Origin: Jejuia pallidilutea
Lineage (GTDB): Bacteria; Bacteroidota; Bacteroidia; Flavobacteriales; Flavobacteriaceae
Assembly (NCBI RefSeq): GCF_002973595.1
Contig: NZ_PVEO01000005.1
Location: 124,001 to 188,000, forward strand
DNA: 64,000 nt
Reading direction: 5' to 3'
Part shown: piece by piece, positions 1-64,000 of the stretch
Numbering within the stretch: position 1 is the stretch's first letter
Layout of the letters: each line of letters starts with the position of its first letter
The notes under the pieces: generated by a model
Seen by the model: only the letters and a program-made list of their open reading frames with translations
The model's database searches: none
Told to the model about the DNA's origin: nothing
Position numbers and translations under genes: made by a program

Positions 1-335
1 TAATAAATGTGTTTTTAATTACACCACAAACTAGCGATGAACGTATTCGGTACATAGATTCTGTTTCAAACGGCTTTATTTATATGGTAAGTAGCGCAAG
101 TACTACTGGAGCACAATCTGGCTTTGGGGACGAACAAACCGCTTATTTTGAGCGTATTGGGAAAATGGATTTAAAAAACCCACAAGTTATAGGTTTTGGA
201 ATTAGCAATAATGAAACTTTTACACAAGCTACAAAATATGCAAAAGGCGCAATTATAGGGAGTGCTTTTGTGAAGCATGTTACCAAAAAAGGTGTTGATG
301 GTATTGAAGAATTTGTTAATTCAATTCTTAATTAA
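1..335 (+). CDS. trpA: Tryptophan synthase alpha subunit, C-terminal part (5' end outside the window)
   Basis: This is the last ~110 residues of TrpA, which cleaves indole-3-glycerol phosphate to indole and glyceraldehyde 3-phosphate in the last stage of tryptophan synthesis. The reading frame is open to the window edge. Recognisable family segments are [12 protein letters not shown], the loop [19 protein letters not shown] and the phosphate-binding GSAFV near the C-terminus. A full protein is about 250 residues, so over half lies upstream. The GTG at 9 is inside the gene and not a real start. The rest of the trp operon is presumably upstream. The identity is secure from conserved motifs; the true start cannot be seen. 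Confidence 0.95.
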
Positions 336-339
336 TAAA

Positions 340-555
340 ATGAAATTACTTAACGATTGGAAACTTATTGTGTTACTATGCCTCACATTGGGTTTAGCGC
401 CTTTTTTCCCCGAACCGCACCTTTGGGGTAAACTAAAATGGATTGCTGGCGGCGCTAATAATATGCAACCTATGGATTGGTTTGATACGCTTATGCATGG
501 TTTCCCTTTCTTACTTTTAATACGCTTTGTAATTGTAAAATTTGCAAAAAAATGA
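340..555 (+). CDS. Small conserved membrane protein, 71 aa
   Basis: A short protein starting MKLLNDWK four bases after the trpA stop, so probably the last gene of the trp transcript. It has two hydrophobic segments (about residues 8-25 and 54-66) separated by a loop rich in Trp, Pro and Gly with PFFPEPHLWGK and MQPMDWFD. Similar short proteins occur in flavobacteria and, from memory, are sometimes labelled RND-transporter-like, but nothing here supports a transport function. An upstream ATG at 277 would overlap trpA and give an unlikely N-terminus, so the start at 340 is preferred. The gene looks real; its function is unknown. Confidence 0.7.
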   Translation: MKLLNDWKLIVLLCLTLGLAPFFPEPHLWGKLKWIAGGANNMQPMDWFDTLMHGFPFLLLIRFVIVKFAKK

Positions 556-697
556 ACCTTAACCTTATGATGCTGTAACTTAAAATCCTTAATAAGGCAG
601 ACATCGTTGTTATAAAAAATATTTAATCTTTCATTTAAACCTTTTTAATTTTTAATAGTCTTATTGGCTATTAATTAACACATTAAAAATTTAAAAA

Positions 698-997
698 ATG
701 AAATTAAATATTGTAAAACTAGGACTGTTAACGCTTGCGTTGTTTGCGTTTTCCTTATCAACTTCTGCTCAAGAAAAAAAGAAACCAAACCCAGAACAAG
801 TTTTTAAACGCTCTGATCTTAATAAGGACGGATCTATAACTTTAGAAGAGTTTAAAAACACAAAGCGTAAAAAAGAAGTTGCAGAAGAAGTGCTTGAAAA
901 AAGATTTAACAGAATGGATGCCGATAAAGACGGTTTAGTAACACTAGACGAGCTTAAAGCTAGTTTTGCTAAAGCTAAAAAGAAAAACAAGGACTAA
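698..997 (+). CDS. Exported EF-hand calcium-binding protein, 99 aa
   Basis: The N-terminus is a typical signal peptide (a Lys, a hydrophobic run, then cleavage near STSAQ at residue 25), so the mature protein is periplasmic or exported. Two EF-hand loops are visible: residues 40-51 (D-L-N-K-D-G-S-I-T-L-E-E) and 74-85 (D-A-D-K-D-G-L-V-T-L-D-E), each with acidic residues at positions 1, 3, 5 and 12 or equivalent. The linker and tail are very Lys-rich. It stands alone, is followed by a strong terminator, and converges on the VF530 gene. Calcium binding follows from the family motif; the biological role is unknown. Confidence 0.85.
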   Translation: MKLNIVKLGLLTLALFAFSLSTSAQEKKKPNPEQVFKRSDLNKDGSITLEEFKNTKRKKEVAEEVLEKRFNRMDADKDGLVTLDELKASFAKAKKKNKD

Positions 998-1014
998 GTT
1001 TTTTTAAAAAACAG

Positions 1015-1049
1015 AAAACCATTAATAAGCTTTTGTTAATGGTTTTTTT
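1015..1049 (+). terminator. Intrinsic terminator after the EF-hand gene
   Basis: An 11-bp perfect stem (AAAACCATTAA at 1015-1025 with TTAATGGTTTT at 1036-1046) encloses a 10-nt loop and is followed by a T run. The A-rich 5' side also gives a T run on the other strand, so it could serve the converging VF530 transcript as well. Confidence 0.8.
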
Positions 1050-1065
1050 ATACCGTAAGATAGTG

Positions 1066-1293
1066 CTAAGCATTTTTACGTTTTAACATCTTTAAATACA
1101 TAGTTTCCACCTTGGTTCTTGCCCAAGGTGTACGTCGCAAAAACTTTAAACTAGATTTCACAGAAGGATTATCTGTAAAACACTTAATTTTTACAATATA
1201 ACCCATGTATTCCCAACCGTAATGCGCTACTAAATCGTTAATAATCTGTTCAAGTTTTACACCATGAAGCGGATTGTTTGGTTGAGATTCCAT
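1066..1293 (-). CDS. VF530 family (DUF2132) small DNA-binding-like protein, 75 aa
   Basis: The sequence carries the VF530 hallmarks: [12 protein letters not shown] near the N-terminus, [11 protein letters not shown] in the middle, then [22 protein letters not shown], and a basic C-terminus. The family is short and single-domain, and its structural prototype from Vibrio fischeri is described as a putative DNA-binding fold. The ATG overlaps the stop codon of the upstream gene by one base (TAATG), so the two are translationally coupled. It is the last gene of an apparent operon with a DEAD-box helicase and a 71-aa protein. The family call is confident; the molecular function is not established here. 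Confidence 0.85.
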
Positions 1294-1508
1294 TATAACT
1301 TTTCAACTAAATTTTTAATTTTTAAGGCCTTTTCAAAATGGTCCAGTTTATGGGTTTTAATCCACCAAGTGGCGGCTTCCATAAGTAGTTCTGAATTATC
1401 ATTTTTATTTTTAAAAAACGCGTAAAAAGACACACCAACATGCGCGCCTTTTGCAGCTATCTTTTTATCGCAAACTTCAATAATTTTTTCTTTTAAAACC
1501 TTCTGCAT
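1293..1508 (-). CDS. Conserved small protein (DUF6500-like), 71 aa
   Basis: A 71-residue cytosolic protein with the conserved core [36 protein letters not shown] and a mostly helical tail. I associate this pattern with the small family DUF6500, from memory. It sits five bases after the helicase stop codon and overlaps the VF530 gene by one base, so all three are almost certainly co-transcribed. A role linked to nucleic-acid metabolism can be guessed only from this neighbourhood. The protein is clearly real (conserved composition, tight packing); its function is unknown. Confidence 0.75.
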
Positions 1509-1513
1509 CTATG

Positions 1514-2794
1514 CTAATTGCGCCTATCACTATTACGCTTAGGACGTCTAGACTTATTGTTTCGGTTAGAGTTTCTATTAGAGTTGCGCGAATTATTTGA
1601 ATTGCCCCGGCTTCTATTCTGTCGCCCTTGCCCTTGTTTTATTGGGACTGTAGAGGCATTAGGGTCGGGTTCAAAACCTTCAACTACTTCAACAGGCAAT
1701 TTCATTTCAATTAACTTTTCAATATCCTTTAAAAAAGTTGTTTCGTCTGCACTAACCAACGACAACGCCTCACCACTGGCTCCTGCTCTACCAGTTCTGC
1801 CAATTCTATGTACATAATCTTCAGAAATATTAGGCAATTCAAAATTAATAACATGAGGCAATAACGGAATATCCAGTCCGCGAGCTGCAATATCAGTAGC
1901 TACTAAAACCCTAATCTTTGCAGTTTTAAAGCCTGCTAAAGCTTTTGTTCTAGCGCCTTGGCTTTTATTACCATGAATAGCTGCCGCTGTTATGCCAGAC
2001 TTTACCATTTTTTCGCATAACCTATTCGCTCCGTGCTTTGTTCTTGTAAAAACCAAAACCTGTTTCCAATTACCTTCAGAAATTAACTTTATAATTAAAT
2101 CTGTCTTTTTTGCTTTGGCTACACGATAAACTTTCTGGCTTATAGCTTCAACAGTGGTGTTTTCTGGTGTGGCTTCTACCTGAATAGGATAATTTAAAAT
2201 TCCATGTGCTAACTTTTTAATATCTTTTGAAAACGTTGCAGAAAACATCAAGTTTTGACGTTTTTCAGGCATCATAGCAATTACCTTTTCAATATCCCTT
2301 AAAAAGCCCATATCCAACATTCTGTCTGCTTCATCTAAAACAAAAATCTCTACTCGCTTTAAGGATAGTAACCCTTGATTTTGCAAATCTAACAAACGCC
2401 CTGGTGTAGCCACCAAAATATCGATACCTTGGCGAATAGCTGAAGCTTGGGGCTTTTGATTAACACCGCCAAAAATTACAGCACTTCTTAAGTTTAAAAA
2501 CTCGCTATACTCCTTAACATTGGCGTATACTTGCGCTGCCAATTCTCGTGTTGGCGTTAAAATTAGTGCCCTAATGGGCCTATATTTTTCTTTTGGATTT
2601 TCTGATAGCAAATGTAAAAGCGGCAATGTAAAACCTGCGGTTTTGCCTGTTCCTGTTTGTGCCGATGCTAATACATCCTTACCTTCTAAAACCGGGGGAA
2701 TTGCTTTTTGCTGAATAGGACTTGGGGTAGTGTATCCTTTTTTGCTAACTGCTTTTAGCAAGGCTTCGGACAAGCCTAAAGATTGAAATGACAT
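1514..2794 (-). CDS. DEAD-box ATP-dependent RNA helicase, RhlE-like, 426 aa
   Basis: All core helicase motifs are present in order: the Q motif region around YTTPSPIQ (21-28), motif I AQTGTGKT (45-52), Ia PTRELA (81-86), TPGR (130-133), DEAD (154-157), SAT (185-187), [12 protein letters not shown] (248-259), DIAARGLD (301-308) and HRIGRTGR (329-336). After about residue 385 comes a low-complexity basic tail of Asn, Arg and Ser, typical of RhlE-type enzymes that bind RNA through the tail. Such helicases remodel RNA during ribosome assembly and cold adaptation. It heads an operon with the 71-aa and VF530 proteins. The symbol rhlE is plausible, but paralogues are common in flavobacteria, so none is assigned. 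Confidence 0.93.
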
Positions 2795-3064
2795 AAATAG
2801 TGTTTAGTAAACCCAATATTGGGCATTAATGAGATTATAAACTGCTATGAATTCAATCTCTATATTATTAAAGCTGCGAAGGTACACCTATTTATCTAGC
2901 TAATTTTTAAAATCTGCTTAAAAAAACTTTTGGTATTGCAGCACTCTAAAATCGAACGTAGTGAATTTTGGGTTTTTAGCTTTTAATGTTTTATATAGAG
3001 GAATACTTCCTATAGCTCTATTTGCCGAACCTGATGGTGATGTTAAAGACACTGTTTTTATTTT

Positions 3065-3607
3065 TCATGTTGATTGGGTAGCTAGTTTCGTTTTACTTGC
3101 AATAACCGGTAATTTAAATTCGTGCAAACGTGGTATTTCATTATTAAGCAATTTCAATTTTAAATTATATGTTTTTAATTGCTTTCTAAAAAAATATTCT
3201 GGTCCGTTTTTACTATTGCCTACTGTAAATAGTAAGGTATTAATATTTGGATATTGTGCTATGTAGCCAATTAAATCTCTAAGTTTAACGTTTTGCATGC
3301 CTAAATCGGATGCATCAATTTTTTCGCGTTCGCAACTTGCTACAATATCACAAATACCTATTTTGTGTTGATTTAAAAATTGCTTTCGTTGGGTAATAGC
3401 AGCTTTAGAATTATCAAAGCGCAAATTTAAATTGTAAATCTTATCTATAAATAACCACAAGGAATTATGATAACTGCCGTAGCAAAAATCTACATCCAGC
3501 TCTAAAAGTGCTCCAGTTGAAAATCGTGGTGGCGGTAAGGTTCCTACAATTAGTTTAGTTGTATTGTAGTTAATATATGGCGGATATGGATGATTATGGA
3601 TAAACAA
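3065..3607 (-). CDS. Uracil-DNA glycosylase superfamily-like protein, 180 aa
   Basis: The N-terminal part (KLIVGTLPPPRFS, about residues 18-30) resembles the first motif of the UDG superfamily (G-x-x-P). It is followed by FCYGSYHNSLW, like the substrate-pocket segment of hypoxanthine and mismatch glycosylases. A hydrophobic strand NTLLFTVGNS and a late LPVIAS segment may correspond to the distal half, but the canonical second motif with its His is not obvious. If this is right, the protein removes damaged bases from DNA. The gene is isolated, with no operon partner. The superfamily is inferred from motif spacing only and the substrate is unknown. Confidence 0.5.
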   Translation of the reverse strand: MFIHNHPYPPYINYNTTKLIVGTLPPPRFSTGALLELDVDFCYGSYHNSLWLFIDKIYNLNLRFDNSKAAITQRKQFLNQHKIGICDIVASCEREKIDASDLGMQNVKLRDLIGYIAQYPNINTLLFTVGNSKNGPEYFFRKQLKTYNLKLKLLNNEIPRLHEFKLPVIASKTKLATQST

Positions 3608-3699
3608 ATACTTGGCTTTTTGTTTTTAAATGATTATATTATTGGATCTTAAATTTATTAGATTTCTACCTAGGTGGAACTAAAAAATACTATAATTTT

Positions 3700-3834
3700 A
3701 TGGGAAAAGGTGATAAAAAAACAAAACGTGGCAAAATTTACAGAGGTACTTTTGGTGTTCGTAGACCAAGAATTAAGAAAAAAGTTAGCGCTGAACAAAA
3801 AATAAGCGTTGGCAATAAAGCCAAAGCAAAATAA
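3700..3834 (+). CDS. 30S ribosomal protein THX, 44 aa
   Basis: A 45-codon frame translates to a very basic protein beginning MGKGDKKTKRGKIYRGTFGV and continuing RRPRIKKK, then a short Ala/Lys tail. The MGKGDKKTKRGKI start and the GxxRP segment are diagnostic of ribosomal protein THX (Thx), a small protein that in Thermus sits in the head of the 30S subunit and is also found in Bacteroidota. It lies between two minus-strand genes, and its stop codon abuts the stop of the converging TPR gene. It is below usual length cut-offs and easily missed. Identification is by motif and is strong. Confidence 0.9.
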   Translation: MGKGDKKTKRGKIYRGTFGVRRPRIKKKVSAEQKISVGNKAKAK

Positions 3835-4557
3835 CTATAAGCTCTCTAGTAGCTTTTTTGCGTCTGCTATTGTAGCGCCATATATTTTTTTATTGGGTTT
3901 GGTCATGTATTGGCCTTCCGAAATTAAAGACTCTAGTATGCTTTGGGCTTCTACTTTTTTATTAATATTTAATAAAAATTGCGCGTATACCAAGCGCTCG
4001 TTATAAAACGAAAAGCGCACATCTATAGCCTTTAAATTTTCTTCGGCTTCTTCTAACTTTCCTTCTCTTTCCAGTGCTAAGCCATATAAAAATTGAGTTC
4101 GGGATTTTACAAACTCGGGGTGCGATTTTATATGTTCTGCATGGGTTACCACACTTTTATAATCTTCAATTTTAGTAAAGGCTTCTATCATGTTTTTAAT
4201 AACATAGAAGTCGTTTTGAAAATTACCTTCTAAAGCATCCTTGTAATGTTTTAAGGCTTTTTCATTATCTCCTATTTCTAAATAAGCATCTGCAAGATTA
4301 ACTCTGTTTTGGTAAGTTTCTGAAAACTCTAATTTCTTTTCTAAATCCCTTATCTTTTTGGTAGGGTTTATAATATTTGTAATTCCAGAGGTAATTTTGT
4401 CTGCATCGCGTTTATTGTATACTTGGGTAAGTATGTAAATAACACTTCCTAGCAGAGGAATGAAGAATATTAGAAATATCCAGTAATACGGATTTCTATG
4501 TTTTATAACGTGATAGATACAAAATGCCTGAAGTGCTATAATTAAGTAAAAATACAT
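3835..4557 (-). CDS. Membrane-anchored TPR protein with PLDc_N-like N-terminus, 240 aa
   Basis: The first ~47 residues form two hydrophobic helices: MYFYLIIALQAFCIYHVI, and a second ending in IPLLGSVIYIL. The sequence NPYYWIFLIFFIPLLGSVIY between and within them is the pattern of the PLDc_N (cardiolipin synthase N-terminal) domain. The rest is a soluble helical region with TPR-like repeats (e.g. ANLADAYLEIGD-type at 86-97, with KALKHYKDAL, and LALEREGKLEEAEENL). It therefore looks like an inner-membrane scaffold facing the cytoplasm, with no catalytic phospholipase part. It converges with the THX gene with no gap. The partner proteins are unknown. Confidence 0.75.
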   Translation of the reverse strand: MYFYLIIALQAFCIYHVIKHRNPYYWIFLIFFIPLLGSVIYILTQVYNKRDADKITSGITNIINPTKKIRDLEKKLEFSETYQNRVNLADAYLEIGDNEKALKHYKDALEGNFQNDFYVIKNMIEAFTKIEDYKSVVTHAEHIKSHPEFVKSRTQFLYGLALEREGKLEEAEENLKAIDVRFSFYNERLVYAQFLLNINKKVEAQSILESLISEGQYMTKPNKKIYGATIADAKKLLESL

Positions 4558-4739
4558 ATAATGTTTGTTATTTAATTATGATGTATAAACATAAGGAAAA
4601 TTCTTTGTTTTAAAATTTAATAGGTTACTTAAAAAGTACAAAAATTTTAAGGTTTAGCTAAAATACTTTAAGATGATTTTAATAAAATTTAGCGCAATTA
4701 TTCCTAAATTTTAATATAACATAAAATAAGAAAAAATAT

Positions 4740-4883
4740 ATGGGCTTTATTAAGGACAAGAAAAAATTTGAACGCACTAAAACACAAACAAACCCTACAA
4801 ATCCTACTGGAAACACAAACATTGATACAAACGATTTTGATATTGATGAGAAAACCATAAAAGACCAACAAAGTAAAAATTAG
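4740..4883 (+). CDS. Hypothetical small hydrophilic protein, 47 aa
   Basis: A 48-codon frame begins MGFIKDKKKFERTKTQ, then a Thr/Asn/Pro-rich stretch, then an acidic segment (DFDIDEKTIKD). It is preceded by an A-rich leader and followed within 30 bases by a clear terminator on the same strand, which suggests a real single-gene transcript. Nothing in it points to a function; composition suggests an unstructured protein. It could also be a non-coding transcript with an accidental frame. Confidence 0.45.
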   Translation: MGFIKDKKKFERTKTQTNPTNPTGNTNIDTNDFDIDEKTIKDQQSKN

Positions 4884-4912
4884 ACGAGTTGTCTAATCTA
4901 TACTTCATATGT

Positions 4913-4943
4913 ACTCGCATCTTAAAAGGTGCGAGTTTTTTTT
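4913..4943 (+). terminator. Intrinsic terminator after the 47-aa ORF
   Basis: A 10-bp stem (ACTCGCATCT at 4913-4922 with AGGTGCGAGT at 4927-4936, one G-U pair), a TAAA tetraloop and an eight-T run. It ends two bases before the stop of the converging methyltransferase gene. Confidence 0.85.
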
Positions 4944-4945
4944 GC

Positions 4946-5563
4946 TTAATAATCGGTTTTTTTACCAATAAACCTAATCACATTGGCTAAACCGTTATGG
5001 TAATCGCCTTCTTTTAGGACCGTTTCAGTTTGTTCTAAACGTATAATTTCAAAATTCTTAAACGTATGTTGTATTTCTTCTTTTGTAAATAATAGATTTG
5101 GGTTTGCAGGCCCTCCAACACTAGGGTGTTTTTCTCTGTATAACAGGTGCTCCTTACTAAAGCCCTCTAAAATAATGTAGCCGTTAGGTTTCACTAATTC
5201 TGCAAGTTGCCGATGCAGTTGCAATCTGTCTTTTGGAAAGTGAGCATAAATTAAAGCAATTACATCAAAACTATTGTGTTTAAAATTAAAATGGTGCAAC
5301 TCACCAATGGTATAACTAATTTTTGTATTGTTTTGGCTGGCCAGCGCTTCTGCTTTATTTTTACCTTCAACACTTATATCAAACGCAGTAACATTAAAAC
5401 CTTTTTGTGCAGCATAAACAGCATTTCTACCTTCACCTTCGGCTGGTAATAATATAGATCCCTGTAAGTTGTAATTATCTATTGTATCTTTAAAGAATTG
5501 GTTTGGCGCCTTTCCATAAGCAAATTTTTTTTCTTTATATCTTGAATTCCAAAACTCCTCCAT
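4946..5563 (-). CDS. Class I SAM-dependent methyltransferase, 205 aa
   Basis: The sequence WNSRYKEKKFAYGKAPN at the start and motif I ILLPAEGEGRNA (37-48), followed by FDIS (61-64), identify a TehB/thiopurine-methyltransferase-like class I methyltransferase. In the usual motif the fourth to sixth residues are DLG-C-GEGRN; here the acidic/Gly start is PAEGEGRN, a common variant in this subgroup. Later segments (FDVIALIYAHFP, LVKPNGYIILEGF) fit motifs post-II and III. It sits 22 bases downstream of yaaA on the same strand and is probably co-transcribed with it. The substrate is unknown. Confidence 0.85.
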   Translation of the reverse strand: MEEFWNSRYKEKKFAYGKAPNQFFKDTIDNYNLQGSILLPAEGEGRNAVYAAQKGFNVTAFDISVEGKNKAEALASQNNTKISYTIGELHHFNFKHNSFDVIALIYAHFPKDRLQLHRQLAELVKPNGYIILEGFSKEHLLYREKHPSVGGPANPNLLFTKEEIQHTFKNFEIIRLEQTETVLKEGDYHNGLANVIRFIGKKTDY

Positions 5564-5585
5564 GGTATTTTTTAATTACAAAAAA

Positions 5586-6344
5586 CTATCGCGTAAAAAC
5601 TAAGTCGTTACCTTTAGATAGTTCCTCGCTTAAACCGTAATCCATATAGTTAAATCCTTTTAAGTCTTCTATAGTTTGTGCATTGGTATCTACAACATAT
5701 CTCGCCATAGCACCTCGAGCCTCTTTGGCATAAAACGAAATTACTTTGTATTTACCATTTTTAAAGTCTTTAAAATTTGCTGTTATTACAGGCACTTTTA
5801 AGGCTTTTGTATCTATGGCTTTAAAGTATTCGTTGCTGGCTAAATTTAAAAAAACCTCATCGTCACCCAATTCTTTATTTAATGCTTCGGTTATATCTTT
5901 TTTCCAAAATTCATATAAATTTTTGTTTGTTCCCACAGGCATTTTTGTTCCCATTTCTAAACGGTAGGGCTGCATTAAATCTAATGGTTTTAAAAGGCCA
6001 TAAAGACCAGAAAGTATGCGAACAGAGTTCTGCAAAATATCTAGCTTTTCTTCTGGAATGGTATAAGCATCTAAACCCCGATACACATCACCGTTAAACG
6101 CATATATTGCAGGCCTTGAATTGTTGGTTGTAAATGGCAATTCCCAAGCTTGGTTACGCTCATAATTTAACTGTCCCAAAGCATCAGAAATACTCATAAG
6201 GTTCGATAAATTTTTTGCCGATTTCTTCTTTAAGAGTTTATTTAAGCGTTCAGATTGCTTTAAAAATGTAGGTTCTGTATGTTTTTGGGTTGGTAAAGCC
6301 GTTTCAAAATCCAATGATTTGGCTGGGGAAATTACTAACTTCAT
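5586..6344 (-). CDS. yaaA: Peroxide stress protein YaaA, 252 aa
   Basis: The start MKLVISPAKSLDFE, the centre AIYAFNGDVYRGLDA, SGLYGLLKPLDLMQPYRLEMG and the end KVISFYAKEARGAMARYV are the conserved blocks of the YaaA (DUF328) family. In Escherichia coli YaaA lowers intracellular free iron during hydrogen peroxide stress. Length matches the family (~250 aa). A TAATTTTG box lies upstream at 6386-6393 on the same strand. The methyltransferase follows directly. Confidence 0.93.
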   Translation of the reverse strand: MKLVISPAKSLDFETALPTQKHTEPTFLKQSERLNKLLKKKSAKNLSNLMSISDALGQLNYERNQAWELPFTTNNSRPAIYAFNGDVYRGLDAYTIPEEKLDILQNSVRILSGLYGLLKPLDLMQPYRLEMGTKMPVGTNKNLYEFWKKDITEALNKELGDDEVFLNLASNEYFKAIDTKALKVPVITANFKDFKNGKYKVISFYAKEARGAMARYVVDTNAQTIEDLKGFNYMDYGLSEELSKGNDLVFTR

Positions 6345-6385
6345 TTTCTGTATGTTTTAAATTTTGTCGTCCCTTTTAATACCTT

Positions 6386-6393
6386 CAAAATTA
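6386..6393 (-). promoter_or_regulatory. Candidate -7 box for yaaA
   Basis: The minus strand reads TAATTTTG, a perfect match to the Bacteroidota -7 consensus TAnnTTTG, 42 bases upstream of the yaaA start. No clear TTG -33 box is seen, so confidence is limited. Confidence 0.4.
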
Positions 6394-6456
6394 CAACTCA
6401 TTTTTTGTATTTAAAATCTAAGTGTAATATTATTTACAATGAAGTTATAAGTGTAA

Positions 6457-6487
6457 TTGATACTTAGCCCGTTTTATATTAGATTTG
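6457..6487 (+). promoter_or_regulatory. Bacteroidota-type promoter for the racemase-like gene
   Basis: TTG at 6457-6459 and TAGATTTG at 6480-6487, separated by 20 bases, match the TTG-N17-23-TAnnTTTG consensus. The -7 box ends 24 bases before the ATG at 6512. Confidence 0.65.
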
Positions 6488-6511
6488 CTTATTCACCTAA
6501 TTAAAACTTAA

Positions 6512-7129
6512 ATGATTGCATTTTTACATACAAATAAAGCACATAAAGAAACGTTTGAAACTTTAGTAAGACAACATAATGCAACTATTGAAATTAAACA
6601 TTACGTTAATAAAGACATACTGGATAATGCACTTTTAAATGGAAAAACCGATACACATCAATTCAATAAAGACATTGAAGAAATTAGAAAAGATAAGCCT
6701 TCCCTTATAATTTGCACATGTTCTACTTATGGTGCCGAAAGCGATAAGCACAACGATGTTTTTAGAATTGATAAACCTGTTATTGAATTTTTAGTAACCA
6801 ATTACACCAAAATAGGTTTGGTATACACTGCAAATTCTACAAAAACGGTAAGTGAGGATTTAATGCTGCACATTGCGGCTAAAAAGGACACACCCATAGA
6901 AGTTGTTTCTTGTGATTGCTCAGAATATTGGTCGTTTTTTGAAGCTGGAGATTTTAAAAATTACGAAAAAGGGATAGCCAAAAACATAAAAGAAATGGCA
7001 CATTTAGTAGATGTATTTTTTCTAGCACAGGCCTCAATGGCTGGTACCACAAAACATTTAAGCATGCTAGATAAAGAAGTATTTACAAGCCCTGAATTTG
7101 GAATTAAAGCGTTGCTAAAAAACATATAG
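6512..7129 (+). CDS. Asp/Glu racemase-superfamily-like protein, 205 aa
   Basis: A cytosolic protein with ICTCSTYG at 67-74 and LAQASMAG at 171-178, resembling the two active-site segments of the Asp/Glu/hydantoin racemase superfamily, in which each contributes a catalytic Cys. Here the first site keeps Cys (C68, C70) but the second has no Cys (Ala-Gln-Ala-Ser), and another Cys pair lies at 134 and 136 (SCDCSEYW). It may be a decarboxylase-like or non-racemase member. It is a single gene with its own promoter. The superfamily call is by motif only; the substrate is unknown. Confidence 0.5.
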   Translation: MIAFLHTNKAHKETFETLVRQHNATIEIKHYVNKDILDNALLNGKTDTHQFNKDIEEIRKDKPSLIICTCSTYGAESDKHNDVFRIDKPVIEFLVTNYTKIGLVYTANSTKTVSEDLMLHIAAKKDTPIEVVSCDCSEYWSFFEAGDFKNYEKGIAKNIKEMAHLVDVFFLAQASMAGTTKHLSMLDKEVFTSPEFGIKALLKNI

Positions 7130-7159
7130 ATTGTGCTGAATTTTCCAAAACGTGCACAA

Positions 7160-7246
7160 TGCCATTTTTGTTATTCAGAACAAAGTAAAGAACCTATTAA
7201 TAAATCAAGATTCCTCGATGCCTCGGAATAACAAAAATATGGTTTT
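7160..7246. repeat. Palindromic intergenic repeat (TCATTCAGAAC family, full copy)
   Basis: The segment has inverted ends (TTTTTGTTATTC near 7167 and GGAATAACAAAAA near 7226). It contains ATTCAGAACAAAGTAAAGAA, which closely matches the reverse complement of the sequence at 43853-43876 inside the end of the MetH N-module gene. It also contains GATTCCTCGATGCCTCGG. It looks like a dispersed imperfect palindrome made of two related half-units. No coding function is seen. Confidence 0.5.
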
Positions 7247-7297
7247 AGGTTTATAACAAATTACAGATATACAATAGATTTTTAACAAAAACGAGTA

Positions 7298-8248
7298 TTA
7301 GAGCGCTAAAACCTTTTCTTTTTGATCTCTAAAAGCCTTAATTTTTGGCAGTTGTGAAATGGCAATTTCTATCTGCTCTAGCGCCTCTTTCTTATTATTT
7401 TTATGTGTATGAATTTGTGCCAAACGGTAGTGCGCCCAAGCCTTGGGCACACCATCTTCAGGAGCGTAATTGGCAATATAAGTGTGTAAACATTGCTCGC
7501 CTTTATCTAATGCGATGTTGTACTCTGCTGCCACTTTACCAATTTGGTAATGCAATGCATTGCGCTGATGTTTTTTGTGGGCTTCCTCTATGGTTTTTAT
7601 AGCATTTTCTGGCTGGTTTTTCTTTTCGTAAAACTTGGTAAGCTTATCAAAACACGTTAAGGAGCCTCCTTCTTTAATAGCCATTTTATAATACTTTTCG
7701 GCAAGTTGGGGTTCATCATCATATTCATAAATATACCCTTTAGCCAAATAACCATCTACTTTAGAAAGCGCCTGTAATTCCTCGGCATATTTAAGCGATT
7801 TGCTTTTACTACCACCAAAAATCCCTGGAAGTTGCATGTAAAGTTCAACCAAGGCCCAACGCGCTTCTATGTGTGTTTTATCTAATTCTGCCGCTTTAAT
7901 AAATGATGATTTAATATCACCTATAAAACCAACTGCTTTTAATTTGTTTTCTAACGCTTTCATACCCAAAACACCACCATATTTGTAATGGTAATTAGCT
8001 ATGTTGGGTTTAGTATCAACTAATTTTTTATACGCATCTATAGCCTCGTTCCATTTTTTCTGGTGCCCGTATGCATCACCCAAAAGTTCTGTAGCTTTTA
8101 AATTTTCTGGATGGGTTTCTAATACCGACTTAATCAATGTTTCGGCCTTTAAAAACTCTTTTTTTTCAAAAAGTGCCTCTACCCCATCTAGAGATTGCTG
8201 CGAGAAACACAGCATTGGATATAGTAAAAATAAAAATAGGCGTTTCAT
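7298..8248 (-). CDS. Exported TPR-repeat protein, 316 aa
   Basis: Starting at MKRLFLFLLYPMLCFSQQ, the protein has a signal peptide with probable cleavage after CFSQ or FSQQ. An upstream in-frame start (8386) would add 46 residues that bury this signal, so 8248 is chosen. The rest is a run of TPR-like helical pairs: AETLIKSVLETHPENLKATELLGDAY-type units, WNEAIDAYKKLVDTKPN, AEKYYKMAIKEG and NAIKTIEEAHKKH. It is probably a periplasmic scaffold. It is divergently placed from the alpha-2-macroglobulin gene and could share its envelope role, but there is no direct evidence. Confidence 0.75.
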   Translation of the reverse strand: MKRLFLFLLYPMLCFSQQSLDGVEALFEKKEFLKAETLIKSVLETHPENLKATELLGDAYGHQKKWNEAIDAYKKLVDTKPNIANYHYKYGGVLGMKALENKLKAVGFIGDIKSSFIKAAELDKTHIEARWALVELYMQLPGIFGGSKSKSLKYAEELQALSKVDGYLAKGYIYEYDDEPQLAEKYYKMAIKEGGSLTCFDKLTKFYEKKNQPENAIKTIEEAHKKHQRNALHYQIGKVAAEYNIALDKGEQCLHTYIANYAPEDGVPKAWAHYRLAQIHTHKNNKKEALEQIEIAISQLPKIKAFRDQKEKVLAL

Positions 8249-8416
8249 AATTTTTTTTTGAGGTAACTGCAACAAAAATAAGGTTTTTAGTATATTTTTA
8301 ATTTTGATTAAGACAATCTTAAGATTTAGCATTTCTACATTAAGAAGTTTTATCATTTTAAGGCTAAATTGATTAACTTCACTCAACCAACGTTACCATT
8401 TACCCAATTATTGTTT

Positions 8417-8444
8417 TTTGGAATGGCTTTTGACGGTAATTTAG
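8417..8444 (+). promoter_or_regulatory. Candidate promoter for the alpha-2-macroglobulin gene
   Basis: TTTG at 8417-8420 and TAATTTAG at 8437-8444 (one mismatch to TAnnTTTG), spaced by 16 bases, 17 bases before the ATG at 8461. Confidence 0.45.
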
Positions 8445-8460
8445 TGACAAAATTCAACAC

Positions 8461-11400
8461 ATGAAACAGCCAGTTTTTTTATTTATGATATTATTATTTT
8501 CTACTTTTTCACAAGCGCAAAACCCAAATTACGACACGTTATGGCGCGAGGTTGAAAAGTTTGAAACCGATGGTTTGCCACAATCTGCCCTAAAAGTAGT
8601 TAAGCAAATTGAAACCCAAGCCCATAAGGACAACAACCAGCCACAGCGCATTAAAACCATGTTATTTAAAAGCAAATTTGCTTTAACTTTAAAGGAAAAT
8701 GCCCAGTTACATATTATCAACGAATTTAAAACCCAAATTTCTGAAAGTGAATTCCCTACCAAAAACATACTAGAAAGTATTTTGGCGAATCTGTATTGGC
8801 AATATTTTCAACAAAACCGATACAAATTTTATAACCGCACCAAAACGTTTAAAAAAGTTGACGCCGAAGATTTTAGAACTTGGGATTTAGAAACGCTTTT
8901 TGCAGAAGTACATTTACATTTTCAAAAGTCTTTAGAAAACGGATTGCTTTTACAACAAGAGCCATTAAAAAAATACGATGCGCTGCTTAACGAACAGAAA
9001 GACTCTAAAATTTACAGGCCTACTCTGTTCGATTTTTTAAGCCATACCGCATTGGAATTCTATAAAACAAACGAATCCCATATTACCAAACCTTCCTATA
9101 AATTTGAAATTGATAATTCTGATTTTATAAAGCATGCCGAAGCGTTTTCAGTTTTAAATATAACTTCTAAAGATACAGCATCATTACAATTGCATGCTTT
9201 AAAAATTTATAAAGCCTTAATTCGGTTTCACTTAAAAGACGTTACACCTTTTGCACTAGCCGATGTGAATATTGAGCGTTTAAAGTTTGTACATGAACAT
9301 GCCAATTTTAATGATAAAGATGAATTATTATTGGCTTCTTTAAGGTTAGAACGCAATCAATTAAAATCTCATGAAGTTTCTGGATTATATGATTTTGAAA
9401 TTGCATCAATTTACTACGAACAAAGTAAACAATATATTCCCAAGACACAAGAAGAGAATCGCTGGAAAGCTAAGGAAGCTATAGAAATATGCAATTCCGT
9501 TATATCAAAATTCCCCAAAAGTAAAGGTGCTGAAAAATGCAGTATTTTAAAATCCCAAATACTAGCGCCACTACTCCAAATTACTGCTGAAGCCTTTTTA
9601 CCAACTCAAAACATCTCACGAGTATTAGTAAGCTATAAAAATTTAGATAATATTACTTTTAAGGCATACCGAATTTCTGAAAAACAATTTGAAAACTTCA
9701 ATAAGACTTACAGACAAGATGAACAATGGACATTCATTCAAAAATTAAATGCATCTGAAACATGGAGCGCTACACTTAAAAATGAGCAAGACTACCAACG
9801 CCATACAACTGAAGTTTTAATACCTAAGTTAAACAATGGCAGGTATATAATAGTTGCAACAACGCAACAAAACAGCGACAATAATTTTGCGTTTGCACAA
9901 TTACAGGTAACAAACCTTGCTTTAGCAGAAAGTGAAACCCAAGATTACAAAATATTTCAAATTATTAACAGAAATAATGGAACGCCTGTAGCTGGAGCAA
10001 AAGTTGAAATATTCTATTACAAACGCAACAACAAAAATATTCAATTTGAAAACCACACATCAGATGAACTAGGGCAAGTAGAGCTAAAAAAGTTAGGAAG
10101 TGGCTGGTATAGAACTATTAACCTAAAAATAAAAAACGGTAGCGAACTTGCCTATTTTGGAGAGTATTACTTGAATCAGCGCTATAAACTTCAAGAGCAA
10201 AACACACGATATAAGGCCTTTATTTTTACAGACAGAAGCATTTACAGACCAGGACAAACGGTTTATTTTAAAGCCATTACAATGAAAACAGATGGTAATA
10301 AATCTGAAGTTTTGGCAAACGAAACTATAAATGCCACACTTTATAATGTTAATGGTGAAAACATAAAAAAACTAAGCTTTACAACCAACGAATTTGGATC
10401 GGTTTCGGGTGAGTTTATCTTGCCTAACAACGGCCTAAACGGTGAATATCGTATTGAATTAAATTCTGAAAAAAGATTTTTCACAAACAATCAAACCTAT
10501 TTTTCTGTAGAGGAATACAAGCGCCCAAATTTTGAAACTAAATTCAGCCCAATTACTGAAACCTTTAAAATTAATGATTCTATTACTGTAAACGGAACTG
10601 CTTTAGCTTACGCTGGCAGCAATATTACAAATGCTGTAGTTGTTTACCGCGTACATAGAAAAGTGCAGTATCCTCGCTGGTATTTTTGGTATCGCCCATA
10701 CATAAATAGCGAGCCTCAAGAAATTACCTATGGCGAAAGTGTTACTAACGATAAAGGTGAATTTAAAATTACTTTTAAAGCCATACCAGACCAAAGTGTT
10801 GATAAAAGCAGCCTACCTATTTTTCAATATGAAGTTACCGCCGATGTTACTGATATAAATGGTGAGACCCGAAGTGCAACTACAATTGTAAACGTTGGCT
10901 ACCATGCATTAACGGCTAATATAAGTATAGATAACTTAATAGATAAGTCTAAAAAAAACCACAACATAACTATTAATACAAAAAATTTAAATGGTGAATT
11001 TATTCCAGCAAAGGGCACTATTAAAATTTACAAATTAAATGCACCAAATTATGTATTGAGACAACGCCCATGGCCAGCTCCAGATTATCAAAAACTATCA
11101 AAAGAAGACTTTAAACATCTATTTCCACATGATGCATATACTAATGAAGACGATGCCAACAACTGGAAAAAAGGCCCTTTAGTTTTAGAAAAATCGTTTA
11201 ATACTGAAACATCTAAAACTATAGAGTTGGGCAGGATAAAAAAATGGGCATCTGGTGCGTATATTATCACATTAGAAACCAAGGATAAATTTGGACAAAT
11301 AGTTAAAGATGAAGCAAAAACAATGCTGTTTAGTGAGAACGACAAAACACTTCCAGATCATCAGTTATTCAATATCACTACGGACAAATCGTCTTATAAT

Positions 11401-14400
11401 ATTGGAGATACTGCACATATCACTATTGCATCTTCAGCTGAAAATATTGCCGTAACCATAACAGTTGAAAAAGACAGAACTATTATAAAAAAGGAAATTA
11501 TCACGCTTAATAACAACAAAAGAGTGATTAGCGTTCCAGTAACCCAAGATGATTTAGGTGGTTTTGCGGTGAATTATAGTTTTGCAGCATTCAATAGTTT
11601 TCAATCTGGTGATGTTGCCATAGCTGTACCCTACCCAAGCACAGATTTATATATTGAAACACTAACCTTTAGAGATAAGCTACAACCGGGAACCAAAGAG
11701 ACTTGGCAGTTTAAAATTAAAGGTCCTAAAGGTGATAAAGTGAGTGCCGAATTATTAGCAAGTATGTACGACGTATCGCTAGACCAATTTAAATCGCATA
11801 ACTGGAATTTTAATCCCATTCAAAAGCCAACCTATTATTCGTATAATAACGCGACGGGGCAAAGTAGTTTTGGTACACAATATTTTAGAGTGTATCAAGA
11901 ACGCTTCTCTCATAGATTTACACCTCAAGGTTATGATAGATTGAATTGGTTTGGGTTATATTTTGGACAAAGTAATTATTTAAGAAAAGCACTATCTGGG
12001 AGAGTAGCTGGAGTTCAAATTGTTGAAAATGATGCTATTGAAGAAGAACAAGTGCCTTTTATGGTAGCTAATGAAGAAAGTTTAGAAGAAAAGGTTGTTC
12101 TCGGTTATGGCACAAAAAACAAAGCTCCTACAAAACCCAATGCTGAAAAATTAGAAAAAGAAAAACCAAACTTCGACAACATCAAAATCCGTAAAAACCT
12201 GCAAGAAACTGCCTTTTTCTTTCCGCAGTTACAAACAGATGCAGAGGGCAATATAAGTTTTAGCTTTACTACCCCGGAATCCTTAACACAATGGAAACTG
12301 CAATTATTAGCGCATACCAAAACTTTAGAAAGTGCTACAACACGTTTAACGGCAGTAACGCAAAAAGAATTAATGGTAATACCTAACGCACCACGATTTT
12401 TACGTGAGGGCGACAACATCACCATAAGCACGAAAATTGCAAATCTTTCAGATAAAGCACTTTCAGGAGAAGCTAAATTGGTTTTAACTGATGCTATTTC
12501 TGGAGAAAATATTACGGAAAATCTTGTTGAGGCTAGCTCAGTCGAAACCTTTTCAGTAGAAAAAGAAAATAACACCCAAGTTTCTTGGAAATTATCCATT
12601 CCAGATAATGTACAAGCGGTTCAATATAAAATATTAGCAGCGTCAGGGGACTTTAGTGATGGTGAGCAAAATGCACTTCCTGTACTTTCAAACAGAATGT
12701 TGGTTACAGAAACCTTACCTATGTGGGTAAAAAGCAACGAGACGAGAAGCTTTACTTTGGATAAGTTAAAAACAAATACCTCTACAACGCTTAAACATCA
12801 TAAGCTGACTTTGGAAATGACTTCTAATCCAGCGTGGTATGCGGTACAAGCATTGCCCTACTTGATGGAATATCCGTATGAGTGTAATGAGCAAACCTTT
12901 TCAAGGTATTATGCCAATGCTTTAGCGAGCCATATTGCGAATTCAAACCCTAGAATTCAGGAAGTCTTTAATCAATGGCGAAATGCAGACGCACTTATCT
13001 CTAATCTTGAAAAGAATGAAGAATTAAAATCGATTTTAATTGAAGAAACCCCTTGGTTACGTGATGCGCAAAGCGAAACCGAACAGAAAAAACGTATTGC
13101 GCTTTTATTCGATTTAAATAAAATGAATAATGAATTAGAGTCGGCCATCAACAAATTGAAAAGCAATCAAATGAATTCTGGTGGTTGGTCTTGGTTTAAA
13201 GGCGGAAATGAAAACCGATACATCACACAGCATATTATTGCTGGTTTTGGGCATTTAAATAAATTGAATGTCATTTCGACAGAGCGAGGAAAGAGCGACG
13301 AGAAATCTTATTTTGAAATGATTTCAAAAGCTATCTATTATTTGGATAACGAATTCATCAAAGCATACAAAGACATTAGAAAATACGATGCAAAAGTAGA
13401 CTTAAACAAAGACCATTTAAGCCATATACAATTGCATTATTTGTATATGCGAAGCTTTTTTCCAAATGTAAAAGCATCAGAAGAAGTAAAAGACATTATA
13501 GCTTATTACCAATCGCAAATTCAAAAGTATTGGTTAAAACGATCGTTATATGCCAAAGGTATGATGGCATTGGTTTCATATAGAAATAATGATATAAAAA
13601 CAGCTTCAAAAATTTTGAAATCTTTGAAGGAAACTAGTATTACTTCGGATGAATTGGGCATGTATTGGAAATCGAATACCAACTCTTGGTACTGGCACCA
13701 AGCGCCTATTGAAACGCAAGCCCTATTAATTGAAGCTTTTGGTGAAGCTGGTTCTGTCATTCATAGTGACACGAAGAATCTTGAAACCATTGACAATTTA
13801 AAAATCTGGTTACTTAAAAATAAGCAGACCAATAACTGGAAAACCACTAAAGCCACCACAGAAGCAGTTTACGCCTTGTTACTTCAAGGTAGCGATTGGT
13901 TATCAGTAACCAATATGGTTGATGTAGTTTTGGGCGGACAACAAATAGAGCCTTCTAAATTAGAACATGTAAAAGTTGAAGCGGGCACTGGTTATTATAA
14001 AACCTCATGGCATTCCTCTGAAATACAGCCAAAAATGGCAGAGGTTGAAATTTCTAAAAAAGGTCAAGGTATCGCTTGGGGTGCTTTATACTGGCAATAT
14101 TTTGAAGATTTAGATAAAATTACTTCAGCAGAAAAGCCATTAAGTTTGAAGAAGAAATTATTTCTAAAAACCAATACAGATACTGGTGAGGTAATTAAAC
14201 AAATTACTTCTCACACCAAATTAAAAGTAGGTGATTTAGTTAGAGTTCGTATTGAATTACGAAGCGATAGAAACATGGAATTTTTGCATATGAAAGATAT
14301 GAGGGCTTCTGGTTTAGAACCTGTAAACGTCCTTTCAAAATACAAATGGCAGGATGGGTTAGGCTATTATGAAAGTACTAAAGACGCCTCAACCAATTTC

Positions 14401-14565
14401 TTTTTTGATTATTTACCAAAAGGCGTTTATGTGTTTGAATACGATTTACGAGTGAATAATGCAGGAAATATGAGTAATGGCATCACAACAATTCAAAGCA
14501 TGTATGCTCCAGAATTTAGTAGCCATAGCGAAGGCATAAGGATTTTGATAGAACAGTCTAAATAG
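8461..14565 (+). CDS. Large bacterial alpha-2-macroglobulin family protein, 2034 aa
   Basis: An exported giant protein with a signal peptide (MKQPVFLFMILLFSTFSQAQ). The middle has MG-type beta domains, including the MG2 signature FIFTDRSIYRPGQTVYFKA near residue 590. The alpha-2-macroglobulin core begins near KIRKNLQETAFFFPQL at about 1242. A thioester motif CNEQ spans 1475-1478 (C1475, Q1478), followed by an alpha-solenoid TED domain with GGWSWFKGG. Bacterial A2Ms trap proteases in the envelope. Unusually, ALSGRVAGVQI (1177-1187) and VVLGYGT (1212-1218) just before the core look like the plug and TonB-box-side motifs of SusC-type receptors. No PBP1C partner gene is adjacent. The family is certain. 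Confidence 0.93.
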   Translation: MKQPVFLFMILLFSTFSQAQNPNYDTLWREVEKFETDGLPQSALKVVKQIETQAHKDNNQPQRIKTMLFKSKFALTLKENAQLHIINEFKTQISESEFPTKNILESILANLYWQYFQQNRYKFYNRTKTFKKVDAEDFRTWDLETLFAEVHLHFQKSLENGLLLQQEPLKKYDALLNEQKDSKIYRPTLFDFLSHTALEFYKTNESHITKPSYKFEIDNSDFIKHAEAFSVLNITSKDTASLQLHALKIYKALIRFHLKDVTPFALADVNIERLKFVHEHANFNDKDELLLASLRLERNQLKSHEVSGLYDFEIASIYYEQSKQYIPKTQEENRWKAKEAIEICNSVISKFPKSKGAEKCSILKSQILAPLLQITAEAFLPTQNISRVLVSYKNLDNITFKAYRISEKQFENFNKTYRQDEQWTFIQKLNASETWSATLKNEQDYQRHTTEVLIPKLNNGRYIIVATTQQNSDNNFAFAQLQVTNLALAESETQDYKIFQIINRNNGTPVAGAKVEIFYYKRNNKNIQFENHTSDELGQVELKKLGSGWYRTINLKIKNGSELAYFGEYYLNQRYKLQEQNTRYKAFIFTDRSIYRPGQTVYFKAITMKTDGNKSEVLANETINATLYNVNGENIKKLSFTTNEFGSVSGEFILPNNGLNGEYRIELNSEKRFFTNNQTYFSVEEYKRPNFETKFSPITETFKINDSITVNGTALAYAGSNITNAVVVYRVHRKVQYPRWYFWYRPYINSEPQEITYGESVTNDKGEFKITFKAIPDQSVDKSSLPIFQYEVTADVTDINGETRSATTIVNVGYHALTANISIDNLIDKSKKNHNITINTKNLNGEFIPAKGTIKIYKLNAPNYVLRQRPWPAPDYQKLSKEDFKHLFPHDAYTNEDDANNWKKGPLVLEKSFNTETSKTIELGRIKKWASGAYIITLETKDKFGQIVKDEAKTMLFSENDKTLPDHQLFNITTDKSSYNIGDTAHITIASSAENIAVTITVEKDRTIIKKEIITLNNNKRVISVPVTQDDLGGFAVNYSFAAFNSFQSGDVAIAVPYPSTDLYIETLTFRDKLQPGTKETWQFKIKGPKGDKVSAELLASMYDVSLDQFKSHNWNFNPIQKPTYYSYNNATGQSSFGTQYFRVYQERFSHRFTPQGYDRLNWFGLYFGQSNYLRKALSGRVAGVQIVENDAIEEEQVPFMVANEESLEEKVVLGYGTKNKAPTKPNAEKLEKEKPNFDNIKIRKNLQETAFFFPQLQTDAEGNISFSFTTPESLTQWKLQLLAHTKTLESATTRLTAVTQKELMVIPNAPRFLREGDNITISTKIANLSDKALSGEAKLVLTDAISGENITENLVEASSVETFSVEKENNTQVSWKLSIPDNVQAVQYKILAASGDFSDGEQNALPVLSNRMLVTETLPMWVKSNETRSFTLDKLKTNTSTTLKHHKLTLEMTSNPAWYAVQALPYLMEYPYECNEQTFSRYYANALASHIANSNPRIQEVFNQWRNADALISNLEKNEELKSILIEETPWLRDAQSETEQKKRIALLFDLNKMNNELESAINKLKSNQMNSGGWSWFKGGNENRYITQHIIAGFGHLNKLNVISTERGKSDEKSYFEMISKAIYYLDNEFIKAYKDIRKYDAKVDLNKDHLSHIQLHYLYMRSFFPNVKASEEVKDIIAYYQSQIQKYWLKRSLYAKGMMALVSYRNNDIKTASKILKSLKETSITSDELGMYWKSNTNSWYWHQAPIETQALLIEAFGEAGSVIHSDTKNLETIDNLKIWLLKNKQTNNWKTTKATTEAVYALLLQGSDWLSVTNMVDVVLGGQQIEPSKLEHVKVEAGTGYYKTSWHSSEIQPKMAEVEISKKGQGIAWGALYWQYFEDLDKITSAEKPLSLKKKLFLKTNTDTGEVIKQITSHTKLKVGDLVRVRIELRSDRNMEFLHMKDMRASGLEPVNVLSKYKWQDGLGYYESTKDASTNFFFDYLPKGVYVFEYDLRVNNAGNMSNGITTIQSMYAPEFSSHSEGIRILIEQSK

Positions 14566-14614
14566 ATAAACCTTATATTTACACCGCATAAGAGTACTTT
14601 AACCTATAAAATGC

Positions 14615-15133
14615 ATGATTTATAGTGGCCCCAAAATTATTGACTTTTTTAAACTGCTTGCAGTATGCTGTTGTACTGTAGTATGCATTAGCTGTATTGC
14701 AAACCAAGATATATCCGCTTCTGAGAAAAAATCTGAAATACGGTATAAGCCAAAAATTGTCTTTGTGAGCTACAGTATTAAAAAAAATGAAAACGGAAAC
14801 AAAACTGTTGCATTTTTAGATTCAAAAAAAGTAGATGGCACACTTAAAAATCAAAAGAAAATACTGGATAAAAAAGGAAATTTAGGCGATTTAGTTTGTG
14901 CTCAACTCGATGCATCATCATCAATAGTATCGCAACAATTAGTTGAAAATCCATTAAAAAAAACCATAGAATATGTTGATGAAACCAAAAATTTTAAGGT
15001 TGTACAAATAGCGTTAGATAGTGCTAAGTTTACCGTAAGATTGCAATTATACCCAGAAACTAAGTATATTGCTATTAATTTAAATGGTGCTACACAACGT
15101 CCCATAGCTTTAACCAAGGTAAGTGAATTATGA
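14615..15133 (+). CDS. Hypothetical membrane-anchored or lipoprotein-like protein, 172 aa
   Basis: A hydrophobic N-terminal segment (about residues 10-28) is unusually Cys-rich (VCCCTVVCISC), but none of the Cys residues sits in a clean lipobox, so it may be a lipoprotein or a single-pass anchor. The remainder is a soluble, beta-rich region with a Lys-rich stretch and KTIEYVDE, VQIALDSAKFTVRLQLYP. Its stop codon overlaps the start of the M64 peptidase by four bases (ATGA), so the two are translationally coupled and may act together at the cell surface. I do not recognise the family. Confidence 0.6.
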   Translation: MIYSGPKIIDFFKLLAVCCCTVVCISCIANQDISASEKKSEIRYKPKIVFVSYSIKKNENGNKTVAFLDSKKVDGTLKNQKKILDKKGNLGDLVCAQLDASSSIVSQQLVENPLKKTIEYVDETKNFKVVQIALDSAKFTVRLQLYPETKYIAINLNGATQRPIALTKVSEL

Positions 15134-16548
15134 AACAATTCTTTACACTTTTAATATGTTTTGTTTGCAGTACAATTAGTTCTGCACAAGTTTTTCAAGT
15201 GGAAACCATAAAGCTTGCCGGAGATAACAATAACCGTATTAACATAGTAATACTTAGCGATGGTTATCAAGAAAGTGAACTAGACCAATTTGTTACGGAT
15301 GCTACTAATTTTTCAACTGAACTGTTTAGTCAATCGCCTTTTTTAGAATACAGTGATTATTTTAATGTGTATGCTATAAAAGTACCTTCGAACGAAAGTG
15401 GTGCCGACCATCCTGCAACAGCCACCGATGTTACGGAACCTCTTACGCCTATAAAAACAGTAGACACCTATTTTAATTCTACATTTGATGGTTTTGGGTC
15501 TCATAGGTTGTTGTTTTATGGTATAGACTGGCCAAGTTCAAATATTGCCAGATCAAAAATTATTTCTGTTCTAGCGGATAATTTTCCTGCTTACGATTCT
15601 GCTTTAATTTTAGTGAATTCAACAGTTTATGGTGGTAGCGGTGGCGAATTCCCTATGTCTTCAATGGCTACAAACGCTAACGAAATTGCTATTCATGAGC
15701 TGGGACATTCCCTTTTTGATTTGTTAGATGAATACTATCCAGGAGATGGAAGGTTAAGAGAAGATATTAATGCCACAAAAGAATCAGACCCAAGCGTGAT
15801 TAAATGGAAAAATTGGCTAGGAGATAACGGTGTTGGCATATACGCTTACGGCACTTCTGGAGAAGCGGCTACTTGGAATAGACCTCACCAAGGCTGTAAA
15901 ATGCGTTATTTAGGGTTTCCATTCTGCTCGGTTTGTAAAGAAGGTATGGTTGAGAAAATACACGATTTAGTATCGCCTGTTGATGATTTTACTCCCGATA
16001 ATTCAAGTAATATAGAAAACCCAACGTTTCCTTTGGATTTTGAATTGACTTTGATAAAACCAAACCCCAATACTTTGGAAAGTATCTGGACGTTAAATGG
16101 CACTACTATTGGAAATAATGTTGATATCATTTCATTGTTAGCTACAGATTTGATGGAGGGCACAAACACATTAACCTCGATTATTACCGACAATAGCCCA
16201 ATGCTAAGGGTTGATAATCATGAAACCGTGCATGTTACCACGGTAACGTGGACTATCAATTATTCTGCATTAAGCGTCGATGTTATAAATGCTAAATCGA
16301 ACAGCTATACTATTTCTTTATATCCAAATCCAACAAACGCTATACTTAATTTCAAGTTTGAAAGTAACACGGATACACCAATTACTGTAAATATTACAAG
16401 TTTGGATGGTAAGCAATCAAAATCGCTTATACTCTCCAATTATAAGTCAACCGAAATAAATATTAGCGATTTTAGCGCTGGCATTTATGTTGCCAATTTT
16501 TACACTAACAATACACTTATAGCTAGTAGAAAAATAGTTAAAAATTAA
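15130..16548 (+). CDS. Secreted M64-family zinc metallopeptidase with T9SS sorting domain, 472 aa
   Basis: After a signal peptide ending in STISSAQ, the protein shows the M64 (IgA peptidase) pattern: NIVILSDGYQESELDQF, FNVYAIKVPSNESGADHP, then the zinc motif HELGH at 189-193 with downstream DLLDEYYPG providing the third ligand region. Late Cys residues (GCKMRYLGFPFCSVCKEGM) probably form disulfides. From about residue 385, NSYTISLYPNPTNAILNF to the terminal RKIVKN is a type A T9SS C-terminal sorting domain. It is therefore exported across the outer membrane. It probably degrades proteins outside the cell; the exact substrate is unknown. Confidence 0.9.
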   Translation: MKQFFTLLICFVCSTISSAQVFQVETIKLAGDNNNRINIVILSDGYQESELDQFVTDATNFSTELFSQSPFLEYSDYFNVYAIKVPSNESGADHPATATDVTEPLTPIKTVDTYFNSTFDGFGSHRLLFYGIDWPSSNIARSKIISVLADNFPAYDSALILVNSTVYGGSGGEFPMSSMATNANEIAIHELGHSLFDLLDEYYPGDGRLREDINATKESDPSVIKWKNWLGDNGVGIYAYGTSGEAATWNRPHQGCKMRYLGFPFCSVCKEGMVEKIHDLVSPVDDFTPDNSSNIENPTFPLDFELTLIKPNPNTLESIWTLNGTTIGNNVDIISLLATDLMEGTNTLTSIITDNSPMLRVDNHETVHVTTVTWTINYSALSVDVINAKSNSYTISLYPNPTNAILNFKFESNTDTPITVNITSLDGKQSKSLILSNYKSTEINISDFSAGIYVANFYTNNTLIASRKIVKN

Positions 16549-16828
16549 AATAGGTTATCATTTTGTGGCGTACTATTATTTTATATAATTCCGTTCTGAG
16601 ATTTTAAATACTTAGACACATAACGTATTTATAGTCTGTTTTTTATTCAACCCCTAAATATTTCAGAACAATAGGCTTTATTATTTTTTAATACTAATTA
16701 TAGTATGTTTAGTTACAGCCCTTACCAAGTTTTAAAAAAAACCTGTGAGGGCTGCATATCTTATACTAACCTTATTGCTTAATGCAAGCACTAAATATTA
16801 GCAAATTGCTCATAAAAGACGAAACACA

Positions 16829-17548
16829 TTATTTTGAAGGCGGTGTGGTTGGGCGTACTTCAATTTTACTAGGTAACGTTCTGGGATGCATTTCTAAAAG
16901 ATCTACCACAAGTTTACCTATGTCCTCTATTTGAATTTTCCACGCATCGTTTTCACCTGGCTCATTATTATTAAAATAGGTTGAAACAGACCCTGGCATT
17001 ATGGTGCTTACTTTTACACCATGCTGCCTTAAATCTAACATTACGGCTTGGGTAAATCCTGTAACACCAAATTTACTGGCATTATAAGCTGCACCACCTG
17101 CAAAAAAGTTTGTGCCTGCCAAACTAGAAATAGTTATAAAATAGCCTTTAGATTTTTTTAGCGCTTCCACACCGGCCTTAATGGAATAAAATACGCCTGT
17201 AAGGTTTGTATCAATTACATCATGCCAATCTTTAAGCTCTAAATTTTCAATGCTACCAAAACGTCCTAAACCAGCATTGGCAATAATAATATCCAGTTTT
17301 CCAAAACGGCTTATAACAGTTTCTATTGCTTTTTCCTGACTTTTAAAATCCCTAACATCTGCCGCAATTCCAATAGCTTTGGCGCCAGTTAACGTATTAT
17401 CGTTTAAATGTTTAGCAGCTTCGTTGGCAGCATCCTCACTCCTACTTGTTACCGCTACATTTACACCTTTTTGCATTAATGCTTGGGCTACACCATAGCC
17501 AATACCTTTGGATCCTCCTGTTATTAAGGCCACTTTATTTTTAATCAT
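16829..17548 (-). CDS. SDR-family NAD(P)-dependent oxidoreductase, 239 aa
   Basis: A classical short-chain dehydrogenase/reductase. It has the cofactor motif TGGSKGIG (10-17), the NAG motif (91-93), the active-site Ser in TISS (141/142) and YNASK with Y155 and K159. SRSED after the second strand suggests NADP over NAD, since Arg follows the Ser in the usual 2'-phosphate pocket. Residues MPGSVSTYF cover the substrate lid. Length is normal. It is monocistronic, with a 280-base gap to the M64 gene in the convergent direction. The substrate cannot be told from sequence. Confidence 0.88.
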   Translation of the reverse strand: MIKNKVALITGGSKGIGYGVAQALMQKGVNVAVTSRSEDAANEAAKHLNDNTLTGAKAIGIAADVRDFKSQEKAIETVISRFGKLDIIIANAGLGRFGSIENLELKDWHDVIDTNLTGVFYSIKAGVEALKKSKGYFITISSLAGTNFFAGGAAYNASKFGVTGFTQAVMLDLRQHGVKVSTIMPGSVSTYFNNNEPGENDAWKIQIEDIGKLVVDLLEMHPRTLPSKIEVRPTTPPSK

Positions 17549-17636
17549 GATTCGTAATTTTTTAGTTTACGTAAAACTACAAAACATAAGAAAGAAAGTA
17601 GAATTTAAAATGTTAGGATAATTGTAAAATTGAGTA

Positions 17637-18161
17637 CTATTTTGTTTTGGGCGGAAATGTTTTAAATACCTTCTCTACTATTGCTGTAAAGCGTTCTTCT
17701 CTTTTTATAGGTTCTGCTTTTGGGTTAAAACTCGCTTCACTATTTGCCTGCCAAAATAACTGCTTATTAGAGGCATCTACAAAATCAAAAATAATTTGTT
17801 TGGTCATGTTAGACTGCCCTATTGGCAAACCTATAGAAATACCGCCACCTACGTTACCACCGCCGCCGCCAACGCCTACACCAACAGTTTCACGTTGTTG
17901 GTTACGAAATTCTGTAGTTTTAATATCAATTAAAAAATCTGGATTTTCAGAAATTACAAACCCAGTAGCCTGTAATTTTTGGTCTAAGGCATCCAACAAT
18001 CGCTTGGTATCTAGTTCGCTTAAACCAGTGTCCATATCACCAAAATATTGGTAGGTTTTGTATTTAGAGAAGTTTACCGCTTTATCATAATCGTAGGTTA
18101 CATAAATGGGCGCACAAGATATTACGAGAAATAAAACAATTATTGATAGAAGTTGTTTCAT
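17637..18161 (-). CDS. DUF4136 lipoprotein, 174 aa
   Basis: The N-terminus has a lipobox (LVISC, C16), so the protein is anchored in an outer-leaflet or periplasmic membrane. The body matches the DUF4136 pattern: YDKAVNFSKYKTYQYFGD near residue 25, AALDQKL-like helix, NPDFLIDIKTTE, a Gly/Val-rich loop (about 92-111) and a C-terminal LFWQANSEASF strand. This domain is common in Bacteroidota envelope proteins of unknown function. It is divergent from the alpha/beta hydrolase. Confidence 0.82.
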   Translation of the reverse strand: MKQLLSIIVLFLVISCAPIYVTYDYDKAVNFSKYKTYQYFGDMDTGLSELDTKRLLDALDQKLQATGFVISENPDFLIDIKTTEFRNQQRETVGVGVGGGGGNVGGGISIGLPIGQSNMTKQIIFDFVDASNKQLFWQANSEASFNPKAEPIKREERFTAIVEKVFKTFPPKTK

Positions 18162-18223
18162 GGCGTTTGTTTTTTAGATAAATTTAATCAAAAATTATGC
18201 CTTTGCGCATATATTCCACAAAC

Positions 18224-19333
18224 ATGATGAAAAAACTAGCGTTTTGCCTTACTTTAATTTTATGCTTTTACTTAAATTTAAGTATTGCGCAAAATGAGAG
18301 ACCTCAAGAACCAAAAATCCCTTTTAACTATAATGTTGAAGATGTCGTTTTTTTTAATAGTAAAGCCGACAGCATTAAATTGGCAGGTACGCTTACATTA
18401 CCTAAGGCTATAAAAAAACCGCCCGTAGCAATTTTAATAAGCGGTTCTGGTCCGCAAAATAGAGATGCTTACTTAAAACCATTTAATCATAAACCGTTTT
18501 TGGTACTAGCAGATTATTTAACAAAACAAGGTATAGCGGTTTTAAGATATGATGACAGAGGTGTTGGCGAATCCCAAGGTAAATTTAAGGATGCAACTTC
18601 TTTTGATTTTGCTTTGGATGTTGAAGCTGCAATACACTTTTTAAAAACTCGAAATGATATTGACACCAGTAAAATAGGGCTTATTGGCCATAGTGAAGGC
18701 GGGTTAATTGCACCTATTGTGACTTCTAAAAATAAAGATGTTGCTTTTGTAGTGATGTTAGCAGGACCAGGTGTAGACGGTGGAAAAATTCTTGAAACAC
18801 AATCCAGAAAAATGATGGAATTAAGAGGTGTACAAAAGATGATGATTGATGAGAATGAAAAACTAACCACCATTATTTATGATGTAATAAAGCGTTACAA
18901 AAACACCGACACCATAAAATCTAAGATTGCAAAAGGACTAAATAATTTTAAAGCACAAAACCCAATGTCTATAGTTTCTCCCTCAATTACACCCATTTTA
19001 ATTGAACAGCAATTCAAAATTTTAGAATCGAAATGGTTATTGGAATTTATAAAAATTGATCCTAAAGAGTATTTAGAAAAAACAACCTGCTCCATCTTAG
19101 TTTTAAATGGTAGTAAAGATGTACAGGTGTTGCCCGAGGTTAACTTACCAGAAATACAAAAGGCCTTGGCTACTTCGGGGAATACCGATGTTACTATAAA
19201 AGAACTAGAAAACTTAAACCACTTATTTCAAACTGCTGAAACCGGTAATTTAGATGAATACAAAACTATTGAGGAGACCTTTGCGCCTTCTGCACTAAAA
19301 TTAATTGCAGATTGGATTAATGAGCGATTTTAG
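18224..19333 (+). CDS. Exported alpha/beta hydrolase (esterase-like), 369 aa
   Basis: From the start chosen (MMKKLAFCL...), a signal peptide precedes AQNERP, so the enzyme is periplasmic or exported. An earlier ATG at 18197 would put a polar stretch before the signal. The fold signatures are PVAILISGSGPQNRD (oxyanion region), YDDRGVGES and the nucleophile elbow GHSEGG with Ser at about 157. A late ILVLNGSKDVQV contains the acid and LNHLFQ the His. It belongs to the family of BAAT/dienelactone-like hydrolases widely found in Bacteroidota, acting on small esters or peptides. The substrate is unknown. Confidence 0.82.
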   Translation: MMKKLAFCLTLILCFYLNLSIAQNERPQEPKIPFNYNVEDVVFFNSKADSIKLAGTLTLPKAIKKPPVAILISGSGPQNRDAYLKPFNHKPFLVLADYLTKQGIAVLRYDDRGVGESQGKFKDATSFDFALDVEAAIHFLKTRNDIDTSKIGLIGHSEGGLIAPIVTSKNKDVAFVVMLAGPGVDGGKILETQSRKMMELRGVQKMMIDENEKLTTIIYDVIKRYKNTDTIKSKIAKGLNNFKAQNPMSIVSPSITPILIEQQFKILESKWLLEFIKIDPKEYLEKTTCSILVLNGSKDVQVLPEVNLPEIQKALATSGNTDVTIKELENLNHLFQTAETGNLDEYKTIEETFAPSALKLIADWINERF

Positions 19334-19340
19334 CAAACAG

Positions 19341-19548
19341 GCCCGCGTTAGGGATTGAACGGTTTGTATGAAATCCTTTTTAAAGTGAGTTGAAACTTTA
19401 TGTAATTAGGAAATTAAATGTGTGGATAGCCGCGTTAATAATCTCCTTGCAATGTCGCTTTAAAAAGATTGAGTAGTGAAAGCCCGACTGAAGTGACTCC
19501 TGCAAGGTTTCTAAAAAACCTTGTAGGTATGGAACGAAAGTAACGCCC
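19341..19548 (-). repeat. Dispersed intergenic repeat element, copy 1 (inverted)
   Basis: Read on the minus strand it starts GGGCGTTAC, contains a CCTACAAGG/CCTTGCAGG hairpin, then TCGGGCTTTC, and ends with AAAAAGGATT ... CAATCCCTAACGCGGGC. The same ordered blocks occur at 40659-40779, 46656-46786, 59098-59275 and 62903-63080. The whole gap between the hydrolase and the queA terminator is this element. Confidence 0.7.
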
Positions 19549-19567
19549 AACTTCTAGAAACATCGCT

Positions 19568-19598
19568 AAAAAAAATCCCGTTAAAAAACGGGATTTAA
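19568..19598 (-). terminator. Intrinsic terminator of queA
   Basis: On the minus strand a stem AATCCCGTT/AACGGGATT (19574-19595) with a short T-rich loop is followed by a run of eight T. It lies immediately after the queA stop. Confidence 0.85.
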
Positions 19599-19601
19599 TA
19601 G

Positions 19602-20651
19602 TTATAAAATTAACATGGCATCGCCATAACTGTAAAACTTGTATTTTTCTTTAATGGCTTCTTGGTAAGCTTCCATTACAAAATCGTGACCTGCGAATGC
19701 CGAAATCATCATTAATAATGTAGATTTTGGTGTATGGAAATTTGTTACCATACAATTAGCTATACTAAAATCGTAAGGAGGGAAAATAAACTTGTTAGTC
19801 CACCCATCCATTTCGTTTAATAGCCCACTAGAGGACACCGCACTTTCTATAGTACGCATAGCAGTAGTACCCACGGCACAAACGCGTTTTCTGTTTTTAA
19901 TTCCTGTGTTTATAATATCTACAGCTTCTGGCCCAATTTTAATTTCTTCACTATCCATTTTGTGCTTAGATAAGTCTTCCACCTCAACGGGATTAAATGT
20001 ACCTAGACCAACGTGTAAGGTTACTTCGGCAAAATTTACACCTTTAATTTCCAAGCGTTTCAACAAATGCTTAGAGAAATGTAATCCTGCTGTTGGTGCT
20101 GCTACAGCACCTTCGTTTTTTGCAAAAATAGTTTGGTAACGGTCTTCGTCTTCTGGCTCTACTTCGCGTTTAATGTATTTGGGTAGCGGTGTTTCGCCCA
20201 ATTCTCTTAACTTTATTCTAAATTCTTGGTAAGAGCCATCGTATAAGAAACGTAAGGTGCGCCCTCTAGAGGTTGTATTGTCTATAACTTCGGCTACTAA
20301 ACTTTCGTCTTCGCCAAAATATAATTTATTACCTATTCTTATTTTTCTTGCTGGGTCTACCAACACATCCCAAAGGCGTTGTTCTTCGTTAAGTTCCCTT
20401 AATAAAAAAACCTCGATTCTAGCACCTGTTTTTTCCTTGTTACCGTATAAACGGGCAGGAAAAACCTTAGTGTTATTCAAAATCATTACATCATCTTCAT
20501 CAAAATAATTAATGAGATCTTTAAATTGTTTATGCTCTATAGTTTGGTCTTTTCTATTTAAAACCATTAAACGAGATTCATCTCTATTTTCTGAAGGATA
20601 TTCTGCTAATAACTCTGCTGGCAAATCAAAACCGAAGTTCGATAATTTCAT
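19602..20651 (-). CDS. queA: S-adenosylmethionine:tRNA ribosyltransferase-isomerase, 349 aa
   Basis: QueA makes epoxyqueuosine at position 34 of specific tRNAs, using the ribosyl part of SAM. The N-terminal [24 protein letters not shown], the middle [15 protein letters not shown] and [14 protein letters not shown], and the C-terminal [13 protein letters not shown] and [18 protein letters not shown] blocks are diagnostic. Length (349 aa) is the family norm. It is the last gene on its strand before a strong terminator and has its own promoter between aroA and its start, so it can be expressed independently of the aroA operon. Confidence 0.96.
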
Positions 20652-20684
20652 GGATTATGTATTTAAGTAATTTTTACAAAGTTG

Positions 20685-20716
20685 CAAATATACAATCTGC
20701 AGATAGGGGTTGTCAA
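20685..20716 (-). promoter_or_regulatory. Promoter of queA
   Basis: On the minus strand, TTG (20716-20714) is followed after 21 bases by TATATTTG (20692-20685), a perfect TAnnTTTG box, 33 bases before the queA ATG. Confidence 0.65.
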
Positions 20717-20731
20717 GTAAATAAGCAATTA

Positions 20732-21958
20732 TTATTGCGATATCTTAAAACCAATACTTTTTAAATCGTTCCAAAAGGTTGGATAGCTTTTAGAAACCAC
20801 AGCTGCATCCTTAACAATTACATCTTGTTTTAAAGCTACTGGTGCAAAGGCCATAGCCATTCTATGGTCGTTGTAAGTGGCAATTGCCATTAAAGGTTTT
20901 ATAGCTTTTGAAGGCTTTAAATGCAGCGATTTATCGGTAATTTCTACGCTGCCGCCAAGTTTTTCAATTTCGGTTTTTAGCGCTACCAACCTATCGGTTT
21001 CTTTAATTTTTAAAGTGTGAAGCCCTGTTAAATGGCATGAAATACCCAAAGCAAAACAGGTTACAGCTATAGTTTGTGCAATATCTGGTGCATTTTTTAA
21101 ACTTAATTCTAGCGGTTGTAGTACCACTGCCTCTTTGGTTAGCGTAATGCTATTATTGATAAATTTTGATGTTACTCCAAAATGTTTGTAGATTTCTACC
21201 AAACACGAGTCGCCTTGTAAAGAATTTTCTTTGTATGAAGAAAGTGTTATTTGCGTACCAACTTCACTAAGGGCCGCAATACTGAAATAATAGGAAGCTG
21301 ATGACCAATCTGACTCTACTGTTAGAGTTTTATCTATTCGTTTTTCGGTTGCAGGAAATACGGTAATAACATTATCTTTAAATTGTGTTTCAACCCCAAT
21401 TTCGTTTAGCAAACGTAACGTCATGTTTATATATGGTACCGAAGTAATATCGCCTTCTAAAGTTAGAACAATACCATTTTTTAATTTTGAAGCAATAAGC
21501 AATAAAGCAGAAATATACTGACTACTTACATTGGCCTTTAAGGATACCTGGTTTTTAGTTAATTTTTTACCCTGTATGGCTATTGGGGGAAATCCTTCGT
21601 TTTCTATATAACTTATATCTGCGCCTAGTGCCCGCAATGCATCTACTAAAATTTTAATTGGGCGTTCTTTCATGCGCTTAGATCCTGTTAATACAGTTGC
21701 CCTACCTTCCTGAACCGCAAAATAAGCAGTTAAAAAGCGCATTGCTGTACCAGCATGATGAATATCTACCAGCTTTTCTTTTGAAGCTAATGCGTTAATC
21801 ATCAAATTACTATCATCAGAATTTGATATGTTTTTCAACTCAATTTCTGGAAAAAGAGCCTGTAACAATAATAATCTATTAGATTCACTTTTAGAACCAG
21901 TAATAGTTATGTTCGATTTACGGTTTGTAAGTTTTGATTTATGAAGGGTAATATCCAT
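20732..21958 (-). CDS. aroA: 3-phosphoshikimate 1-carboxyvinyltransferase (EPSP synthase), 408 aa
   Basis: Makes EPSP from shikimate 3-phosphate and PEP, the sixth step of the shikimate pathway feeding the aromatic operon 8 kb away. Conserved sites include GSKSESNRLLLLQAL (phosphate and PEP site), HAGTAMRFLTAYFA (the GTAxR block), SKRMKERPIKILVDALRALGA, VSSQYISALL and, near the C-terminus, YNDHRMAMAFA. At 408 aa it is a little shorter than the E. coli enzyme (427). A terminator-like hairpin sits between the upstream MazG-like gene and its ATG, so expression may be attenuated there or start from another promoter. Confidence 0.96.
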   Translation of the reverse strand: MDITLHKSKLTNRKSNITITGSKSESNRLLLLQALFPEIELKNISNSDDSNLMINALASKEKLVDIHHAGTAMRFLTAYFAVQEGRATVLTGSKRMKERPIKILVDALRALGADISYIENEGFPPIAIQGKKLTKNQVSLKANVSSQYISALLLIASKLKNGIVLTLEGDITSVPYINMTLRLLNEIGVETQFKDNVITVFPATEKRIDKTLTVESDWSSASYYFSIAALSEVGTQITLSSYKENSLQGDSCLVEIYKHFGVTSKFINNSITLTKEAVVLQPLELSLKNAPDIAQTIAVTCFALGISCHLTGLHTLKIKETDRLVALKTEIEKLGGSVEITDKSLHLKPSKAIKPLMAIATYNDHRMAMAFAPVALKQDVIVKDAAVVSKSYPTFWNDLKSIGFKISQ

Positions 21959-21959
21959 T

Positions 21960-21986
21960 AAAAAACGCTTCTAAAATTAGAAGCGT
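21960..21986 (-). terminator. Hairpin with U-run immediately before aroA
   Basis: On the minus strand a perfect 9-bp stem (ACGCTTCTA with TAGAAGCGT, 21965-21986), a 4-nt loop and six T end two bases before the aroA ATG. It terminates the upstream MazG/DUF3857 transcript or acts as an attenuator for aroA. Confidence 0.75.
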
Positions 21987-22001
21987 CAAATATAATTACA
22001 A

Positions 22002-22328
22002 TTATTTTAATTTCTGATTATTGTGATGCCTATCGTGGTCTCGTTTGGTTTTTTTATCCATACGCTTATCGAAAGCATCCTGCAAATCAACACCCGTTTG
22101 ATTTGCTAAACAGAGTACTACAAACAGCACATCGGCCAATTCTTCACCAAGGTCTTTATCTTTATCGCTTTCCTTTTCGCTTTGTTCACCATAGCGACGT
22201 GCAATAATTCTCGCTACCTCACCTACCTCTTCGGTAAGTTGCGCCATATTGGTAAGTTCATTAAAATAGCGTACACCGTGTTCGTTAATCCAGTTGTCTA
22301 CAATTTTTTGTGCGTTTTTTATATCCAT
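22002..22328 (-). CDS. MazG-like nucleotide pyrophosphohydrolase, 108 aa
   Basis: The motif LTEEVGEVARIIARRYGEQ followed by DLGEELADVLFVVLCLANQ is the EExxE-12-ExxD metal-binding signature of MazG-like all-alpha NTP pyrophosphatases, which hydrolyse (d)NTPs to the monophosphate and can remove aberrant nucleotides. The C-terminus is His/Lys/Asp-rich. The start codon overlaps the stop of the DUF3857 gene by one base, so it is translated as part of that operon. Substrate preference is not known. Confidence 0.88.
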   Translation of the reverse strand: MDIKNAQKIVDNWINEHGVRYFNELTNMAQLTEEVGEVARIIARRYGEQSEKESDKDKDLGEELADVLFVVLCLANQTGVDLQDAFDKRMDKKTKRDHDRHHNNQKLK

Positions 22329-24265
22329 TAGGTTTTTGTTAAAACTATTTGTTCGTTTTCCTTAATTATCATTTCGTTAAAAAATTGTTTCAAAAATAAA
22401 TAGTTTTCTGCACTTACTACTGCTTTGTTTATTTTATAATTTACCATTAATCTTAGCTTTCCGCCAACAAAGCTTGGGTAAAATTTAAACTCGCCTAGGT
22501 TATTTGGTATTTTCATGATTATAGGAGATAGCTCTGTTTCTGGGGCATAACCTTCTGGAATATCAATGGACACAATGTACCTGTTAAAAAACGGGTATCC
22601 AAAATCTACAGGAAATAATCTTTTTTCTAATTTAAAAGGGTTTTCTTTAATCTTAAGAAACATAAAAGGTTGAACATAAATTTTATCATTAATAATATCG
22701 GCTCCCTCTTCTTTATAAAAGTTGAACTTTTCTTCTACATTTCCTTTATATGAGTCTGTGTTTTCTAATGTATATTCAGAGATTTCGATATCGTCAAACC
22801 TACCTTCCCTTATCGTTATAAAATCGTCTAAATCTTTGTCTTTAAAGTTTTTTCTAAATTCTAGTGCTTTATGTTTTGAATACTCTGAATTAAAATTGCC
22901 TGAAATAGTTCCATCTTCATTTAAATTTGCATTTATGGTGTAATTACTTAAGGCCAAATCTGGTTCTTTTAAATAAATTTCGTCCCATACAGAGTTGGGG
23001 TTATCAATTAAAATACCACGCCAGTTGTAATCTTTTACAGGAAGCACATTAATATCGCTAAACTCTTCTGTTGCATCTAGGAAATATTTTTCTTCTCCAA
23101 TTTTAGTGTAAGCTATTACGTAGTTTAATCTATCAACTGTTGGAAAAAAAGGAATAATATTGTCTTTAGTGCTAATAACTACAGGGTTTGCGTATAAGCC
23201 TGCATATCTTAGCATTGCAACCAACGTTAAGTTAATATCTGCTGTATTGCCCTTTTTTTCTTTTAACGCTTTTCTAATACCATGAAAAAACGATTTTCCA
23301 TCAATACCATTCCACTTTATATGATCTTTTACGTATTTAAAAATCCTGTCCATTTTTTCAATATCGCTTGTAGCACCAACCAATAGTTCGTCTAACTCCT
23401 CATCAAAAGAGTTAGATTTATCGAGTTGATTCTTATAATCGTCTGAGCTTCCTATGGTTCTCGCTACCTCTCCCCATGTTTGAGCATAACTGCGATACAT
23501 TTGTCCTGGAATTTCAATAGATACTAGCTCAAAAACAGCGCCAGCTCTATAGTTGTTAATATTATCTACATAACTCTCTTCTTTTAATGCTGAAACATTA
23601 TCCAATTTATACTCGTTAACTACCATTGTTTCAAAATTAGGGTCGTGCGCTAAGTGCTGTTTTGGGAAAAATTGCAAATACCCTTTTGATGTGCTTTTAA
23701 ACCTAAACCACTCTGGTGTTTTAAGAGATGCTTCTATACGTTTTATTGGGATTTCACGTTGTAAAACAAACTCGTCAATATTCCATATGTATGGAGAGGT
23801 AATTCTGTATTTTAACTCTATTACCGTTCCTTCTTTTACATTAGGCATTGTAAATTTTACTTGTTTGTAATTATAGCTCACCCTGTCTTTAAAAACTTGG
23901 TCTTTGTCTAAACTTGTCTTTACTATTTTGCCACCTTCGAGATTATAGGTATAGGCTCTAATTTTTCCAACAGACTCCCCAGCCCCCCTAGGATCGAAAA
24001 GGTCTATAGTTTCAGTAGCACTATCAAACCCTTCCTTGTTATATATTTTTATACGCTTATGTATTTCGGTTTGTAAAGTGGGACCCGATGTATTCATGGA
24101 AAAATACGTATTTCTGTATTCATAAAGTACAGCAGCGTTGGCGGTACTATCTACAGAACAGCTTTTTTCTGTTAATTCTTCTTTTGAGACTTTACCAAAG
24201 TCGTAATTTTGGCTGGCTAGCGTATTACATAATACTACTAACATAAGAGTGTTGAAATATTTCAT
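22328..24265 (-). CDS. DUF3857/transglutaminase-like exported protein, degenerate active site, 645 aa
   Basis: After a signal peptide (LASQNYDFGKV near the cleavage site) the protein has the DUF3857 beta region (YRITSPYIWNIDEFVLQREIPIKRIEASLKTPE pattern) and a transglutaminase-like core. In its partner (24271-26172) the core has a catalytic Cys in GYGDCKGL and a His in NHAIL. Here the matching segments are KKGNTADINLTLVAML, with Thr or Ala where Cys is expected, and LNYVIAY, with no His, although LDAT keeps the Asp. It is probably catalytically dead and acts as a binding partner. Together they may handle peptide or amide bonds in the envelope. Confidence 0.82.
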   Translation of the reverse strand: MKYFNTLMLVVLCNTLASQNYDFGKVSKEELTEKSCSVDSTANAAVLYEYRNTYFSMNTSGPTLQTEIHKRIKIYNKEGFDSATETIDLFDPRGAGESVGKIRAYTYNLEGGKIVKTSLDKDQVFKDRVSYNYKQVKFTMPNVKEGTVIELKYRITSPYIWNIDEFVLQREIPIKRIEASLKTPEWFRFKSTSKGYLQFFPKQHLAHDPNFETMVVNEYKLDNVSALKEESYVDNINNYRAGAVFELVSIEIPGQMYRSYAQTWGEVARTIGSSDDYKNQLDKSNSFDEELDELLVGATSDIEKMDRIFKYVKDHIKWNGIDGKSFFHGIRKALKEKKGNTADINLTLVAMLRYAGLYANPVVISTKDNIIPFFPTVDRLNYVIAYTKIGEEKYFLDATEEFSDINVLPVKDYNWRGILIDNPNSVWDEIYLKEPDLALSNYTINANLNEDGTISGNFNSEYSKHKALEFRKNFKDKDLDDFITIREGRFDDIEISEYTLENTDSYKGNVEEKFNFYKEEGADIINDKIYVQPFMFLKIKENPFKLEKRLFPVDFGYPFFNRYIVSIDIPEGYAPETELSPIIMKIPNNLGEFKFYPSFVGGKLRLMVNYKINKAVVSAENYLFLKQFFNEMIIKENEQIVLTKT

Positions 24266-24270
24266 TGGGT

Positions 24271-26172
24271 TTATAGTTTAATCAATGCTATTTTTAAATT
24301 ATCACTTTTAGCTATAGCTTTATAAAAATCCCTAAAATCCTTGTAGGCTTCTTTGGTAAACTCTCCTGCCTTAGTTTCTAAAACCCTGTTGTAAACCAAT
24401 GTATTAGCATCCTTTTCATTAATTATTAAACTATATGTACCGAATTGACTTTTTATGTTGATGGTTTCGGGCAATGCTTCTATTTTGTAGCCTTGTGGTA
24501 GTTTTATTTCTACTTCATCTACATCTTTATACCCTCTATAAATTTTAACGGGCAATTTTCTATTGCTATACCTGTTGGGTATGTAAGTACTTCTGTTTAA
24601 TGCATTAACGCATAACAGCATTCTGTTGCCCACTATTTTGCTGTAATTGGCAGCATTAAAACTTATATTTTCCTCGAATTTTATGTTTTGCTTATCGTTT
24701 TTAATTTGAAGCTTATCGATAGTGAAATTATTTATATAATTCCAACGGTTTTTATAATGTATATCTAAATCTCGGGGAGTTTCAGATTCTAACCAATATT
24801 TATTATTATACTGCACACCTTGGGAGATTACGCTTGTTGTTGCAGTAATTGAGCCATCGGCTAGCAATTGGCAGGTACCTTTTGTAGTTTGTAGGTTTTC
24901 GCTACTGTAGTATTTTTTTGTGTGTTTTATTTCTCCGCCTTCTGGTTTTACAACTAGAACATCCCTATCGTCAATAAAACCACCTATAAACGCAAATGGA
25001 ATTTGTTGGCTAGTACATTCTAACCATAAATCTCCTTTATTTGATGGGATTGTTAAAATAGCATGATTGCCTTGCATGGAGACAAAATCTTTATCAATAT
25101 CTCTTTGGTTTTTACTTGCGTACAAAACGGTATAATAAGATTCTACACCAACAGCCTTTAACAAGGACATAGTGTAATTTGTAAGACCTTTGCAGTCTCC
25201 ATACCCTAGCTCATCTACCTCAGAAGCATTAAACGGTTTCCACCCACCAATACCTATTTGTACACTTATGTAGCGTGTTTTATTTTGTACATATTGGTAA
25301 ATTGCTTTTGCTTTTTCTATATCATTGGGTTTATCTTTTACCAAATTATTTACAAAGGCAACAGTCTCTGGGGATAAATCTGAGGCATCTTTAACCAAAT
25401 CGTTATAGATCCATTTCCCAAAATCTGCCCAATTATTTGCCTCTGCCTGCTTTCCTTTTAATGCAAATTTATCTGAGGCAAATAATACCCTTGGTATAAT
25501 TTCATTAAATTCCGGACTATGGTGCTCTGGCTTTAATGCCTTTAAATTAGTAGCTTTATAAACTATTTGTTGAGCAGTTTTATCTGTTTTTAATTCTAAG
25601 TTTTCTAAATTTTCTTCTTTTTTCCTTAGCGTAATTTCATCTGAATAATTAAGGATATAAGAACTATTTTCAGTACTAACATAATACCCTTCTAATGGCA
25701 TAAAAGACTCAATAAAAGCAGTATTGTTAGTTTCGGTTTCGCAAGTAAACTCTACCGTATAAGGATAACTAACTGGTGTGTAACTTAAAAATTTTACTCT
25801 TGAATCTGAGTATAATGTACCGCCATCAACGGCGCTTACATCTGTAAAATCGTTTTTTCTTATTTTCTTTATTTGTGTACCATTGGCATCAAAAATTGAA
25901 GCGTTAATACTTTTAATCTTTATACTGTTATCGTAGTGCGCAAATGCATTTACGTGTGTATTACCTTCTTTATTTAAAACAGTTATGATGCGGTGTACCT
26001 CTACCACCATTTCTGCAGGAGAATTTAATGAAACGCTTACATCATTTTTACGTATTACAGCATTTGCATGCTCGCTTAATGTTTCAGGAATTGTTAAACT
26101 AGAATAATATTTGTCTTGGGAAGTACTAAAATAGGAAACAAGAAATAGCGCTAAAAAACAGAGATGCTTCAA
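24271..26172 (-). CDS. DUF3857 and transglutaminase-domain exported protein, 633 aa
   Basis: A signal peptide (MKHLCFLALFLVSYFSTSQ) leads into a DUF3857 region (DNSIKIKSINASIFD, SYPYTVEFTCETE). A transglutaminase-like core then follows with GYGDCKGLTNYTMSLLKAVGV (catalytic Cys), GNHAILTIP (His) and LWLECT (position of the usual Asp, here Glu). A beta-rich tail ends the protein. These proteins are frequent in Bacteroidota as neighbours of a similar, inactive copy, as here. The chemistry could be hydrolysis or transamidation; the substrate is unknown. It is first in a run of same-strand genes to aroA. Confidence 0.85.
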   Translation of the reverse strand: MKHLCFLALFLVSYFSTSQDKYYSSLTIPETLSEHANAVIRKNDVSVSLNSPAEMVVEVHRIITVLNKEGNTHVNAFAHYDNSIKIKSINASIFDANGTQIKKIRKNDFTDVSAVDGGTLYSDSRVKFLSYTPVSYPYTVEFTCETETNNTAFIESFMPLEGYYVSTENSSYILNYSDEITLRKKEENLENLELKTDKTAQQIVYKATNLKALKPEHHSPEFNEIIPRVLFASDKFALKGKQAEANNWADFGKWIYNDLVKDASDLSPETVAFVNNLVKDKPNDIEKAKAIYQYVQNKTRYISVQIGIGGWKPFNASEVDELGYGDCKGLTNYTMSLLKAVGVESYYTVLYASKNQRDIDKDFVSMQGNHAILTIPSNKGDLWLECTSQQIPFAFIGGFIDDRDVLVVKPEGGEIKHTKKYYSSENLQTTKGTCQLLADGSITATTSVISQGVQYNNKYWLESETPRDLDIHYKNRWNYINNFTIDKLQIKNDKQNIKFEENISFNAANYSKIVGNRMLLCVNALNRSTYIPNRYSNRKLPVKIYRGYKDVDEVEIKLPQGYKIEALPETINIKSQFGTYSLIINEKDANTLVYNRVLETKAGEFTKEAYKDFRDFYKAIAKSDNLKIALIKL

Positions 26173-26320
26173 ACCAATTAATAAAAATTAAAATTTCGGA
26201 CTATAAATCTATAAGAAATAGACTTATTATTTTATGAGAAATATCATGTTTTATTAATTAATTTCTTATTTTTTTAAATAAAAATCTTACACTAATGATG
26301 CTTATGCATGGTATAACCAC

Positions 26321-26776
26321 TTATTTTATCTCACTAAAAATAACTTGAAGTCCCCAATCTGTAAAAAAGCTTTTTATGCTTAAAGGCGACACTAATATTA
26401 CACGAGTAGGAAAAAAATACCTAGAATTTTCAAACGGTATAAAAAAGCCAACACCTTCGCCTCCAGTGGTTATAGCATCTAAAAGCCCATGAGATATTGT
26501 AGTTGTAAAAACAACTAAAAACCATGTTAGTTTATGTTTTCTTCCAATGGTAAACATTAAAAACAAACTCCATAAAACGGCAAATAAAATGGAGTGTGTA
26601 AACCCACGATGCCCTAGAGGAGATGCATAAGGAATACCTATTCTATAACCAATAACATCAAAATCTGGTAAAATGGCAGAAAACATAGCTGCCAACATGA
26701 GCCACTTTAAATTTTTATTATCTATTACTTTTGAAAGTGTAAACCCAACAATACCATGACCAAAAACTGATGCCAT
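26321..26776 (-). CDS. DUF457/YdjM-type membrane metal-dependent hydrolase, 151 aa
   Basis: A small integral-membrane protein with at least three hydrophobic segments and the conserved set SAILPDFDVIGYR, ASPLGHRGFTHSILF and TTISHGLLDAITTGG. These give His and Asp residues arranged as in the DUF457 family (E. coli YdjM), described as inner-membrane metal-dependent hydrolases. The start MASVFGHG is typical. It is one base downstream of dtd on the same strand, so the two are co-transcribed. The function is assigned by family only. Confidence 0.85.
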   Translation of the reverse strand: MASVFGHGIVGFTLSKVIDNKNLKWLMLAAMFSAILPDFDVIGYRIGIPYASPLGHRGFTHSILFAVLWSLFLMFTIGRKHKLTWFLVVFTTTISHGLLDAITTGGEGVGFFIPFENSRYFFPTRVILVSPLSIKSFFTDWGLQVIFSEIK

Positions 26777-26777
26777 A

Positions 26778-27230
26778 TTATTCTTTTTGTTTAGAATCTA
26801 TAATGATAGTTACAGGACCATCATTTATTAGTTCTACCTGCATATTGGCTCCAAATTCACCTGTTTTAATGGTTTTACCTAAAACATCTTCTAATGCTTT
26901 AATACATGCTTTATATAAGGGTATGGCGACTTCTGGTTTAGCTGCTTTAATGTAACTAGGGCGGTTTCCTTTTTTTGTAGCTGCATGCAGTGTAAACTGA
27001 CTTACCAGAATTAACTCGCCACCTACATCTTGTAAGGATTTGTTCATCACCCCATTTTCATCTCCAAAAATTCTAAGGTTTACTATTTTGTTACATAACC
27101 AATCTATATCGTCCTGAGTATCATCATTAACAATACCTAAAAACACTAATAGCCCTTTACCTATGGAGGCTACTTTTTTAGCTTCAATAGTAACACTAGA
27201 CTCTAATACGCGTTGAATAACTACTTTCAT
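26778..27230 (-). CDS. dtd: D-aminoacyl-tRNA deacylase, 150 aa
   Basis: DTD removes D-amino acids (and glycine) mischarged on tRNA. The start MKVVIQRVLESSV, the SQFTLHA block (conserved SQFTL) and the NDGPVTIIIDS end (GPVT motif with the cis-Pro) are diagnostic and the length is normal. It is followed one base later by the DUF457 gene. A perfect TACTTTTG box lies 44 bases upstream. Confidence 0.95.
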   Translation of the reverse strand: MKVVIQRVLESSVTIEAKKVASIGKGLLVFLGIVNDDTQDDIDWLCNKIVNLRIFGDENGVMNKSLQDVGGELILVSQFTLHAATKKGNRPSYIKAAKPEVAIPLYKACIKALEDVLGKTIKTGEFGANMQVELINDGPVTIIIDSKQKE

Positions 27231-27273
27231 TATTTTTATACCTAAACCTATTTGAAGAAGGCGTGGGAATACT

Positions 27274-27281
27274 CAAAAGTA
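27274..27281 (-). promoter_or_regulatory. Candidate -7 box for dtd
   Basis: The minus strand reads TACTTTTG, a perfect TAnnTTTG match, between rsgA and dtd. The -33 region has no clear TTG. Confidence 0.4.
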
Positions 27282-27333
27282 TTTTACTTAATTTGTTTTA
27301 ATAATGCCATGGCCGCTTTCTAATAAATATTTA

Positions 27334-28281
27334 CTATTCGTCCCAGTTATCGGTTCTGTAATTTTCATCTTCTCCTTCTAAAATTTGAACATAGCTTCTG
27401 TAGCGGGAATAAGCAATCTCATCGTTCTCTAAGGCCTCTTTAACAGCACATTTGGGCTCTTGCAAATGCAAACAATTATTAAACTTACAGTTTTGTTTTA
27501 GTGCAAAAATTTCTGGAAAATAATCGCCCACCTCTTCTTTATCCATATCTACAACACCAAAACCTTTTATACCTGGGGTATCAATTATTTTTCCTCCAAA
27601 ACTGGTATCGAACATTTCAGCAAAGGTAGTAGTGTGTTGTCCTTGGCTATGTTGTGTAGAAATTTCTTTAGTTTTTAAATTTAATGAAGGCTCTATGGCA
27701 TTAACCAATGTAGATTTCCCTACTCCAGAATGGCCAGCAAATACGCTTACCTTATCCCGCATTATACCTTTTACTTTATCTATATTTTTTCCTGTTTTAG
27801 CCGAAATACCAATACATTCATAGCCTATTTTTCTGTATATATGAGCTAGATATTTTACTTCAAGTAAAGTTTCTTCATCATAAACATCTATTTTATTAAA
27901 CAGTAAAATTGTTTTAATGGAATAGGCTTCGGCAGTTACCAAAAACCTGTCTATAAAACTAGTAAGTGTTGGCGGATTATCTATGGTTATCATTAAAAAC
28001 ACCTGATCGATATTAGCCGAAATAATGTGTGTTTGTTTAGATAGGTTTACCGACTTACGAACAATATAATTTGTTCTATCGTGAATGTTATGAATTATTC
28101 CCGATACAGTATCGTTATTGGTTTCTAACTCAAAATCTACAATATCGCCCACCGCAATTGGGTTTGTGCTTTTTATGCCCTTTATACGAAATTTACCTTT
28201 TATACGGCATTGATATACCTCTCCCAACTGTGTTTTAACAGTATACCAACTCCCTGTAGATTTATAAACGCGTCCTGTCAT
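27334..28281 (-). CDS. rsgA: Ribosome small subunit-dependent GTPase A, 315 aa
   Basis: A circularly permuted GTPase that checks maturation of the 30S subunit. It has an OB-fold N-terminus (MTGRVYKSTGSWYTVKT) and the G motifs in permuted order: NKID, then GHSGVGKSTL and DTPGIKGFG. It ends with a zinc finger (CKFNNCLHLQEPKC). An upstream start (28308) would add nine residues (MLFCDIIYC) not typical of the family, so 28281 is chosen. Length matches the family. Confidence 0.94.
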   Translation of the reverse strand: MTGRVYKSTGSWYTVKTQLGEVYQCRIKGKFRIKGIKSTNPIAVGDIVDFELETNNDTVSGIIHNIHDRTNYIVRKSVNLSKQTHIISANIDQVFLMITIDNPPTLTSFIDRFLVTAEAYSIKTILLFNKIDVYDEETLLEVKYLAHIYRKIGYECIGISAKTGKNIDKVKGIMRDKVSVFAGHSGVGKSTLVNAIEPSLNLKTKEISTQHSQGQHTTTFAEMFDTSFGGKIIDTPGIKGFGVVDMDKEEVGDYFPEIFALKQNCKFNNCLHLQEPKCAVKEALENDEIAYSRYRSYVQILEGEDENYRTDNWDE

Positions 28282-28515
28282 GCAATAGATTATATCACAA
28301 AATAACAATTTTTAAATTGAATTTTTATGAATTGGCCAACCTTTTTAGTACGGTTTTCGCTCTAAAAAAAATAGTAACACAAAAACTAAAATTTATGTAA
28401 CACATACACTTATAAATAGTCTTAATTGAAAATACTTTAATAAAACATATCATATTTATGTAAGTGTATTTTTATATTAGCCATTTTTTAACCATAAATT
28501 TTAAAATTCAACAAC

Positions 28516-28968
28516 ATGAAAAAATTAGTATTAGTCTTAGCAATTTGTGCCTTTAGTTTTATTGAAACACAAGCACAAGTAGAGTATAAAGTAATTACGA
28601 GTGTAGAATCTATAGTACCCAGTGGATTGGGACGTTCTAGATTAATATCTGCAACTACTGAAAGAGATTACGAAGATTTTACGTCAGAACAGACCGAAGA
28701 AGATAACACAAGGAATAAATCTAAAAGAAAAGATATTCGTGTAAAAGATTTTGAGGAAACCAAACTCTTAAATTTCTACAATATTGCCGGTATACGCTTT
28801 CAAAATATTGCCTCTAACGATGTACTTATTGGCTCAAAAATAAATACCATGATTGAAGAAGGTTGGGAACTGGCATTTGTAACCAGCGCTGTTGAAAGCG
28901 ATAGCGGAAAAGATGATGGGCAAGGTATTTTTATTACACGTTATATTTTTAAAAGAAACAAACAATAG
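28516..28968 (+). CDS. Exported hypothetical protein, 150 aa
   Basis: A signal peptide (MKKLVLVLAICAFSFIETQAQ) is followed by an acidic, Glu/Asp/Lys-rich central stretch (roughly residues 50-80). A C-terminal block INTMIEEGWELAFVTSAVES then FITRYIFKR resembles the DUF4177-type small fold often seen with the phrase GWELV. If that resemblance is right, it is a small single-domain periplasmic protein. It is followed by a terminator and stands alone. The specific function is unknown. Confidence 0.6.
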   Translation: MKKLVLVLAICAFSFIETQAQVEYKVITSVESIVPSGLGRSRLISATTERDYEDFTSEQTEEDNTRNKSKRKDIRVKDFEETKLLNFYNIAGIRFQNIASNDVLIGSKINTMIEEGWELAFVTSAVESDSGKDDGQGIFITRYIFKRNKQ

Positions 28969-28984
28969 TCTTTTAAAAGCCAAA

Positions 28985-29016
28985 AAAAATGCCTCGCTAA
29001 ATCGAGGCATTTTTTA
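28985..29016. terminator. Bidirectional intrinsic terminator
   Basis: A perfect 9-bp stem AATGCCTCG (28988-28996) with CGAGGCATT (29003-29011) has T runs on both strands. It can end both the 150-aa gene and the aromatic operon that converges on it. Confidence 0.85.
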
Positions 29017-29032
29017 TTATGGCAAACAAGAT

Positions 29033-30115
29033 CTATCCGTTAATAATTTTCTCTTGGTGATTTATAGATTCTTGGTGAATAGCCTTAAACATTTTTAAAA
29101 TAAACTCTTCGCTTAATCCATGCTCTTTTCCTTCTAGTACCATACGGCCTAAAATTTCATTCCAACGTTTACTTTGTAATACAGCAACGTTCTTTTGCTT
29201 TTTAAGTTCACCTATACCATCTGAAGCTTTCATACGTGTGCCTAACAACTCTATAATTTGATTGTCTACCACATCAATTTTAGCTCTTAATTTATCTAAA
29301 GCCATATTGTACTCAGACTCAGCATCGGTTTCTTTTCTAATTTTTAAGTCTTTCATAATTTGAACCAAAGTTGATGGTGTTACTTGTTGCGCAGCATCAC
29401 TCCATGCATTATCTGGATCGGTATGTGTTTCAATCATTAACCCATCAAAATTCAAATCTAAAGCGGTTTGAGACACATCAAAAATCATATCTCGTTTACC
29501 TGTAATATGCGAAGGATCGTTGATTATTGGTAAATCTGGAAATTTAGTTTGTAACTCAATTGCCAATTGCCACTTTGGTTTATTTCTATATTTGGTTTTT
29601 TCGTAGGTAGAAAATCCTCTGTGGATTACTCCTAATTTTTGAATGTTCGATGCGTATAAACGCTCTATAGCACCTAACCATAGCGGTAAATCTGGGTTTA
29701 CTGGGTTTTTTACTAACACTATTTTATCTGTACCTTCTAAGGCATCGGCAATTTCTTGAACTATAAACGGGCTTACTGTAGAGCGCGCCCCAATCCATAA
29801 TAAATCTATATCATGCGCTAAAGCTAATTTTACATGGTTTGCATTGGCTACTTCAGTTGCGGTTTTCATCCCCGTTTCTGCCTTAACCTTTTGTAACCAT
29901 TTTAGGCCTAAATGCCCTACGCCTTCAAAGTTCCCTGGGCGAGTTCTTGGTTTCCAAATTCCAGCTCTAAAATAGTTTACGTCGGTATCTTTTAGCTCGT
30001 GCGCTATTTTTAAAACTTGCTCTTCGGTTTCAGCACTACAAGGGCCTGCGATTACTAACGGATGATCTAACTGTAAATCATCTAACCAAGCTCTCATTTC
30101 TTTCTTGTTTTCCAT
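29033..30115 (-). CDS. Bifunctional DAHP synthase / chorismate mutase, 360 aa
   Basis: The N-terminal part is a KDO8P-synthase-like (type I beta) DAHP synthase with AGPCSAETEEQ, FRAGIWKPRTRPGNFEG, LWIGARSTVSPF and the metal-site segments RGFSTYEKTKYRN and NDPSHITGKR. The C-terminal ~95 residues (from LDKLRAKIDVVDNQIIELL to the end, including GELKKQKNVAVLQSKRW) are an AroQ-type chorismate mutase. The mutase probably lets prephenate or chorismate control the synthase, as known for such fusions. It is the last gene of the pheA operon. The gene is often called aroF or aroG/pheB in this group, so I assign no symbol. Confidence 0.92.
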   Translation of the reverse strand: MENKKEMRAWLDDLQLDHPLVIAGPCSAETEEQVLKIAHELKDTDVNYFRAGIWKPRTRPGNFEGVGHLGLKWLQKVKAETGMKTATEVANANHVKLALAHDIDLLWIGARSTVSPFIVQEIADALEGTDKIVLVKNPVNPDLPLWLGAIERLYASNIQKLGVIHRGFSTYEKTKYRNKPKWQLAIELQTKFPDLPIINDPSHITGKRDMIFDVSQTALDLNFDGLMIETHTDPDNAWSDAAQQVTPSTLVQIMKDLKIRKETDAESEYNMALDKLRAKIDVVDNQIIELLGTRMKASDGIGELKKQKNVAVLQSKRWNEILGRMVLEGKEHGLSEEFILKMFKAIHQESINHQEKIING

Positions 30116-30145
30116 AATTGTAATAAAATTTCAAAATTCAAATTC

Positions 30146-30180
30146 CAAATTCCAAGGGTTTAATTTTTAATTGGAATTTG
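30146..30180. repeat. CAAATTCCAA hairpin between tyrA and the DAHP synthase gene
   Basis: CAAATTCCAA (30146-30155) and TTGGAATTTG (30171-30180) form a perfect 10-bp inverted repeat with short direct repeats of AAATTCC beside it. It could be a processing hairpin or a filler repeat; there is no U-run, so it is not a terminator. Confidence 0.45.
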
Positions 30181-30206
30181 ATATTTATATTTCTTTGTGT
30201 TTAGTT

Positions 30207-31061
30207 TTAATGTATTCCGTTTAATATATCTTTAATATGATTGGTGTTTTTCATCTCATTAAATATGGCTTCGAAATTATCGTCTTTCATCAGCTCTTTA
30301 AAATGATTAAGGTTATTAATATATTCCTCTAGCGTTTCTATAACGTTGGTTTTGTTCTGCTCAAAAATTGGTGTCCACATTTCTGGTGAACTTTTGGCTA
30401 ATCGCACAGTTGAAGCAAAACCACTTCCAGCCATATCAAAAATATCGCGTTCGTTTCGTTCTTTGTCTATCACCGTTTTACCCAACATAAATGCACTTAT
30501 ATGAGACAAATGCGATACGTAGGCAATATGTCTATCATGTTCCACAGGATTCATGTAGCGCATACGCATACCAATATCTGAAAATAACTTTAATGCTTTT
30601 TCTTGTAGTTTGAAGGTGGTCTTTTCAACCTCGCAAACAATATTGGTTTTACCTATAAACAAACCTTCAACTGCTGCTGTTGGTCCAGAATGTTCGGTTC
30701 CTGCAATAGGATGCATTGCTAAAAAGTTTCTACGTTTAGGATGGTTTTCTACTGCCTTACAAATAGCTTCTTTTGTTGAGCCTGCATCTACCACCAACCC
30801 TTTATCTGATATTTTATCTAAAATAGTTGGCAATAGTTTTACTGTAGCATCAACAGGAATGGAAACAATTACTAAATCGGCATTAACTATATCGTCTAAA
30901 GTTGCTTTTCTATCTATTAGCCCAAGCTCTAATGCGGTATTAAGCGTGGTGTCTTTTCTACTTATACCATGAATAACAACTTCTGGGTTGTGCTTCTTGA
31001 TATCTTTTGCAAGACTACCTCCTATTAAACCTACTCCTATGGCATATATATGTTTCATCAA
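30207..31061 (-). CDS. tyrA: Prephenate dehydrogenase, 284 aa
   Basis: Converts prephenate to 4-hydroxyphenylpyruvate in tyrosine synthesis. The N-terminal Rossmann motif is AIGVGLIGGSLAKDI. The catalytic His is expected in LAMHPIAGTEHSG and later SHLSHISAFMLG. Only the dehydrogenase module is present, with no chorismate mutase (that is fused to the DAHP synthase downstream). The start MM gives two equal choices three bases apart. It lies between the aminotransferase and the DAHP synthase in the same operon. Confidence 0.92.
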   Translation of the reverse strand: MMKHIYAIGVGLIGGSLAKDIKKHNPEVVIHGISRKDTTLNTALELGLIDRKATLDDIVNADLVIVSIPVDATVKLLPTILDKISDKGLVVDAGSTKEAICKAVENHPKRRNFLAMHPIAGTEHSGPTAAVEGLFIGKTNIVCEVEKTTFKLQEKALKLFSDIGMRMRYMNPVEHDRHIAYVSHLSHISAFMLGKTVIDKERNERDIFDMAGSGFASTVRLAKSSPEMWTPIFEQNKTNVIETLEEYINNLNHFKELMKDDNFEAIFNEMKNTNHIKDILNGIH

Positions 31062-31065
31062 GGCC

Positions 31066-31096
31066 TTTCCCTAACCCTCTCTAAAGGAGAGGGAAC
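31066..31096. repeat. CCCTAACCC...GGAGAGGGAA palindromic repeat
   Basis: TTCCCTAACCCTCTC and GAGAGGGAAC form an inverted repeat five bases upstream of the tyrA start. It is one of a family of short palindromes with the pattern CCCTAACCCn ... GGGGAA found at many gene junctions in the window, including inside the cobA frame at 49335. Confidence 0.6.
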
Positions 31097-31173
31097 TGTT
31101 ACGGGTTTTTTTATTCTTTATATTTATACTTTTCAAATTTCATTTAAACTACAACAAACTGTAACTGCATACT

Positions 31174-32319
31174 CTACTTCACTCTTGCTATGGCTTCTTC
31201 TAAAATTTCGGTTGAAGCGCATAAAGAGAACCGTATGTAACCTTCGCCTTGACTCCCAAAAATGGTTCCTGGCGTTATAAATATGTGATTCTCTTTCAAT
31301 ACTACATCTATAAACTCTTCAGATTTTAAATATGCTGGTAATTTTGCCCACACAAACATTCCTGTTGCATTTTTATCGTAGGTACAGTTTAAAGCTTCGG
31401 CTAATTGCCACACCAAATCGCGTCTCCTTTTATAAACACTATTTAGGGTTACAAACCACATTTTAGAGCATTTTAAGGCTTCTACGGCGCCTTTTTGTAT
31501 GCCATAAAACATACCAGAGTCCATATTACTTTTTACCTTTAATATATTGCTAATGTGCCCGCTATTTCCTAAAACCATACCCACGCGCCATCCTGCCATA
31601 TTAAAGGTTTTGCTTAAGGAATTTAGTTCTAAACACACCTCTTTGGCACCATCAACACTCAAAATACTTTTGGGGTTATCGTTTAAAACAAAACTGTAAG
31701 GATTATCGTTAACAATTAAAATATTATGGCGTTTCCCAAAGGCCACCAACTCTTTAAAAATGGTTTCAGTTGGTGTTGCTCCCGTAGGCATGTGTGGATA
31801 ATTTACCCACATAAGTTTTACATTACTTAAGTCTTGCTTTTCTAGGACTTCAAGATTTGGCATCCAGTTGTTAGCAGCATCTAAATTATACAACACACCT
31901 TTTGCACCTACTAATTTTGTTACAGATTGGTATGTTGGATAACCAGGGTTTGGAATTAACACCTCATCACCTTCATTTAAATATGCCATAGAGATATGCA
32001 TAATGCCTTCCTTACTCCCCATTAGCGGCAATATCTCGTTAGCAGCATTAACACTAACAGAAAAATGATTTTTGTAAAAGGCAGACATTGCTTCGCGTAA
32101 TTCTGGCAGTCCTTGGTAGCTTTGATATTTATGTGCTACCGGATTGTTAAAACTTGCAGTTATGGCATCTACAACTTTTTGGGGCGGTTGTAAATCTGGA
32201 CTACCAATACCTAAATTTATAATAGGCTTGCCGCTAGCTATAAGTAGGCCAACTTCTCTTAATTTTTTTGAGAAATAGTACTCTTCTACCGTATGTAATC
32301 GTTTTGCTACCTCAATCAT
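31174..32319 (-). CDS. Class I/II PLP-dependent aminotransferase, 381 aa
   Basis: An aminotransferase of the fold-type I group, probably for aromatic amino acids given its place in the operon. It has the cofactor signature LSKTFNMAGWRVG with the PLP-Lys, NPGYPTY and YPHMPTGATPTE. The stretch MIEVAKRLHTVEEYYFSKKLREVGLL is a normal N-terminus. Its start overlaps the pheA stop by four bases, so translation is coupled. It presumably transaminates phenylpyruvate and 4-hydroxyphenylpyruvate; histidinol-phosphate or another substrate is not excluded. Confidence 0.88.
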   Translation of the reverse strand: MIEVAKRLHTVEEYYFSKKLREVGLLIASGKPIINLGIGSPDLQPPQKVVDAITASFNNPVAHKYQSYQGLPELREAMSAFYKNHFSVSVNAANEILPLMGSKEGIMHISMAYLNEGDEVLIPNPGYPTYQSVTKLVGAKGVLYNLDAANNWMPNLEVLEKQDLSNVKLMWVNYPHMPTGATPTETIFKELVAFGKRHNILIVNDNPYSFVLNDNPKSILSVDGAKEVCLELNSLSKTFNMAGWRVGMVLGNSGHISNILKVKSNMDSGMFYGIQKGAVEALKCSKMWFVTLNSVYKRRRDLVWQLAEALNCTYDKNATGMFVWAKLPAYLKSEEFIDVVLKENHIFITPGTIFGSQGEGYIRFSLCASTEILEEAIARVK

Positions 32320-33143
32320 ATCTTGGCATTTTTATATTCTCCTAACAATTTAAAATTTTGCCCCATAATCTCAATAATGGACTTTGCCTTTAAGAAATCT
32401 GCGTAAGCCTCGAAAGTTACATCTACAAAAAAGGCGTATTTCCAGGGTGTTTTAATAATTGGCAACGATTGAATTTTAGTTAAATTCAATTTACAATCGC
32501 TCATCACATTTAAAATAGTAGCTAAACTGCCTCTTTTATGGTCGGCTTCAAACTTAATTGATGCTTTATTAATTTCGTTTTCTGGCACTTCAGAGTTAGT
32601 TCGCTTTACCACAGCAAACCGGGTTTCGTTATGTTTTATGGTTTGAATACTATGTGCCAAAATATCCAAATTAAAAATATCGGCGGCCAAAACACTAGCA
32701 ATAGCACCAATATTTTTAAGTCCTTTAGCGTTTATACGTTCTGCAACTTCGGCAGTATCCTTATCTTCTACCAGTTTTATATTGGGGTAATCCTTAAAAA
32801 AGTCTTTACACTGCAACAATGCCATAGGGTGCGAGTATACCTCTTTAATATCTTCGATATTTTGATTTGGCAATGCCATTAAATTATGCTGAATATCTAA
32901 GTAATGCTCTCCAACAATGTGTAATTGGTAATCATCAATTAATGCGTAATTTGGTATTATAGACCCTGCAATAGAATTCTCTAAGGCCATAATAGCTGCA
33001 TCGCACTCTTGGTTAATAAGGGCTTCCACTACCCTATCAAAGGTCATGCACTCAATAATATCTACAGGTTCACTAAAAAACTCCTGCGATACTATGTGGT
33101 GAAAACTACCTCTTATTCCTTGTATGGCTACTGTATTTATCAT
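32316..33143 (-). CDS. pheA: Prephenate dehydratase, 275 aa
   Basis: Converts prephenate to phenylpyruvate for phenylalanine. The sequence starts MINTVAIQGIRGSFHHIVSQEF. It has the catalytic segment NETRFAVVKR (TRF) and a C-terminal ACT domain (GSLATILNVMSDCKLNLTKIQSLP) that binds phenylalanine in related enzymes. No chorismate mutase is fused at the N-terminus, unlike in enterobacteria. The ATG follows a terminator hairpin and U-run with no gap, and a Phe/Tyr-rich leader frame lies just upstream. The gene is thus probably controlled both by attenuation and by feedback. Confidence 0.95.
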   Translation of the reverse strand: MINTVAIQGIRGSFHHIVSQEFFSEPVDIIECMTFDRVVEALINQECDAAIMALENSIAGSIIPNYALIDDYQLHIVGEHYLDIQHNLMALPNQNIEDIKEVYSHPMALLQCKDFFKDYPNIKLVEDKDTAEVAERINAKGLKNIGAIASVLAADIFNLDILAHSIQTIKHNETRFAVVKRTNSEVPENEINKASIKFEADHKRGSLATILNVMSDCKLNLTKIQSLPIIKTPWKYAFFVDVTFEAYADFLKAKSIIEIMGQNFKLLGEYKNAKI

Positions 33144-33173
33144 AAAAAAAAGTCTCGATTTTCATCGAGACTT
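33144..33173 (-). terminator. Attenuator (intrinsic terminator) in the pheA leader
   Basis: On the minus strand AAGTCTCGAT, a GAAA loop (a GNRA tetraloop) and ATCGAGACTT form a perfect 10-bp stem (33150-33173). U residues run directly into the pheA ATG at 33143. This is a complete intrinsic terminator placed between the leader peptide and the first structural gene. Confidence 0.85.
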
Positions 33174-33217
33174 GTATTAAGATATATTGTTATAAACTAT
33201 ACACACAACGTCTCGAT
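33164..33217 (-). promoter_or_regulatory. Candidate antiterminator pairing in the pheA leader
   Basis: ATCGAGAC at 33217-33210 (codons 20-23 of the leader frame) is complementary over 8 bp to GTCTCGAT at 33171-33164, which is the 5' arm of the terminator. The two pairings exclude each other, as in the classical attenuator. A ribosome stalled on the aromatic codons (33250-33227) leaves the first arm free and favours readthrough. Confidence 0.7.
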
Positions 33218-33277
33218 TTCTTTGCAAAAAAAGAAATAAAAAAAGTTGAAATATGTATAATACGTTGTTGTTCTCAT
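33197..33277 (-). CDS. pheA leader peptide, 26 aa, Phe/Tyr-rich
   Basis: A 27-codon frame upstream of pheA (ATG at 33277, TAG at 33197) encodes a peptide with six Phe and four Tyr among its first 17 residues; residues 9-17 read YFNFFYFFF. It ends in codons that carry the 5' arm of the antiterminator. A promoter-like pair lies just upstream. The composition matches the role of the E. coli PheL leader, which senses charged tRNA-Phe. Here Tyr codons may add tyrosine sensing, fitting an operon that makes both amino acids. No Shine-Dalgarno is evident, as is usual in this phylum. Confidence 0.8.
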   Translation of the reverse strand: MRTTTYYTYFNFFYFFFCKEIETLCV

Positions 33278-33288
33278 AATTACGTTGG

Positions 33289-33318
33289 CTAAAGTAAATA
33301 ATATTTTAAGAAATCAAA
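33289..33318 (-). promoter_or_regulatory. Promoter of the pheA leader transcript
   Basis: On the minus strand TTTG (33318-33315) is followed after 18 bases by TACTTTAG (33296-33289), one mismatch from TAnnTTTG. It lies 11 bases before the leader ATG, so the 5' untranslated region would be very short. Confidence 0.5.
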
Positions 33319-33424
33319 ATACTATAAAACCTTTTTTCTGGTTTTATTAAAAGTTTTAAAGAATTTACAACAAAATTTAGATTACATTACATAATCACTA
33401 TTTTTGACAAAACAATTTAGAAAT

Positions 33425-34315
33425 ATGTCTATTGAAGTTAATAACGTTTCAAAATTATACGGTAGCCAAAAAGCCTTAAATAATATATCATTTAACATAT
33501 CGCAACCAGAAATTGTTGGTTTTCTTGGGCCTAATGGCGCAGGTAAGTCTACTATGATGAAAATTTTAACCACCTACATCAAACCCTCTTCTGGAGCTAT
33601 TAAAGTGAATACTCACGGCATACAACAGCTTCAAAACATTCAAAAAAGTGTTGGTTACCTGCCAGAACACAATCCTTTATATCTTGATATGTATATAAAA
33701 GAGTACTTAGGGTTCAACGCGCAAATATATAAGGTTAACAAAAGCAGAATTAATACCGTAATTGAAATGACAGGGCTAACTCCAGAAGTTCATAAAAAAA
33801 TTGGTGAGCTCTCTAAGGGCTACCGCCAACGCGTTGGTTTGGCTACAGCACTATTACACGATCCAGAAGTTTTAATTCTAGATGAACCTACAACAGGCTT
33901 AGATCCAAATCAGTTAGTAGACATTCGTAACCTTATAAAATCTATAGGCAAAACAAAAACGGTATTTCTCTCCACACACATTATGCAAGAAGTTGAAGCC
34001 ATGTGCGACAGGGTTATTATTATTAATAAAGGAGAAATTGTAGCCGATAAAAAACTTAAAGACCTAAGAAACGAAAAAGAACAAATAGTTATTGTAGAAT
34101 TTGATTATAGGGTTGAAGATGCATTTTTACTTAAACTCCCTAAAGTTGAAAACGTGGTGAACACTTATGGGTTTATATACGAAATTACCTTTAAAACAAC
34201 AGAAGACATGCGCTCTCATGTTTTTGATTTTGCACACGACAATAAATTAAAAATTTTACAACTAAACCAAAAAAATGCAAGTTTAGAATCGCTTTTTAGA
34301 GATTTAACGCAGTAA
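33425..34315 (+). CDS. gldA: Gliding-motility ABC transporter ATP-binding protein GldA, 296 aa
   Basis: An ABC ATPase with Walker A GPNGAGKST (35-43), the signature LSKGYRQR, Walker B VLILDEPTTGLDP and the switch His in STHIMQE. Start MSIEVNNVSKLYGSQKAL and the C-terminal LQLNQKNASLESLFRDLTQ match GldA, one of the genes needed for gliding in flavobacteria, working with the membrane proteins GldF and GldG (not seen in this window). An earlier ATG at 33404 would add seven residues with no homology. It diverges from the pheA leader. Confidence 0.88.
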   Translation: MSIEVNNVSKLYGSQKALNNISFNISQPEIVGFLGPNGAGKSTMMKILTTYIKPSSGAIKVNTHGIQQLQNIQKSVGYLPEHNPLYLDMYIKEYLGFNAQIYKVNKSRINTVIEMTGLTPEVHKKIGELSKGYRQRVGLATALLHDPEVLILDEPTTGLDPNQLVDIRNLIKSIGKTKTVFLSTHIMQEVEAMCDRVIIINKGEIVADKKLKDLRNEKEQIVIVEFDYRVEDAFLLKLPKVENVVNTYGFIYEITFKTTEDMRSHVFDFAHDNKLKILQLNQKNASLESLFRDLTQ

Positions 34316-34403
34316 TTAAAGCAGCTACATTTTAGGAAAGCTAATTAAAAAAATTAAATTTGCAAAACTGGTTAACCAATTTGCTTTTATGACAAATATC
34401 ATC

Positions 34404-34432
34404 TTTGGGCTAAAGCTAAGGTGCTATTTTTG
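34404..34432 (+). promoter_or_regulatory. Promoter of pta-ackA
   Basis: TTTG (34404-34407), 17 bases, then TATTTTTG (34425-34432), a perfect TAnnTTTG box, 76 bases before the pta start. Confidence 0.65.
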
Positions 34433-34507
34433 TACGCGAATTTAAAAACTTAATATAAACAGCTATAAAGTTGGGTAACACTAAAACGTTGTAGCAATAC
34501 TAAAATT

Positions 34508-36598
34508 ATGAGCAAAGGAATTTACGTAGCTACCATCGAGCCAAACAGCGGCAAATCTGTTGTAGTACTAGGCTTAATGCGTATGCTACTGGGAAAAACT
34601 GCAAAAGTAGGTTATTTTAGACCAATAATTGAAGACACTAAAAACGGGGAACCAGATAACCATATTAATACCGTAGTGTCGTATTTTGAACTGGATATTA
34701 ACTACAAAAAAACGTTTGCATACAAAAGAAGTGAAGTTTTAGAATTATATAACAAAGGGAAATCTGGTGATGTAATAGATCATGTAATTAAAAGATACAA
34801 ATATCTAGAAGAACGTTTTGATATTGTATTGGTAGAAGGCACCGATTTTTCTCATGAAAATTCCAGTTTAGAGTTAGACATTAATATGCTAATTTCTAAA
34901 AACCTTGGTTTGCCTGTTATTATTGTTTCTAGAGGAGACGGACTTAATGTTTCTGAAATTGCCGATAACGTTCAAATCGCCCATGATACCTTTAAAGAAG
35001 AAGTAGATGTACTTTCTATAATGACTAATAAGGTAAAGCCTGAAGACACATTAAAATTAAAAGCTTTACTACAAACTAGAATTACTTCGGGAACCGATAT
35101 TACGGTAATACCAAAAGTTAAAAGCTTAGCGAGCCCAACCATAAAAGAAATTGTAAAAAAGCTTGAAGGTAATATTCTATTTGGGGAAGATTTAATTAAC
35201 AACCAATCTGAAAACTTTAGTGTTGGCGCTATGCAACTGCGCAATTACCTAACACATTTAAAGGAAAACGCCTTAGTTATTACACCTGGCGATAGAGCCG
35301 ATATTATTTTAGGCGCTTTACAGGCAAATATTTCTAAAAACTACCCTAAAATTTCTGGTATTGTTTTAACAGGCGGACTTATCCCAGAAGACCCAATTTT
35401 AAAATTAATAGAAGGTTTATCTAGCGTTGTTCCTATTATAAGCGTAAAACAAGGCACTTTTGCAGTTACCAATATTATTGGCAAAATTCGCTCTAAGATT
35501 TATGCTGAAAATACTGAAAAAATTGAAACCTCTATTGCTACTTTTGAAAAGCATGTAGATACCGATAAATTATCCGATGACTTAATTACATTCCAGTCTG
35601 ATATTTTCACCCCAAGAATGTTTCAATATAACTTATTGCAACGTGCATTAAGCAACAAAAAACACATTGTACTTCCAGAAGGCACTGATGAACGCGTATT
35701 AAGAGCTGCAGCAAGATTAATAGATGCCCAAGTTGTAGACTTAACCCTAATTGGAGATGAAACTATAATTAAGGAGCAAATTGAAAAATTAGATATTCCG
35801 TTAGATACTACACATATAAACATTGTATCACCTTTAAAATCACCTCATTTTGAAGATTACGCCAATACATTTTATGAGTTAAGAAAACATAAAAATGTAA
35901 ACCTAGACATGGCTAAAGATGCAATGGCAGACGTATCGTATTTTGCCACAATGATGATTTATAAAGGGCATGCAGACGGAATGGTATCGGGTGCGGTTCA
36001 CACAACAGCCCACACCCTACGTCCTGCGTTACAGTTTATAAAAACAAAACCAGGAGTTAACATTGTCTCTTCTGTATTCTTTATGTGTTTAGAAGATCGT
36101 GTTTCAGTTTTTGGTGATTGTGCCATAAATCCAAACCCAAATGCGGAACAATTGGCAGAAATTGCAATTTCATCAGCAAAAACTGCAAGAGATTTTGGCA
36201 TAGAGCCTAAAGTGGCCATGTTATCCTACTCTTCTGGAGCTTCAGGAAAAGGTGAAGATGTTGATAAAGTGAGAAAAGCTACCGAAATAGCCAAAGCTCA
36301 AGAACCCGAATTAAAAATAGAAGGCCCTATTCAATACGATGCTGCTGTAGACATGCGCATTGGTAAGAGCAAATTACCAAATTCTGAAGTTGCAGGACAA
36401 GCTAGCGTATTAATTTTCCCAGATTTAAACACAGGAAACAACACCTATAAAGCCGTACAACGTGAAACTGGAGCATTAGCTATTGGCCCAATGCTGCAAG
36501 GACTTAATAAACCGGTTAACGATTTAAGCAGAGGCTGTACTGCTGATGATATTTACAGCACCGTAATTATAACTGCCATACAAGCGCAAGACCTTTAA
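34508..36598 (+). CDS. pta: Phosphate acetyltransferase, 696 aa
   Basis: Interconverts acetyl-CoA and acetyl phosphate. It is the long form, with a P-loop-like N-terminal domain (ATIEPNSGKSVVVLGLMRML), a DRTGG domain in the middle (ALVITPGDRADIIL and GIVLTGG) and a C-terminal catalytic PTA domain from about residue 370 (FQYNLLQRALSNKKHIVLPEGTDERVLRAA, LSYSSGASGKG, FPDLNTGNNTYKAVQR). The long N-terminus serves as a regulatory region in related enzymes. It is directly followed by ackA. Confidence 0.96.
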   Translation: MSKGIYVATIEPNSGKSVVVLGLMRMLLGKTAKVGYFRPIIEDTKNGEPDNHINTVVSYFELDINYKKTFAYKRSEVLELYNKGKSGDVIDHVIKRYKYLEERFDIVLVEGTDFSHENSSLELDINMLISKNLGLPVIIVSRGDGLNVSEIADNVQIAHDTFKEEVDVLSIMTNKVKPEDTLKLKALLQTRITSGTDITVIPKVKSLASPTIKEIVKKLEGNILFGEDLINNQSENFSVGAMQLRNYLTHLKENALVITPGDRADIILGALQANISKNYPKISGIVLTGGLIPEDPILKLIEGLSSVVPIISVKQGTFAVTNIIGKIRSKIYAENTEKIETSIATFEKHVDTDKLSDDLITFQSDIFTPRMFQYNLLQRALSNKKHIVLPEGTDERVLRAAARLIDAQVVDLTLIGDETIIKEQIEKLDIPLDTTHINIVSPLKSPHFEDYANTFYELRKHKNVNLDMAKDAMADVSYFATMMIYKGHADGMVSGAVHTTAHTLRPALQFIKTKPGVNIVSSVFFMCLEDRVSVFGDCAINPNPNAEQLAEIAISSAKTARDFGIEPKVAMLSYSSGASGKGEDVDKVRKATEIAKAQEPELKIEGPIQYDAAVDMRIGKSKLPNSEVAGQASVLIFPDLNTGNNTYKAVQRETGALAIGPMLQGLNKPVNDLSRGCTADDIYSTVIITAIQAQDL

Positions 36599-36599
36599 T

Positions 36600-37802
36600 A
36601 TGCAAGTACTAGTTTTAAACTCAGGGAGTTCATCGTTAAAATTTCAATTATTTTTAATGCCAGAAGCTAAAATTTTATGCTCTGGTATTATAGAACGTAT
36701 TGGTTTTGAAGATGCTAAATTTAAATTTAAAACCGAAAAAAACACCATTGAAATAGTTACCCCTATTCCAAATCATAAAGTAGGCCTAGAGCTTGTTTCT
36801 AAACAATTATTAGATACAGAAACAGGAATTATTAAATCTACTGATGATATTGATATTGTTGGGCATCGTGTAGTGCATGGTGGCAAATATTTTAGTAATA
36901 CCACCGAAATTACTGAAACGGTTAAAGAAAAAATAAAAGCTTTATCATCTTTAGCGCCATTGCACAACCCGCCAAACCTTGAAGGTATAGAGGTTGCAGA
37001 AACTATTTTTCCTAATGCAAAACAGGTTGCTGTTTTCGATACGGCATTTCATCAAAGTATCCCTGAATATGCGTATAAATATGCCATTCCTAATAAATAT
37101 TCTGAAGAAGATAGTATTAGGTTATACGGATTTCATGGTACAAGCCACAAATATGTGTCTGAAAAAGCTATTGAATACTTAGGGAAAGACCATTCTAAAA
37201 TCATTACCATACACTTAGGTAATGGTTGTAGCATGACTGCGGTTAAGGATGGCAAAAGTATAGACCATTCTTTAGGGTTTTCTCCTGTAAACGGATTGAT
37301 AATGGGTACACGCTCTGGAGATATCGATCAATCTATCATTTTTCATTTAGCAAAAAAATACAACTACACTTTAGAAGAGATAAATACCATGCTTCAAAAA
37401 AAGAGTGGCATGATAGGCTTAACAGGATTTAGCGATTTAAGAGATATTCTTTCTGAAGCAGAAAAAGGGAATAAAGACTGCAAGTTAGCATTAGAAATGA
37501 GTGCTTACCGCATAAAAAAATACATAGGTAGTTATGCTGCCATTTTGAACGGACTAGATGCTATTGTATTTACAGCTGGTATTGGAGAAAACTCTCCACC
37601 AATGCGAAAACTTGTTTGTACGGATTTAGACTATTTAGGAATAGCCATTGATGACGACAAGAACCAAATAAGATCTGATGCGTTGAATGATATAAGTGCT
37701 GAAACAGCGAAAGTTAAAGTATTGGTAATTCCAACTAACGAAGAATTGGAAATTGCTAAACAGTCTGTTAGCTTATTCAAAAACGAGTCGTCCTTTATAT
37801 AG
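36600..37802 (+). CDS. ackA: Acetate kinase, 400 aa
   Basis: Makes acetate and ATP from acetyl phosphate. The pattern NSGSSSLKFQLF, HRVVHGG, FDTAFHQ, GFHGTSHKY, HLGNGCS, GTRSGDID and AGIGENSP covers the full active site, and 400 aa is normal. It starts one base after the pta stop, so the two are coupled. Its last 30 bases overlap the end of the DUF2807 gene on the other strand, and a candidate terminator for ackA lies inside that gene. Confidence 0.97.
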   Translation: MQVLVLNSGSSSLKFQLFLMPEAKILCSGIIERIGFEDAKFKFKTEKNTIEIVTPIPNHKVGLELVSKQLLDTETGIIKSTDDIDIVGHRVVHGGKYFSNTTEITETVKEKIKALSSLAPLHNPPNLEGIEVAETIFPNAKQVAVFDTAFHQSIPEYAYKYAIPNKYSEEDSIRLYGFHGTSHKYVSEKAIEYLGKDHSKIITIHLGNGCSMTAVKDGKSIDHSLGFSPVNGLIMGTRSGDIDQSIIFHLAKKYNYTLEEINTMLQKKSGMIGLTGFSDLRDILSEAEKGNKDCKLALEMSAYRIKKYIGSYAAILNGLDAIVFTAGIGENSPPMRKLVCTDLDYLGIAIDDDKNQIRSDALNDISAETAKVKVLVIPTNEELEIAKQSVSLFKNESSFI

Positions 37803-38519
37803 TTCATCAACGTCAACAACAGGAGGTCTGCTAACACAAATAACATTACCGGTACCAGAAATTGTACCGGTAATTTCTTGTTGTGCATTTACTATCATAT
37901 CGTTTGAGCTTCTGTTCCATAACCTAACTTTTTGAGCAACTAAATTATGTCCTTCAAAACGCGAAGTACCTGCTGCGAAAGTAATATTCAAATTATCGGT
38001 TTTTCCGCTTATAAAAGCATTCGATAAATTGTTAAATACAATTCGTAAATCACTATTATCAATTTCTAAATTAAAGTTAGCGCTGGTAAAAGTATCTGGC
38101 GCGCCAAAATCTTCAGATAAAATGGTTAAGCTTGGGTATGTTAAAACACCATAAGAACTTATATTGTATTGTGTAGAACTTCTAATTTCCGTAATGTTGG
38201 GCGAAGTAACATATACTTTTGTAATGCCGTAATTCCGCACATAGTTACATGTGTTATTATCTGTTAAAACCAATCTGTTTTCAATAACTTCAACAGTAAT
38301 ATCATTTATTAAATTTTCACCAGTCTCTACAACTACGGTTTGAATTGCCCCCTGTTTTACAATCAACTCAATATCCCTATTTACCAATATTTTATCAAAC
38401 GCTGAAACAGAGACTTCTTGTTGCACTATTTGTCCAGCTTTCTGAAAACAATCCCCAGCATTTTCACTATCGCATGCAAACACTAAAAATAAAACTGCTA
38501 TGTATTTTAATAACTTCAT
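37773..38519 (-). CDS. DUF2807 head-GIN-domain lipoprotein, 248 aa
   Basis: A lipobox (FLVFAC, C16) anchors the protein. The rest is a beta-helix-like repetitive fold with short strands such as FDKILVNRDIELIVKQG, LINDITVEVIENRLVL, NISSYGVL and LNITFAAGTSRFEG, matching the DUF2807 family common in Bacteroidota, which may be adhesin-like. It overlaps the start-side gene by four bases (with the acyloxyacyl hydrolase-like gene upstream) and converges into ackA. The function is unknown. Confidence 0.83.
   Translation of the reverse strand: MKLLKYIAVLFLVFACDSENAGDCFQKAGQIVQQEVSVSAFDKILVNRDIELIVKQGAIQTVVVETGENLINDITVEVIENRLVLTDNNTCNYVRNYGITKVYVTSPNITEIRSSTQYNISSYGVLTYPSLTILSEDFGAPDTFTSANFNLEIDNSDLRIVFNNLSNAFISGKTDNLNITFAAGTSRFEGHNLVAQKVRLWNRSSNDMIVNAQQEITGTISGTGNVICVSRPPVVDVDELYKGRLVFE
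37845..37880 (+). terminator. Candidate terminator for pta-ackA within the opposing gene
   Basis: ATTACCGGTAC (37845-37855) and GTACCGGTAAT (37864-37874) form an 11-bp perfect stem with an 8-nt loop, followed by a weak T-rich stretch (TTCTTGTTG). It lies 43 bases after the ackA stop, inside the DUF2807 coding region. Confidence 0.5.
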
Positions 38520-39613
38520 AATCTAATACCTACTCCCAATGCAACAGCCTCAGCCTTTGCTCCGTGAGATTTTAAAGTTAGCGCTCCAAACCAATTTTTA
38601 GTAAAATATCGTTTTAAACCAATACGTAAATAGGTACGTCCTTCAAAATCAAAGGGGTAATATACGTAATACCCAAACTGGGTGACCAACGACATTTTAT
38701 TTATAAATAATTCATGACCTGCAAAAACACCAACGCGCTTATAATCTTCCTCTCCCGAAACGTTCTCCTCTGGAAAAGACACACTTTTAAAATGAATAAG
38801 TTCCTTTAAAAAATTTGAAAAAAACACATCTGCACCAAACTGTAATGCACTTTTGCGGTTAATACGTTTATCTGCATATGTGGAAACTACATAAAACGGA
38901 AACTGCCCACTGCCAACAATATCGCTCTCATTAATACCACTTCTAAATACCAAATTGTATCGTATTGGTTCCTTGAATTTTCTGTCAGAATCATCTAAAG
39001 TGTATTGATATTCGGGATCCTCGTCATCCAAACTGTATGTAAGCCCTAAATTTAACGCAAGAGTATTGGTACTTGCATTTGGTGCTTTAACATTAGCATT
39101 AGAGTAATGAATTAAAGAGAAACCTGCTTGCACACCAAACCTATCAAAAATACGTTCCTTCTTATAGCTTAGCATCACAATCGTGCTGCTCATTATCCGT
39201 GTACCGTAAGCTATATTTCTAAAATTAGTATCTTTATTGTAAGCCTCCTCAGCATATGCCAAACCTTGACCAATTCTAAACATAAGGTTACGCTTAAAAA
39301 AATAAAAATTATAATGTGCGTATAGAGAAGAGACCGAACCCAAAACTGGATTTTTCATGTTTTGATAAGCATATGTTACACCATAATCTGGATAATTATA
39401 GCGTTGCTCCCAATCTTTAAACCCAAATGTTTTTTTATTCCAACTTAAAATATAACCTTCTGGATGGCCTTGTATTAAATGTAAAATATCGCTATTGTGC
39501 AGAGCAATATTTCCTTTAAAATAATTAAAGTCTAAATAAGAGGTATTAGTTTTATCTTGTGCTAAGGTAAATGCACAAATAAAACAAAATACACTGGTGT
39601 AGATAAACTTCAT
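38516..39613 (-). CDS. Acyloxyacyl hydrolase / PagL-like outer-membrane protein, 365 aa
   Basis: A signal peptide (ending TLAQDK) precedes a beta-barrel-type protein rich in aromatic residues and ending with a beta strand (VALGVGIRL). The segment SLIHYSNANVKAPNASTNTL resembles the PagL lipid A 3-O-deacylase motif, with a His-Ser pair near residues 165-175. PagL enzymes remodel lipid A in the outer membrane, so this may deacylate lipid A or a related glycolipid. The stop overlaps the DUF2807 start by four bases. It lies downstream of metF. Confidence 0.75.
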   Translation of the reverse strand: MKFIYTSVFCFICAFTLAQDKTNTSYLDFNYFKGNIALHNSDILHLIQGHPEGYILSWNKKTFGFKDWEQRYNYPDYGVTYAYQNMKNPVLGSVSSLYAHYNFYFFKRNLMFRIGQGLAYAEEAYNKDTNFRNIAYGTRIMSSTIVMLSYKKERIFDRFGVQAGFSLIHYSNANVKAPNASTNTLALNLGLTYSLDDEDPEYQYTLDDSDRKFKEPIRYNLVFRSGINESDIVGSGQFPFYVVSTYADKRINRKSALQFGADVFFSNFLKELIHFKSVSFPEENVSGEEDYKRVGVFAGHELFINKMSLVTQFGYYVYYPFDFEGRTYLRIGLKRYFTKNWFGALTLKSHGAKAEAVALGVGIRL

Positions 39614-39647
39614 TCTGGGGTTTTACACAACAAATGTAATAGAATAT

Positions 39648-40604
39648 TTAAAACAATGCTTCGGCAACTGCCTTTATATTATCGCTTTTCCCCATAGAAT
39701 AGTAATGCAATACAGGAACACCAAAATCCAACAACTCCTTAGACTGTTGTATGGCAAACTCTATCCCAACCTGTCTCACTGCTTTATTATCCTTACACGC
39801 CTCTACAGCATCAATTAAATCCTGTGGTAAATCTATTTTAAATACTTGTGGCAACAACTGTAAATGCCGTTTTACAGCAATAGGCTTAATACCCGGTATA
39901 ATAGGCACATCAATCCCTATCTCCCTTGCTTTCTTAACAAACTCAAAATACTTACTATTATCAAAAAACATTTGTGTTACCACATAGTCTGCGCCAGCAT
40001 CAACCTTGGCTTTTAAACGTTTTAAATCTGTTATTAAAGAAGGGGCTTCCATATGTTTTTCTGGGTAACCCGCTACGCCTATACAAAAATCAGAATTACT
40101 TTCTACCACAACATCGTCGTGCAAATACTTACCCCTGTTTAGTTTTGCTATTTGCGCCACCAGTTCGCTAGCATAGGCATGCCCACCTTCACAAGGTTTA
40201 AAATACGCTTCTTCTTTCATAGAGTCGCCACGAAGCGCCATAACATTATCCAACCCTAAATAATGGCAATCTACCAGCACATATTCCGTTTCCTCTTTGG
40301 TAAAACCACCACATAACAAATGGGGTATTGCATCCACATTATATTTATGCATAATAGACGCACAAATACCCACCGTGCCTGGGCGCATGCGTGTAATACG
40401 TTTATCCAAAAGCCCGTTGCCCCTATCTATATATACATATTCCTCACGTGAGGTAGTAACATCAATAAAAGGTGGCTTAAATTCCATTAGCGGATCTATA
40501 TTGTTGTATAAATCCTGAATATTCTTTCCCTTCTTAGGTGGTATAACCTCAAACGAAAACAATGTTTTTCCGTTGGCATTTTTTATGTGATCTGTTACTT
40601 TCAT
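39648..40604 (-). CDS. metF: Methylenetetrahydrofolate reductase, 318 aa
   Basis: Reduces 5,10-methylene-THF to 5-methyl-THF, the methyl donor for MetH. The start MKVTDHIKNANGKTLFSFEVIPPKKG (FSFEfFPPK motif) plus VTTSREEY, HLLCGG, DNVMALRGD, FCIGVAGYPEKH and DYVVTQMFFDN are the FAD and substrate-binding blocks. Length is normal for the bacterial form. It is last in a methionine gene run with the two metH parts, with a repeat-filled gap between. Confidence 0.95.
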   Translation of the reverse strand: MKVTDHIKNANGKTLFSFEVIPPKKGKNIQDLYNNIDPLMEFKPPFIDVTTSREEYVYIDRGNGLLDKRITRMRPGTVGICASIMHKYNVDAIPHLLCGGFTKEETEYVLVDCHYLGLDNVMALRGDSMKEEAYFKPCEGGHAYASELVAQIAKLNRGKYLHDDVVVESNSDFCIGVAGYPEKHMEAPSLITDLKRLKAKVDAGADYVVTQMFFDNSKYFEFVKKAREIGIDVPIIPGIKPIAVKRHLQLLPQVFKIDLPQDLIDAVEACKDNKAVRQVGIEFAIQQSKELLDFGVPVLHYYSMGKSDNIKAVAEALF

Positions 40605-40612
40605 TCCCTAAA

Positions 40613-40627
40613 CCCCCAAAAGGGGAC
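40613..40627. repeat. CCCCCAAAAGGGGA palindromic repeat
   Basis: CCCTAAACCCCCAAAAGGGGACTTT just upstream of the metF start is a member of the same short palindrome family as at 48523 and 49335. It lies within ten bases of the ATG. Confidence 0.55.
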
Positions 40628-40658
40628 TTTTAATTAGTTAATATTATTATTATTTTTT

Positions 40659-40779
40659 GGACGTTACCCTACGCTCATACCTACAAGGTAAAAAAACCTT
40701 GCAGGATCGCTTCGGGTCGGGCTATCCGTTACAAGTCCTCGCTGCGCTGTGGGCTTTCCACTACTATCCCTAACGCGCC
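40659..40779 (+). repeat. Dispersed intergenic repeat element, copy 2
   Basis: Begins GGACGTTACCC, contains a CCTACAAGG/CCTTGCAGG hairpin (40680-40705), then GGGTCGGGCTATCCG, and ends CTATCCCTAACGCGCC. It fits the same ordered blocks as the copies at 19341, 46656, 59098 and 62903 but has a shorter middle. The remaining gap before metH also holds a TCCCGATA/TATCGGGA palindrome at 40802-40819. Confidence 0.65.
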
Positions 40780-40801
40780 ACTCAAACGCTAGCCTCTCCT
40801 A

Positions 40802-40819
40802 TCCCGATAACTATCGGGA
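40802..40819. repeat. TCCCGATAACTATCGGGA palindrome
   Basis: One of three copies in the window (others at 51704 and 63295) of an 18-bp palindrome; here one base departs from symmetry. Confidence 0.6.
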
Positions 40820-40831
40820 AGGAGGAGCTAC

Positions 40832-43504
40832 CTACTCCGCCAAATTAGGATGCAACCACTTTCTGGCTTTTTCTTTAGAAATACCTTTTCTAACAGCATA
40901 ATCGGTTAATTGGTCGTCTGTTATTTTACCCAAACCAAAATACTTCGCCTCGGGATTTGCAAAATAATACCCCGAAACTGCTGCCGCTGGCCACATGGCT
41001 AAACTTTCGGTTAGCGTTACACCTATTAATTTTTCAACCTCTAGTAAATCCCAAATCGTTTCCTTTTCTAAATGATCAGGACATGCAGGATATCCTGGTG
41101 CAGGACGTATGCCCTTGTAACTTTCCTTAATTAAATCGGCATTACTTAAATCCTCATTTTCGGCATAGCCCCAATGTTTTGTTCGTACATCTTTATGCAA
41201 ATATTCCGCAAAAGCCTCCGCAAATCTATCGGCTATGGCTTGCACCATAATGGCATTGTAATCATCTTCCTTTTCCCTATAACTATCTGCTAACTCTTGA
41301 GCTCCAAAAACACCTACGCAAAACGCACCTACATAATCGGTTTTACCAGAATGTTTTGGTGCTATAAAATCTGCCAAAGCAATATTAGGAATACCTTCGC
41401 GTTTTTTTAATTGCTGGCGTAAGGTTCTAAACACTGCTATTTCTTCCCCTTTTTTCTGAACAGAAATATCATCATCATTTATGGTATTAGCTTCAAATAA
41501 TCCAAATACCGCTTTTGGTTTTAACAGTTGTTTAGCTATAATATGCTGCACCATCTCTTGGGCATCATTAAAAAGTTGTACTGCTTGTTCCCCTACAACA
41601 TCATCCTTTAAAATATCAGGATATTTGCCATGTAAATCCCAACTTCTAAAAAACGGACTCCAATCTATAAATGGTAACAGTTCCTTTAAACTTAATTGTT
41701 TTAAAACCTGTACTCCCATTGCCTTGGGTTTTACAATCTCAGAAGTGTCCCAATCTATTGTGTACTTTCTTTGGCGCGCTTCATGAATTGAAATATACGA
41801 TTTCTCTTTACCGCGTTTTAAAAACTTAGTTCTAAATTCGTCATAATTCTTTTTCAATTCTGCAACATAGGCGCTAGACGATTTTTTATTCAATAAATCA
41901 CCAACTACAGTTACTGCCCTAGACGCATCATTTACATGAACTACAGCATTTTTATATTGCGTATCTATCTTAACCGCTGTGTGAGCTTTTGATGTTGTTG
42001 CACCACCAATAAGCAACGGCAATTCAAAATTCTGGCGTTGCATTTCCTTTGCCAAATACACCATTTCATCAAGTGATGGTGTAATTAAGCCCGATAACCC
42101 AATGGCATCTACACGTTCGCTTATAGCCGTTTCAATAATTTTTTCAGGGGGCACCATAACGCCTAAATCTACAATCTCGTAATTATTACAAGCTAAAACT
42201 ACACTCACAATATTTTTACCAATATCGTGCACATCTCCTTTTACGGTTGCCATTAGTATTTTACCAACAGGCTCCGATTTATCGGTTTTTTCAGCTTCAA
42301 TAAACGGATTTAAGTAGGCCACTGCCTTTTTCATTACTCGGGCAGATTTTACAACCTGAGGCAGGAACATTTTACCAGCTCCAAACAAATCGCCTACCAC
42401 ATTCATGCCTATCATTAAATGGCCTTCAATAACATCAATAGGTTTTTCGGCCTCTTGTCGCGCTTGCTCTATATCTTCTATAATAAACGCATCAATTCCT
42501 TTAACCAGGGCATGTGTAATTCTATCTTGCAAGGCATTTTCGCGCCACGATAAATCCACCGTTTTTTCGGCTTTAGAGCCTTTTACGGTTTCGGCAAATT
42601 CTAATAAGCGCTCTGTAGCATCATCGCGTCTGTCTAGTATTACATCCTCTACATGTTCTAATAAATCCTTCGGAATATCATCATATACTTCCAACATTGT
42701 AGGGTTTACAATACCCATATTCATTCCATTTTGAATGGCATGGTATAAAAATACGGAGTGCATCGCTTCACGAACACCATTATTTCCTCTAAACGAAAAA
42801 GACACGTTACTTACACCTCCACTTACAGAAACATTCTCTAGATTTTCGCGAACCCAACGTGTGGCTTCTATAAAATCTATGGCATTTCTGCGGTGTTCTT
42901 CCATACCTGTAGCCACAGGAAATATATTTAAATCGAAAATAATATCCTCGGAAGGAAAGCCTACTTTGTTTACTAAAATATCGTAAGAGCGTTTTGCAAT
43001 CTCAATACGCCTTTCGTAATTATCGGCTTGCCCAATCTCATCAAAAGCCATCACAATTACCGCAGCACCATATCTCTTAATTTGAGTGGCTTCCCAGATA
43101 AACTTGTCTTCACCTTCTTTTAAAGAGATAGAATTCACTACACATTTACCTTGCACCACTTGAAGACCAGCTTCAATAATTTCCCATTTGGAAGAATCTA
43201 TCATGATGGGTACGCGACAAATATCAGGTTCGGCAGCAATAAGGTTTAAAAACTTCACCATAGCCTCTTTCCCGTCTATAAGTCCGTCATCAAAATTAAT
43301 ATCGATTATTTGCGCACCACCGTCTACCTGATGGCGTGCAATATCTAGAGCTTCATCAAATTTCTCTTCTTTAATTAATCGTAAAAATTTTCGAGAACCT
43401 GCTACGTTAGTACGCTCTCCTACATTTATAAAATTGCTGTTTTCATTTAAAACCAAAGGTTCTAAACCAGACAATTTCATGTATTTCGTTTGTTTTATTT
43501 TCAT
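40832..43504 (-). CDS. metH: Methionine synthase, cobalamin-dependent, C-terminal module (890 aa)
   Basis: Contains the pterin-binding domain ([33 protein letters not shown]), the cobalamin-binding domain ([10 protein letters not shown] with the cobalt-binding His, and [13 protein letters not shown]) and the C-terminal reactivation domain ([14 protein letters not shown]-type signature, here [12 protein letters not shown]). The homocysteine-binding module is a separate gene (43840-44859). A second in-frame ATG eight codons in (MKLSGLEPL) is an alternative start. Together with that module and MetF it completes the methyl-THF route to methionine. Confidence 0.93.
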
Positions 43505-43507
43505 AAG

Positions 43508-43535
43508 CCTCTCCCAATCCCGCCTTGGGCGGGAC
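43508..43535. repeat. CCCGCC/GGGCGG palindromic repeat before metH
   Basis: CTCTCCCAATCCCGCCTTGGGCGGGACT follows the common CCTCnCAATCCCG ... CGGGA layout also seen at 54010 and 62804. It sits just upstream of the metH C-module start. Confidence 0.55.
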
Positions 43536-43556
43536 TAATGCAGATTTATCTTTTAT

Positions 43557-43835
43557 TTATAATGCTTTAACTGCTGAAAACGGGTCATTAAAATGGTGCA
43601 GTAATGCTTTCCATTCTTGATATTCACCTGTCTTCCGAAATCCAATTTCATGGTCTTCAATTGTTTCCCAGTTTACTAATAATATATGTTTATTTTCTTT
43701 CTCTATACACTTTTTCAGTTGATGCAAAATGTAACCTTTTATTGAAGATATGATCTTTTTAGCCTTTTGAAAATTGATTTCAAATTCATCAGAAAGACCT
43801 GCTTTGATATTTAATATGGTTACTTCTAGAATCAT
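43557..43835 (-). CDS. Antibiotic-biosynthesis-monooxygenase (ABM) domain protein, 92 aa
   Basis: A small dimeric alpha/beta-barrel-type protein: MILEVTILNIKAGLSDEFEINF, a Lys-rich helix, GYILHQLKKCIEKENKHILLVNWETIEDHE. The layout (two strands with a helix between and the phrase ILLVNWE) matches the ABM domain. It lies between the two halves of methionine synthase, four bases after the N-module stop and 52 bases before the C-module start. That suggests co-transcription, although no known reaction links the two. The substrate is unknown. Confidence 0.78.
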   Translation of the reverse strand: MILEVTILNIKAGLSDEFEINFQKAKKIISSIKGYILHQLKKCIEKENKHILLVNWETIEDHEIGFRKTGEYQEWKALLHHFNDPFSAVKAL

Positions 43836-43839
43836 AACT

Positions 43840-44859
43840 TCAATTTATGAGATTCTTCACTTCGTTCTGAATGACAGTACGTGGTTTATATTTTGCTGCA
43901 ATATTTGCTATTACACGAATATGCTCCGGACTTGTGCCACAACAACCACCAATAATATTAATTAAATTTTTCTTTAGATATTCTTCTATTTGCTCACCCA
44001 TTTCCTCAGGGGATTCATCGTACTCTCCAAAGGCATTTGGTAAACCTGCATTGGGGTGTGCTGAAATACCAAACTCTGTTTTATTAGCTATCGCCTCTAA
44101 ATGTGGCTGCAATAAATTGGCGCCCAAAGCACAATTAAAACCAATGGTTAATAATGGAATATGGGATACCGAAATTAAAAAGGCTTCGGCGGTTTGTCCA
44201 GATAATGTGCGTCCAGAAGCATCTGTAATGGTGCCGCTTAACATAATTGGAATATCTATACCGCGCTCTTCTTTTACCTGCTCTATGGCAAATAATGCTG
44301 CTTTTGCGTTTAAGGTATCAAACACTGTTTCAACCAATAATATATCTACACCACCATCAACTAGAGCTTCTGCCTGTTGTTTGTAAGCAATTCGTAATTC
44401 ATCAAATGTTACGGCACGATAACCAGGGTCGTTTACATCAGGCGACATACTTGCTGTACGGTTTGTTGGCCCCATAGAACCCGCAACAAATCTTGGTTTG
44501 TGTGGTTCTTTTGCTGTAAACTCATCAGCCACTTCTTTAGCTATTTTAGCAGATTGGTAGTTTAATTCATAAACCAGATCTTCCATTTGGTAATCTGCCA
44601 TGGCTATGGTAGTACCCGAAAACGTATTGGTTTCCACAATATCAGCTCCAGCTTCAAAATACTTTCCGTGAATGGTTTTTATGGCTTCTGGCTGAGTGAT
44701 AGACAATAAATCGTTATTACCCTGTAATGGTGTTGGATAATCTTTAAAGCGTTCGCCCCTAAAATCCTCCTCTGTGAATTTATAAGCCTGTAGCATGGTA
44801 CCCATGGCACCATCTAAAACTAAAATTCGCTCCTTTAAAACTTCTCTTATATCTGACAT
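43840..44859 (-). CDS. metH: Methionine synthase N-terminal module: homocysteine S-methyltransferase, 339 aa
   Basis: This is the zinc/homocysteine-binding barrel of MetH as a separate protein. It shows VLDGAMGTMLQ, FEAGADIVETNTFSGTTIA, FVAGSMGPTNR, TIGFNCALGA and the zinc ligands in GGCCGTSPEHI. The split into this module and the pterin/B12 part (40832-43504) is a known alternative to the single-chain enzyme. The last ten residues (IQNEVKNLIN) come from a palindromic repeat that overlaps the stop codon. The start is clear: MSDIREVLKERILVLDGAMG. Confidence 0.92.
   Translation of the reverse strand: MSDIREVLKERILVLDGAMGTMLQAYKFTEEDFRGERFKDYPTPLQGNNDLLSITQPEAIKTIHGKYFEAGADIVETNTFSGTTIAMADYQMEDLVYELNYQSAKIAKEVADEFTAKEPHKPRFVAGSMGPTNRTASMSPDVNDPGYRAVTFDELRIAYKQQAEALVDGGVDILLVETVFDTLNAKAALFAIEQVKEERGIDIPIMLSGTITDASGRTLSGQTAEAFLISVSHIPLLTIGFNCALGANLLQPHLEAIANKTEFGISAHPNAGLPNAFGEYDESPEEMGEQIEEYLKKNLINIIGGCCGTSPEHIRVIANIAAKYKPRTVIQNEVKNLIN
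43853..43876. repeat. Half-copy of the TCATTCAGAAC repeat forming the end of the MetH N-module
   Basis: The sequence ATTCTTCACTTCGTTCTGAATGAC at this position is closely related to ATTCAGAACAAAGTAAAGAA in the intergenic repeat near 7170. Here it is in frame and encodes the C-terminal tail IQNEVKN of the protein. Confidence 0.6.
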
Positions 44860-44875
44860 TTTTAAATTTTTAATA

Positions 44876-44902
44876 CCTACAAGGTTTTTGAAACCTTGTA
44901 GG
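44876..44902. repeat. CCTACAAGG/CCTTGTAGG hairpin between metH and cysM
   Basis: CCTACAAGGTTT and AAACCTTGTAGG form a 12-bp inverted repeat. It sits between the MetH N-module start and the end of cysM. It is one of four similar hairpins in the window (19499, 40680, 46605) and may have been co-opted as a terminator-like barrier, though no long U-run follows. Confidence 0.6.
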
Positions 44903-44910
44903 AGTCTTAT

Positions 44911-45801
44911 TTACTCAAATAAAGTAGACGACAAATACCTATCGCCCCTATCGCAAATAATTGCAACAATAACGCCTTCATCAATTTGTTCGGCTGTTTT
45001 TAAAGCACAATACATAGAACCTCCACTACTCATGCCTGCAAAAATGCCTTCTTCCTTAGCTAATTTTATGGTTGTTTCTTTGGCATCTTGTTCCGATACA
45101 TCTATAACAACATCTACCCTAGAACGTTCAAAAAACTTTGGCACATATTCTGGCGACCATTTTCTAATACCGGGAATTTTAGCACCATCGGCAGGTTGTG
45201 CCCCTACTATAGTAATGTCTGGATTTTGTTCTTTCAAAAAACGAGACGTTCCCATAATGGTGCCCGTTGTACCCATTGTGGCTACAAAATGTGTAATCTT
45301 ACCTTCGGTATCGCGCCAAATTTCTGGTCCTGTGGTTTTATAATGTGCTTTCCAATTATCATCATTTTCAAACTGATTTAAAAGTACATATCCTTTTTCA
45401 TCCCTAAGTTTAAAAGCCAAGTCCCTAGAGCCTTCAATACCAATATCGGCAGGTGTTAAAATAACCTCAGCACCATAAGCCCGCATGGTTTTAACGCGTT
45501 CTTCAGTAGAATTTTCAGGCATAATCAATACCATATTCAATCCTAAAAGTTTAGCTATAAATGCCAAGGCAATTCCTGTATTGCCGCTGGTGGCTTCAAC
45601 TAAAGTGCCGCCTTTTTTTACATCGCCACGCTTTAATGCTTCATTAATCATGTTAAAAGCTGGCCTATCTTTTACACTGCCACCAGGGTTATTACCTTCT
45701 AACTTTAAAAACAATCTCACACCTTTTTTATTAATAAGATGTGTTGCTTCTACAAGTGGTGTGTTACCTATTTGACCAATAATACTATTTTCGAATTCCA
45801 T
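44911..45801 (-). CDS. cysM: Cysteine synthase (O-acetylserine sulfhydrylase), 296 aa
   Basis: Makes cysteine from O-acetylserine and sulfide. The PLP-Lys is in GGSVKDRPAFNM, with EATSGNTGIALAF (substrate loop), GTTGTIMGTSRFLKE (phosphate cradle) and SSGGSMYCALK. NPGGSVKDRPA and the chain length are closer to CysM than to CysK. Its start overlaps the cysE stop by 17 bases, so the two enzymes are co-translated and may form the usual cysteine synthase complex. Confidence 0.92.
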   Translation of the reverse strand: MEFENSIIGQIGNTPLVEATHLINKKGVRLFLKLEGNNPGGSVKDRPAFNMINEALKRGDVKKGGTLVEATSGNTGIALAFIAKLLGLNMVLIMPENSTEERVKTMRAYGAEVILTPADIGIEGSRDLAFKLRDEKGYVLLNQFENDDNWKAHYKTTGPEIWRDTEGKITHFVATMGTTGTIMGTSRFLKEQNPDITIVGAQPADGAKIPGIRKWSPEYVPKFFERSRVDVVIDVSEQDAKETTIKLAKEEGIFAGMSSGGSMYCALKTAEQIDEGVIVAIICDRGDRYLSSTLFE

Positions 45802-46528
45802 TTTTCTTTGGTCTTATTTTTATTTCTGTTTGATAGGTTACTAACGATTCTTCTGGAACAGATTCTGTAATCCAAACGTTAGCACCAATAATGCTGTTTG
45901 CGCCAATTACGATATCGCCACCTAAAATTGTAGCGTTGGCATAAATGCATACGCCATCTTCTATAGTTGGGTGTCGTTTAGTTTTTGCTAAACTTTTTGA
46001 TACTGATATACCGCCTAACGTAACGCCTTGATAAATCTTTACATGATGACCAATAATAGAGGTCTCGCCAATTACAATACCGGTACCGTGATCTATATAA
46101 AACGATTCGCCAATGGTTGCTCCAGGGTGAATATCTATACCTGTAATGCCATGAATATACTCCGTCATCATTCGTGGAAGTATATGAACATTTAATTTAT
46201 ATAACGCATGACTCAACCTGTAGATTGAAATAGCATGAAACCCCGGGTAGGCCAAATAAATTTCTTCTAAACAATGAGAAGCTGGATCGTTTTTTTCAAA
46301 GGCTATGGCATCTAAATCAAGCTTTTTTCTAATCTCGGGCAGTTCTTCCTTAAAATTTTTCCAAATGTGGCCTCCATTATCAATATCTAAAGCCGTAAGA
46401 ATTTTAAGAAACGTTTCTTCAAGGTAATCGCCATGCACTTCCTCTTGTTCACAATCGAACAAAGAATAGAACAACCTTTTGGTGAATATCTTTACTGTAT
46501 CTTTTAAGCAAACGTTATAACTTTTCAT
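45785..46528 (-). CDS. Serine O-acetyltransferase, 247 aa
   Basis: Activates serine for cysteine synthesis. The C-terminal half is a left-handed beta-helix of hexapeptide repeats: IHPGATIGESFYIDHGTGIVIGE, IIGHHVKIYQGVTLGG, IEDGVCIYANATILGG. The active-site His is in HGTG and the preceding Asp in IDHG. The N-terminal helical region is typical of the EpsC/CysE type. It lies immediately upstream of cysM on the same strand, overlapping it. The symbol could be cysE or epsC. Confidence 0.92.
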   Translation of the reverse strand: MKSYNVCLKDTVKIFTKRLFYSLFDCEQEEVHGDYLEETFLKILTALDIDNGGHIWKNFKEELPEIRKKLDLDAIAFEKNDPASHCLEEIYLAYPGFHAISIYRLSHALYKLNVHILPRMMTEYIHGITGIDIHPGATIGESFYIDHGTGIVIGETSIIGHHVKIYQGVTLGGISVSKSLAKTKRHPTIEDGVCIYANATILGGDIVIGANSIIGANVWITESVPEESLVTYQTEIKIRPKKNGIRK

Positions 46529-46604
46529 GCAGTTATTTGTTTAAAATTTCAGTCCATAAAAGTAAAACTTATCCTTGTAAATACCGCTTTTATGAAACAT
46601 TAAA

Positions 46605-46632
46605 TCCTACAAGGCTTTTAAACCTTGCAGGA
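46605..46632. repeat. TCCTACAAGGCTTTTAAACC... hairpin before cysE
   Basis: TCCTACAAGG (46605-46614) pairs with CCTTGCAGGA (46623-46632). It is adjacent to copy 3 of the large element and of the same class as the hairpins at 40680 and 44876. Confidence 0.55.
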
Positions 46633-46655
46633 TTATCTATTTATTGTATGGTTTA

Positions 46656-46786
46656 TGGCATTCCCCTATCGGGTCGGGCTTTCCATTATATCTTTTTTAG
46701 TTTGTTCTCGATATAAATTTGCTCATGCTTCACAAATTTACTCGAACTGGCACTAAAAAAGGATGTCATTTCAATCCCTAATGCAC
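46656..46786 (+). repeat. Dispersed intergenic repeat element, copy 3
   Basis: Starts GGCATTCCCCTATCGGGTC, continues GGGCTTTCCATTATATC, and after a variable middle ends with AAAAAAGGATG ... CAATCCCTAATGC. It fills most of the 356-base gap between cysE and the FNR-like gene. The remaining bases between it and the FNR-like stop (46787-46884) hold nothing recognisable. Confidence 0.65.
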
Positions 46787-46884
46787 CTATCTGTATAAGT
46801 CATTTATTAAACCTCTACTTAAGCCAATTTGTGTACTCCATACCTCACAGGGTTTTAGCAACATATAAAATTTACAATAATATG

Positions 46885-47937
46885 CTAGTTAATAGCCTGT
46901 ACAACCGCCTTTGGTGCTTCTTTACGAGACCCATCAAAACCATCAATACCACTTACAGTTGTGTATTTTAACACATATTTTTTACCCGGGTTTATAATTC
47001 TGTAAGCTGCTTGACACATTAAAGTAGCCTCGTGGAAACCACATAAAATTAATTTTAATTTTTCTGGATAAGTATTTACGTCGCCAATGGCAAAAATCCC
47101 AGGGATGTTAGTTTGATAATTTAACGAATTATCAACCTTTATGGCATTTTTTTCAATCTCTAAGCCCCAATTTGCAATTGGCCCTAATTTTGGGGACAAC
47201 CCAAATAAAGGTATAAAATGGTCGGTTTCTATTTTAGTAGCTTCTCCTTCCCTTACATAAGTTACTGCTTCAATTTTACCCTCACCGTGCAACTCTGTTA
47301 CTTCGGCAGGCGTTACCAGCTTAATTTTGCCTTCTTGGGTAAGCTCTCTTACCTTTTCAACAGAATCTAAAGCACCCCTAAATTCGTTTCTTCTATGAAT
47401 TAAAGTTACATCAGAAGCTACATCGGCTAAAAAGATACTCCAATCTAAAGCAGAATCGCCACCTCCAGAAATTACAACTTTTTTGCCTCTGTAAAATTCT
47501 GGATCTTTAATAATATACTCCACACCATTATCTTCATAATCGGCAATACCTTCAATAGCTGGTTTTCTAGGTTCAAAAGAGCCCAAACCACCGGCAATGG
47601 CAACTACTGGCGCATGGTGTTTTGTACCTTTATTGGTTGTTACAACAAAAGAACCATCGTCTTGTTTTTCTATAGTTTCGGCACGTTCGCCTAAGGTAAA
47701 ACCAGGCTCGAATTGTTTGCCTTGTTCTAATAGATTTCTGGTTAAATCTCCAGCTAAAATTTCTGGAAACCCCGGAATATCATAAATTGGTTTTTTCGGA
47801 TAAATCTCCGAGCATTGTCCACCTGGTTGTGGCAATGCATCAATTAAATGGCATTTTAATTTTAATAATCCTGCTTCAAATACTGTAAATAAACCTGTTG
47901 GTCCTGCGCCTATGATAAGTATGTCGGTCTTAATCAT
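46885..47937 (-). CDS. Thioredoxin-reductase-like ferredoxin-NADP reductase, 350 aa
   Basis: A flavoprotein with FAD-binding GAGPTGLFTVFEAGLLKLKCHLIDALPQPGGQC, NADP-binding ISGGGDSALDWSIFLADVA and a final FAD-binding AIGDVNTYPEKLKLILCGFHEA. It lacks the CxxC pair of true thioredoxin reductases, which places it with the TrxR-like ferredoxin-NADP reductases. In this operon it is the likely electron donor for sulfite reductase. It is two bases downstream of the CysG-like gene. Confidence 0.85.
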   Translation of the reverse strand: MIKTDILIIGAGPTGLFTVFEAGLLKLKCHLIDALPQPGGQCSEIYPKKPIYDIPGFPEILAGDLTRNLLEQGKQFEPGFTLGERAETIEKQDDGSFVVTTNKGTKHHAPVVAIAGGLGSFEPRKPAIEGIADYEDNGVEYIIKDPEFYRGKKVVISGGGDSALDWSIFLADVASDVTLIHRRNEFRGALDSVEKVRELTQEGKIKLVTPAEVTELHGEGKIEAVTYVREGEATKIETDHFIPLFGLSPKLGPIANWGLEIEKNAIKVDNSLNYQTNIPGIFAIGDVNTYPEKLKLILCGFHEATLMCQAAYRIINPGKKYVLKYTTVSGIDGFDGSRKEAPKAVVQAIN

Positions 47938-47938
47938 G

Positions 47939-48580
47939 TTATGATTCTCTTTTTTGTATTAATCCTTTTGTGAACTCGTTAAGTGTTTCCACTTTTTCTT
48001 CGAAATCACCTTTTATTGTTTTTCTATATTCATTTAAATTTTTAACCAAATCGTCTACATTTTCTGGAATAACATCCTCAAAAAACTGGCGTAAACGTTT
48101 TGCTGTTGTTGGCGATTTTCCATTGGTACTAATAGCCACTTTAACATTGCCTTTTGTTACAATACCACCCATATAAAAATCGCAATATGGCGGATTATCG
48201 GCTACATTTACTAATTTTGCTTCTGCACGACAATCTTTCCAAATCTGAACATTTACGTCTGGTTTATCTGTCGTAGCCACAACCATATGCTTGCCAATTA
48301 AATATTTTTTTTTGTAAACATCTTCAACTAATGTTACACAACCTTTTTCGGCTAACGTTTTAGTGCCTTCCCTAAACATAGGCGATACCATGGTAACATG
48401 CGCATCTGGACTAGATTTTAATAAGAACGTTAATTTTTCTTCAGCTACATTTCCACCTCCAACTATCAATACATTTAAGCTTTTAGCTTTCAAAAAAATA
48501 GGGTACAAATTATTACGTTCAGCCCCCTTAGCCCCCAAAGGGGGAACTTGACTATTGAAACGCTCCTTTTTATAATCCAT
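47939..48580 (-). CDS. Precorrin-2 dehydrogenase-type siroheme synthase (CysG N-terminal domain only), 213 aa
   Basis: Oxidises precorrin-2 to sirohydrochlorin and in related enzymes inserts iron. The NAD-binding segment is LIVGGGNVAEEKLTFLLK, followed by VVATTDKPDVN and NVADNPPYCDFYMGGIV, GNVKVAISTNGKSPTTAKRLRQFFE. It has the dehydrogenase domain but not the methyltransferase of enterobacterial CysG (that is cobA next door). The normal start would be around ERNNLYPIFLK; here about 20 extra residues precede it, including SQVPPLGAKGA encoded by a palindromic repeat (48521-48547). It precedes the FNR-like gene and makes the siroheme for the sulfite reductase. Confidence 0.88.
   Translation of the reverse strand: MDYKKERFNSQVPPLGAKGAERNNLYPIFLKAKSLNVLIVGGGNVAEEKLTFLLKSSPDAHVTMVSPMFREGTKTLAEKGCVTLVEDVYKKKYLIGKHMVVATTDKPDVNVQIWKDCRAEAKLVNVADNPPYCDFYMGGIVTKGNVKVAISTNGKSPTTAKRLRQFFEDVIPENVDDLVKNLNEYRKTIKGDFEEKVETLNEFTKGLIQKRES
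48521..48547. repeat. CCCCCTTAG...CCCCCAAAGGGGGA palindrome inside the CysG-like coding region
   Basis: The palindromic core GCCCCCAAAGGGGGAAC lies in the reading frame and gives the residues VPPLGAKGA. Its flanks fit the same CCCTTAGCCCCC ... GGGGGA pattern as intergenic copies. Confidence 0.65.
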
Positions 48581-48589
48581 CTTAATTAT

Positions 48590-49399
48590 TTATTCTGAAC
48601 GTGTAACTTCACTATAAATTGAACTTAATACTGCTCTTTCCTTAACCACATCACCTATGATAATAATTGCTGGGTTTGCTAATTGTTTTTCGCTAACTAT
48701 TTTTTCAATTGTACTAATTGTACCTATACCAACATTTTCATTATCTCTTGTTCCATTCTGAATGATTGCAATAGCTGTATCTTGCTTGTTTTCTTTTGAA
48801 AAAGTTTGAACGATTTCAGCCAATTTACCCATCCCCATTAAAATAACAACCGTTGCTGTAGATTTTGCAGCCAATGCCACATCATTTGATAGTTGATGCT
48901 GCTTTGTGGTACCTGTAATTACCCAAAAACTTTCTGACGCCCCACGTTTTGTTAGTGGAATGCCTTGGTACGCAGGTACTGCTATAGCCGATGAGATACC
49001 TGGCACCACGAAGGTTTGTAATCCAAATTGGCGTACATAGTCTATCTCTTCTGCACCTCTACCAAACACAAATGGGTCGCCACCTTTTAATCGTACTACA
49101 TGCCCTTTTTCCTTGGCTTTAGCCACGATGAGCTCATTGATTTGTTCTTGCTGAAATGCATAACACCCCTTGCGTTTCCCTACAAAAATAAGCTCTGTAT
49201 CGTCAGTCGCATAATTTAGTAAAGCTTCGTTAATGAGCGCATCGTACAGGATAACATTTGCAGATTTAATAGCCTTAATTGCCTTAAGGGTAATTAAATC
49301 TTCGTCGCCTGGACCAGCACCTACAACAGTAAGTATTCCCCTAACCCCTGAAGGGGAAATTGGATGCACTATATCTATATTTACGTTTTTCTTATTCAT
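48590..49399 (-). CDS. cobA: Uroporphyrinogen-III C-methyltransferase, 269 aa
   Basis: Adds two methyl groups from SAM to uroporphyrinogen III to make precorrin-2, the first siroheme-specific step. The SAM-binding core has LTVVGAGPGDEDLITLKAIKAI, VRLKGGDPFVFGRGAEE (GGDP motif), VPGISSAIAVPAYQGIPLTKRG and IMGMGKLAEIV. The canonical start would be just before LTVVGAG; here some 20 residues (MNKKNVNIDIVHPISPSGVRG) precede it and include a palindromic repeat in frame (49335-49358). It is ten bases upstream of the CysG-like gene. Confidence 0.9.
   Translation of the reverse strand: MNKKNVNIDIVHPISPSGVRGILTVVGAGPGDEDLITLKAIKAIKSANVILYDALINEALLNYATDDTELIFVGKRKGCYAFQQEQINELIVAKAKEKGHVVRLKGGDPFVFGRGAEEIDYVRQFGLQTFVVPGISSAIAVPAYQGIPLTKRGASESFWVITGTTKQHQLSNDVALAAKSTATVVILMGMGKLAEIVQTFSKENKQDTAIAIIQNGTRDNENVGIGTISTIEKIVSEKQLANPAIIIIGDVVKERAVLSSIYSEVTRSE
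49335..49358. repeat. TTCCCCTAACCCCTGAAGGGGAAA palindrome inside the cobA frame
   Basis: CCCCT/AGGGG palindrome in the coding strand of cobA, encoding part of the non-canonical N-terminal extension (ISPSGVRG). It matches the CCCTAACCC repeat family, for example at 31066 and 63127. Confidence 0.65.
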
Positions 49400-49429
49400 T
49401 TTTATATTTCATCTAAGATGAAATAAATT

Positions 49430-51535
49430 TTAAACTGCTTTCTTTTCTGGTTGCGTTTGTGCCTCTCTAAACGCTCTAACTTTTACCAAAAACTCATTAG
49501 CATTCTCAATATATTTTGATGCAAACGCTTCAGTTGGTACAAATTTATTAATTTGATATATCAATTCTGAAAACGACACCCCTAAATCTATTTTTCCACT
49601 TGCTACAAATAACTCGTCGAACTGACTTATAATTCCAGCATGCGTGTTTGTTTTCTTGTTTTCAGCCAATAATAATGCTTTTGCTGAATTAACCAAAGAA
49701 CTGTATGCATGATAAATTGCATTTGAATACACCTTATTATTAAAGGATTCCTGAGCATTTTCAATCTTCTCTTCACTTTCTAAGAATAAGGTTGCAATTA
49801 AATCGATAACCACACCTGCACATTCACCTATACCAATTTCTTTTACATATTTTTCATCAGTTCCCCAGTCTACAAAATCAATTTCTGTTAAATTGGAAAC
49901 ATCTTGCAAATCTTGAAGCACATCGTAAAAATATTTTTCTCCCTTTTCCTTGTAATACTCTACAAATAGTTTTCCGTTAGCGTTGGCCTCATAATCATCT
50001 AAAATTCGGCGTAAAGCCTCGGGGCCTCTTCTGCTAGGTACTTTTACAACTTTATCTGCAAACACACCATTGCCATCGCCTAAGTTTCCACCACCAAGTA
50101 ACACTTGTAATGCTGGTGCCACCAATTTATCTGGTGTACGTACCGACATACCTTGAAAGCCAATATTTGCCATATTATGCTGTCCGCAAGCATTCATACA
50201 TCCACTTATTTTAATCACCAAATCGTCGTTATTTAAATACTGTGGGTATTCTGCCTTAATAACACGTTCTAACTCATCGGTAATACCTGTACTACTTGCT
50301 ATTCCTAAATTACAGGTATCTGTTCCAGGACATGCGGTAATATCAACAGCCTTATTATAACCTGCTTCTACAAATCCTAATTTTTCCAGTTCTTGATAGA
50401 AAAAAGGCACTAAGTCTTCCTTAACAAAAGGAATTAGAATATTTTGACGCAAGGATAAACGAATTTCACCTGCAGCATAATTTTCTACCAAATCTGCCAA
50501 TAGTCGTGCTTTATCGGTATAAAAATCGCCTAATAATACTTTAATACCTATGGCTACATAACCCTCCTGTTTTTGAGGAATGAGGTTTGTAGATTTCCAA
50601 GTTTCAAAAGCTTTTTGGTCTTTAATGGTTACCTCTGGAATTTCAGTGATTTCAACTGGTGTTGGCGCTACATACGCATCAGCATCAATGGCTACAGACT
50701 TAAATTCTATAGCCTTCTGTTCTTCTTCAACCAATGCTTTAAACGCTTCTAAACCTATATCTTTAATTAAGAATTTCATTCTTGCCTTAGCGCGACTTTT
50801 ACGCTCACCATGACGGTCGAAAATTCTTAAAACACCTTCCATTACTGGAATAATCTTATCTGTTTCAATAAAATCATATAACACATCGGCATGTCGTGGT
50901 TGTGAGCCTAAGCCACCACCAATCATTACCTTAAAACCACGAACGCCATCCTTTATTTTCGCAATAAAACCTAAATCGTGCATGTACGACAACCCCGTAT
51001 CTTCATCTGAAGCTGAAAAAGACACCTTGAATTTACGACCCATTTCTTGACAAATTGGGTTTCGTAAAAAGAATTTAAACAAGGCATCTGCGTATGGAGA
51101 CACATCAAACGGTTCGTTAACATCGATTCCCGCTGTTTCACTTGCCGTTACATTACGCACTGTATTTCCACAGGCTTCGCGAAGCGTAACATCATCACGC
51201 TCTAACTCTGCCCAAAGCTCTGGCGTTCTGTTTAAATCTACATAGTGAATTTGAATATCTTGACGTGTTGTTATGTGCAATCTGCCTCTAGAATATTCAT
51301 CTGAAACATCAGATATTCTATGTAACTGATTGCTCTTAACCTTTCCGTAAGGTAATTTTATACGAATCATTTGTACGCCTTCTTGACGCTGACCGTAAAC
51401 CCCGCGGGCTAAACGCAAACTTCTAAATTTTTCTTCGTCAATTTTTCCATTATGAAAAAGCTCTATTTTATTAGCTAATTCAACGATGTCCTTTTCAACA
51501 ATTGGATTTTCTATTTCTGTTCTAAAACTTTGCAT
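49430..51535 (-). CDS. Siroheme sulfite (or nitrite) reductase with C-terminal HEPN-like domain, 701 aa
   Basis: Two ferredoxin-like half-domains (LARGVYGQRQEGVQMIRIKLPYG, HITTRQDIQIHYVDL, then NILIPFVKEDL) and the iron-sulfur/siroheme motif C402-x5-C408 (CPGTDTC) with C446-x3-C450 (GCMNACGQHN) define a six-electron sulfite/nitrite reductase. About 100 extra residues at the C-terminus (ESFNNKVYSNAIYHAYSSLVNSAKALLLAENKK) match a HEPN-type four-helix domain. In this operon reduction of sulfite to sulfide is most likely, given the CysD, CysN and CysH genes upstream. The HEPN part could bind a nucleotide or a partner; its function is open. Confidence 0.88.
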   Translation of the reverse strand: MQSFRTEIENPIVEKDIVELANKIELFHNGKIDEEKFRSLRLARGVYGQRQEGVQMIRIKLPYGKVKSNQLHRISDVSDEYSRGRLHITTRQDIQIHYVDLNRTPELWAELERDDVTLREACGNTVRNVTASETAGIDVNEPFDVSPYADALFKFFLRNPICQEMGRKFKVSFSASDEDTGLSYMHDLGFIAKIKDGVRGFKVMIGGGLGSQPRHADVLYDFIETDKIIPVMEGVLRIFDRHGERKSRAKARMKFLIKDIGLEAFKALVEEEQKAIEFKSVAIDADAYVAPTPVEITEIPEVTIKDQKAFETWKSTNLIPQKQEGYVAIGIKVLLGDFYTDKARLLADLVENYAAGEIRLSLRQNILIPFVKEDLVPFFYQELEKLGFVEAGYNKAVDITACPGTDTCNLGIASSTGITDELERVIKAEYPQYLNNDDLVIKISGCMNACGQHNMANIGFQGMSVRTPDKLVAPALQVLLGGGNLGDGNGVFADKVVKVPSRRGPEALRRILDDYEANANGKLFVEYYKEKGEKYFYDVLQDLQDVSNLTEIDFVDWGTDEKYVKEIGIGECAGVVIDLIATLFLESEEKIENAQESFNNKVYSNAIYHAYSSLVNSAKALLLAENKKTNTHAGIISQFDELFVASGKIDLGVSFSELIYQINKFVPTEAFASKYIENANEFLVKVRAFREAQTQPEKKAV

Positions 51536-51539
51536 GTTC

Positions 51540-51567
51540 CCCTCCCGACCTCCCCAAGGGGAGGAGC
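51540..51567. repeat. CCCCTCCC...GGGGAGGAG palindromic repeat
   Basis: CCCCTCCCGACCTCCCCAAGGGGAGGAG directly upstream of the sulfite reductase start, of the same general design as the copy at 63278. It is followed by a variable A/T-rich spacer. Confidence 0.55.
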
Positions 51568-51703
51568 TCTTTACTGGGTGTTTTTTAGTTAAACTTTTCT
51601 TTTTTATAGCTTCAAGATTTTTACTTAGCCCTTTTGTAACTTGAATAAAAATCTTGTGTGTTGTTCTAGTTTTTTTTTACAAACCTACTAGTTTCCCTTC
51701 GGG

Positions 51704-51721
51704 TCCCGATAGCTATCGGGA
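51704..51721. repeat. TCCCGATAGCTATCGGGA palindrome
   Basis: Perfect 18-bp palindrome, identical to the copy at 63295-63312, between sulfite reductase and cysN. Confidence 0.7.
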
Positions 51722-51729
51722 CAGGGTGC

Positions 51730-52977
51730 TTACTGAATAAATCCAGCCCCTACCGTGTTATTTGATTGTGTATCGATAATAATAAACGACCCGTTTGTTC
51801 TATGATTTTTGAATTGATCGTAAAAAATTGGCTTGTTTAATTTGAACGTTACCGAAGCAATATCATTAATCCCCAACCCTGTAACATCCTTTTCAAACCC
51901 CGAATAATCTGGATTGATTTTATGATTAATACGTTCCACTTTGGCCAACACCTTATTAATACCATGCTGCACCACGTACTTGCCACCTGGTGTTAATTGG
52001 TTTGTATCCATCCAACATACATTGGCTGTAAATTGCTTATCTATAGTTGGTAAATCGCCTTCTTTTACAATCATATCGCCACGACTTACGTTAATATCGT
52101 TTTCCAAAGTGATGGTAACCGAAGAGCGTCTTGAAGCCGTTTCGTACTTCTCATCATAGAAATAAATATCCTTTATCTTGGAGCGAGTTTTTGAAGGCAA
52201 CACAATAATATCGTCTCCTACGCTTAAATCGCCACCATAAACCTTACCTGCATACCCTCTGTAATCGTGAAATTCTTCAGTTTTTGGGCGAATAACATAT
52301 TGCACGGGAAAACGTGGTGTACCTACATTAAAAATATCTTTTTTATCCAATTGCTCTAAATGCTCTAACAAGGCCTCGCCCTTATACCAAGGCATTTTAT
52401 CAGATTTATTCACAACATTATCACCCTTTAAAGCACTTACGGGAATAAAAGTTATTTTTTGGTCTTGGTAATCTCGTTTGCTCATTAATTCAGAGAAATC
52501 GGCCTTTATTTTATTGTAAACTTCTTCTGAATAATCAACTAAATCCATTTTATTAATGGCAACCACAACGTCTTTAATCCTTAATAAATTATTGATGAAA
52601 AAATGACGATTGGTTTGCTCTATCACACCTTTTCTGGCATCAATTAATATAATTGATGCTTGTGATGTGGAAGCACCTGTAACCATATTACGCGTGTATT
52701 CTACATGACCCGGAGTATCGGCAATGATGTAACTTTTTTTCTTAGTAGAAAAATAAATATGTGCCACATCAATGGTGATACCTTGCTCTCTTTCGGCCAC
52801 CAAACCATCGGTTGCTAACGAGAAATCTAAGTAATCGTATCCGCGTTGTTTACTTGTTTTTTCTATAGCTTCTAACTTATCGGTAGTTAAGGATTTTGTA
52901 TCATAAAGAATACGACCTATTAACGTACTTTTTCCATCGTCTACACTTCCTGCTGTTGCAATTTTTAATACTTCCAT
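51730..52977 (-). CDS. cysN: Sulfate adenylyltransferase subunit 1 (GTPase subunit), 415 aa
   Basis: CysN is the GTPase partner of CysD in making adenosine 5'-phosphosulfate (APS) from sulfate and ATP. Motifs are GSVDDGKSTLIGR (P-loop), DTPGHVEYTRNMVTG and NKMDLVDY, with translation-factor-like C-terminal barrels (GMIVKEGDLPTIDKQFTA). It has no APS-kinase domain at its end, unlike the fused CysNC. It lies between cysD and the sulfite reductase, with repeat-rich gaps on both sides. Confidence 0.95.
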   Translation of the reverse strand: MEVLKIATAGSVDDGKSTLIGRILYDTKSLTTDKLEAIEKTSKQRGYDYLDFSLATDGLVAEREQGITIDVAHIYFSTKKKSYIIADTPGHVEYTRNMVTGASTSQASIILIDARKGVIEQTNRHFFINNLLRIKDVVVAINKMDLVDYSEEVYNKIKADFSELMSKRDYQDQKITFIPVSALKGDNVVNKSDKMPWYKGEALLEHLEQLDKKDIFNVGTPRFPVQYVIRPKTEEFHDYRGYAGKVYGGDLSVGDDIIVLPSKTRSKIKDIYFYDEKYETASRRSSVTITLENDINVSRGDMIVKEGDLPTIDKQFTANVCWMDTNQLTPGGKYVVQHGINKVLAKVERINHKINPDYSGFEKDVTGLGINDIASVTFKLNKPIFYDQFKNHRTNGSFIIIDTQSNNTVGAGFIQ

Positions 52978-52984
52978 TTTTTAT

Positions 52985-53085
52985 CGGCTGTTGGCTATTG
53001 GCTTTTAGCTATTTGCTAATTCCAAACACCTTATTTTAAATTCTTTTTAGTTTTGCTAAAGGCTAAACGCCGAAAGCTAAAGGCA
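52985..53085. repeat. Repeat-rich spacer between cysN and cysD
   Basis: The phrases CTGTTGGCTATTGGC, TTTTAGCTATTTGC and, in inverted sense, CTAAAGGCTAAACGCCG and AGCTAAAGGC fill the spacer. They form loose inverted and direct repeats of the GGCTATTGGC/GCTAAAGGC type. Confidence 0.4.
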
Positions 53086-53104
53086 AAATTTTCAAAAGAA
53101 AATT

Positions 53105-54010
53105 TTAAAAGTACCCCTGTTGTTTACGTTTTTCCATGGCTGCCTCAGAGCGTTTATCGTCTATACGTGCGCCACGTTCTGAAATGGTTGAATCCCTAAT
53201 TTCCTCAACAACCTTATCAATTGTTTCTGCCTTTGATAATACTGCTGCTGTACAACTCATATCGCCAACGGTTCTAAAACGCACCATTTCTTCAATCACT
53301 TCTTCATGGTCGTCTCTATAAACTACCTCATCATCGGCAGCCCAAATTAACCCGTCCCTTAAGAATACTTTACGTTTGTGGGCAAAATAGATTGAAGGAA
53401 TTTCAATATTTTCTTTTTCTATGTAAGACCAAACATCTAATTCTGTCCAGTTTGAAATAGGGAATACACGTACGTTTTGTCCATGTTCTATCTCACCGTT
53501 CAGCATATCAAATAGCTCTGGACGTTGGTTTTTTTCATCCCATTGCCCAAAATCGTCCCGTACAGAAAAAATACGTTCTTTGGCTCTGGCCTTTTCTTCA
53601 TCTCGACGCGCGCCTCCTATACATGCATCAAATTTAAATTCTTCAATAGCATCTAAAAGTGTGGTAGTTTGCAACATGTTTCTACTGGCATAACGCCCCG
53701 ATTCTTCTTTTACCTTACCTTCATCAATAGAATCTTGAACATTACGAACTATTAATTCCAAACCAAGTTCTTTTACCAAGCGATCTCTAAATTCTATAGT
53801 CTCTGGGAAATTGTGCCCAGTATCTATATGCATTAATGGAAACGGCACTTTGGCAGGGTAAAATGCTTTAACAGCTAATCTTACCAAAGTAATTGAATCT
53901 TTTCCTCCTGAAAACAACAACACTGGTTTTTCAAACTGTGCTGCTACTTCCCTCATTATGTATATCGCTTCGTTTTCTAGTGAATTGATATGTGATGTGT
54001 CTTTCTTCAT
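53105..54010 (-). CDS. cysD: Sulfate adenylyltransferase subunit 2 (CysD), 301 aa
   Basis: ATP-pyrophosphatase-type subunit that adenylylates sulfate. The PP-loop signature is LLFSGGKDSITLVRL. MHIDTGHNFPETIEFRD, ARRDEEKARAKERIFSVRD and FPISNWTELDVW are conserved in CysD. The C-terminus KRKQQGYF is also typical. It is followed by cysN and preceded by cysH on the same strand. The start codon is at 54010 just inside a short palindromic repeat. Confidence 0.95.
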   Translation of the reverse strand: MKKDTSHINSLENEAIYIMREVAAQFEKPVLLFSGGKDSITLVRLAVKAFYPAKVPFPLMHIDTGHNFPETIEFRDRLVKELGLELIVRNVQDSIDEGKVKEESGRYASRNMLQTTTLLDAIEEFKFDACIGGARRDEEKARAKERIFSVRDDFGQWDEKNQRPELFDMLNGEIEHGQNVRVFPISNWTELDVWSYIEKENIEIPSIYFAHKRKVFLRDGLIWAADDEVVYRDDHEEVIEEMVRFRTVGDMSCTAAVLSKAETIDKVVEEIRDSTISERGARIDDKRSEAAMEKRKQQGYF

Positions 54011-54035
54011 AATAAAAAGCCCCTCCTAATCCCGC
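54010..54035. repeat. CCTCCTAATCCCGCTTAGGGCGGGA repeat at cysD start
   Basis: AGCCCCTCCTAATCCCGC...GGGCGGGA with TTCTTACTC after it, matching the block AGCCCCTCATAATCCCG...CGGGAGATTCTTACTC at 62804. Confidence 0.6.
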
Positions 54036-54138
54036 TTAGGGCGGGAAATTCTTACTCGGGCGAAGTAAGAGATTTATTGTTCTATTTTAATTTCTTATCT
54101 GTTCCTCTTTTTACTGCCACTACTAACTACTAACTGCA

Positions 54139-54759
54139 TTAGGCGTGTAAACCACACTCTCTATTCTCTAATGCTTTTGTTGGATCGAAATATTTAAACT
54201 CGTTTGGCAAGTTATGCTCCTTTAAGTATGTGTCTAATTTTTCATCGGACCAATAATAAAACGGACTCACCTTTAACACGCCATCTTTACTTAAGCTAAA
54301 AATACCAATGCTGTTTCTAAATGCAGTTTGCCCTTGTCGTAAGTTGGTAAACCATACATTTGGTTTGTGCTCGTCCATAGCGCGTTTAAAAGGCTCTAAT
54401 TTTACTTGTTCTGTAAATAAAGCGTGTTCTGGAGCATCAACAGTTGGAATACCCATAACCACATCGCGATGTGCAGATGTTTGCTTTGGCACATACAAAA
54501 ACACATTTAAATTTAAATCTTTAATAACTTGTTCTGCATGCTTATAGGTTTGCGGTGTATTGTAACCTGTATCGCACCAAACCACAGGAATTTTAGCTTC
54601 TACCTTACTTACGGCATGTAAAATTGCGGCTTCGTATGGTCTAAAATTTGTGGTAACCACTGCATTATCGTTAAGTTGAAAAGCCTTCTGGATAATCTCA
54701 GATGGCGTTGCTTTTTCAAAGCTTTTGTTTAATTCTTCTATTTGACGTTCTGTAAACAT
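54139..54759 (-). CDS. cysH: Phosphoadenylyl-sulfate / APS reductase (CysH), 206 aa
   Basis: Reduces PAPS or APS to sulfite. The segment TTNFRPYEAAILH replaces the usual SGGKDS-type loop, and VVWCDTGYNTPQTY, LRQGQTAFR and the C-terminal ENRECGLHA (catalytic Cys in ECGLH) are the CysH signatures. The CC and CxxC pairs that bind a [4Fe-4S] cluster in APS reductases are absent, which favours the PAPS type, although no APS kinase gene is seen in the window. It follows DUF2061 and precedes cysD. Confidence 0.9.
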   Translation of the reverse strand: MFTERQIEELNKSFEKATPSEIIQKAFQLNDNAVVTTNFRPYEAAILHAVSKVEAKIPVVWCDTGYNTPQTYKHAEQVIKDLNLNVFLYVPKQTSAHRDVVMGIPTVDAPEHALFTEQVKLEPFKRAMDEHKPNVWFTNLRQGQTAFRNSIGIFSLSKDGVLKVSPFYYWSDEKLDTYLKEHNLPNEFKYFDPTKALENRECGLHA

Positions 54760-54771
54760 TGTTCTATCTGT

Positions 54772-55029
54772 TTATTTTCCCCATTTAATAACATTCCAAA
54801 TACGCTCGTGAAAAAAGTATAAAACCAATTTGGTTAAGAAATCTACAGAAGCAATAGATGCCGCTAGCGATATTCGCCCTGTTAGCACATAAGAAACTAT
54901 TAATGTATCTAAAGTACCTACAACCCTCCAACTCAAAGCCTTAGCAACGCTTCGTATTGGTTTTTCTCCAACACTATCTTCTTTATAAGTAGACTTTTCT
55001 TTACTCTTTAATAACATTTGCGCAATCAT
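54772..55029 (-). CDS. DUF2061 membrane protein, 85 aa
   Basis: A small integral-membrane protein with two hydrophobic helices and the conserved RSVAKALSWRVVGTLDTLIVSYVLTG, ending in a basic-aromatic stretch (LVLYFFHERIWNVI). DUF2061 genes are repeatedly found beside sulfate-reduction genes, which is also the case here: it is the first gene of the cysHDN run, with an Rrf2-type operator and promoter immediately upstream. It may help sulfate entry or hold an enzyme at the membrane; the role is unknown. Confidence 0.85.
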   Translation of the reverse strand: MIAQMLLKSKEKSTYKEDSVGEKPIRSVAKALSWRVVGTLDTLIVSYVLTGRISLAASIASVDFLTKLVLYFFHERIWNVIKWGK

Positions 55030-55047
55030 TTGTCGTTATTTTATATT

Positions 55048-55080
55048 AATCCTATCAATTTAGTAGGGATTACAAAAGTA
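55048..55080 (-). promoter_or_regulatory. Promoter and Rrf2-type operator of the cys operon
   Basis: The minus strand has TACTTTTG (55080-55073, a perfect TAnnTTTG), followed at once by the imperfect palindrome AATCCCTACTAA ... GATAGGATT (55071-55048). Its spacing (CC-TA ... TA-GG) resembles operators of Rrf2-family regulators. The operator overlaps the expected start of transcription, so binding should repress. An Rrf2 gene (55191-55610) lies next door. Confidence 0.6.
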
Positions 55081-55190
55081 AAACTTTTTATTAGACTAAA
55101 AAGGGAATTGGAAACTTTTTAGTAAAATGGAATATTTTAAGTGTATAGGCTAGAAAATTCTTTTAAAATAGAGTTTATTTTACGAATCTT

Positions 55191-55610
55191 TTATAAATCG
55201 ATGTTAGATAAATCTGCTAAAGAGGTATTTCTTAATACTTTAAGCGTGCTATCGCGTACCTCAACCATCAACTTATGCACGCTACATTTGTGCTCATCTG
55301 GACAGTCATCGCATTTTTCGTAATAATTTAAGCTTACACAAGGCACCATAGCTATTGGGCCTTCCAAAACCCGCATTACATCTGTCATTTTAATTTCCGA
55401 AGGTTCATAGCGAAGATAATAACCTCCATGTTTTCCTTTTTTAGAACCTAAGATACCTGCTTTTCGTAATGTAAGCAGTATGCTCTCCAAAAATTTTTGA
55501 GGGATATTTTCATTTTTAGCAATAGCACTTACTTGAACGGGAGCATCCTCTTCGCTTCTAGCAATATAAGTTAGCGCCTTAAGGCCATATTTAGTTTTTT
55601 TGGATAGCAT
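55191..55610 (-). CDS. Rrf2-family transcriptional regulator, 139 aa
   Basis: The start MLSKKTKYGLKALTYIA, the winged-helix segment NIPQKFLESILLTLRKAGILGSKKGKHGGYYL and a C-terminal Cys set (C91, C100, C103, C109: PCVSLNYYEKCDDCPDEHKC) are typical of Rrf2 proteins; IscR-type members bind an iron-sulfur cluster with such Cys. It may sense sulfur or cysteine through cluster status. Its position beside the cys operon and the palindrome upstream of DUF2061 make that operon its likely target. Confidence 0.88.
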   Translation of the reverse strand: MLSKKTKYGLKALTYIARSEEDAPVQVSAIAKNENIPQKFLESILLTLRKAGILGSKKGKHGGYYLRYEPSEIKMTDVMRVLEGPIAMVPCVSLNYYEKCDDCPDEHKCSVHKLMVEVRDSTLKVLRNTSLADLSNIDL

Positions 55611-55643
55611 GATGCTAATATAAATATTTTAAGGTATCTCTTG

Positions 55644-56870
55644 CTAGTTTACTGTATGCGATTTATCTAGAGCATAGAACGTAGCTTGGACATAATCATC
55701 ACCTTCGCCCGAATTATTTTGATTGTAAACTCCTGCTTTAAAATACATGTATTGCCCACCAACATTATAGCCGCTATTAACCATGTTAACAGTTTTTACT
55801 ACGTTGGCCTTTCCTTCTCTAAAAATAATAACCGTTAGCAAATCGCCTACTACCTTAATTCTATAACTAAATTTTTCATTAAGCGCTATCCCGTCAGCAG
55901 GATTTGGCGCACTGCTACTTCTAGAACCAATCATTTCATGCCACTGTTCGCTACCGTTACCATCGGTAGGTTCGTGTGCAAAATAGATAGATCCTAAGGT
56001 GTTTTCTGGTAGTTTTCTGTAATAAAGCCTGATGGGCTCATCATCATTTGCGTGAATTTGACCTATAATTACCCTTCCTACCTGACTGCTGCTACCTGTT
56101 GTAGTAACGTAATTTACAGCCACCGTGGCATTCATTTCTCCATCGTAACCATAGGCAGCATTTTTATCTGCAGCTGGTGCTGTTCCAAATACCCAATTAT
56201 TTTTATTAACACCTTGTGTTTTTATGCTTGTATTTGTTCCTCTTAACATTTCACGAAATTCTACACGGGTATAACTTGTATTTGTGGATGTTTTAAAGCC
56301 ATCAACAGGACACTTAAATACCATTCCACCGTCATCGGCTGTATAAAAGTATTTGCTATTTTGGTACTTGTTATTGAGTTGCGCCACCGTAATATTTGTT
56401 GATGTGCCATTGCCTCTGTCTTCAGGGATACTTAAATTCCATGTAGATAAATCAAAATTTTCTGAAGGTGCTTTATCGGGATCTAAGCCTGCTGCACCTG
56501 GTGCTTTTCCCGCCTGAGTAATGGTTAAATCTCTTGACACATCACCACTTAAAACACTAATTGTGCCAATGCGTGCAGCTTCAGTTGGGTTTGAATACAC
56601 AGTAATATTTATTGTACCATTATTGGTTCCGTTAGTAGGAGTAAGAGTAATCCATTCATTATTATTCTCTGTATACCAATATGAATTTGCTGTTACGCTT
56701 AGTGGTTTTGTCTCTTCAGTTGCAGAAAATTCAGAAACTGAAGATAAACTCAATTCTACAGTCTTCTGTTCTTCATTCGAATCTTCTGAACTACAACCCA
56801 ATATCGAAATTAAAACAAAAAAATAACATACTTTTTGTATTTGTTGTAACGCACTACTTTTCTTTAACAT
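55644..56870 (-). CDS. PL7 alginate lyase lipoprotein with BACON domain, 408 aa
   Basis: A lipobox (ISILGC, C26) is followed by a BACON-type domain (about 58-120: LSVTANSYWYTENNNEWITLTP ... ISVLSGDVSRDLTITQAG) and a PL7 catalytic domain. The PL7 motifs are TRVEFREMLR (201-210), QIH (271-273) and YFKAGVYNQ (376-384), which provide the active-site Arg, His and Tyr. It cleaves alginate by beta-elimination, probably at the outer-membrane surface. The gene stands between sulfur genes, with its own repeat-bearing promoter. Transfer into the locus is possible. Confidence 0.9.
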   Translation of the reverse strand: MLKKSSALQQIQKVCYFFVLISILGCSSEDSNEEQKTVELSLSSVSEFSATEETKPLSVTANSYWYTENNNEWITLTPTNGTNNGTINITVYSNPTEAARIGTISVLSGDVSRDLTITQAGKAPGAAGLDPDKAPSENFDLSTWNLSIPEDRGNGTSTNITVAQLNNKYQNSKYFYTADDGGMVFKCPVDGFKTSTNTSYTRVEFREMLRGTNTSIKTQGVNKNNWVFGTAPAADKNAAYGYDGEMNATVAVNYVTTTGSSSQVGRVIIGQIHANDDEPIRLYYRKLPENTLGSIYFAHEPTDGNGSEQWHEMIGSRSSSAPNPADGIALNEKFSYRIKVVGDLLTVIIFREGKANVVKTVNMVNSGYNVGGQYMYFKAGVYNQNNSGEGDDYVQATFYALDKSHTVN

Positions 56871-56882
56871 TGTATTTTTTTT

Positions 56883-56915
56883 ATAATAGTACTACATAAT
56901 AGTACTACAAAATTA
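56883..56915 (-). promoter_or_regulatory. Tandem-repeat operator and promoter of the alginate lyase gene
   Basis: Two head-to-tail copies of ATAATAGTACTAC (plus strand 56883-56895 and 56896-56908) sit between the ATG and TAATTTTG (56915-56908 on the minus strand, a perfect TAnnTTTG). The core TAGTACTA is itself palindromic. The layout suggests a regulator binding site over the start of transcription. Confidence 0.55.
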
Positions 56916-56946
56916 CACAACAAAAACTTAACTATTAAATACGCAG

Positions 56947-57753
56947 CTATATTTTTAATTGGGCTTGAAAAATGGTAATGGCATTTCCTTTAATTTTCAC
57001 ATTGTAATCGGCCAATGCAACTTTTAGAACACCTCCTCTTTTAGAAATTTGGTGAGACACCATTTTTGTTTTTCCTAACCTACTAGCCCACAAAGGCGTT
57101 AATGCACAATGTGCAGAACCTGTAACAGGATCTTCATTAATTCCTGCCTCCGGCACAAAACAACGCACAACAAAATCTACATTACTAGTTTTCCCTTCAG
57201 AAGTTATCATTAAATGTCCTAAACCATTAGCTATTAATGCCTCAAAATTTGGTTTACAATGTTCAATATCTTCTTGGGTATTAGCAATAGCAACAACCCA
57301 ATTATCATCACTTTTGTAGATAGCCACAGGCTCAAAACCTACATCTGCTCTAAAATTAGCAGGTGTTTCAATTTTCGATAAGCTGTATTGTGGAAATGTC
57401 ATCACTACAGCATCACCATCTTTAGTAATGGTTAAATTATCTTTTAATGCCCTAAAATGAATTTTTTCTTCAGGAGTCTTAATTCCTAATTGATAAATAA
57501 TATGCGCCGAAGCCAAAGTTGCATGCCCACATAATGGTATTTCAACTGTTGGTGTAAAATATCGTATATCAAAACCGTTACTATTTGGTGCAACAAAAGC
57601 AGTTTCAGATAAGTTCATTTCCGCAGCCATATTTTGCATCCAATCTACAGAAGGTAATTTATCAAGAATCATCACTCCTGCTGGGTTTCCTTTGAACGCT
57701 TTATCTGTAAAAGCATCTACCTGATATATCGTTTTATTGTCTATCATTTTCAA
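56947..57753 (-). CDS. PhzF family protein, 268 aa
   Basis: A member of the PhzF/isomerase superfamily with the N-terminal FTDKAFKGNPAGVMIL, the acid SETAF (E50), a two-domain layout with PLCGHATLASAH and a final INEDPVTGSAHCALTP. PhzF enzymes isomerise by proton transfer (phenazine and other aromatic substrates). No phenazine genes are near; the natural substrate is unknown. A second ATG two codons in is possible as start. It lies between the alginate lyase and MetZ with a 32-bp palindrome at its upstream side. Confidence 0.86.
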   Translation of the reverse strand: MKMIDNKTIYQVDAFTDKAFKGNPAGVMILDKLPSVDWMQNMAAEMNLSETAFVAPNSNGFDIRYFTPTVEIPLCGHATLASAHIIYQLGIKTPEEKIHFRALKDNLTITKDGDAVVMTFPQYSLSKIETPANFRADVGFEPVAIYKSDDNWVVAIANTQEDIEHCKPNFEALIANGLGHLMITSEGKTSNVDFVVRCFVPEAGINEDPVTGSAHCALTPLWASRLGKTKMVSHQISKRGGVLKVALADYNVKIKGNAITIFQAQLKI

Positions 57754-57848
57754 TTTATTTTGGCGTAAATCTATTCATAAATCTCCATATTACTAAGAAT
57801 ATCATGCCATAAGCTGAATGTATAGGTAAAGCTAAAAAACTTATTTGT

Positions 57849-57880
57849 TTTTGTAGTAATTTTTAAAAATTACTACAAAA
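57849..57880. repeat. Perfect 32-bp palindrome upstream of the PhzF gene
   Basis: TTTTGTAGTAATTTTT and its exact complement AAAAATTACTACAAAA are adjacent (57849-57864 and 57865-57880). It may be an operator for PhzF or a structure at the end of the MetZ transcript; there is no U-run typical of a terminator. Confidence 0.7.
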
Positions 57881-57903
57881 GTTACAAATCTTCTTCCACA
57901 GTA

Positions 57904-59070
57904 TTATCCTAAGGCCTGTTTAATATCACCAATAATATCGTCAATATGCTCTAATCCTAAAGAGCAACGCACCATACCATCGGTAATACCAGCAGCAGCT
58001 TTCACTTCTGGCTCAACTTTAGCGTGCGTAGTACTTGCAGGATGCGTTACAATAGTTCTGGTATCGCCTAAATTAGCAGAAAGCGAACACATTTTAATGG
58101 CATCCAAAAATGTTCTTCCCCCATCTAAACCGCCTTCCACTTCAAAAGCTACAATGTTGCCACCTAGCCGCATTTGCTTTTTAGCAATAGCGTATTTAGG
58201 ATGCGACTTTAAAAACGGATATTTTACCCATTTTACTTTAGGGTGCGTCTCTAAATATTCAGCTAATTTTAAGGCGTTTTCGCAATGTTTTTCAACACGA
58301 ATCGCCAAAGTTTCCAATGACTTTGATAATACCCAAGCATTAAACGGACTCATAGAAGGTCCCGTTAATCTAGAGAATAAATAAATTTCGCGAATCAGCT
58401 CTTTTTTACCAACGGTAATACCACCAAGCACACGCCCCTGGCCATCCATTAATTTTGTAGCCGAATGAATCACCAAATCCGCACCAAATTTTATGGGGTT
58501 TTGTAAATAAGGTGTGGCAAAACAATTGTCGATGACTAACAGTAAATTATGCTTTTTGCAAACTGCACTTAAAAATTCTAAATCCAGAACATCAACTCCT
58601 GGATTGGTTGGTGTTTCCGCATAAATAAACTTTGTGTTGGGTTTAATTAAGCTTTCAATATCTTGAATGGCATCAATATTAAAATACGAACACTCAATAT
58701 TCCACTTCGGGAAGTATTTAGTAAACAACCCATGCGTTGCCCCAAACACCGAACTGCAAGACACCACATGGTCGCCCGCATCCAGCAATGTCGCGAATGT
58801 TGAAAACACCGCAGCCATTCCACTCGCAAACGCAAAACCCGCCTCTGCGCCTTCCATGGCGCACACTTTATCTACAAATTCGTTAACGTTCGGGTTGCTA
58901 TAGCGGCTGTATAAATCGCGCTGCTTTTCCTCTGCGAAAGAGGCTCTCATTTCCTCGGCGTCATCAAAAACAAACCCCGATGTTAAGTACAAGGGAACGG
59001 AGTGCTCTGAAAATTGTGTCGTTTCAGATTGGGTTCTTATCGCTTCGGTTTCAAAATGTTTTTTACTCAC
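57904..59070 (-). CDS. O-succinylhomoserine/trans-sulfuration family PLP enzyme (MetZ-type), 388 aa
   Basis: A gamma-family PLP enzyme: SRYSNPNVNEFVDKVCAMEGAEAGFAFASGMAA, LFTKYFPKWNIECSYFN, AETPTNPGVDVLDL, DNCFATPYLQNP and the PLP-Lys in HSATKLMDGQGRVLGG. It is closer to O-succinylhomoserine sulfhydrylase (MetZ) than to cystathionine gamma-synthase in overall motifs. With the fused MetX gene next to it, it probably adds sulfide to acylated homoserine to make homocysteine. The partial gene at the window end (MetY type) is a second enzyme of this class. Confidence 0.85.
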   Translation of the reverse strand: MSKKHFETEAIRTQSETTQFSEHSVPLYLTSGFVFDDAEEMRASFAEEKQRDLYSRYSNPNVNEFVDKVCAMEGAEAGFAFASGMAAVFSTFATLLDAGDHVVSCSSVFGATHGLFTKYFPKWNIECSYFNIDAIQDIESLIKPNTKFIYAETPTNPGVDVLDLEFLSAVCKKHNLLLVIDNCFATPYLQNPIKFGADLVIHSATKLMDGQGRVLGGITVGKKELIREIYLFSRLTGPSMSPFNAWVLSKSLETLAIRVEKHCENALKLAEYLETHPKVKWVKYPFLKSHPKYAIAKKQMRLGGNIVAFEVEGGLDGGRTFLDAIKMCSLSANLGDTRTIVTHPASTTHAKVEPEVKAAAGITDGMVRCSLGLEHIDDIIGDIKQALG

Positions 59071-59097
59071 TTTTATGTTTTTAAATGTTTTTTATTT

Positions 59098-59275
59098 GGG
59101 CATTCCCTAAAGGGTCGGGCTTTCCGCTATATCTTTTTTGTTGTTTTAGAACCTGCGTCGTTGCGAGTTTACCGAAGTAATCTCCTCGTCCCAAGAGATT
59201 ACTTCGTCGTGCCTCCTCGTAATGACGCCCTATTTGCCATTACAAAAAAGGATGCCGCTGCAATCCCTAATGCAC
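59098..59275 (+). repeat. Dispersed intergenic repeat element, copy 4
   Basis: GGGCATTCCC, then AGGGTCGGGCTTTCCGCTAT and, after a middle, AAAAAAGGATGCCGCTGCAA ending CAATCCCTAATGC. The middle carries a nested CGTCGTTGCGAG ... GAGATTACTTCG ... CGTAATGACG palindrome. The remainder of the 59071-59397 gap (59276-59397) holds the hairpin at 59325 and nothing else I recognise. Confidence 0.75.
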
Positions 59276-59324
59276 TTGTTTGCTAGGGTTTGGTTTTTAA
59301 TCCATGTAGTGTGCTTGTTTTCTA

Positions 59325-59357
59325 AGACCTGTCAGGTTTTAGAAACCTGACAGGTCT
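59325..59357. repeat. AGACCTGTCAGGTTT / AAACCTGACAGGTCT hairpin
   Basis: A 15-bp perfect stem (59325-59339 and 59343-59357) with a short loop, next to copy 4 and 40 bases after the stop of the MetX fusion, on either strand. Confidence 0.65.
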
Positions 59358-59397
59358 GATTTATATTTAGATTCCCGCTTTCGCGGGAATAAGAACA

Positions 59398-62300
59398 CTA
59401 ATTAATATACTTACTCAACCTCAAAATATCCCCAAAAACACCACGTGCTGTAACCTCGGCTCCTGCGCCAGCACCTTGAATCACAATAGGTTGTTCGCCA
59501 TAACTTTCTGTAAATATTTCAAAAATAGCATCGCTGCCTTTTACATGCCCTAAGGTACTATCTTCTGGAATAGATACCAATTTCACTTCTAAATGCCCTT
59601 TGTCTTGCGATAAATCTCCAGATAAATCCCCAACATAACGCAACACATGTCCTTCCTTTTGGGCGTCTTTCAACTTTTGATATTGGTCGTCTAAAACGTC
59701 TAACTGACTCAAAAACGCTTCTACCGAAATATCTCTATACGCTTCAGGGATCAAATTCAACACTTCAACATCTTCAAATTCATTTTGTAAATCTAGTTCT
59801 CTTGCTAAAATCAACAACTTTCTCGCCACATCATTTCCTGAAAAATCCTCACGAGGATCTGGCTCAGTAAACCCTTTATCCACCGTTTCTTGAATAATGG
59901 CACTAAATGGTTTATCCTGTACTGAAAAATTATTGAACAAATAACTTAACGTCCCCGAAAACACCCCACGAATTCGTGTAATATTCTCTCCAGACTCATG
60001 CAATAACTTAATCGTATCAATTAACGGTAAACCTGCACCAACCGTAGTTTCGTATAAATATTGTTTGTTATTATTTTCAAGCTGAACGCGTAATGCTTTA
60101 TAAAACTCATGAGATACCGTATTGGCCACTTTATTGGACGATACCAAATCGAAACCAGCTTCAATTAACGGTATATAATTCTGATAAAACTCAGAACTCG
60201 CCGTATTATCTACCGCAATTAAATTTTCTAAATGGTGGTTTTTAGCATATGTGATGATATCGTCTATAGAACTTTTGTAAGTACTATGTTTAATCGCATC
60301 TTGCCAATTTGGTTGCACACCATTTTTATCTAAAATAAGCTTTCTAGAATTCGCAATCGCAAATACATTCAAATTTATGCCTTTGCGTTTTTCAATATCG
60401 TCTTTCGATTTTAAAATCTGATTAATCAATGCGCCACCAACACCACCATGACCAAAAATGGCAATATTTATTTTTTTGGAAATCCCAAAAACTTCACCAT
60501 GAATTACATTCACCGCCTTATGCAATTGTGCTTTCTTCACCACCAAACTCACATTCTTTCCAGTAACCGTGTTGTTAAATAATAGCGGTGTAATTTGATT
60601 TTTAATTAAGGCATTAAATGGTTTATGGAACGAACTTAATTCAATCCCTACAATGGAAATGACCGCTACATCATCCACCACATCAATTTTATTTACATCC
60701 TGGGAATAGAAATCACTTTCAAACTCACGCTCTAAGGCAATCACCGCTTGGGTAGCTTGGTCTGCATCAATAATTAAACCAATACCTCTTTCCGAAGACC
60801 CTTGGGACACAATGCTCACACTAATACCGTATTTACTTAATGCCCCAAAAATTCTGGCATCTACACCAATTTTTCCTAATAAGCCGCGACCTTCTAAATT
60901 CAGCAACGCCACATTGTCTAAAATAGATAGCGAGGTAACCTCCTTGGTGCTTGGTCTTGCGGTAATTAGCGTGCCTTCATCATCTGCATTAAAGGTATTT
61001 AAAATACGTAAGTTGATATTTTTCTCAACTAGCGGAATAATGGTTTTGGCATGCAATACCGAAGTGCCAAAGTTTGCCAACTCGTTAGCCTCACTAAACG
61101 ACAATTCCCTAATTTGTTTTGCATCTGGCACCAATCCAGGGTCTGCGGTATAAATTCCGCTAACGTGCGTATAGTTTTGCAACTCTTCGGCATCTAAAAA
61201 ATTAGCTAATAAAGCGGCGGTGTAATTGCTACCGTTACGCCCCAAAGTTGTAGTTTCATTTTTTAAATTAGAAGCAATAAAGCCCGCGACTACGTTTACA
61301 ACATCTTTATTTTTATTAAAATAGGCTTTGGTATTTTCTTTCGAAAGTTTAGAGAGTGGTTGTGCATTACCAAAAGCCTCATCGGTCTTTATCAATGCGC
61401 GTGCATCGGCAGCTTTTGCTGTAATGCCTTGTTCGTTTAATAAATTTGCAATGAGCTTTACCGACAATAATTCACCTTGGGCTAAAATAGCGTCCTTGGT
61501 TTTTTTGCTATAATCGCGCAACAAACTTACACCTTCAAATAATTTATCTAAAACTGAAAACTCTTCGGTAAAATCGATAGTTTTTAAAGGTTCAGTTTGA
61601 TAAGCTTTAAAAGCTTCTAAATCCTCTTGATACGGTTCTCCTTTTAGCGCTTTATTCAAAATAGCTTCTAAATCATCAGTTGCCGAACCTCTTGCCGAAA
61701 CCACAACCGTAATACGCTCTCCAGCTTCAACTTTATTTTTTATTATTGAAAGTACCGTTTTTAAGCCTTTTCCGTTGGCTAAGGATTTCCCTCCAAATTT
61801 TAATACTTTCATACGCTTTCGTTTAGAATGTGGCACAAAAATACCTTCTATGATTTTTTCAAGTTGATCGAACTCCATTAAAAATGCATCATGCCCATGA
61901 ACAGAATGAATTTCGCTGTACGTTACGTTGGGGTGTGTTAAAGCCAATTGCTTATGTGTTTCCCTATTTTCTTCCGCAGTAAAAAACAAATCAGAGTCCA
62001 CACCTATAATATGAATTTTGGCCTCTATGTTTTCCAGTACATTAAAATTACTGGAGCGCCCTTTGGTAACATCAATCGTTTTTAACAATTGGTTCATTAA
62101 TTTGTAAGCCGATAACTGAAAACGTTCCTGCAACTTTTTACCGTGGTGCAGCAACCAACTTTCTACATTAAAAATCTCTAAATCATCGTTTTTAGAACGT
62201 TGAAAACGTTCCTTAAAAGATTCTGGCGTGCGGTAACACAACATGGCATGCATACGCGCATCGTGCACTGGGTTTTTAGAATTTAGCAGAAATTGTTCCT

Positions 62301-62796
62301 GTATTTGGCAGTTGGCAATCAACCAATCGGTAGATTTCCAGTCGGTTGCCACCACTACTAAATGCTCGGTAAAATTGGGCTGTAACACTGCCATTTCCCA
62401 AGCAATACCACCACCCAAAGAACCGCCTATTGTAGCGAATAACTTATCTATTTGTAATGCTTTCAGCCCTAATAAAAAGAGTTTTGCAACATCGCGTGCT
62501 ACAAAATCCTTGTAATTATCAATCACAAAACCATCAAATCCGTTTCCAGGAATATTAAATGCCAAAATAGTGTATAGCTTAGTATCTATAACCTTATCAT
62601 CACCAATCACATCTTTCCACCAACCATTTTCTCCTGCCACCTCACTATTTCCAGTTAATGCGTGATTAACTAAAACTATTGGTGCTTTACCCAATGGTTT
62701 CCCAAAAACCTGGTAGCTTAACTTTATTTCAGGGTTAAGCGCACCACTCTCGGTAGTGTAATCCTCAATAATAATATGTTGTATTTTGTGTTTCAT
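59398..62796 (-). CDS. Trifunctional MetX-like acyltransferase / aspartate kinase / homoserine dehydrogenase, 1132 aa
   Basis: Residues 1-328 are an alpha/beta-hydrolase of the homoserine O-acetyltransferase (MetX) type (VNHALTGNSEVAGENGWWKDVIG, nucleophile GGSLGGG with Ser at about 126, a late VHGHDAFL His). Residues 329-1132 are a complete ThrA: aspartokinase (MKVLKFGGKSLANG, VVSARGSATDDLEAIL, TLGRNGSNYTAALLANFL), a regulatory ACT region and homoserine dehydrogenase (GHGGVGGALINQIL, TSSEFYQN, ETTVGAGLPL). One continuous frame joins them. I chose the second ATG (62796), since the five residues before it (MRGFY) are encoded by a repeat. It couples homoserine synthesis to its O-acylation. Confidence 0.9.
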   Translation of the reverse strand: MKHKIQHIIIEDYTTESGALNPEIKLSYQVFGKPLGKAPIVLVNHALTGNSEVAGENGWWKDVIGDDKVIDTKLYTILAFNIPGNGFDGFVIDNYKDFVARDVAKLFLLGLKALQIDKLFATIGGSLGGGIAWEMAVLQPNFTEHLVVVATDWKSTDWLIANCQIQEQFLLNSKNPVHDARMHAMLCYRTPESFKERFQRSKNDDLEIFNVESWLLHHGKKLQERFQLSAYKLMNQLLKTIDVTKGRSSNFNVLENIEAKIHIIGVDSDLFFTAEENRETHKQLALTHPNVTYSEIHSVHGHDAFLMEFDQLEKIIEGIFVPHSKRKRMKVLKFGGKSLANGKGLKTVLSIIKNKVEAGERITVVVSARGSATDDLEAILNKALKGEPYQEDLEAFKAYQTEPLKTIDFTEEFSVLDKLFEGVSLLRDYSKKTKDAILAQGELLSVKLIANLLNEQGITAKAADARALIKTDEAFGNAQPLSKLSKENTKAYFNKNKDVVNVVAGFIASNLKNETTTLGRNGSNYTAALLANFLDAEELQNYTHVSGIYTADPGLVPDAKQIRELSFSEANELANFGTSVLHAKTIIPLVEKNINLRILNTFNADDEGTLITARPSTKEVTSLSILDNVALLNLEGRGLLGKIGVDARIFGALSKYGISVSIVSQGSSERGIGLIIDADQATQAVIALEREFESDFYSQDVNKIDVVDDVAVISIVGIELSSFHKPFNALIKNQITPLLFNNTVTGKNVSLVVKKAQLHKAVNVIHGEVFGISKKINIAIFGHGGVGGALINQILKSKDDIEKRKGINLNVFAIANSRKLILDKNGVQPNWQDAIKHSTYKSSIDDIITYAKNHHLENLIAVDNTASSEFYQNYIPLIEAGFDLVSSNKVANTVSHEFYKALRVQLENNNKQYLYETTVGAGLPLIDTIKLLHESGENITRIRGVFSGTLSYLFNNFSVQDKPFSAIIQETVDKGFTEPDPREDFSGNDVARKLLILARELDLQNEFEDVEVLNLIPEAYRDISVEAFLSQLDVLDDQYQKLKDAQKEGHVLRYVGDLSGDLSQDKGHLEVKLVSIPEDSTLGHVKGSDAIFEIFTESYGEQPIVIQGAGAGAEVTARGVFGDILRLSKYIN

Positions 62797-62803
62797 ATAA
62801 AAG

Positions 62804-62840
62804 CCCCTCATAATCCCGCTAAAAGACGGGAGATTCTTAC
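62804..62840. repeat. CCCCTCATAATCCCGC...GACGGGAGATTCTTACTC repeat before the fusion
   Basis: Matches the block at 54010 (AGCCCCTCCTAATCCCGC ... GGGCGGGAAATTCTTACTC). It lies immediately upstream of the fusion start and may have created the extra upstream ATG at 62811. Confidence 0.6.
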
Positions 62841-62902
62841 TCTTATGTTATAAAGTCGACTGGGAATTTAAACCTATCAACTTTTATTTTATTTATTTTT
62901 TT

Positions 62903-63080
62903 GGGCGTTCCCCGGTCGGGTCGGGCTTTCCGCTATATCTTTTTTGTCTTAACCTCAGCGTCGTTGCGAGTTTACCGAAGCAATCTCCTAATTCCTAGAG
63001 ATTACTTCGTCGTACCGCCTCGTAATGACGGGCTTGTTTGTCAGCTCAAAAAAGGATGCCGCTGCAATCCCTAACGCGGG
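62903..63080 (+). repeat. Dispersed intergenic repeat element, copy 5
   Basis: GGGCGTTCCCCGG, GGTCGGGCTTTCCGCTAT, a middle with nested CGTCGTTGCGAG ... GAGATTACTTCGTCG ... CGTAATGACG, and AAAAAAGGATGCCGCTG ending CAATCCCTAACGCGGGC. Together with the neighbouring palindromes it fills the 62812-63323 gap. I see no gene there. The ends GGGCGTT and AACGC[GGG]C are inverted. Confidence 0.75.
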
Positions 63081-63126
63081 CTATCAGCCAATATCTTTTT
63101 ATTCCTAAAAGTCGTTTAACTTTTGT

Positions 63127-63163
63127 TTTTTAACTATCCCTAACCCCTACAAGGGAATGCTTA
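63127..63163. repeat. CCCTAACCCC palindrome
   Basis: ATCCCTAACCCCTACAAGGGA is the same CCCTAACCC pattern as copies at 31066 and 49335. It is followed by a block that includes TACTTCGACTACGCTT near 63213. Confidence 0.5.
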
Positions 63164-63271
63164 CTGTTATGTTTAAAATCGCACCCTTACCTTCCTAATT
63201 ACTTCAATACTTCGACTACGCTTAATACAAGTGAAGCGGAACGCTCACTCGAACGCAATACTCCGCATGAG

Positions 63272-63317
63272 TATGGTTCCTCCCCTTTGGGGAGTCCCGA
63301 TAGCTATCGGGAAGGTG
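63272..63317. repeat. Compound palindromic repeat before the MetY stop
   Basis: TCCCCTTTGGGGA joined to a perfect TCCCGATAGCTATCGGGA (63295-63312). The palindrome is identical to the one at 51704. The block ends seven bases before the MetY stop. Confidence 0.65.
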
Positions 63318-63323
63318 GGGCTT

Positions 63324-64000
63324 TTATATCTTAGCAAACGCCTGCTTTAAATCTGCTTTTAAATCCTCAATATCTTCAATACCAACAGACAAACGAATTA
63401 AATCTGCCGACACTCCTGCCGAAGCTTGTTCTGCTTCATCTAATTGTTGATGCGTTGTACTTGAAGGATGAATAATTAAAGATTTTGTATCGCCAATGTT
63501 GGCCAGCAAAGAAAAAATCTTTGTTTCGTCTGCAATGGTTTTAGCTGCATCAAATCCGCCTTTGTGTCCAAAAGTAACAATACCACTTTGTCCGTTAGGC
63601 AAATACTTTTTAGCCAATGCATTGTATTTACTACTCTCTAATCCTGGATAGTTTACCCAAGCTACTTCGTCTTGCGCTTCTAACCATTTTGCTAATTCTA
63701 AAGCATTTTCGCTATGTTGCTTAATTCTCACTGGTAAGGTTTCTAACCCTTGAATAATATTAAATGCGTTTGTTGGACTTAACGCGCCACCAAAATCTCT
63801 CAACCCTTCTAAAATTAATTTAAAGGTATAAGATGCAGCACCTAAGGTTTCGTAATACTTCAATCCATGATATCCTGCCGAAGGCTCTGTAAACTCTGGA
63901 AACTTACCGTTTGCCCAATTAAAAGTACCTGCATCTATAATAGCGCCCCCTAGAGATGTACCTTGGCCGCCTATGTATTTGGTTAACGAGTGAATAACAA
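63324..64000 (-). CDS. O-acetylhomoserine sulfhydrylase (MetY-type), C-terminal part
   Basis: The minus-strand frame continues to the window end, so the N-terminal half is cut off. Visible are HSLTKYIGGQGTSLGG with the PLP-Lys, NWANGKFPEFTEPS, GALSPTNAFNIIQGLETLPVRIKQHSENA, GQSGIVTFGHKGG, NIGDTKSLIIHPSSTTHQQL and VGIEDIEDLKADLKQAF, all typical of the MetY group that makes homocysteine from O-acetylhomoserine and sulfide. It is the natural partner of the MetX-like domain of the next gene. A second such enzyme (MetZ type) lies downstream. Confidence 0.9.
   Translation of the reverse strand, partial: VIHSLTKYIGGQGTSLGGAIIDAGTFNWANGKFPEFTEPSAGYHGLKYYETLGAASYTFKLILEGLRDFGGALSPTNAFNIIQGLETLPVRIKQHSENALELAKWLEAQDEVAWVNYPGLESSKYNALAKKYLPNGQSGIVTFGHKGGFDAAKTIADETKIFSLLANIGDTKSLIIHPSSTTHQQLDEAEQASAGVSADLIRLSVGIEDIEDLKADLKQAFAKI

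Follow-up and report, generated by a model that had tools for sequence, protein, structure and literature searches.

The window analysed here, 64,000 nucleotides of the Jejuia pallidilutea genome, carries on its minus strand the genes pheA, a class I/II aminotransferase, tyrA and DAHP synthase, preceded by a short reading frame and a set of hairpins (Table 1). The domain matches of the four genes, and the same gene order in 55 of 60 diverse genomes, show that a preliminary description of this DNA, made from the sequence alone, was right to place them in one operon; pheA and DAHP synthase occur together in all 60. The genome is close to Hyunsoonleella, its pheA being 93% identical to that of H. 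jejuensis.

Table 1. Features of the pheA leader region and operon, in window coordinates
Feature	Position	Strand	Evidence
'-33' promoter element, TTG, 18 nt from the -7 box	33315..33317	minus	sequence; 136/196 loci
'-7' box TACTTTAG, Bacteroidota TAnnTTTG type	33289..33296	minus	box count over loci
Leader peptide frame, MRTTTYYTYFNFFYFFFCKEIETLCV and stop; ATG at 33277, stop codon ends at 33197	33197..33277	minus	sequence; kept in relatives; aromatic codons concentrated in leader frame
Hairpin 1:2, Phe-codon stretch with leader end	33206..33248	minus	fold without ribosome; upstream pairing in 176/196 loci
Region 2, antiterminator 5' strand, ATCGAGAC-G-TTGTGT, within last leader codons	33203..33217	minus	folds; pairing matrix between lineages
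Region 3, antiterminator 3' strand, ATACAA-GTCTCGAT, last part also terminator 5' arm	33164..33177	minus	folds; pair counts
Terminator hairpin 3:4, 10-bp perfect stem, GAAA loop	33150..33173	minus	sequence; terminator scan; folds of relatives
Terminator U-run, abuts pheA start codon	33144..33149	minus	sequence
pheA, prephenate dehydratase, weak ACT domain match, first gene of the operon	32316..33143	minus	PF00800 4.5e-56
Class I/II aminotransferase	31174..32319	minus	PF00155 7.8e-57
tyrA, prephenate dehydrogenase	30207..31061	minus	NF006307 above cut-off; PF02153/PF20463
DAHP synthase fused to chorismate mutase	29033..30115	minus	PF00793 + PF01817
Strong terminator right after last gene, probable operon end	28984..29015	minus	13-bp stem, loop, T-run

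The leader frame has 26 codons and its predicted translation contains six Phe and four Tyr, all among residues 1-17, so that, as in a classical attenuator, a short frame rich in codons for the products of the operon precedes it. Between this frame and the first structural gene lies a conserved intrinsic terminator (33173-33144), which consists of AAGTCTCGAT-GAAA-ATCGAGACTT (33173-33150) and a run of T6 (eight T in all) that reaches the pheA ATG at 33143. On all these points, namely the aromatic-rich frame, the perfect 10-bp stem with its GAAA loop and the U-run touching pheA, the sequence agrees with the preliminary description. That description also held that eight base pairs join the end of the leader to the 5' arm of the terminator. 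The pairing, of ATCGAGAC (33217-33210, codons 21-23) with GTCTCGAT (33171-33164), is present, and it and the terminator are mutually exclusive, but its length was understated: past one bulged base the antiterminator gains six further pairs (33208-33203 with 33177-33172) and measures 14 bp. Likewise, the two competing hairpins that had been taken for the full attenuator are both encoded, but a third hairpin, 1:2, had been overlooked, and it completes the classical three-state design.

Predicted folds of the window RNA, in which the position of any ribosome is set by assumed footprints, differ among the three states. When a ribosome occupies a control codon, the antiterminator of 8+6 bp forms, at roughly -16 to -19 kcal/mol as long as region 4 has yet to be transcribed. 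Once the ribosome is at the stop codon, the terminator alone remains (-14 kcal/mol), and the ribosome-free RNA adopts 1:2 plus 3:4 (-32.3 kcal/mol). Measured from the end of the stop codon, region 2 begins 21 nt upstream and region 3 around 23 nt downstream, the latter distance having a median of 24 nt over the loci described below. Under the assumed footprint, a ribosome on a control codon thus leaves region 2 free, and one at the stop codon covers region 2 and not region 3. Region 2 is free for a median of 91% of the aromatic-codon stall positions over loci, and for 100% in the window.

Within this AT-rich 64-kb window, nine of the 401 ATG frames that span 15-45 codons have a comparable richness in Phe and Tyr, and the leader has the highest Phe/Tyr count per 17-residue stretch among them all. 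In a scan of 19 kb around the leader, terminator-like sites were no commoner than in shuffles. Taken singly, neither Phe/Tyr richness nor a terminator is more than moderately unusual in one window. Because Phe/Tyr-rich frames recur in the window and terminator sites are at shuffle level, conservation must decide. The combination of leader and terminator, together with the conservation of both, rules out chance.

We compared 237 regions upstream of pheA: 110 from close relatives (two overlapping sets), 80 from Flavobacteriaceae (one per genus) and 47 usable loci obtained by searching at order and class level. An aromatic-rich leader followed by a GC-stem terminator with a T-run was found in 223 of these regions, representing 196 distinct leaders, many of the loci being close relatives of each other. 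The arrangement is present in 188 of 190 Flavobacteriaceae loci (78 of 80 when each genus is represented once) and, outside that family, in 35 of 47 loci from other Bacteroidia families. Conservation of the short frame or of either pairing in relatives had been proposed as the test of the attenuator reading: the frame, its aromatic codons, the terminator and the antiterminator are all kept in the family and beyond it, and the strands of the pairing change in a linked fashion, as the proposed covariation had anticipated. Among the exceptions, L220 and L221 lack the leader and have pheA directly behind another gene, as is probably the case for the related L222; in L236 the parts are present and were missed by our stem finder. 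In six loci of one family (L214-L219, family f16, from 0.6-Mb genomes) pheA is kept and no leader or terminator was found. The 0.6-Mb size suggests that these bacteria are obligate endosymbionts, and the absence fits a loss of regulation in reduced genomes.

The predicted alternative folds, with ribosomes again placed by assumed footprints, recur across the 196 distinct loci. With a ribosome on the median aromatic codon, the antiterminator forms in 183 loci (mean z of -3.4 against dinucleotide shuffles), and placing it at the stop codon gives the terminator in all 196. In the ribosome-free minimum free energy fold the terminator is present in 193, and the leader end pairs upstream (1:2) without a ribosome in 176. 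Region 3 carries GTCTCG in most loci, and GTCCCG, TCCCG, GCCTCG, TCCTGA, GTTCCG or CCGCTC in the others. When pairing was scored by type with G-U pairs down-weighted, leaders and region 3 of the same type gave mean scores of 16.3-21.1, above each mismatched type of the same row. In 55 of the 68 loci whose region 3 is one of the less common types, the resident leader pairs better than at least 95% of GTCTCG-type leaders would. In a swap test that allows G-U pairs, 33% of swapped leaders pair equally well; this test is weak because most loci have one common region-3 sequence, and it is partly blunted by G-U pairs, which permit loose pairing between unlike lineages. The codon phase of region 2 varies by type, CGAGAC being read as C-GAG-AC in the common type and CGGGAC as CG-GGA-C in others. 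Since the two strands change together and region 2 lies in differing codon phases, it is the RNA pairing and not the peptide that is conserved. For one pair between regions 2 and 3, MAFFT pair counts, which are diluted where region 2 changes frame between lineages, gave A-U in 125 loci, G-C in 53, G-U in 12 and a broken pair in three. When the best such pair is traced over a protein tree of 109 loci, it shows around two double and around ten one-sided changes, so that independent events at this pair are modest in number.

A TTG element together with a TAnnTTTG-like box was recognized upstream of the leader in 136 of 196 loci, compared with 7.75 in shuffles. Because the spacing from the -7 element to the transcription start is 4-5 nt in Flavobacterium johnsoniae (PMC6847099), the start is predicted at 33284 or 33283, giving a 5' untranslated region of 6-7 nt; 87% of predicted F. 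johnsoniae transcripts have more than 10 nt before the start codon (PMC6847099). The leader AUG is preceded by A at -3 in 79% and at -6 in 58% of the loci set, in agreement with the Kozak-like preference described in the same study (PMC6847099). Such a near-leaderless start would allow very early engagement of the ribosome. Just upstream of the promoter is an 8-bp inverted repeat, ATAAAACC..GGTTTTAT (33324-33347), whose conservation in relatives is not much above chance.

We consider it highly probable (roughly nine chances in ten) that a ribosome-mediated transcription attenuator of the trp/phe/his leader type controls the pheA-aminotransferase-tyrA-DAHP synthase/chorismate mutase operon. The sequence parts, the geometry, the predicted alternative folds, the conservation and the linked changes were computed; from these we infer that transcription terminates, that the ribosome stalls and that the switch responds to Phe and Tyr. 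RNA polymerase would start around 6-7 nt ahead of the leader AUG, on which a ribosome would initiate with no Shine-Dalgarno sequence to guide it. With charged tRNA-Phe or tRNA-Tyr in short supply, this ribosome would stall in the aromatic codons and leave region 2 free to pair with region 3, so that no terminator would form and the operon would be transcribed. If both charged tRNAs were ample, the ribosome would reach the stop codon and cover region 2, regions 3 and 4 would form the terminator, and transcription would end just before pheA. Were there no translation at all, the Phe codons would pair with region 2 and the terminator would form as well. The products of the operon fit the amino acids that would be sensed.

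A mainly translational switch, in which the terminator hairpin would hide the pheA start until a leader ribosome opened it, is suggested by the U-run that touches the pheA ATG here and by a stem end within 12 nt of that codon in 58 of 196 loci. We regard it as very unlikely, however, as the distance from stem to pheA has an upper quartile of around 61 nt and a maximum of >300 nt, and the T-run is always present. The constancy of the T-run and the variability of this distance point to termination as the conserved function, to which a translational effect may be added in this genome. The pheA start in the window has U, not the preferred A, at -3, since the terminator U-run touches the ATG. The switch may also affect the start of pheA translation.

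A shade less probable again is that the leader acts by peptide arrest: the nascent chain, perhaps together with free Phe or Tyr as a ligand, would stall the ribosome as in TnaC, and the signal would not be codon starvation. Close relatives do have the long stretch YTYFNNWFYFFFSKRNE in common, but across genera the sequence drifts freely with its aromatic content kept, base pairing accounts for the conserved C-terminus, and no residue pattern is evident among the leaders of other families. The commonest replacement between leaders is the exchange of Phe and Tyr (632 pair counts).

Counting against the attenuator reading itself, a codon-position test for coding in the leaders gave no third-position excess. 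Exchange of Phe and Tyr dominates, so that the peptide itself is not under ordinary purifying selection; what is kept is the codon class, not the peptide. At least two Phe and at least two Tyr codons are present in 195 of 196 leaders. A Trp codon, absent from the window leader, is also present in 108 of the 196 (for example L004, L112 and L171), often within NNWFYFFF. These Trp codons occur despite there being no trp gene in the four-gene operon; DAHP synthase supplies all three aromatic amino acids.

The reading of the leader as the control element of an attenuator is also borne out by the other frames of the same DNA, on which, rather than on aromatic content, the weight of the following counts lies, the leaders having been selected for that content. 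Outside region 2, 53% of the codons of the leader frame in the 196 loci are aromatic, compared with 15% and 24% in the other two frames, and the leader frame has 604 Tyr codons compared with 61 and 141. These figures indicate that the leader frame is read by ribosomes. A plain constitutive terminator or another riboregulator (a T-box or a protein-bound leader) behind a chance frame is the least credible alternative, for although T-rich DNA readily yields Phe codons and the window has several other Phe/Tyr-rich frames, the aromatic codons are confined to one frame, the richest of the three in 191 of 196 loci, and relatives keep the competing pairing. No Rfam family, T-box and enterobacterial leaders included, reached its gathering threshold at the leader locus, and no leader family was among the matches up to E = 10. 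The threshold result led us to reject a T-box or any other known RNA, and the locus was not assigned to the enterobacterial Phe leader RNA family, whose covariance model gave no match.

In Escherichia coli, pheL-pheA combines a Phe-rich leader with mutually exclusive antiterminator and terminator hairpins ahead of the prephenate dehydratase gene, and the present locus resembles it in an aromatic-rich leader, exclusive hairpins and the gene controlled. However, the E. coli leader is generally known to use Phe only, whereas here Phe and Tyr, and in relatives often Trp, are encoded. The flavobacterial locus differs further in having no Shine-Dalgarno sequence, a near-leaderless transcript, a four-gene Phe/Tyr/DAHP operon and no covariance-model match. 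The enterobacterial thr and ilv leaders carry control codons for several end products in one leader, and are likewise multi-amino-acid devices, differing in the amino acids and in phylum. Our literature search found no detailed study of a leader-peptide attenuator in Bacteroidota; the abstract of Vitreschak et al. 2004 reportedly mentions candidates in Bacteroidetes/Chlorobi. Leader-peptide attenuators, in common with the pheA leader as to class of mechanism, have been predicted in Proteobacteria, Actinobacteria and Bacillus hisS (PMC1262725, PMC2965389); before its own Firmicutes case, according to PMC2965389, none had been shown outside Proteobacteria and Actinobacteria.

For Flavobacterium psychrophilum, the available text of PMC9723704 (2021) reports strong indications of leader-peptide attenuation ahead of amino-acid operons, and describes 5' elements of pheA and hisG as conserved in other Flavobacteriaceae genera and absent from Rfam. 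The window element agrees with that description, to which it is likened by description, in its gene (pheA), its family, its structured 5' element found in several Flavobacteriaceae genera and its lack of an Rfam match. Judging from the same text, signs of leader attenuation in flavobacteria had already been announced, and the novelty of the present reading is limited to that extent; leader sequence, sensed amino acids, pairings and spread beyond the family do not figure in that text and are given here. Added by the present analysis are the leader itself, the sensed amino acids, the three hairpins, the linked changes, the spread to further families of Bacteroidia and the shortness of the 5' untranslated region. 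Three Flavo-1 RNA motifs, for which the available text of PMC9723704 gives no clear function, score above the Rfam gathering score in the window (46668-46786, 59109-59275 and 62915-63086, minus strand).

The hisG gene of the same genome (L240, G000:C6) is preceded by a leader, MTFTQTHHHFYICSQAK and stop, and then by a terminator, AACCCGTTTGAG-..-TCAAGCGGGTTTTT; the last leader codons contain CTCAAGCG, complementary to the 5' arm of that terminator. This arrangement points to a His attenuator of a design like that of the pheA leader. No similar leader was seen before trpE-type and ilvD-type genes in our family search.

Leader-peptide attenuation requires that a ribosome initiate without delay and stay in step with RNA polymerase. 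To our knowledge, Bacteroidota lack Shine-Dalgarno initiation, and their coupling of transcription and translation seems little explored. An attenuator conserved in almost every Flavobacteriaceae genus tested and in other Bacteroidia families argues strongly, on comparative grounds, for such coupling, and provides a ready-made reporter with which coupling without Shine-Dalgarno sequences is directly testable. Whether one attenuator, throughout the class, senses how well two or three aromatic tRNAs are charged (those for Phe, for Tyr and, in more than half of the leaders, for Trp) from a near-leaderless transcript free of Shine-Dalgarno sequences is to our mind an evenly balanced question; if it does, ribosomes of Bacteroidia would trail RNA polymerase closely, from the 5' end onward, and control termination. 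For a large group of marine and soil bacteria, the operon for aromatic amino acids thereby gains a specific and testable regulation.
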